Positions 1 through 27,552 of a stretch of 27,552 bases of DNA are shown here, piece after piece. The notes under the pieces were generated by a model that did not search any database, was not told the DNA's origin, and saw only the letters and a program-made list of their open reading frames with translations. The first letter of the stretch is position 1, and every line of letters starts with the position of its first letter. The stretch is taken from positions 1 to 27,552 of the IMG/VR virus record IMGVR_UViG_3300030117_003057; one strand, written 5' to 3'. The DNA is from a virus. Both the position numbers and the translations under genes were made by a program.

Positions 1-870
1 ATATTTAATTTAGTAAAAATATACGAACAAATAGATTACAATGAAGAAATGGCAAGAACCCTTGGTGTTTCTACAGGTAATTTTCAATGGGTTAACGGAA
101 TCAAAGATACACAGGTTATTTTTTATCCTGACCCTAAAGGAAGATTCAAAGTAAGTTGGATACCACCAACTCATTTACAAAATAAAATTGTAATAAAAAA
201 TGGTATAAAATATCCTGGTAACGAACACATGGGTGCTTTTGGATGTGACTCATATGATATATCAGGAACCGTAGATGGTCAAGGTTCTAAAGGAGCATTA
301 CACGGCCTAACTAAATTTAGCATGGAGGACGCTCCTGCAAACAGCTTCTTTTTAGAATACTTATCACGACCACCTACGGCAGAAATATTTTTCGAGGATA
401 TGTTAATGGCTTTAGTTTTTTACGGCATGCCAGTATTAGCGGAGAATAACAAACCTAGATTACTTTATTACCTCAGAAGAAGAGGTTACAGAGGTTTTAG
501 TATGAATAGACCAGACAAAACGTGGAACAAGTTATCAACGGCGGAAAAAGAAGTAGGTGGTATACCTAACTCAAGTGAAGATATAAAACAAGCCCACGCT
601 GCTGCTATTGAAATGTATATACAAAATCATGTTGGTTTACAAAGTGATGGCGAGTTTGGTGATTTATACTTTAATGATTTATTAAATGATTGGGCTAGAT
701 TTGATATAAATAAAAGAACTAAGTTTGATGCAACTATAAGTTCTGGACTAGCCATAATGGCGTGCAACAGGCACTTATATAGACCTAATGCAAAAATTGA
801 AAAACCGAAATTAAACATAAGTATTGCTAGATATCAAAATAAAGGTAATACATCTAAAATAATAAAATAA
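1..870 (+). CDS. terL: Terminase large subunit, C-terminal nuclease part (5' partial)
   Basis: This is the nuclease half of the packaging motor, which cuts concatemeric DNA while the ATPase half (outside the window) pumps it through the portal. The frame is open from base 1 with no stop: 16 codons precede the first ATG at 49, so that ATG is probably an internal Met. Counting from it, the protein shows an RNase H-fold pattern: GCDSYD with Asp67 (codon 247-249), the segment YGMPVLAENNK with Glu132 (442-444), and KFDATISSG with Asp227 (727-729). These are plausible metal-binding acidic residues of the terminase nuclease site. A Gly/Ser-rich turn follows the first Asp, as in the family. The stop is two bases before the portal ATG, so the two are probably co-transcribed. 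The function rests on motif pattern and position upstream of the portal. The Walker A/B motifs cannot be seen here. Confidence 0.85.
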   Translation: MFNLVKIYEQIDYNEEMARTLGVSTGNFQWVNGIKDTQVIFYPDPKGRFKVSWIPPTHLQNKIVIKNGIKYPGNEHMGAFGCDSYDISGTVDGQGSKGALHGLTKFSMEDAPANSFFLEYLSRPPTAEIFFEDMLMALVFYGMPVLAENNKPRLLYYLRRRGYRGFSMNRPDKTWNKLSTAEKEVGGIPNSSEDIKQAHAAAIEMYIQNHVGLQSDGEFGDLYFNDLLNDWARFDINKRTKFDATISSGLAIMACNRHLYRPNAKIEKPKLNISIARYQNKGNTSKIIK

Positions 871-872
871 AT

Positions 873-3284
873 ATGGCAGAGTCTGTTATAAAAAGTTATT
901 TCCCAAGTCAAGTAGTTAGTGACGCTGAAAAGTTAAGCTATGAGTATGGTTTAAAAGTAGCTAAAGCTATAGAGCATGAGTGGTTTGATGAAGATCAAAA
1001 GATTTATAGATATATTCAAAATCAAAATGATTTTCATAACCTAAGACTATACGCTAGAGGAGAACAACATATACAAAAATATAAGGATGAATTATCTATA
1101 AACGGTGATTTGTCCTATCTTAATTTAGACTGGAAACCAGTTCCAATTATACCTAAGTTTGTTGACATAGTTGTTAACGGTATAGCTGAAAGAACTTATG
1201 ATATAAAAGCTTATTCACAAGACCCATATGGTGTTTCTAAAAGAACAGAATATATGGAGTCTATATTAAAAGATATGCGTACTAAAGATTTTAATGATCA
1301 AGTACAAAACGAAATTGGTGTAAACTTATATGAAACAGATCGTGAAAAATTACCAGATAGTGAGGAAGAGTTAGCACTGCATATGCAGTTAACTTACAAA
1401 CAAAACGTAGAGTTAGCTGAAGAACAAGCTTTAGCTGTGTTAATGAATGGTAATAACTATGAGTTAATAAGAAAAAGATTTTACTATGATTTAACTGTTT
1501 TAGGTATTGGTGCGGTTAAAACAAACTTCAACACCTCAGAAGGTGTTACTATAGATTACGTTGATCCTGCTGATTTAGTTTATTCTTACACAGAGTCTCC
1601 TTACTTTGATGATATTTATTATGTAGGTGAGGTAAAAGAAATACCTGTAAACGAGTTAGCTAAACAGTTTCCACATTTATCTAATGAAGAGTTAGACGAG
1701 ATATCTAGAACTCAAGGCGTATCAAGAAATAGAAACAACCGAAGAAGAGACTCAGATAAAAATAAAATACAAGTTTTATACTTTAACTATAAAACCTACA
1801 TGAACGAAGTTTATAAAGTAAAAGAAACTGGTAGTGGTGCTGATAAAATTATAGCAAAAGACGATTCATTTAATCCACCAGAAAATAAAGAAGGTGGTTA
1901 TGCTAAATTACTAAGATCTATAGAGTGTCTGTATGAAGGCGCTTTAGTTTTAGGTACAAAAAAATTACTTAAATGGGGTATGGCTAAAAACATGATGCGT
2001 CCTAAAAGTGATTTTACTAAAGTTAAAATGAACTACGCTATAGTAGCACCTAGAATGTATAATGGTAAAATTGAATCTTTAGTTAGAAGAATAACTGGCT
2101 TTGCTGACATGATACAGTTAACTCATTTAAAACTACAACAAGTTTTATCAAGGATGGTGCCAGATGGTGTTTACTTAGACGCTGACGGTTTAGCTGAAAT
2201 AGATTTAGGTAATGGTACCAACTATAATCCACAAGAAGCGCTTAACATGTTTTTTCAAACAGGTTCTGTTATTGGTAGATCATTTACAAGTGAAGGTGAT
2301 ATGAATCCAGGTAAAGTACCTATTCAAGAAATACAAAGTAGTAACGGAGGTGCTAAAATGCAAAGTTTAATAGGTACGTATAATTATTATTTACAAATGA
2401 TAAGAGATGTAACCGGATTAAACGAAGCTAGAGATGCGGCTACACCAGATAAAAACGCTTTAGTAGGTGTACAAAAATTAGCAGCAGCAAATTCAAACAC
2501 AGCAACAAGACATATTTTACAGTCTGGTTTGTATTTAACGTCTGAAGTAGCAGAGTGTTTATCACTAAGAATATCTGATATACTAGAATATTCTCCTACA
2601 GCAGACGCCTTTATACAGTCTATAGGTGTACACAATGTAGCTACATTAGATGAAATGAAAGAATTACATTTGTATGATTTTGGTATATTTATAGAACTAG
2701 CACCAGATGAAGAAGAAAAAATGTTGTTAGAAAACAATATACAACAAGCGTTAGCACAGCAAAGTATAGAGCTTGAAGACGCTATTGATATTAGAGATAT
2801 AAAAAATGTTAAACTAGCTAACTCTTTATTAAAAATACGTAGAAAACAAAAACAACAAAGAGACCAACTGGTACAACAACAAAACATACAGGCTCAAGCT
2901 AACGCCAACACACAAACACAGCAAGCCGCGGCTCAAATGGAAATACAAAAACAAACAGCTATATCTAACGCGCAAGGGCAGTTAGAAACTTTAAAAGCTG
3001 AACTAGATGCTCAAAGGTTGGTTCAAGAGGCTGAAATTAAAAAACAATTAATGGAGTTAGAGTTTAACTACAACATGCAACTAAAAGGAACTGAAGTTGA
3101 AGGACAAAAAGAAAAAGAAAAATTAAAAGAAGATCGTAAGGATGAGCGAACAAAAATACAAGCTACTCAACAAAGTGAGCTTATAGACCAAAGAAAAACA
3201 GGAACACCACCTAAACAATTTGAATCAGCAGGTAATGATATACTTACTGGTGACTTTGATTTAGGTATGTATGATCCTAAATAA
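873..3284 (+). CDS. Portal protein
   Basis: This probably forms the dodecameric ring at the unique capsid vertex, through which DNA enters and leaves. At 803 aa it is in the size range of large podovirus portals, including those of crAss-like phages. The N-terminal part is mixed alpha/beta, with a DWKPVPIIPKFVDIVVNGI stretch typical of portal clip/wing regions. Residues about 180-270 contain the YYDLTVLGIGAVKTNF and VDPADLVYSYTESP segments. Residues about 500-560 read as portal stem and crown helices (YYLQMIRDVTGLNEARDA). From about residue 630 the chain becomes a Gln/Ala/Lys/Glu-rich predicted coiled coil of some 150 residues, which may be a barrel or an internal core extension. The gene lies between terminase and scaffold, the canonical slot. 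The leader is A-rich without a Shine-Dalgarno box. I assign the function from segment pattern and synteny. Confidence 0.85.
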   Translation: MAESVIKSYFPSQVVSDAEKLSYEYGLKVAKAIEHEWFDEDQKIYRYIQNQNDFHNLRLYARGEQHIQKYKDELSINGDLSYLNLDWKPVPIIPKFVDIVVNGIAERTYDIKAYSQDPYGVSKRTEYMESILKDMRTKDFNDQVQNEIGVNLYETDREKLPDSEEELALHMQLTYKQNVELAEEQALAVLMNGNNYELIRKRFYYDLTVLGIGAVKTNFNTSEGVTIDYVDPADLVYSYTESPYFDDIYYVGEVKEIPVNELAKQFPHLSNEELDEISRTQGVSRNRNNRRRDSDKNKIQVLYFNYKTYMNEVYKVKETGSGADKIIAKDDSFNPPENKEGGYAKLLRSIECLYEGALVLGTKKLLKWGMAKNMMRPKSDFTKVKMNYAIVAPRMYNGKIESLVRRITGFADMIQLTHLKLQQVLSRMVPDGVYLDADGLAEIDLGNGTNYNPQEALNMFFQTGSVIGRSFTSEGDMNPGKVPIQEIQSSNGGAKMQSLIGTYNYYLQMIRDVTGLNEARDAATPDKNALVGVQKLAAANSNTATRHILQSGLYLTSEVAECLSLRISDILEYSPTADAFIQSIGVHNVATLDEMKELHLYDFGIFIELAPDEEEKMLLENNIQQALAQQSIELEDAIDIRDIKNVKLANSLLKIRRKQKQQRDQLVQQQNIQAQANANTQTQQAAAQMEIQKQTAISNAQGQLETLKAELDAQRLVQEAEIKKQLMELEFNYNMQLKGTEVEGQKEKEKLKEDRKDERTKIQATQQSELIDQRKTGTPPKQFESAGNDILTGDFDLGMYDPK

Positions 3285-3290
3285 AAAATT

Positions 3291-3314
3291 TATTAACTAT
3301 TATTATATTATATT
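3291..3314 (+). promoter_or_regulatory. AT-only leader of the scaffold gene
   Basis: These 24 bases directly before the scaffold ATG are entirely A/T apart from one C. They match the 25-base leader at 6141-6165 in layout: both begin TATTAA and end TATATT just before ATG. The stretch could be an unstructured ribosome-entry leader, as expected for a Bacteroidota-type host that does not use Shine-Dalgarno pairing, or part of an AT-rich phage promoter. The sequence alone does not decide which. Confidence 0.3.
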
Positions 3315-4577
3315 ATGGCAGAAACTAAAAAAGAGGTGGTTGACACAACTACCAAAAAAGAACAACCTAAAGTAGACAACGAGGTTGGTAAACTAAAGGT
3401 TAAGAAAAAACCTAAAATGAAAAAGTTTTCAAACAAACAAGACGAAATTACAAAATTAGATATGAGTAAAGCTTCTACTGAAAAAGAAGAAGTTGTTAAA
3501 GTAGATTTAACTGAACCACAAGAAACAAAAAAAGACACTGAAGTAAAACAAGAAACAACAGATGTGGTTAGTGATGAACAAACTTCAACCGTTGAAGAAG
3601 TGGTTGAAGAAACGCCACAAAAAGAAGTTATTGTTCAAGATGAAGTAACATCTGTTATTGAAGAAGTAACAGAAGAAGAGCAAAAAGAAATAGAACAGGT
3701 TAAAGAAGAAGTTGTAAAAGCTGTTGAAGAAGCAGAAGCAACAGGTGCAGAGTTACCAGAAAATATCCAAAAACTTATGGATTTCATGGAAGACACAGGT
3801 GGTGATTTAGAAGACTACGTAAAATTAAACAAAGATATTAGTAAGTTAAATGATAACGATGTTTTACACGAATACTATAAACAAACAAAGTCGCATTTAA
3901 CAAACGATGAAATAAACTTCCTTATGGAAGATCAATTCTCTTATGACGAAGAAGTAGATGATGAAAGAGATATTAAAAGAAAAAAGCTAGCGTTAAAAGA
4001 GCAAGTTGCCAGCGCTAGAGCCCACCTAGACGGGCAGAAGTCTAAATACTATGAAGAAATTAAAGCTGGGAGTAAGTTAACTCCAGAACAACAAAAGGCT
4101 ATGGATTTCTTTAATAGATACAACAAAGAGTCAGAGGCAAACAGAAAAGTCTATGAAAAACAAAACTCTACATTTTTAAACAAAACTGATGAGGTTTTTA
4201 ACAAAAACTTTAAAGGTTTTGAATATAATGTTGGAGACAAAAGATATAGATTTAATGTTAAAGACGCTAATACTGTAAAAAGCACACAAAGCGACATAAA
4301 CAACTTTGTCAAAAAGTTTTTGAACAAAGACAATGTCATGGAGGATGCTAAAGGTTATCATAAATCTTTATTTACAGCTATGAATGCAGACGCTGTAGCT
4401 AAACACTTCTACGAACAAGGTAAAGCTGATGCTTTAAAAGATAGTATCGCTAAATCTAAAAATGTTGAAATGAACCCAAGACAAGCTCATGGTGAAATAG
4501 AAACAAGTGGTATGAAGTTTAAAGTTTTAGGCGACACGTCTTCTGATTTTAAGTTTAAAATTAAAAACAAAAAATAA
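3315..4577 (+). CDS. Probable capsid scaffolding protein
   Basis: This 420-aa protein is encoded between portal and major capsid protein, the usual scaffold position. Residues 1 to about 145 are low complexity and rich in Glu, Lys, Val and Thr, probably disordered or coiled. From about 145 the protein is acidic-helical (LPENIQKLMDFMEDTGGDLE), followed by a highly charged helix near residues 200-260 (DERDIKRKKLALKEQ) and a mixed C-terminal region ending in a Lys/Phe-rich tail (FKFKIKNKK). A basic C-terminus is a common way for scaffolds to bind the inner capsid wall. No catalytic motif is visible, and no prohead protease gene is seen nearby. I infer the role from synteny and composition. A capsid-internal or head-core protein is an alternative. 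Confidence 0.65.
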   Translation: MAETKKEVVDTTTKKEQPKVDNEVGKLKVKKKPKMKKFSNKQDEITKLDMSKASTEKEEVVKVDLTEPQETKKDTEVKQETTDVVSDEQTSTVEEVVEETPQKEVIVQDEVTSVIEEVTEEEQKEIEQVKEEVVKAVEEAEATGAELPENIQKLMDFMEDTGGDLEDYVKLNKDISKLNDNDVLHEYYKQTKSHLTNDEINFLMEDQFSYDEEVDDERDIKRKKLALKEQVASARAHLDGQKSKYYEEIKAGSKLTPEQQKAMDFFNRYNKESEANRKVYEKQNSTFLNKTDEVFNKNFKGFEYNVGDKRYRFNVKDANTVKSTQSDINNFVKKFLNKDNVMEDAKGYHKSLFTAMNADAVAKHFYEQGKADALKDSIAKSKNVEMNPRQAHGEIETSGMKFKVLGDTSSDFKFKIKNKK

Positions 4578-4596
4578 CAATTAAAATTTAAAAATT

Positions 4597-6078
4597 ATGG
4601 CAATAACTGCGGGAACTAATTTGAATAGTGTTGCTGCTCCACAAAAGCAGACATTATCTTCAAATTATGTTGACTTTACGTCAAGCTCAACTGAAGGTTG
4701 GGCACAACAATACCTGCCTGAGTTAATGGAAAAAGAAGCTGAGGTTTTCGGACCTAGAACAATTTCTGGTTTCCTTAACCAAGTAGGTGCGGAAGAAGCA
4801 ATGACTTCCGATAGAGTTATATGGTCTGAGCAATCAAGATTACATATATCATTAAGAGGTACTATCGATTTAGATGGTAACGTATCTTCATCAGGTGCAA
4901 AAGGTAAATTTACTGTTACTACTGATATTGATGGTAACGACGCTGATGATGGATTCACTCTTGCTAGTCACGGTGTAAGAAACCACGATATCTGTTTACT
5001 TTCAACTCCAGGATATGTATCTAGAGTTATGGTTGTAGCTGTTGATGGTACAGCGATTGGTGTTAGAGCTTACGACGAAGATGTATTAACTAATCACTCT
5101 GAAACAGCGGGTGCTGCTACATTATTAGTTATCGGTTCTGAATACAAAAAAGGAGACAACTACGATGGATCAGCTACACATGAAGCTAACGAACCTAAAT
5201 TTAAAACTTTTACTAACAAACCAATTATAATGAAAGATTACTACGAAGTATCAGGATCTGATGCTGGTAGAATTGGTTGGATAGAAGTTTCTTCTGAAGG
5301 TGGTGCTTCTGGATACTTATGGTATTTAAAAGCTGAAGCTGACACAAGAGCAAGGTTTACTGATTACTTAGAGATGGCTATGCTTGAGTCTATTCCAGGT
5401 TCTAACTCAACTAACGTTGATGGTGAATTAGGTTTATCTCCAGAAGGAGATGCTGGTACTGAAGGTTTATTCTATGCTATAGAAAACAGAGGTAACGTTA
5501 CTACTGGTGTAACTGGTGTTAACGCTGCTACTGATTTAGCTGAATTTGACGCTATACTAGCGGAATTTGATAAACAAGGTGCTATTGAAGAAAACATGAT
5601 GTTTGTTAACAGATCAACTAGCTTAGCTATTGATGACATGTTAGCTTCAATGAATTCTCATGGAGCTGGAGGTACTTCTTACGGAGTATTTGACAACTCT
5701 GAGGACATGGCGCTTAATTTAGGTTTCTCTGGTTTCAGACGTGGATCTTATGATTTCTACAAATCTGACTTCAGATACTTAAATGATAAAGCTACTAGAG
5801 GTGGTATAAATGCTACAGCTGGATCTGAAGCTTTAAGAGGTGTTATTATACCTGCTGGATCTTCTTCAGTTTATGATCAAACTGTTGGAGCAGCTGTTAG
5901 ACGTCCTTTCTTACACGTTAGGTATAGAGCTTCTCAAACTGATGACAGAAGAATGAAGTCTTGGGTTACTGGTTCTGTAGGTGCTGCAACATCTGCTTTA
6001 GACGTAATGCAAGTACACATGCTTTCTGAAAGATGTTTAGTTACTCAAGGTGCTAACAACTTTATGTTAATGAAGTAG
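4597..6078 (+). CDS. Major capsid protein
   Basis: This 493-aa protein is the likely HK97-fold shell subunit. The N-terminus (AGTNLNSVAAPQKQTLSSNY) and the segment YLPELMEKEAEVFGPRTISG look like the N-arm and E-loop region of a marine podovirus capsid family. Residues about 80-190 are beta-rich and probably an inserted surface domain. Residues about 240-330 contain the helical spine (TRARFTDYLEMAMLESIPGS), and the C-terminal part ends with ERCLVTQGANNFMLMK. It follows the scaffold gene after a 19-base A/T-rich gap. The gene ends with tandem in-frame stops (TAG then TAA) and is followed by a GC-rich terminator-like hairpin, both fitting a very highly expressed gene. Ser and Ala are mostly TCT and GCT, and Asn and Tyr favour AAC and TAC more than in the neighbours, by eye. 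Confidence 0.85.
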   Translation: MAITAGTNLNSVAAPQKQTLSSNYVDFTSSSTEGWAQQYLPELMEKEAEVFGPRTISGFLNQVGAEEAMTSDRVIWSEQSRLHISLRGTIDLDGNVSSSGAKGKFTVTTDIDGNDADDGFTLASHGVRNHDICLLSTPGYVSRVMVVAVDGTAIGVRAYDEDVLTNHSETAGAATLLVIGSEYKKGDNYDGSATHEANEPKFKTFTNKPIIMKDYYEVSGSDAGRIGWIEVSSEGGASGYLWYLKAEADTRARFTDYLEMAMLESIPGSNSTNVDGELGLSPEGDAGTEGLFYAIENRGNVTTGVTGVNAATDLAEFDAILAEFDKQGAIEENMMFVNRSTSLAIDDMLASMNSHGAGGTSYGVFDNSEDMALNLGFSGFRRGSYDFYKSDFRYLNDKATRGGINATAGSEALRGVIIPAGSSSVYDQTVGAAVRRPFLHVRYRASQTDDRRMKSWVTGSVGAATSALDVMQVHMLSERCLVTQGANNFMLMK

Positions 6079-6096
6079 TAAGCATTTAACTTAGGA

Positions 6097-6140
6097 AAAA
6101 GGGCGGCATACACGTAAACGTTCTCCGCCCTCTTTCTTTT
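6097..6140 (+). terminator. Rho-independent-type terminator after the capsid gene
   Basis: A 7-bp GC stem, AGGGCGG at 6100-6106 with CCGCCCT at 6125-6131, encloses an 18-base loop. A pyrimidine tail (TCTTTCTTTTT) begins at the end of the stem. It is one of the most GC-rich patches in an AT-rich window and sits 19 bases after the capsid stop codon. It probably ends or stabilises the 3' end of the capsid message and lowers read-through into the next gene. The fairly large loop and interrupted T-tract suggest partial rather than complete termination. Confidence 0.7.
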
Positions 6141-6165
6141 TATTAATTTTATATTATTTTATATT
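6141..6165 (+). promoter_or_regulatory. AT-only leader of the 277-aa gene
   Basis: These 25 bases between the terminator tail and the ATG are entirely A/T. They share the TATTAA start and TATATT end with the leader of the scaffold gene at 3291-3314. Lying right behind a terminator, this is where a new promoter would be needed if termination is efficient. I see no clear conventional -10/-35 pair or Bacteroidota-type TAnnTTTG box. Confidence 0.3.
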
Positions 6166-6999
6166 ATGACAAAAAAAACAAAAAAAGTTGAGGTGGAAGA
6201 ACCTCAAGAAGAAGTGTTAAATGTAACACAAGAGGTTACAGAACAACCAAAACCAAAAAAAACTGAACCTAAAAAACCAACTTGGGAAATAAAGGACAGG
6301 GTTTATTATTTAAGTAGAAAAAGAAGACCGTTGTCTTACATGATAAGATCGGCTAACATATACTACTTTGATGAAGAAAAAGGATACGAAAGAGAGTTAA
6401 AGTATTGTGAAAATCAAAACACACCATTTGTTGATGAAATGAAAGGTGATCAAAGATTAGCTCATATTATTTTTAGAAACGGAGCACTTCATGTACCTAG
6501 AAATAAACAAACATTACAAAAACTTTTATCTTTGTACCATCCAGAAAGAAACAAATTGTTTACTGAGTGGCAACCAGAGATAGAAGCAATAGACGAACTA
6601 GAAATGTTAGAACTAGAGTTAGAAGCACTTAATGTAGCTAAATCACTAGACATAGATGCGGTAGAGGCAGTGTTAAGGGTAGAGTATGGTTCTAAGGTAT
6701 CTAAGATGAGTTCTAAGGAATTAAAAAGAGATTTGTTGATATATGCTAAAAACAATCCTGTTTTATTCTTAGAGTTAGCTTCTGATGATAATGTTCAACT
6801 TAGAAACATTGGTATTAGAGCAGCAGAAAATGGAATTATAAAATTATCTGATGATCAAAGACACTTCATGTGGAGTTCTAACAACAGAAAATTAATGACA
6901 GTTCCTTTCGATGAGCATCCATATACAGCTTTAGCGCATTGGTTTAAAACTGATGAAGGTATGGAGATTTACAAAAGTATCGAAAAAAGATTAAAATAA
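6166..6999 (+). CDS. Conserved-looking structural protein of unknown function, downstream of capsid
   Basis: I do not know a function for this 277-aa protein, though it resembles a conserved hypothetical family I recall from marine phage contigs next to the capsid gene. Residues 1 to about 42 are low complexity and rich in Lys, Glu, Pro, Thr and Val, likely disordered. Residues about 43-125 are mixed, with several aromatic residues (YYLSRKRRPLSYM, IYYFDEEKGYE). Residues about 135-185 form an acidic helical stretch (ELEMLELELEALNVAKSLD). The rest is helical and ends with HWFKTDEGMEIYKSIEKRLK. There is no signal peptide, membrane segment or enzyme motif. Its position between capsid and adaptor genes suggests head decoration, head completion or a connector-associated role. 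Two hairpins flank it, so its expression may be set apart from that of its neighbours. Confidence 0.6.
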   Translation: MTKKTKKVEVEEPQEEVLNVTQEVTEQPKPKKTEPKKPTWEIKDRVYYLSRKRRPLSYMIRSANIYYFDEEKGYERELKYCENQNTPFVDEMKGDQRLAHIIFRNGALHVPRNKQTLQKLLSLYHPERNKLFTEWQPEIEAIDELEMLELELEALNVAKSLDIDAVEAVLRVEYGSKVSKMSSKELKRDLLIYAKNNPVLFLELASDDNVQLRNIGIRAAENGIIKLSDDQRHFMWSSNNRKLMTVPFDEHPYTALAHWFKTDEGMEIYKSIEKRLK

Positions 7000-7005
7000 T
7001 CTAAC

Positions 7006-7044
7006 TGTAGTGGTATTCGCCCTACGGGGCGATTACTAACTACA
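7006..7044 (+). other. Strong RNA hairpin with UACG tetraloop
   Basis: The inner stem TCGCCC (7017-7022) pairs with GGGCGA (7027-7032) across a TACG loop, giving C(UACG)G, one of the exceptionally stable UNCG tetraloops. The stem continues outward past a T-T mismatch through GTA/TAC, a G-T wobble, a one-base bulge and TGTAGT (7006-7011) with ACTACA (7039-7044). There is no T-tract after it on either strand, so it is not a standard terminator. It lies between the stop of the 277-aa gene and the adaptor ATG at 7059, and probably acts as an mRNA end-stabilising or processing element. Confidence 0.65.
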
Positions 7045-7058
7045 AATTAAAACAAATT

Positions 7059-7802
7059 ATGATAAAAGTAGACACAGTATATCAAACAGTGTTAGCTTTA
7101 GCTAATAAAGAACAAAGAGGTTATATAACACCTCAAGAGTTTAATTTATACGCCAATCAAGCTCAAACAAGTATTTTTGAACAATACTTCTATGATTTAA
7201 ATCAATTTAAAAGAATACCTGGCAATAGTACAGAGTATTCTGATATGTTGAAAAACTTAGAAGAAAAAATAAACAGATTTAATAAGTTTAGACGTTCTGT
7301 TAGTCTTTCTACTACCACGTTAGGTCATGCAGGTGTTTATAACGAAAGCACAATTGATGATATGTACAGACTGGGTGTTGTTGAAATAGATTACGATGGT
7401 GGTGAAAATTATGTTAAAGCAGAGCAAATAAATATTAGTGAAAAAGCTATGTATGAAAATAGCCCTTTAACTAAACCAACTAAAAGACGTCCTATTTTTG
7501 TACAATATGAAAACGCTGGCGGTGGTATACGTGTTTCCCCAACACCAACGGCTGCAGCTAGTTTAGTTGTAAGTTATATACGTAAACCTAAAAAACCTAA
7601 ATGGACTTATATAGTTGTTAACGAAAAACCATTATACAACTCTAGCGCCGCTGATCATCAAGATTTTGAATTACATCCATCTGACCAGGTAGAACTAGTA
7701 ATAAAAATACTACAGTTGGCTGGTGTTACTATTAAAGATTACAACTTAGTACAAGTGGCAACACAAGAAGAAGTAAAAAGTATTCAACAAGAAAAACAAT
7801 AA
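7059..7802 (+). CDS. Probable head-tail adaptor/connector protein
   Basis: This 247-aa protein sits between the head genes and the nozzle. Residues 1 to about 75 are helical, with the pattern YITPQEFNLYANQAQTSIF followed by EQYFYDLNQFKRIPGN, then a charged helix (LKNLEEKINRFNKFRRS). Residues about 90-180 are beta-rich (VVEIDYDGGENY, RPIFVQYENAGGGIRVSPTP), and the C-terminal 40 residues are helical. I recall similar proteins from marine phage contigs beside the tail-nozzle gene. A helix bundle with a small beta domain fits an adaptor ring below the portal, comparable in role to T7 gp11 or P22 gp4. That is inference from position and pattern. The leader is A-rich (AAATTAAAACAAATT) and the next gene starts 4 bases after its stop. 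Confidence 0.5.
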   Translation: MIKVDTVYQTVLALANKEQRGYITPQEFNLYANQAQTSIFEQYFYDLNQFKRIPGNSTEYSDMLKNLEEKINRFNKFRRSVSLSTTTLGHAGVYNESTIDDMYRLGVVEIDYDGGENYVKAEQINISEKAMYENSPLTKPTKRRPIFVQYENAGGGIRVSPTPTAAASLVVSYIRKPKKPKWTYIVVNEKPLYNSSAADHQDFELHPSDQVELVIKILQLAGVTIKDYNLVQVATQEEVKSIQQEKQ

Positions 7803-7806
7803 ATAA

Positions 7807-10044
7807 ATGGCATATTTAGACAACAAAACACATAAAGATTATTATCAAGGTCCAGATCACGGTAGTTATCAATTTTGTACTTTAGAAGATATTATAAATC
7901 AATTCATGGCTGTTTATGTGGGTGAAGACAAAATCATACCTAGAGCAAAAAGACTAGATGTTGCTTTTCACGCTCAAAGAGCTTTAGCGGAATTAAGCTT
8001 TGATACACTTAAATCTTTTAAATCACAACAAATAGATATACCACCATCAATGGTAATGATACTTCCACACGATTATGTTAATTACACTAAATTAAGTTGG
8101 ACTGATGATTCAGGTATAAAACACCCTTTATATGAAACTAAACATACTTCTAACCCATTTCAAATAAGGCAAAACAGTGATGGACAATATGTGTTTGATC
8201 CAGAAGAGGAATTAATAGTTAACAATTTATTTAGCGATGCACTAGCAGCGCCTTGGTATCTTAGTAACCCAAGTATGGGTACATCTAGAACAACATGGGA
8301 ATATCCAAGAAATACTGGTAATATAATATCAACAGGTTACTCTGGTGTAGCTAAAGGTTCTAATATAACTATAAACGCTAACAATCAATTATCATTTAAT
8401 CACTCTTCTCACGGCTCACATGGAGCTAAACATGGTAAAGCAATGATAGCTTTTCAAGAAATAGATGTTGATGGTATAGAATTTTTAAATGTTACAGCTT
8501 CAGCTAATACACAAGCAGCTACAGTGACACACTGGGATCTTATGAGTAATCCTGAAAAATTTACAGCAGGGCAAGATTTAGACCGTAATTTATTTTATAG
8601 TGGATATAGAAGCATAATAGATAAATATAATGCTGGACACCCAAGTGGTTCCATTACACAAACTATAAATGGTACCGTGTCAAGTTCAACAACTGTTACC
8701 CTTGACTCATTAGAACCTATTGTTTCAATAACCGTTAACGGTGCTACTGGTACCGCGGCTGGAGCTACAGCTTCTAAAACAGTTGTGGTGGATAGCGCAA
8801 CAGGTTTAGAAGTAGGTATGAGAATTACAGCTACTAGTAGTGGTCCAGCTTTAGGCCCTACACCAAGAATTTTAATTATAAGTGGAACTACATTAACGTT
8901 AGATAAAGCTAAATCTTTTGCTGACGGTGCTACTTTAACTTGTAAGGGTCCAGCAAATAACGTTATTGTAGGATCAACTATAACAGCGGTCTCAGGTAGT
9001 GATACTTTATCTGGTACACCAACAGTTACAGCTATAAATGGAAACACTATAACTATGTCTGGTGCTCAAAGTTTTACCGATGGTGGTACTTTAACATTTA
9101 GTGCTGCTTATGATGAAGATTTATTAAAATCTACTACCAACTCTGAACTTGATTCAGACGTACCAGCTACAACAGTAAGAATAGGTATCTGTACACAAGT
9201 TACAGACGAGATGAAAACAAACACATTTATTGGTGATACAACTTACACAGCTGTTGATCCAGGAACAGGACAGACAGTTATACAAGGTTACCCAATGTCG
9301 CCTAACGTTAATCCAGATATTTTTGATCTTCAAACCGTGTTAAATGCACCTAGTTATGTAGAGTGGTCAGAAGGAGTTGATAACGGAGAACAAACACTAG
9401 AAGATGTAAACGTAGCGAACTACAGTAAAGTTTATTTTGTTGTGGTTTCTATGGCACCATTTGAAACACATGCTTATACTGGTGAGCTAGGCGTTTTGAC
9501 AACTGAAAACACGGTGGATGATATATCAGTTAAATCATCAGGTGTTAGTGTGTTAAAATCACCATCAGCAAATATAACAGAATCATCAACTTGGAAAAAC
9601 TACAAGACTGATGATCCTAGTGAAAACGAAAGAACTGATTATAATTACGATGATGATTATAGATTTAATATAGATGTAGGACAAAGATACGGATTAGATC
9701 CTACTCAAGCCCAAACAAATGGTTCATTTTATATAGACCAGTTAAGAGGAAAAATACATTTTTCATCTAATGTTTCAGGAAAAACTGTAATATTAGATTA
9801 TATAAGCGATGGTCTTGGAACAGAAGCAGAAATGCAAGTACATAAACTAGCTGAAGATGCTATGTATAAGCATATTTTATGTGACGTTATGTCTAGTAGA
9901 GCTAACGTTCCCGCTAACGCAATATTTAGATATAAAAAAGATAAGTTTGCCGCTACTAGAAAAGCGAAAATAAGATTATCTAATTTTAAAATTGAAGAAC
10001 TAACCCAAATATTAAGAGGTAAGTCTAAACATATAAAACATTAG
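7807..10044 (+). CDS. Large adaptor-like tail protein with inserted beta modules
   Basis: This 745-aa structural protein appears to have a split core. Residues 1 to about 115 are helical and adaptor-like (LEDIINQFMAVYVGEDKI, then RLDVAFHAQRALAELSFDTL and LPHDYVNYTKLSW). The last about 100 residues contain a beta hairpin (GSFYIDQLRGKIHFSS, VILDYISDG) and C-terminal helices (EMQVHKLAEDAMYKHILCDV) ending in a basic tail. Between them lie about 450 residues of Ser/Thr/Gly-rich beta sequence. Within it, residues 288-434 carry two or more copies of a beta unit marked by IT-A-SG, SG-TLT or NG-TIT, and SF-DG-TLT. The same unit is found in the 411-aa protein downstream. I infer a ring protein joining connector and nozzle, decorated with surface-exposed beta domains that may bind host or capsid glycans. 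Confidence 0.55.
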   Translation: MAYLDNKTHKDYYQGPDHGSYQFCTLEDIINQFMAVYVGEDKIIPRAKRLDVAFHAQRALAELSFDTLKSFKSQQIDIPPSMVMILPHDYVNYTKLSWTDDSGIKHPLYETKHTSNPFQIRQNSDGQYVFDPEEELIVNNLFSDALAAPWYLSNPSMGTSRTTWEYPRNTGNIISTGYSGVAKGSNITINANNQLSFNHSSHGSHGAKHGKAMIAFQEIDVDGIEFLNVTASANTQAATVTHWDLMSNPEKFTAGQDLDRNLFYSGYRSIIDKYNAGHPSGSITQTINGTVSSSTTVTLDSLEPIVSITVNGATGTAAGATASKTVVVDSATGLEVGMRITATSSGPALGPTPRILIISGTTLTLDKAKSFADGATLTCKGPANNVIVGSTITAVSGSDTLSGTPTVTAINGNTITMSGAQSFTDGGTLTFSAAYDEDLLKSTTNSELDSDVPATTVRIGICTQVTDEMKTNTFIGDTTYTAVDPGTGQTVIQGYPMSPNVNPDIFDLQTVLNAPSYVEWSEGVDNGEQTLEDVNVANYSKVYFVVVSMAPFETHAYTGELGVLTTENTVDDISVKSSGVSVLKSPSANITESSTWKNYKTDDPSENERTDYNYDDDYRFNIDVGQRYGLDPTQAQTNGSFYIDQLRGKIHFSSNVSGKTVILDYISDGLGTEAEMQVHKLAEDAMYKHILCDVMSSRANVPANAIFRYKKDKFAATRKAKIRLSNFKIEELTQILRGKSKHIKH
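8668..9105 (+). repeat. Beta-module repeat region shared with the 411-aa protein
   Basis: Codons 288-434 of the 745-aa gene open with NGTVSSSTTV and contain repeated beta units ending KSFADGATLTCKG (from 8911) and QSFTDGGTLTFSA (from 9067), 156 bases or 52 codons apart. The opening and the second unit closely resemble residues 205-272 of the 411-aa protein (19131-19334), which begin NGTVSSSTTVVID and end QSFADGITLTF. At the DNA level the opening 30 bases differ from 19131-19160 at only about six positions, so common descent is likely. Confidence 0.7.
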
Positions 10045-10047
10045 TAT

Positions 10048-13000
10048 ATGCCGGAGATTAAAAATACTTTCGTTCAAGGCAAGATGAATAAAGACCTTGA
10101 CGAAAGGTTATTACCAAATGGAGAGTACAGAGATGCGATGAACATCCAAGTTACAACCTCTGAGGGATCAGATGTTGGGACAGTGCAAAACGTATTTGGT
10201 AACGAAAGAATTAGCGATGGTATAAATAACAGTGACTTTAAATGTATTGGAAGTATAACTGATGAAAAAAATGATACTATATATTGGTTTGTTACTAACA
10301 AGATAGACAATATTGACGCTATATTAGAATATAAAAAAGATCTAACTGTTACTCCTATTTTTATAGACACTACTTCTAGTGTTCTAAAATTTCCTGATAG
10401 AATAATTACTGGTATAAATATAATAGATGACTTTTTGTTTTGGACTGATAGTATTAATGAGCCAAAAAAAATAAGTATTTCTAGGTGCAAACAAGGTACA
10501 ACTGGTACTATTGATAATCCTAGTAATACTAAATTAATTGTAAACGATGAGGTTGTTAAAGATGCAGATGGTAACGATGTTGAAGTAGCCGAGCGTAATA
10601 TTACTGTTATAAAAAAGAAACCTACATCTCCACCTAATGTAAAAATAAATTTAACTTCAGCAACAACCAAACCAAGTTTATTTGAAAAAACATTTTGTAG
10701 ATTTGCTTACAGGTATAAATATGAAGACGGAGAGTATTCTGCTTTTGGTCCTTTCACCGATATTGTTTTTAATCCAACTTATCCAAACGGTATAGACAGC
10801 GATACTGTGCTTTCAGTTAAAGAGCCTTATAATAGAGCTATGGTTAGTTCTATAGATTCTATTGATATATACGATTTTGTATCACCAGATATACCTAACG
10901 ATGTTGTTCAGGTAGATATTTTATACAAACAAGAAAACTCACCTGTTATTTTTTCTATAGCTAGTGTAAAACCAGATGATCCAGTACCTACTGGTTATCA
11001 ATACAACTATTGGAACGATTTTGGTTTTAATCAAAACAACGCTGCATACACTAATTCTGGTTATAAAGGTAAATATCCTATAGTATCAGAAAACATATAT
11101 GCGGCTGTACCATCAAATCAATTGTTAAGGCCTTGGGATAATGTACCTAAAAAAGCCCTAGCTCAAGAAGTTACTGGTAGTAGAATAGTTTACGCTAACT
11201 ACACTCAAAACTATGATTTAGGTGTAACACCTGGTTTAAGTGTAGATTATATAAATAGAGACCAGTATCAACCATCTGATTTTAGCTTAGGTGGCGTGCG
11301 TTCTTTAAAGTCACAAAGAAATTATCAACTAGGAGTTATATTTGGAGATGAATACGGTAGAGAAACACCTGTATTTACGTCTACAGATGGTGCTGTTAAG
11401 ATACCTTGGGAAAAAGGTGGTATGTTATCTGCTAGTCAATCTTATCAATTAAAAACTCATTTAAATTCTACTTTACCTGACTGGGCTGATTATTATAAGT
11501 TTTATGTTAAAGAAACTTCTACAGAATATTACAACTTAGTAATGGATAAAGCTTATAGCCCTACCTCTGATATAATAGGTACAGAAGGTGCTATAGGTGA
11601 AGACAACCACATATGGGTTTCTTTTCCATCTTCTGATAGAAACAAACTAACAGAAGAAGATTACATAATATTAAAAAGAAAAATAAAACCAGGAGAAAAT
11701 CAATTTCCTATAGAGAACAGATTTAAAATATTAGATATTAAAAACGAAGCACCTGATGCTATCAAGTTTCATTATATGACGTTAGGAACACATGCTAACA
11801 AAGATGGTGGCGCTTCTGGTTCTTATAATGGTATATTAGATAACGGTGGTAATCTTTCTACAGCGCCTGGATTTAACAGTGGTTTATATACAAGCGATGT
11901 GCACAGAATGGACGTGTCTGACAATACCACTATATGGTTAGATAAAAGTAACTTTGAAGCATCTGTTACAGGTGACGGCGCTTCTTTGATTAATAGTGAC
12001 GACGCACAAAATAGTGTTAAAAATTTATATATTTCTTGGCACGATCAAGATACACTAGAAACTTCAAAAAGATATAGAATATCTGATATAAGAGTTAGTA
12101 ACCCTGGAACTTCAGCTGTTTATGTTATGACATTAGCAGAGTCTATAACAAGTGATGATGCTACTTTAGCTTCAAATACATCAAACTCAGATAGATTAAA
12201 TGAAAACTTAGTAGTTAAAATAGAGAGAAAAGACACAAAAGATATGGACCAGTTTTCAGGTAGATTTTTTGTTAAAGTTGTTTCTCAAGAAGGCGTAACA
12301 GGTGATCTAAGAAACGTACAAGATGATTTACTAGACACTTATATTATTAACATGACACAAGATGTTACTTGGTGGGCTGATCCAGAGGCTACCACAGCTG
12401 GTGATCCTACAACAGGTATTATTAATTCTAATGCTTATAACACCACTTTACCTGACACAACACAAAGTTCAACAGATCAAAACTTAAATGATATAGCTGG
12501 ATTTTCAGGTACGTTAACTACATCAACATCTTCAGCGGCTAACACTTATACTAATAATGTTTCTAACTGGGATCTTTTAGCTGGTTTCCATAGCGGATTT
12601 AGCGCTAAAGCTTCAGGTGGTCATTTTTTTATTGACAACTTAACTTTTGTAGCTGGGCAATGTGCTAATAACTTTTTTGCTAGAAATGCTGGAGATCCAA
12701 TAAAAGGTAATACAACTATATATGGTGAGATGGAGTGGAGTAACGCTCTAGACACATCTCAATTAGCACTAGGTAGTGGTGGTCCAACTCCTACTGTATG
12801 GACCCAAGATCCTCAAATGATAAATTATTATCCTAGAATAATGAGTGGTCAACAATTTCAAAGTGCTATAGATCACATAGTACAAATATTTGTAAACTCA
12901 CCACAACTAGAAAGCCCTAATGACGCTCATGAAGGTAACTCTACTAAATTTTATAGAACTGTCGCTGAAGGTACTTACAGATGGAAGCCTTTTGCTAAAG

Positions 13001-16000
13001 ACAGTAAAGATGGTTGGGATGTAAACAATAATAACGGCCAAGGGTTTTTAGTTAATAACTTTGATGGCGCTAACTCCGCTATAACAGAAGATAGAACATG
13101 GACAACAACTGCGCTTGGTTTAGCTACTACAGCTACCAGTGGAGGTTTTGTACATGCTATAGATGGTTTAATACAAACTACAGACGAACACACAGACGTA
13201 GATGGTATAAAAAGATGGAGAGCAGAAGGTGAACTAAATACAGGTACATGGAATCAAGATAACACTTATGGTAATGGTTCAACTGATAATGGTAAAATAT
13301 TTTTACATTTATCTTTTCTAGCTCCAGGAGAAAACTTATTACCTGATACACTTACAATACAAGATATAGCTGGTTGCGGTTTAAGAGGTATAAACAGCTT
13401 AGGAACAAAATTACAAGGAATATGGGGTGGTGGTATTTTTACTAAAGAAGACGGAACTATAATAGCTGATGCTTCTAGGAAAGCGAGAATACTAGAATTA
13501 GAAGGTAATTACACTACTGATAGCGGTGATTCTAACGCTAGTTCTGACGAATTTACTCTTAGTGGTGCTCCTGGTCCAGGAGTTGGGCAAGGTTATGATA
13601 CAAATTACGCTGATCAACATTATAATCAATGGGATCCAGCTTGGCCAGCAGCTGATGACACTAACGGCGAAATAGCCAATTTTGTTAACGCTATACAAGC
13701 AGGTTCTAAGTTTGTATTTAAAGCAGACGCATCTAACACCACTTATACTATAAAATCTTTAAGTAAAAAACGTTTATATAATCATACACCTTGGAGAAGA
13801 AGATTTGTGTGGGACCAAAGCGGTGGACAACTTGTGGCTAGTGGTAACAGTGTAGAAGAAGCAGCTATAGCATGGGCTGAGGCTAAAAACGTAGCAGGTG
13901 CTGTAACTGTTGTTGGTAGTGAACTTTACTATGCTAATATACTAAAAGAAAGATTAGAAAATTTTGCTAAAGCTAGTAACAGAAGGGTTTGTTATATCTT
14001 AGAAATAGATAAAGATCCTACAGATCCAAATGTAACGCCATTTAATCCTGTTGAAGGAACAGCTACTTTAGATGCTGGTGTAGAGTTAGACGGAACTGGT
14101 ATGTCTGGTATACAGTTTATACAATCAGATCCACGTGCTGTAATAGGTAGAGTTTCAACAACACCTGCTATATGGGAAACAGAACCAAAAGGAAATGCCG
14201 ACTTAGATATATATTACGAAGCTAGTGGAGCGATACCTTGTAAATTAAACGAAAAAAATGCAGAGGTTTTTGCGCCTATAGGATGTAAAATAAAATTCAA
14301 TGATTTTCCAGATGCTATTAACGGTGGTATAATAATAGATGCTAATCAAGTTTATTTAAGCGAATGGACGTTAGACAACGGTTCACTACTATTTACCGCT
14401 AATCCTGGTTTTAACGATTTAGATAGTAGTGGTAATGCAATAGATTACGCTGGTAAAAAAGTAAGATTTATTAGACAAGATGGTAGTTATACTACAGGTA
14501 CAATATTAGCTAACAACACTACTGTAAGCGGTGATTATAGAACACACTTTGAAATAGACCCAGATATAGATCCAAAAAATGAAACTGGTTTAAGTTGGTA
14601 TAATTGTTTTTCATTTGGTAACGGTATAGAATCTGATAGAATAAGAGATGATTTTAATGAGATGCAGATACTAAATGGAGCAAGAGCATCTACAACAACA
14701 GAAGAACCTTATCAAGAAGAACACAGAAAATATGGTTTAATATTTTCAGGTTTATATAATTCTAACTCAGGTTTAAATGAGTTAAATCAGTTTATAATGG
14801 CTGATAAAATTACAAAAGACATTAATCCTACTTATGGTAGTATACAAAAACTATTTAGTAGAAACACAGATTTAGTTACTTTCTGTGAAGATAGAGTTGT
14901 TAAAATATTAGCTAATAAAGATGCTGTATTTAACGCTGATGGTAAACCACAGCTAACAGCTAATATAAATGTACTAGGTCAAACTATTCCTTTTATAGGT
15001 GATTATGGTATATCTAAAAACCCAGAGTCTTTTGCTAAAGAATCTTATAGAGCTTATTTTACAGATAAAGCTAGAGGCGCTGTATTAAGATTATCAAATG
15101 ATGGGTTAACACCTATATCCGATGCAGGTATGCACGATTATTTTAGAGATAACTTTGCGTTAGCTGGAAGCTTAGTTGGTACATATGATGCTTATAAACA
15201 AAATTATAATTTAACTTTAAAACAGCCTTTAACTAGTAATGTTATAACTAACGCTGATATCAGTCAAGGCACAGAAGTGGTATCTACCACTATAACAGGT
15301 GACGAAATATTAACAAATATTTTACCACTTGGTACAAATTTAGATTACAGTAACGTTTTACCACTAGACCCAACCACCAACTCAAGTAGCTCTTATGCTG
15401 GTATTTTAAATCCTATTTTAAACACTCAACCTGTTGTAACTGAATACGCGGCTATAGCACAAGGGCATTTTCAACAAGCTGATACATTTGCGGCAAGCAC
15501 TATTACTCAAGAGTTGATAACAAACGGTGCCTTTAATTCTCAATCTGATTGGACTGTAATAGGTGATTCAGCTAGTTATGGTGCTTCTATTTATCCTAAC
15601 GCTGCAACTTATTTACAACTAGACGACACTTTCTTTAACTCAATACAGCCAAGTACAACTGGTACTTTTACACCACCATCAGGTAACATCGCTTATGGAT
15701 TTTTCTCGGGTTATAATACGGGTGATGGTAGATTAAAAAGATATGGCGTAGACACCACTGGTGGTTATGCTGATAACAGCAACCAGTCTAACGGTACTTA
15801 TTCTAACGACAGCGCTAAGCAAACTATAAGTGTGGAAAGCGGTGTAGAATACACTTGTTCGTTTTTATATAATATGTCATCAGTTTCAACAAATACTACT
15901 AATAATCCTAATCCAGACACTGAAATAAGTGTAGCTGCTAAATTAGATGGTATTAATTTTACTTTTGGTTTAGGTGCAGTAACCACACCAGCGCTAAACG

Positions 16001-18507
16001 TAACAGGTAGTCCAACGACTGGATTTCAATCATTTACTTTCACACCTTCATTTACAGGTGATATGGATATAGCTATATATTTTATAGGTTCAACTGAGGC
16101 TAGCGTTGATGAGTTTTCAGTAACAGGCCCTGTAACAGTTCCAGGTAGTTCTATACCAGATATTCCAGATGCACCGGTGGCGGCTTGGGCACAAGTGTCA
16201 ACTAGTATAAATGATTGGGTAATAGACCAACCAGAACATGTTACTTTTGCTAATTTTGAAACTATATATGGTACAGCTAATGAAGCTGTAGCAATAACAG
16301 CCACTGGACAACAAATAGATGCCAATGGGACGGTTACGCCAGATGGAAACACTTACAATTGGTTTGCGCCAGCACCTAATGGGGTTACTACAGTTGGACA
16401 GTACACACCAGGCCCACAATCATTATTAGACGATACTATAAGCATAAATTGTACTAATGCTACAAATAACACTATTACTATATCTCAAACGTTGGGCACA
16501 CCTATGCAGGTGGGCAAGTGGTATATGTTAGATATTGCTTATGAAAACATGACATCTACACATTCGCTACCATTAGCATTTGACTCATCTCATGACCCTG
16601 TTGCGGATGGTACTGAAGTTGTATATATAGAAGGCGTACTACCAATTAATACACCTCCTGGTTTAAACCCACAAGAAACATTTGCTTATCCTGAAGGGCA
16701 TCTAGGTGAAACACTTGGTAATTTTGGTGGAACAACATATGTTACAAACACAACGCAAGGCCCACACATGGCACTTGTTAAAGCTTATCCTGATGGATAC
16801 AACAATAACACTACTGTAACAACACCTATAACTAAACAATATTATGGCACAACTACAGATCCGGTTTACAGAACTGTGTTTAAATTACAATCATCAAGTG
16901 ATATGTCTACTCTTGCTATAAAGTTTTTAAATTTTGTAGGAGACGTGAAAGGTGTTTTCCTTAATCAACTTAATGAACTACCAACAGGTGGTAGTATCGA
17001 TCCTGACTGGAGCGTGATTTCGCCTAAATACGGGTATCTTATAGACCCAACATTTAATCGTCCTATTTTAACTAGCGGATCATTACACTCTTTCACAGCG
17101 TTAGATAAATATTTTAAAGACAATAAATTTAACTTTAATCAATCAAGACACGGTAGATTACAACAATCTTTTACAGGTAACGCGACCCTTGGTGGAGATC
17201 ATCCATTACCAACAGACGAAGGTTATGAGTTGCTTTTCACAATAGATGACGCTGTTTCGCAGTTAGATTCAACAGTGCTACCTGTTAGTGGTAGATTTTA
17301 TGGTGATGTTAGTGGCCAAGATGGATCAGGTAACTACACTGGTTTTAAATTTAGTACAAGCACTACCAGTTTAGCAAAAGGTAGATATCGTATCACTGGT
17401 AACTTTGATGGAACAACAACGCCAACAGCTGAAATATATGATGACACCTTAGGGGCTTTTGTTTCTACTAGTACCTTTAATTCAGTGGCTTTGTTAACAA
17501 ACGCAACACAGTCTAGAATAAGGTTTCAATATATAGGTCCTGGTACATTAACATGTGCTGTAAAAGATTTTTCCCTTAGAGATAAAACAACTGTTCTTAG
17601 TGGTGGCACGGCTGATGCTTGGAGTTTTTCAGGTTTTGATAGCACTTTAAATGATTATATAGCATTTGATAATGAAAGCATAACGTTTAACAACGCACCA
17701 ACAACCGCTCAAGCAGAACAAAACTTAAGCAATATTATAAATCCAGATGTTGGTCATAAATATAGAGTTAAGTTTGATCACGCTTTAACATCAGGTACTT
17801 TCAGTGGTTCCGTGCAAGTGTATTACTTTAACAGCAGTGGAAAAGGTTTTAAGTTCAACACATCAGGTACTGATACATATGATGAAGTACACACAATAGG
17901 TGACGACACGGCTAGCGCTTCACAACTACTAAACACGTTTGTTATACGAGCGTTATCACCTGGTGGTACTAGTGGAACTATAGATAATATACTAATGCAA
18001 CAAGTGGTTGTAGATGGTTTTGAAAGAACAGTGTCTTATACAGAAAAAATTAGAGGTTGGACAAGCTTTAAATCTTTTATACCAGAAAGCGGTGTTAGTA
18101 TGTCTAAAAAATACTACACAATGAACGAGGGTAAGTTATTTGAACATCACTCTAATAACGTAAATAGAAATCAATTTTACGGTGTAGACGGTCACTCTAC
18201 GGTAACAACTGTACTGAACCAAGCGCCTTCTACTATTAAAACGTTTAACACGTTAAACTATGAAGGATCACAGTCTAAAATACTAAAATATCACACAGCT
18301 TACGAAGAAAGCGTAACACCTTACAATTTAGAAGCAAAAGATGGTTGGTATGTTGAGTATTTAAAAACTGACAAACAAGAGGGAACTGTAAAAGAATTTA
18401 TTGAGAAAGAAGGTAAATGGTTTAATTATATCAGAGGTAATGTAACAGATATCAAAACCGCTGCCTTTAGTTTCCAAGGATTAGGAATAATTGAAACAGT
18501 AACATAA
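10048..18507 (+). CDS. Giant tail nozzle/stabilization-type protein with carbohydrate-binding-like insert
   Basis: At 2819 aa this is several times the length of T7 gp12 (about 790 aa). The N-terminus (TFVQGKMNKDLDERLLPNGE, then YRDAMNIQVTTSEGSDVG) is a hallmark of the podovirus tail nozzle/stabilization family. Residues about 1530-1725 look like a propeller-type core (IQKLFSRNTDLVTFCEDRVV, YRAYFTDKARGAVLRLSNDG). Residues about 2657-2819 resume the core with YTEKIRGWTSFKSFIPESG, FEHHSNNVNRNQFYG and STIKTFNTLNYEGSQSK. Between them lie about 930 residues of Thr/Ser/Gly-rich jelly-roll-like modules. Residues about 750-1330 also hold poorly recognised beta sequence. No signal peptide or membrane segment is evident. 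It starts 3 bases after the upstream stop. I infer the lower tail tube and host-facing tip, with the insert a likely receptor- or polysaccharide-binding decoration. Confidence 0.7.
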   Translation: MPEIKNTFVQGKMNKDLDERLLPNGEYRDAMNIQVTTSEGSDVGTVQNVFGNERISDGINNSDFKCIGSITDEKNDTIYWFVTNKIDNIDAILEYKKDLTVTPIFIDTTSSVLKFPDRIITGINIIDDFLFWTDSINEPKKISISRCKQGTTGTIDNPSNTKLIVNDEVVKDADGNDVEVAERNITVIKKKPTSPPNVKINLTSATTKPSLFEKTFCRFAYRYKYEDGEYSAFGPFTDIVFNPTYPNGIDSDTVLSVKEPYNRAMVSSIDSIDIYDFVSPDIPNDVVQVDILYKQENSPVIFSIASVKPDDPVPTGYQYNYWNDFGFNQNNAAYTNSGYKGKYPIVSENIYAAVPSNQLLRPWDNVPKKALAQEVTGSRIVYANYTQNYDLGVTPGLSVDYINRDQYQPSDFSLGGVRSLKSQRNYQLGVIFGDEYGRETPVFTSTDGAVKIPWEKGGMLSASQSYQLKTHLNSTLPDWADYYKFYVKETSTEYYNLVMDKAYSPTSDIIGTEGAIGEDNHIWVSFPSSDRNKLTEEDYIILKRKIKPGENQFPIENRFKILDIKNEAPDAIKFHYMTLGTHANKDGGASGSYNGILDNGGNLSTAPGFNSGLYTSDVHRMDVSDNTTIWLDKSNFEASVTGDGASLINSDDAQNSVKNLYISWHDQDTLETSKRYRISDIRVSNPGTSAVYVMTLAESITSDDATLASNTSNSDRLNENLVVKIERKDTKDMDQFSGRFFVKVVSQEGVTGDLRNVQDDLLDTYIINMTQDVTWWADPEATTAGDPTTGIINSNAYNTTLPDTTQSSTDQNLNDIAGFSGTLTTSTSSAANTYTNNVSNWDLLAGFHSGFSAKASGGHFFIDNLTFVAGQCANNFFARNAGDPIKGNTTIYGEMEWSNALDTSQLALGSGGPTPTVWTQDPQMINYYPRIMSGQQFQSAIDHIVQIFVNSPQLESPNDAHEGNSTKFYRTVAEGTYRWKPFAKDSKDGWDVNNNNGQGFLVNNFDGANSAITEDRTWTTTALGLATTATSGGFVHAIDGLIQTTDEHTDVDGIKRWRAEGELNTGTWNQDNTYGNGSTDNGKIFLHLSFLAPGENLLPDTLTIQDIAGCGLRGINSLGTKLQGIWGGGIFTKEDGTIIADASRKARILELEGNYTTDSGDSNASSDEFTLSGAPGPGVGQGYDTNYADQHYNQWDPAWPAADDTNGEIANFVNAIQAGSKFVFKADASNTTYTIKSLSKKRLYNHTPWRRRFVWDQSGGQLVASGNSVEEAAIAWAEAKNVAGAVTVVGSELYYANILKERLENFAKASNRRVCYILEIDKDPTDPNVTPFNPVEGTATLDAGVELDGTGMSGIQFIQSDPRAVIGRVSTTPAIWETEPKGNADLDIYYEASGAIPCKLNEKNAEVFAPIGCKIKFNDFPDAINGGIIIDANQVYLSEWTLDNGSLLFTANPGFNDLDSSGNAIDYAGKKVRFIRQDGSYTTGTILANNTTVSGDYRTHFEIDPDIDPKNETGLSWYNCFSFGNGIESDRIRDDFNEMQILNGARASTTTEEPYQEEHRKYGLIFSGLYNSNSGLNELNQFIMADKITKDINPTYGSIQKLFSRNTDLVTFCEDRVVKILANKDAVFNADGKPQLTANINVLGQTIPFIGDYGISKNPESFAKESYRAYFTDKARGAVLRLSNDGLTPISDAGMHDYFRDNFALAGSLVGTYDAYKQNYNLTLKQPLTSNVITNADISQGTEVVSTTITGDEILTNILPLGTNLDYSNVLPLDPTTNSSSSYAGILNPILNTQPVVTEYAAIAQGHFQQADTFAASTITQELITNGAFNSQSDWTVIGDSASYGASIYPNAATYLQLDDTFFNSIQPSTTGTFTPPSGNIAYGFFSGYNTGDGRLKRYGVDTTGGYADNSNQSNGTYSNDSAKQTISVESGVEYTCSFLYNMSSVSTNTTNNPNPDTEISVAAKLDGINFTFGLGAVTTPALNVTGSPTTGFQSFTFTPSFTGDMDIAIYFIGSTEASVDEFSVTGPVTVPGSSIPDIPDAPVAAWAQVSTSINDWVIDQPEHVTFANFETIYGTANEAVAITATGQQIDANGTVTPDGNTYNWFAPAPNGVTTVGQYTPGPQSLLDDTISINCTNATNNTITISQTLGTPMQVGKWYMLDIAYENMTSTHSLPLAFDSSHDPVADGTEVVYIEGVLPINTPPGLNPQETFAYPEGHLGETLGNFGGTTYVTNTTQGPHMALVKAYPDGYNNNTTVTTPITKQYYGTTTDPVYRTVFKLQSSSDMSTLAIKFLNFVGDVKGVFLNQLNELPTGGSIDPDWSVISPKYGYLIDPTFNRPILTSGSLHSFTALDKYFKDNKFNFNQSRHGRLQQSFTGNATLGGDHPLPTDEGYELLFTIDDAVSQLDSTVLPVSGRFYGDVSGQDGSGNYTGFKFSTSTTSLAKGRYRITGNFDGTTTPTAEIYDDTLGAFVSTSTFNSVALLTNATQSRIRFQYIGPGTLTCAVKDFSLRDKTTVLSGGTADAWSFSGFDSTLNDYIAFDNESITFNNAPTTAQAEQNLSNIINPDVGHKYRVKFDHALTSGTFSGSVQVYYFNSSGKGFKFNTSGTDTYDEVHTIGDDTASASQLLNTFVIRALSPGGTSGTIDNILMQQVVVDGFERTVSYTEKIRGWTSFKSFIPESGVSMSKKYYTMNEGKLFEHHSNNVNRNQFYGVDGHSTVTTVLNQAPSTIKTFNTLNYEGSQSKILKYHTAYEESVTPYNLEAKDGWYVEYLKTDKQEGTVKEFIEKEGKWFNYIRGNVTDIKTAAFSFQGLGIIETVT
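15220..18015 (+). other. Insert of tandem jelly-roll/CBM-like modules in the nozzle gene
   Basis: This encodes residues about 1725-2655 of the nozzle protein. At least four units look like carbohydrate-binding-module jelly rolls. Unit A is about 1822-2032 (ELITNGAFNSQSDWTVIG to ASVDEFSVTG), unit B about 2045-2305 (QPEHVTFANF, TISINCTNATNNTITISQTL, MQVGKWYMLDIAYENM), unit C about 2360-2518 (GRYRITGNFDGTTTPTAEIY, ending AVKDFSLRDKT) and unit D about 2520-2658 (HKYRVKFDHALTSGTFSGSV, TIDNILMQQV). The recurring scheme of NG-F, W, F-Y-R or Y-F strands and a final V-DEFS or KDFSL strand fits CBM4/9-type modules. Sequence identity between units is low, so exact borders are uncertain. Confidence 0.5.
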
Positions 18508-18518
18508 AAATATAAAGC

Positions 18519-19754
18519 ATGCCACAAATTGATTCTTTTAATATAGACACAAGTAATTTACCAAGCAGTAAAACTACAAGAAACTTTACCGTAATAGGTG
18601 ATGCTGGTTTTGAGTTTTTACTTAACGCCGTTGATAACTCTGGTAAATTTTATAATTTTGCAACAAGAACGTTTAGCACTGGGCACACACCTAACTGTAA
18701 TCTCAAGATAAAATCATCGGGTACAAGATATACTAACCGTATTGTTTTTCCAGCTAGTACTGGTGCTACCTATAATATTGTTTTAATGGCTGCACCTAAC
18801 ACAGATACAACTATAAACACTGATACAGCTGGAGGTAGTGAAAACGTAATAAACAAAGCTATAACGCAAGAAAATGATGTTACGGTAACTTTTGCAGCTT
18901 TTACTGCTAACGATGAAAATTACGGTCGAGGTACGGCACTAGGAACTAAAGAAGATCCACCAGCTGCTAATGTTACATCTATAGCTCCGCCTTTATCAAC
19001 AGCTAGTGGCGCTACAGCTAGTGTTGCGTGGGAACTTTTTAATAGACAACACGATAGTTATGGTTATGGTTTAAGGTTAACTAGACAACCTGTAGACACT
19101 GACTGGTATTTTACAACTCAAGACACGGTCAACGGAACTGTATCAAGCTCAACAACGGTTGTTATAGATGATTTAACAGATATAGTGGTAGGTATGCATA
19201 TAACTGCTGTTAGCTCAGGTAGTTTATCTGGTACGCCTTTTATAAGTAGTATAAACACAGAAACAAAAACACTCACGATGTCTGCTGCGCAAAGTTTTGC
19301 AGACGGCATAACTTTAACTTTTCAAGCTAGAGGAGCGAAAGTTATTCATCAAGCTACAGGGTTAACATTAAAGTTTTCTACTTTATCGGCTAAAGACTAC
19401 ACGTTTACACAACAGGTTAGAACAGCTGTTAGTAATGCTACAACCATACACGTTAAAGACACTTATGGTATATCTGGTGGTAGTCATGTTACTTTTGCCG
19501 GAGCTAACGTTGATAACTCGTCTACAAATAATGTTAATGGAGTAACAACCGCTGATGCTGGTGGAGGTGATAGTGACGGTGTTATTACATGCGATGTTAA
19601 TCAAACTCTTACTGTTGGAACAGTATTAACATTTAAAGGCTCTAGTCAAAAAGTAGATGTGGCTTCTGCTATAAATATACTACAATATCCAGACGCAAAC
19701 AGAACAATATATTTAAATTTAGACAACTTTATAACGCCAGGCACGGCATCATAA
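18519..19754 (+). CDS. Beta-rich tail-associated structural protein (putative fiber or accessory protein)
   Basis: This 411-aa protein is Thr/Ser/Gly/Ala-rich and almost entirely beta. Residues 1 to about 100 (TRNFTVIGDAGFEFLLNAVD, FYNFATRTFSTGHT) look like a beta-sandwich attachment domain known to me from marine phage structural genes. Residues about 165-200 contain a short aromatic segment (SVAWELFNRQHDSYGYGLRL). Residues 205-272 carry the beta module also found in the 745-aa protein. Residues about 290-385 hold a more diverged copy of similar layout (SNATTIHVKDTYGISGGSHV, TLTVGTVLTFKGSSQ). There is no coiled coil, enzyme motif or typical fiber C-terminal chaperone. It lies 11 bases after the nozzle gene, which with the shared module suggests it docks on the tail. 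A small tail fiber or appendage is the best guess. Confidence 0.5.
   Translation: MPQIDSFNIDTSNLPSSKTTRNFTVIGDAGFEFLLNAVDNSGKFYNFATRTFSTGHTPNCNLKIKSSGTRYTNRIVFPASTGATYNIVLMAAPNTDTTINTDTAGGSENVINKAITQENDVTVTFAAFTANDENYGRGTALGTKEDPPAANVTSIAPPLSTASGATASVAWELFNRQHDSYGYGLRLTRQPVDTDWYFTTQDTVNGTVSSSTTVVIDDLTDIVVGMHITAVSSGSLSGTPFISSINTETKTLTMSAAQSFADGITLTFQARGAKVIHQATGLTLKFSTLSAKDYTFTQQVRTAVSNATTIHVKDTYGISGGSHVTFAGANVDNSSTNNVNGVTTADAGGGDSDGVITCDVNQTLTVGTVLTFKGSSQKVDVASAINILQYPDANRTIYLNLDNFITPGTAS
19131..19334 (+). repeat. Second copy of the tail beta module
   Basis: Codons 205-272 of the 411-aa gene are the counterpart of the module at 8668-9105. The order of landmarks is the same: NGTVSSSTTV, an Ile/Val-rich strand, GMHITAVSSG, SLSGTPFISSI, TLTMSAAQSFADG and TLTF. 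The 745-aa gene has extra sequence between the opening and the following strands, so this copy is the more compact form. Confidence 0.7.
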
Positions 19755-19763
19755 TTATAACAC

Positions 19764-20123
19764 ATGGTTAATATAAAAATAAACGGAGGAATACAAAACA
19801 CATCGGTACAAATAGGTGATACAGCTTATTATGTGCCAGAGGCTTCTTTATCGTTAATAGGGGAACAACAATCATCTAATGTAGATCCAATAAATGTTAC
19901 TTACTTAATTGGAGAAATTACTGCTATAGGTCCTGAAACAATAACCATAGACAACCCATCAAACACACCTAGTCCTAATGATTTTGTGATGTTTAGAAAA
20001 AATGAAAACGTTAATAACACAAGTTTAATTGGCTATTATGCTGAAGTAAAACTAAGAAACGACTCACCAGAAGAAGCAGAATTATTTGCTTTAAGCTCTG
20101 AAATAGTTGAATCTAGTAAATAA
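19764..20123 (+). CDS. Small beta-rich conserved structural protein, function unknown
   Basis: This 119-aa protein is predicted mostly beta: an opening MVNIKINGGIQNTSVQIGD, strands around YLIGEITAIGPETITID, then NDFVMFRKNENVN and GYYAEVKLRNDS, with a short acidic C-terminal helix (EEAELFALSSEIVESSK). It resembles a small family I recall between tail and ejection genes of marine phage contigs, without known function. The compact barrel-like layout could suit a tail-completion, plug or head-tail stopper protein. No metal or catalytic motif is seen. Gaps are 9 bases upstream and 41 bases of nearly pure A/T downstream. Confidence 0.55.
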   Translation: MVNIKINGGIQNTSVQIGDTAYYVPEASLSLIGEQQSSNVDPINVTYLIGEITAIGPETITIDNPSNTPSPNDFVMFRKNENVNNTSLIGYYAEVKLRNDSPEEAELFALSSEIVESSK

Positions 20124-20164
20124 ACAGTAAAAAGTGTAATTATAAATTATATAAAAGAAAAAAT

Positions 20165-20908
20165 ATGAGTACAAAAGAATCACCAATGAAATTACCTTTT
20201 CTAGCTGCTATTGGAGGGGCGTTAGGTTTTACGGGCACCGCTGCGGTTACAGCAGGTGCTATAGGAGTAGGAACTGGCGTGGCTGGTATCGCTGCCGCTA
20301 GAGGAATAAGTAAGGGTAATAGAAAAAGAAGAAATCAAATAAGAAAAGCAAATCAAGAGTTGAAAGAACAAAGGAGAGCTTACTTAGACTTTGATGTAAC
20401 TAATCCGTATATGGGCTTAACTAACGCTTATGCTGATATGGAAAACGTAATGGAAGATTTAACTGTTGATCAAAAAGCAGCTCAGTTTCAAGCTGAACAA
20501 GGCGCGCAACAAAGAGCTGATATTTTAGCTAATTTACGTGGTACAGCCGGTACAAGTGGTGTAGCTGCTTTAGCTCAATCTTTAGCACAGCAAGGCCAAG
20601 TACAAGCACAACAAATGTCAGCATCTATAGCGCAACAAGAAGCTGCTAACCAAAGAGCCAGAACGCAAGAAGCTAGTAGAATACAACAATTACAAAGAGG
20701 TGCTGAAATGCAAATACAAGGGCAAGAAGCTTATGGTGAGTTAATAAGACAACAAAGAGAAATGGCTAGGCAAGAAACATTACTGGCTGGAGCTTATGCT
20801 AGAGCTGGCGCCGCTTACGATGCTAAGCAAAGATATACAGAAGGAATAATAGGTGGTGTTACTAATATAGTTGGCGCTGGTGTTAGCGCACTTATGCCAC
20901 CATCATAA
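20165..20908 (+). CDS. Putative ejection (internal virion) protein, gp14-like
   Basis: This 247-aa protein has a hydrophobic Gly/Ala-rich region at residues about 9-48 (LPFLAAIGGALGFTGTAAVT onward) that could span a membrane. A basic turn follows (GNRKRRNQIRKANQELKEQR), then an Ala/Gln-rich helical body (residues about 95-215) rich in QQ and RQ heptad-like stretches. It ends in a second hydrophobic segment (GIIGGVTNIVGAGVSALM). This matches what is known of small ejection proteins such as T7 gp14, which inserts into the host outer membrane. The first of three consecutive genes of rising size, it parallels T7 gp14-gp15-gp16 in order. The start at 20165 is the first ATG; a second Met at codon 8 (20186), just before the hydrophobic region, is also possible. 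Function is inferred, since sequence similarity to gp14 was not tested. Confidence 0.55.
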   Translation: MSTKESPMKLPFLAAIGGALGFTGTAAVTAGAIGVGTGVAGIAAARGISKGNRKRRNQIRKANQELKEQRRAYLDFDVTNPYMGLTNAYADMENVMEDLTVDQKAAQFQAEQGAQQRADILANLRGTAGTSGVAALAQSLAQQGQVQAQQMSASIAQQEAANQRARTQEASRIQQLQRGAEMQIQGQEAYGELIRQQREMARQETLLAGAYARAGAAYDAKQRYTEGIIGGVTNIVGAGVSALMPPS

Positions 20909-20925
20909 CAATAAAACAAAAAAAC

Positions 20926-22263
20926 ATGAGTAATTTATATAAAGCAATGTCAGATTATTACCAAGCTAGGGCTGGAAGCGCTAGTGGTATGGCTTTTGAA
21001 GCAGCTGGAGAAATAGCTGGTTTAGCTTCTGCTTATTTTGTAGAAACAAGAAAAAGAGCTAACGAAAAATTAAAAGAGTTTGATGTTACCGCAACACCAA
21101 AATCATTATCTTTATGGAACTCATCTGGTATGGATTATTATTCTAACAAGCTAGATGTTTTAAATGATAGAATGAATAAAGCTAGAAAAAATCCTAAAAA
21201 GAACAAAACAGAGATAATGAACATATACAAAGAGTATGAAGCTGTAAAAACCTCAATAAACAAATTACCTGGGTTTATGGATGAAGCTAAGAATAATGCT
21301 GACGGAGACAACTACTCTAGAGCTTCTAGTGATAAATACATAAACCAAGTTATATCAGAAAATTACGAGGTATATGAAAACGACGAAGGTAAAACAATGA
21401 TTAAGTTATTTACAGATACACCAGACGGACAATTAACAAGTTTTGATGGTACTTTAGATGATTTTGATGATATGATATTTTTAGAAAGAAAAGATGTAGG
21501 CGATAACATAGTTAAGATAATAGACAAAATAGTTAAAAACCAAGAAAACTATGAAGACGGAGAACTACAACAAGCATTAAGCGATATAGTTGGTGATAAA
21601 GAAGTTTTGTCATCTGCTTTTTGGGACGATATATTTCAGTTAACATCAGGACCTTTTAATACTACAACACTAGCTGATCAGTTTGCTTTAGAGGCTGGTT
21701 ATGATGCTAGTAAAATGGATGAATATAAAATATCTTCTGCTATATTTAACAGTTTAGACCCTGAAACACAAGGTGAAAGATTAAATGAAATGCAAAGATA
21801 CGTTTTTGATAAAGTAAACATGCTTAGTAGAGGTAGATACCAAAGTAATTTAAAGCCTAAAAAAGGCGCTAAAGGTACTATGCCTAGTGAAACTATAGAT
21901 TTTGAAGGTGGTAGCATAGAGTTATTTAAAGAAAAATACAAAACAGTAGATGTTGGTGGTACAGAGATGAGTCCTATTATAGCCAACAATTTACTTAGAA
22001 AAATAGAAGCCAAATACGTTGACCCAGGATCAGAGTTTGGTGTGTCATTTGAACACAATGGTGGATATTACAAATGGGATGGTCAAGACTGGAGAGTTAC
22101 TTTTAACAGAAGACATTTAAGCAAACCTAAAAAATGGGATGTTTATACAGAAACACAGGTGTTAGATGAATTAGGGTTTGGAGCATACATGGGTATGAGT
22201 TCTGGAGGTGGTTCACAAAGTACAAATGTACCACAAGGTGGTGGTAGATATGATAATAAATAA
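20926..22263 (+). CDS. Putative internal virion/ejection protein, middle gene of the cassette
   Basis: I do not recognise a named domain in this 445-aa protein. The N-terminus has an Ala/Gly-rich amphipathic helix (ASGMAFEAAGEIAGLASAYF), followed by a charged helical region with poly-Lys patches (KARKNPKKNKTEIMNIYKEY). The middle (about 150-250) is acidic (FDGTLDDFDDMIFLERKDVG). The C-terminal 130 residues are mixed, with an aromatic segment (HNGGYYKWDGQDWRVTFNRR), ending in a Gly/Ser/Gln-rich tail (residues about 425-445). It lies 17 bases after the gp14-like gene and 5 bases before the giant gene. By order and size it occupies the place of T7 gp15, a tube-forming ejection protein. This is inference only. 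Confidence 0.5.
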   Translation: MSNLYKAMSDYYQARAGSASGMAFEAAGEIAGLASAYFVETRKRANEKLKEFDVTATPKSLSLWNSSGMDYYSNKLDVLNDRMNKARKNPKKNKTEIMNIYKEYEAVKTSINKLPGFMDEAKNNADGDNYSRASSDKYINQVISENYEVYENDEGKTMIKLFTDTPDGQLTSFDGTLDDFDDMIFLERKDVGDNIVKIIDKIVKNQENYEDGELQQALSDIVGDKEVLSSAFWDDIFQLTSGPFNTTTLADQFALEAGYDASKMDEYKISSAIFNSLDPETQGERLNEMQRYVFDKVNMLSRGRYQSNLKPKKGAKGTMPSETIDFEGGSIELFKEKYKTVDVGGTEMSPIIANNLLRKIEAKYVDPGSEFGVSFEHNGGYYKWDGQDWRVTFNRRHLSKPKKWDVYTETQVLDELGFGAYMGMSSGGGSQSTNVPQGGGRYDNK

Positions 22264-22268
22264 GCACA

Positions 22269-25200
22269 ATGAGTAATAGCGAAAATTTATGGAGATCATT
22301 AAGAGCAGATAACCTGTACACTAAATCTTATGAAGATTTTAAAGTGCAGTTTTCTGACAAAGAAAGTAGAGACAACCTTTATAGTGCTCTAAAACAAGAT
22401 AACCTGTACACAAAAAGTTCTAGTGATTTTGAAGATCAATTTTTTAAACCAAGTAATACGTATAGGTATACTAAGCACAGAAAGGTTAAAAACAAAGAAG
22501 AAGTTGTTTCATCTTTAAAATGGATAGAAGAAAACAACAATATAAACACTAATCAAGAACTTAAAGACAGAACAGCTATAGAGTTTTTTGGTGAAGATGC
22601 TGTTGAGTTAATGAAACGTGGTATGGTTGGTCGTTTTTTAAGGCCAGATGTGTCAAGGGTAGCTGGTAGCAAGCGTGCTAAAGACACTTTAAACGAGTAC
22701 ACCGACCAAGAGTGGATAAATCTTTTTAATGGTGATACAGAAAAATACAGATTATTTAGAAATTACTTTGAGACTGGTGTGTTAAATGTTAATGATATAA
22801 ACGACAGCGACTTACTAAAAGAATATGATCAAACAGCTTTTACGCAAACAAAGTTAAAAAATGATGAAGATCACGATAGATACTTACAAGGTATAAAAAA
22901 GAAAAGAAGAAAAGATGGTGTTATAGAAGATGCTTTTGTTAAAATGCTAGAAGAGTCTAATTATTCTAAAAATCCAGTAGACGCTGAAAGCTTGTATCAA
23001 AACCCAGAGGCACTTGAAAAGTTTTTTGTAGAACAAGGTGATCTTTTAAACACCGAGTTTAAAGTTTTAAAAGCTGAAGGTGAAAGCATAGCTAACGATA
23101 TAAAACAATACACTACTATGCAAAATGGGCAGTTGGTTTGGACTGGACCTGAAGACATGAGAGACAGTTTTATGATAAGAGCTCAAGCTTATGAAGATAG
23201 ACAAGATGATTTTTTTGATAGAGCTTCAAAACTAGAGTCAAACTCTGGTATGTTAGAGTCGTTAAGCCACAACTACAACACGGGCTACAGAACAAGATTA
23301 ATGTTAGAGAAAACATTTAGTGAGATAGCTTTTTCTACAAATAAAATTTCTACATGGATAAAAAACATAGCTGGTAGTGATACAAGTAGACTATTAGAAA
23401 AAAAGGCAAATCATATAGATATATTAGAAAGTCTTAACAAAAAAATAGAAACAACATTACCACAAACCATAAAGCTTAAAAACGCTAAGTGGAGCGACGT
23501 ATCTAGTTTAGCTAAACAAATGTTAGGAAACAACTCTTTTAGTATAGGTACAGCCTTAGCGTTTGGTGGTTTTATTAGCAGGTTTGGTAAAATTAAAAAA
23601 GGTTTGTCAGTGACTCAAGCTAACGGTAGAATAGCGTGGGCTAGAAGAGGTATGATGTCTACGTTTTTCGCGGCTGAAGGTAGTGCTAAGTTAAGCGAAA
23701 TGGAGTTATTTGAGGCGAAAGCTATAGAAATGATTGGTAAAGAAGGCGAAACAGGAGTGTTACATGAAAGGCTAGCTAAAGCTACTAGTAATGCTGAAAG
23801 AAGAGATATAGAAGATCAAATAGAGTATTACGCTAAAGGTTTAAGTTATACGGAAAAACAAAAAGCACTTTCATTTTTACTTTACGGCGGTATAGCTTCT
23901 TATGCTGAAAGATTAGGTACTTTAAAATATATAGAAGATTTAAGTAAAGGAGCTAGGATGTTTGGTGGTGGTTTGCTTAAAACAGGTAAAAGAACTGGAT
24001 TTTACATGGGAGTTGAGCTTTTTGAGGAAACAGCCACTCAAATAGGACACAATGGGGTAGATATAGCTATATTAAAACAAGATAAAAGCTTACTTGACGG
24101 TGTAGATGCTGATTTCGCTCTCAACGTTTTATTTTCGTCTTTAGTTATACAAGGACCGTCTATATCTCAAAACGGTTATAGCATGGTATTAGAAGGTATA
24201 AAAACACAAAAAGATATATCTGCTAGTATTAAAATGCGAAATGAGGTTTTAGAAATAAACAAACAAATAAAAGATCTTGAAAGTATGCCTCAAAACGAGG
24301 GTACTAAAATGGCTTTACAAGAGTTAAGAGGTGATTTAATGGGTTTAATACAACAATCAGCTTTAATTGATCAAAGAACAGCTGCTAACGCGATGAACTT
24401 AACTAATGATCAAGTAAGAGAGGCGTTTGAAAAAGATAGACAAGCTAGAAAAATACAAAGAAAAGCAAATGAAATAGGCCAAAGCGGTATAGAAAACGCT
24501 TGGTCTGAGAAAAAACTAAAACAATTACAAGTAGAGTTAAATAAAATATATCAAGATAAAGACGCTATATTAAACAAACCAAAACAAGATCTGCAAAAAA
24601 CATTACAAAAAGACGGTAAAATACCAACGGTTGAACAATTTAGATCAGCTGGTAATTATATGTTTTACAAAAGTATAGCTCAAGGTAGTGGTCACACTGT
24701 TTACACAATTAAAGAAGAAAAAGATATTCAAAACTACGCTAAAGAAAAAAACTTAAGCCAAGAAGAAACAAAGGAACTTATAGATGAATATAAAGCTGGT
24801 GGTTTTGGCAATAATATAGCTGTACCTGGCAAAAAAGCAGATATACTTTTGTATGAGAGTAATGCTTTAGGTGCTAATGGTGTTATGTCTGACAATGCTC
24901 TTAATAGATTAGCCGCTTCAGTTGTGGGCTTACACGAGCTACAACACTCGTATGATAGAGCTACAGGTATAGTTAAAGATAATAAAGTTGTAAAACATGT
25001 TAGAGATATTTTAGATCAAGTTGAACAACAGCTAGTTGCCAACGGTGTTAGTGAAGCCGTGGTAGATGGTTTTAAGAAAAGAAGAGCGCTTTATGACACT
25101 AAAGATGGGGTTGATTATACAGAGGTTATGACTATATTAGGTGAACTTGTAGCTAAAAAACATATAAAATCAACAAACAAATCAACTTTACTTTCTGTAA

Positions 25201-27552
25201 AATCTTTAAAAAGAAACGCTTTAAGATTAGTTTACGGTGATAGAGCTGAGGTGTTTGGCATGGGTACGGTTAACGATGTATTTGAGTATTTGGAAAGATT
25301 TGTAGATAGAGCTAAGCGAGGTAAAATCCTAGCGTCAACGTTACCTGAAGAAGAAGAAAAAGCAATAAAAGCATCTAAAACTGATTTAAAGTCAATAATA
25401 GAAATGAGAGCGGGTAAAGACACGTTAACACAGCAAGATGTTGTTGATTATGTAAACGACGTTAAAGCTTCTGAAGCTGCTCGTAGAATGTTCAACCAAG
25501 AGATAGAAGGTTATGTGGAAAACAGAACACGAGCTAATTTTGATAAAATAATACCAGAACTTACAGCTGTTATAGATAGTAACAGGAGTGAAGCTAGAGC
25601 TAAATATAAAGATAGATTACAATTATTAGCGTTAGATATACTTAAAACATGGAAACCTGGCGGTATGGATGTGGATGGTTATTTAAGGTATTTACTATGG
25701 GAAAAGTCTAAAGCGTTGGCAACGCAAATGGGTGTTCAGCAAAAGGTGACTAAAAAACTAGATGATACTCTTGAAGGTCAACTACCAACACAACAAGTTG
25801 ATAAAGAAATACAAGAGTTTGAAGAAAAAGATATATTTGCTGCACAAATAGCTAAAATAAAAGCTAAAGATAAAAAAGACACTGAATTAATAGAAGAGAA
25901 AAACTTTAGAAAAGATATAGGTATAACACCTCAAATGGTTGACGAGTTTAAAAAGGAGGTTGGTGAAGTGTTAAAAGATCCAAACCTACCCTTAGTTAGT
26001 GAGTTTGACTGGTACCAAAGCTTTAAAGATAAAACTTATAGAGGTAAACTTTTTAAAACTATAGGCAAGTTTGCTGGCACAGCTAACTCACAACAGTTTA
26101 AAGATTTTCTTAAAAAAATAGCCAAACCTTATATAAAATACGCTCCAGGATCAGAGTTAGTGCAACTTGAAAAAATGGTTAAAGATAAAATATTTGTAGA
26201 AACAGTTAGGGCTACTAACCAAGCAATGATAGATGAAGCTATAGACAAAGGGTTGTTGAGGCCGTTTGAATACAAAACAGAAGAACAAGGTCCAGCTATT
26301 TACCAAAAGAAAAAAGTTAAACAAGATGACTTTGTAGATTTCTTTTTTGGTAAAAGAGGTAGAAGAAACTCACTATTAGATAATATAGTTAATATGATTT
26401 CTATGGACGCTGTATTTACAGTACTAAGAGAAAACCCGGATATATTAAACACTTTAAAAGAAAACAATGCTAAAAAAGGTTTACCTACAAACAAAAATTT
26501 ATTAGGTGAATTAAAACACAGAATAGACAGAGGTAGAACTATTAAGTTTAGTAAGGCTTTTAATGCCGCTGATCAACAAAGTAAACAAATATTTGGTAAT
26601 GGTATGCCTGCTTTTACCGCTGAAATTAGAAAAAACGGTGGAGATGTTAAAGCTGCTTTTGATGCTGTGTACCCTAAAGATCTTTTTGGTAAAAAACAAA
26701 ATCAAATCATAGAAGACTTAACAAAGTATTTAACGTATTACGAGCAGTACGAATCTGCTATGAAAGGTGTTGGTAGAAAAAGATTTAAAAAACTAGATCA
26801 ATACATAACTGAAGAGTTGGTTTCGCCTGAACTAACAGTAACAGATATAAGAAACGCTTTTGGATTAGGTAAAAAAGATGTTAACTTTAATGATAAAGAA
26901 CAACTGGTATCAGCTAGAGAAGCTCTAAAGAAATTAATAAATATTTTAGGTTATGATAAAACTGTAAGGTTTTTAAAAGCCGCTTTAACTGGCCCAACAC
27001 AAATAGGTGGAACCGATTTAATAGCTTTGTCTGTCACTCAGCTTGAAACAGGTAAAACACAAAAGAAACTGGATAAGTTATTAAAGAAAAAAGAAGATTT
27101 ATCGAAAAAAGAAGATTTATCGAAAAAAGAACAAGAAGAAATAAAAAAGCTAAATAAGAAAATAAAAGAATATAAAAAAAGAATAAAAGAAGGTATACCT
27201 CCTAGTACACGTTATGGTTTAGTAGAAGACGTTAATGATCTTGTAAAAAACTTTATGCATGACATGAAGTCTGAAAAACCTTTTGATAAAGCTAATCCTC
27301 AAAATGTAAAATCAACAAAAGAAAAAGGTATAAACCAAGACTTTAATGAGTTAGAAAAAAACTCAAAACAAGACAGAGAGTTTTTAGTTGAACTAATGGA
27401 TATATTAGCAGAGCTTCAAAAAAAGAATAATGAATATAAAGTAGACCCAATATCTGTAAACGATGCTGCTATGATAACTAAAAGTTTAACCAGTGGTATG
27501 AACACGTCACTAGCTGCAGCTGCCACACTTAGATATGTACCTTATGTAGGCA
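22269..27552 (+). CDS. Giant internal virion/polyvalent-type protein with HExxH motif (3' partial)
   Basis: The frame stays open from the ATG at 22269 to the right edge: at least 1761 codons, with no stop. Residues 1-58 hold two 30-residue repeats (LRADNLYTKSYEDF and LKQDNLYTKSSSDF). Residues about 423-440 form a hydrophobic Gly-rich segment (SFSIGTALAFGGF). Residues 578-591 (FYMGVELFEETATQ) match a helix pattern often seen in large phage virion proteins. Residues 889-893 are HELQH, an HExxH zincin motif, in VVGLHELQHSYDRATG. Glu952 and Glu959 in DYTEVMTILGELVAKK are candidate third zinc ligands. The remainder is highly charged and helical, with an 18-base tandem repeat near residues 1606-1621. 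By position it corresponds to T7 gp16, but no lysozyme or transglycosylase motif was recognised. I infer an ejected multidomain protein, perhaps with peptidase activity. The gene is too long for a usual enzyme. Confidence 0.7.
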   Translation, partial: MSNSENLWRSLRADNLYTKSYEDFKVQFSDKESRDNLYSALKQDNLYTKSSSDFEDQFFKPSNTYRYTKHRKVKNKEEVVSSLKWIEENNNINTNQELKDRTAIEFFGEDAVELMKRGMVGRFLRPDVSRVAGSKRAKDTLNEYTDQEWINLFNGDTEKYRLFRNYFETGVLNVNDINDSDLLKEYDQTAFTQTKLKNDEDHDRYLQGIKKKRRKDGVIEDAFVKMLEESNYSKNPVDAESLYQNPEALEKFFVEQGDLLNTEFKVLKAEGESIANDIKQYTTMQNGQLVWTGPEDMRDSFMIRAQAYEDRQDDFFDRASKLESNSGMLESLSHNYNTGYRTRLMLEKTFSEIAFSTNKISTWIKNIAGSDTSRLLEKKANHIDILESLNKKIETTLPQTIKLKNAKWSDVSSLAKQMLGNNSFSIGTALAFGGFISRFGKIKKGLSVTQANGRIAWARRGMMSTFFAAEGSAKLSEMELFEAKAIEMIGKEGETGVLHERLAKATSNAERRDIEDQIEYYAKGLSYTEKQKALSFLLYGGIASYAERLGTLKYIEDLSKGARMFGGGLLKTGKRTGFYMGVELFEETATQIGHNGVDIAILKQDKSLLDGVDADFALNVLFSSLVIQGPSISQNGYSMVLEGIKTQKDISASIKMRNEVLEINKQIKDLESMPQNEGTKMALQELRGDLMGLIQQSALIDQRTAANAMNLTNDQVREAFEKDRQARKIQRKANEIGQSGIENAWSEKKLKQLQVELNKIYQDKDAILNKPKQDLQKTLQKDGKIPTVEQFRSAGNYMFYKSIAQGSGHTVYTIKEEKDIQNYAKEKNLSQEETKELIDEYKAGGFGNNIAVPGKKADILLYESNALGANGVMSDNALNRLAASVVGLHELQHSYDRATGIVKDNKVVKHVRDILDQVEQQLVANGVSEAVVDGFKKRRALYDTKDGVDYTEVMTILGELVAKKHIKSTNKSTLLSVKSLKRNALRLVYGDRAEVFGMGTVNDVFEYLERFVDRAKRGKILASTLPEEEEKAIKASKTDLKSIIEMRAGKDTLTQQDVVDYVNDVKASEAARRMFNQEIEGYVENRTRANFDKIIPELTAVIDSNRSEARAKYKDRLQLLALDILKTWKPGGMDVDGYLRYLLWEKSKALATQMGVQQKVTKKLDDTLEGQLPTQQVDKEIQEFEEKDIFAAQIAKIKAKDKKDTELIEEKNFRKDIGITPQMVDEFKKEVGEVLKDPNLPLVSEFDWYQSFKDKTYRGKLFKTIGKFAGTANSQQFKDFLKKIAKPYIKYAPGSELVQLEKMVKDKIFVETVRATNQAMIDEAIDKGLLRPFEYKTEEQGPAIYQKKKVKQDDFVDFFFGKRGRRNSLLDNIVNMISMDAVFTVLRENPDILNTLKENNAKKGLPTNKNLLGELKHRIDRGRTIKFSKAFNAADQQSKQIFGNGMPAFTAEIRKNGGDVKAAFDAVYPKDLFGKKQNQIIEDLTKYLTYYEQYESAMKGVGRKRFKKLDQYITEELVSPELTVTDIRNAFGLGKKDVNFNDKEQLVSAREALKKLINILGYDKTVRFLKAALTGPTQIGGTDLIALSVTQLETGKTQKKLDKLLKKKEDLSKKEDLSKKEQEEIKKLNKKIKEYKKRIKEGIPPSTRYGLVEDVNDLVKNFMHDMKSEKPFDKANPQNVKSTKEKGINQDFNELEKNSKQDREFLVELMDILAELQKKNNEYKVDPISVNDAAMITKSLTSGMNTSLAAAATLRYVPYVG
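22284..22442 (+). repeat. Two tandem 30-codon repeats at the start of the giant protein
   Basis: Residues 7-28 and 37-58 align with a 30-residue period: L(W/Y)xxLxxDNLYTKSxxDFxxQF. At the DNA level AGATAACCTGTACA occurs exactly at 22307-22320 and again at 22397-22410, 90 bases apart. Such short N-terminal repeats are known to me in other large phage virion proteins, where their role is unproven. A packaging or ejection-targeting tag is a reasonable idea. Confidence 0.75.
27086..27131 (+). repeat. 18-bp tandem repeat, about 2.5 units
   Basis: The unit GAAAAAAGAAGATTTATC occurs at 27086-27103 and 27104-27121 without mismatch, and its first 10 bases recur at 27122-27131. In frame it encodes repeated KEDLSK within a Lys/Glu-rich helix of the giant protein, so copy-number change would be tolerated in frame. 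Confidence 0.85.

Follow-up and report, generated by a model that had tools for sequence, protein, structure and literature searches.

The giant virion-type protein at the end of the window (here, the whole 27,552-base stretch that was analysed, which is an entire IMG/VR record) carries a predicted zincin-like peptidase domain, and the same pattern recurs in nearly all related giant proteins. Judging from residue conservation together with the fold of a predicted model, we are confident that this is a zincin domain. It adds a new case to the known MPTase theme of "polyvalent proteins" (PMC5512222). A zincin-type HExxH domain in such a protein was proposed in the initial annotation of this DNA, and both the conservation among homologs and the fold matches of the model support the proposal. 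The complete explanation, in which a gluzincin-like peptidase in an ejected giant protein would cleave that same protein, is one towards which we lean slightly.

The window holds a structural module, running from the end of a terminase through a portal protein, a scaffold-like protein and a probable major capsid protein to further virion proteins, one of which is 2819 aa long. The module ends with three late genes encoding proteins of 247, 445 and more than 1761 aa (Table 1). The portal and capsid proteins match those of phages of Flavobacteriia, namely Elemovirus (Flavobacterium), Cellulophaga phages phi38:1/phi40:1 and phi46:3; further matches come from Tenacibaculum phages, Maribacter phage Panino and the metagenomic phage ctfjg026. 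Because of these sequence matches, the host is most likely a marine member of the Bacteroidota. The portal gene of the window was found in the records of all 15 relatives tested, and they thus belong to the same phage group as the window. In brief, the phage is an uncultured, short-tailed podophage, most likely of Bacteroidota, and the giant protein is the largest of its three late virion-type proteins. The gene for the giant, which is at least 1761 aa long, lies in one operon-like run with the portal and capsid genes. The last three late genes of phi38:1, the Elemovirus giant and gp120 of phi46:3 are annotated as structural, and the name giant virion protein is given on the strength of gene position and of these positional equivalents.

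Table 1. Positions in the window of the features discussed in the text.
Feature	Position	Strand	Basis
Portal protein	873..3284	+	PHROG 6547, E 1.6e-146; 43-53% identity to Elemovirus, Panino and ctfjg026 portals
Probable major capsid protein	4597..6078	+	PHROG 13704 virion structural protein; relatives found
247-aa protein with Gly/Ala-rich hydrophobic start, first of the late trio	20165..20908	+	Position of phi38:1 gp099, "virion structural protein"
445-aa protein, second of the late trio	20926..22263	+	Position of phi38:1 gp100, "structural protein"
Giant virion-type protein	22269..27551	+	Open frame to contig end, C-terminus missing; homologous to complete giants
Best conserved block outside the zincin, aa 520-640, with hydrophobic segments	23826..24188	+	40-51% identity to the window in five relatives
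Zincin-like peptidase domain, aa ~820-1044	24726..25400	+	Profile match, AlphaFold2 model, structural matches
HELQH, aa 889-893 (two predicted zinc-ligand His and predicted catalytic Glu890)	24933..24947	+	Translation; HExxH in 73/74 relatives
Glu952, candidate third zinc ligand	25122..25124	+	Glu in 74/75 domain sequences; in the model, on a helix that follows the one with HExxH
Glu959, a further conserved acid, two helix turns beyond Glu952	25143..25145	+	Asp/Glu in 73/75

The reading frame of the giant starts with the ATG at 22269, stays open to 27551 and runs off the contig end, so that 1761 aa are visible. Translation of positions 24915-24968 (+) gives ASVVGLHELQHSYDRATG, and that of 25119-25160 gives TEVMTILGELVAKK, which contains Glu952 and Glu959, located 59 and 66 residues past His893. 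HELQH at residues 889-893 and the positions of the two Glu residues had been described in the initial annotation, and the translation shows this description to be exact. When the residues of the 1761-aa protein were shuffled, any HExxH was present in 12 of 2000 shuffles.

The whole giant protein, used as query, gave no match in the phage collection or in IMG/VR, and a search with its relative L089 retrieved nothing beyond L089 itself. Relatives were reached via the capsid gene, then via gene order and then via a conserved C-terminal domain of complete giants. Via the capsid, giant genes were reached in two GenBank phages and a dozen IMG/VR phages; all have one HExxH except ctfjg026, which has two. 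When these first giants were shuffled, an HExxH was found in 0 to 5% per protein. The window protein aligns over long stretches with the giants L126, L130, L148 and L144, and with L161 over its last 600 aa, with E-values of 1e-63 to 1e-110. The motif region of relatives reads HELQHINDIKTGLV, HELQHINDVKTGLV, HELQHKYDINKGLV and HELLHIQNRKAGIV, compared with HELQHSYDRATGIV in the window. L089, which is 27% identical to the window protein over 876 aligned positions, reads HEMGHSYDAFTGLF and has kept the equivalents of Glu952 and Glu959. A profile from which the window and L089 had been left out matches aa 820-1044 of the window protein in register (14.9 bits, one-sequence search), and profile A5, to which the Elemovirus giant had not contributed, locates this giant's domain around HEIFH. 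Alignment A2 contained no stretch conserved enough for a scan.

Eighty giants were fetched with the C-terminal domain, not the motif, as bait, and the 74 with more than 900 aa before this domain were counted. Exactly one HExxH lies upstream of the C-terminal domain in 73 of these, at a shuffle expectation of approximately 1.25% each. The control set came from 80 related contigs retrieved via the capsid gene. Its 283 ORFs, none shorter than 400 aa, contain a single HExxH in 207,731 aa; the giants contain 73 in 221,712 aa. A chance origin of the motif is rejected by the shuffles, the relatives and the control ORFs. L127, a complete giant without HExxH, reads FHHDAFHW upstream of the C-terminal domain, i.e. 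HDAFH (HDxxH), a natural Glu-to-Asp variant.

The domain was aligned for 75 sequences with a median pairwise identity of 19%, forming 69 clusters at 60% identity. It should be noted that sequence selection fixed HExxH in this alignment but put no constraint on Glu952. The Glu952 column holds Glu in 74 of the 75 members and 68 of the 69 clusters, and 73 members have Asp or Glu at position 959. The linker between HExxH and Glu952 varies from 48 to 108 residues, and Gly845 is the sole other single-residue column above 85%. The His and Glu residues on which the initial annotation had built its proposal are thus kept in the homologs. The pattern is that of a gluzincin-like site, with the two His and the Glu of a later helix as predicted ligands and Glu890 as the predicted base. 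Glu952 is the candidate for the third ligand, and Glu959 is a second conserved acid.

An AlphaFold2 model of aa 779-1063, made with 69 sequences, has a pLDDT of 77 and a pTM of 0.73. Its elements follow in the order helix, strand, helix, helix, strand, strand, HExxH helix, further helices and Glu952 helix. HExxH lies within one helix (model residues 108-121) and Glu952 in a later helix (172-184). The top 18 rows of a VIA-align search are anthrax toxin structures, nearly all of them lethal factor, represented mostly by its catalytic zincin domain; the best Z is 6.5 over approximately 156 residues, below the value of 8 that the tool calls safe. The match to the anthrax toxin is one of fold only and says nothing on toxicity. 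The next rows include the zincin-like 3cmn, MATCAP and 3e11, among unrelated rows at Z of at most 3.1. A model of the relative L107 has zincins in its top six rows, at Z of at most 4.5 and partly matching a non-catalytic zincin-like domain. Foldseek alone, run against the PDB and viral models, gave no safe match and no zincin. The initial annotation had expected the two His and one of the Glu residues to cluster around a metal site in such a model. The order of elements, read along the chain, fits that of zincins, and zincins rank first for both models, at Z below 8. The case made here draws its strength from conservation and predicted fold together, a Z below 8 alone being no proof.

Neither Pfam nor PHROGs recognises the zincin domain of the window, and no Pfam domain above the cut-off was found in the window protein or in the relatives L097, L101 and L096. 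Weak hits were obtained with single members, to the metallo-protease phrog_87 in 3 of 16 (best 6.6e-5) and to DUF5700, M78 and M3; being weak and never including the window, they were used as hints only. A sequence-profile search of solved structures returned leucine-rich repebodies only, which we take to be spurious. An RNA polymerase was not found in the giants by Pfam or PHROGs families or by a DxDGD-like motif, although one may still be present. In the papers that could be searched, we found no account of such a domain from these phages.

A C-terminal domain of approximately 840 aa, unknown to Pfam and PHROGs, is strongly conserved among the complete giants. It was not seen in the window protein, where the contig stops before its expected start; L126, L130, L148, L144 and L161 all continue into it. 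The copies of this domain (L101:905-3418 (-), L098:9323-11845 (-), L097:3034-5511 (-) and the 80 fetched loci) are 49-75% identical. The domain opens in a region where HAD-like motifs (DFDDTL/DFDETL, LTAR, DDAL) were seen by eye. It is also present in a few GTDB assemblies (L187-L193) assigned to Sphingobacteriales, Maricaulis, Aliivibrio, Ilumatobacteraceae and Flavobacteriaceae; these occurrences in mixed phyla are probably phage contigs binned with metagenome genomes.

The domain of the window most likely belongs with the MPTases of Iyer et al. (2017), which fall into 12 clades, and with the HExxH domain of phage N4. It shares with the polyvalent MPTase domains (PMC5512222) an HExxH within one helix, a conserved Glu in a later helix, a variable insert and a mid-chain position in a giant phage protein adjoining virion genes. 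Iyer et al. identified the N4 MPTase by the same reference fold, anthrax lethal factor (PMC5512222). Unlike their polyvalent proteins, the window protein and the three scanned relatives have no Pfam-recognised partner domain; the partners here are a hydrophobic block and the C-terminal domain with HAD-like motifs. The C1 domain of the N4 virion RNA polymerase, gp50, likewise places an HExxH in a giant podophage protein that is packaged and ejected with two partners (PMC12633501, PMC5512222). According to a 2025 preprint on the N4 structure, the HExxH domain adjoins the polymerase in the ejected giant (PMC12633501). However, gp50 has a T7-type RNA polymerase domain N-terminal to its HExxH domain, whereas the visible part of the giant in the window gave no recognisable polymerase, and N4 is of another phage group with a host of another phylum.

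The giants of Elemovirus (QMP84709.1) and Podoviridae sp. ctfjg026 (UOF82488.1) follow portal and capsid in the same gene order and show the same pattern as the window, with one HExxH domain in Elemovirus and two in ctfjg026. They differ in being about 3700-3860 aa long and in giving no pairwise phmmer match to the window protein. In the ctfjg026 giant (L103, MW202828.1 600-12400; 3865 aa) the two motifs read HEFGHWAFF and HEFGHVWQD and are approximately 885 aa apart. The giants phi38:1 gp101, phi46:3 gp120/gp121 and that of Maribacter phage Panino also lie at the end of the structural module, but without an HExxH and without a match to the domain profile. The Cellulophaga phage proteins gp101 and gp120 are annotated as structural, and the Panino giant as "tRNA methyltransferase". 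A six-frame search found no zincin gene elsewhere in phi38:1 or phi46:3, and in Panino an HEIAH is encoded in a separate 186-aa ORF without a profile match. A comparison of the loci L106:21439-27958 and L085:35423-40912 shows that phi46:3 has two genes, gp120 and gp121, where Panino has one protein of 1829 aa. Complete giants with the zincin are mostly 2068-4137 aa long, and the three kin without it 1440-1829 aa.

In size series and place, the late trio of the window resembles the ejection-protein trio of podophages such as T7. It also resembles the corresponding set of N4, where the ejected giant is accompanied by partner proteins (PMC12633501). By analogy, we infer from the gene order and the size series of 247, 445 and more than 1761 aa that the giant protein is probably packaged and ejected with the DNA.

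We suggest that aa ~820-1044 would act as a gluzincin-like zinc metallopeptidase, with HExxH and Glu952 supplying the ligands and Glu890 the general base, in a giant protein that would be packaged and then ejected with the DNA. The peptidase would most likely cut the very protein that carries it, either in cis or from one copy to another, during packaging or after entry. Such a cleavage would free an N-terminal, envelope-crossing part and a C-terminal, enzymatic part to act separately. That the domain is near-universal in a protein that evolves fast points to a core task and away from an optional effector; it is probably a core tool that, at infection, cuts either the giant protein or a protein of the host. 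Self-processing is favoured because of this near-universality and because of the length gap between giants with and without the domain and the split gene of phi46:3, the last two arguments resting on few genomes; we give it an even chance of being the main role. Iyer et al. (2017) propose self-processing for such domains, and DdrB of phage P1 is cleaved before packaging (PMC5512222). Against it speaks that the N4 giant is packaged whole (PMC5512222) and that the unsplit 1829-aa giant of Panino lacks the motif.

The main rival is that the zincin is an effector that, after ejection, would cleave a host protein involved in defence, the cell envelope or transcription. We regard this as possible, though rather doubtful. 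Host targeting is the alternative given by Iyer et al. (2017) (PMC5512222), the domain resides in a protein that is probably ejected, and the sequences around its core are very diverse (median identity 19%), as expected if the targets differ. However, anti-host effectors are usually patchy in their occurrence, whereas this domain is present in 73 of 74 giants, and no host target can be named.

We consider it unlikely that the zincin fold is kept for structure, to help package or dock the giant, and has hardly any protease activity or none. The N4 virion RNA polymerase offers a precedent, as it carries an HExxH domain, is packaged unprocessed and needs its MPTase region for encapsidation (PMC5512222); its C1 domain with the HExxH is part of a folded C-terminal domain (PMC12633501). 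The single HDxxH relative would also fit a structural role. Retention of exactly the catalytic set, with the predicted catalytic Glu kept in 73 of 74 and the candidate third-ligand Glu in 74 of 75 while nearly everything else drifts, is nevertheless not expected of a purely structural domain. It is highly improbable that the HExxH marks a different metal enzyme, for instance one of the alpha-ketoglutarate-dependent HExxH hydroxylases from which it is known and which are cited for N4 (PMC12633501), since a conserved Glu in the following helix is the gluzincin signature and zincins come first for both models.

Predictions of zincin domains in giant ejected proteins go back to 2017. The biology was foreseen in general terms; the wide, near-obligate occurrence in this group was not found described in the searchable papers. 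Here a large phage group carries an almost universal domain that Pfam and PHROGs miss. One phage with a domain of this kind, Elemovirus, is in culture on Flavobacterium sp. BAL314, which makes self-processing versus host targeting directly testable. As a tentative extension of self-processing, we speculate that a self-acting zinc peptidase could be a near-universal core of DNA delivery in a large, mostly uncultured group of marine Bacteroidota podophages, splitting a giant ejected polyprotein on entry into a part that crosses the envelope and an enzyme from the C-terminus, and that kin without the peptidase would use a shorter or split protein, as in phi46:3.

Outside the zincin domain, the conserved block at aa 520-640 lies about 250-370 aa upstream of the HExxH. 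It gave weaker profile matches in the more distant giants L135, L185, L168, L186 and L121, and in the window it reads "ALSFLLYGGIASYAERLGT...EETATQIGHNGVDIAILKQDKSLLDGVDADFALNVLFSS". The N-terminus of the giant protein contains a short tandem motif, LYTKSYEDFKVQF / LYTKSSSDFEDQF (window positions 22299-22442, aa 11-58), and N-terminal stretches of L183, L111, L144 and L083 resemble this region.
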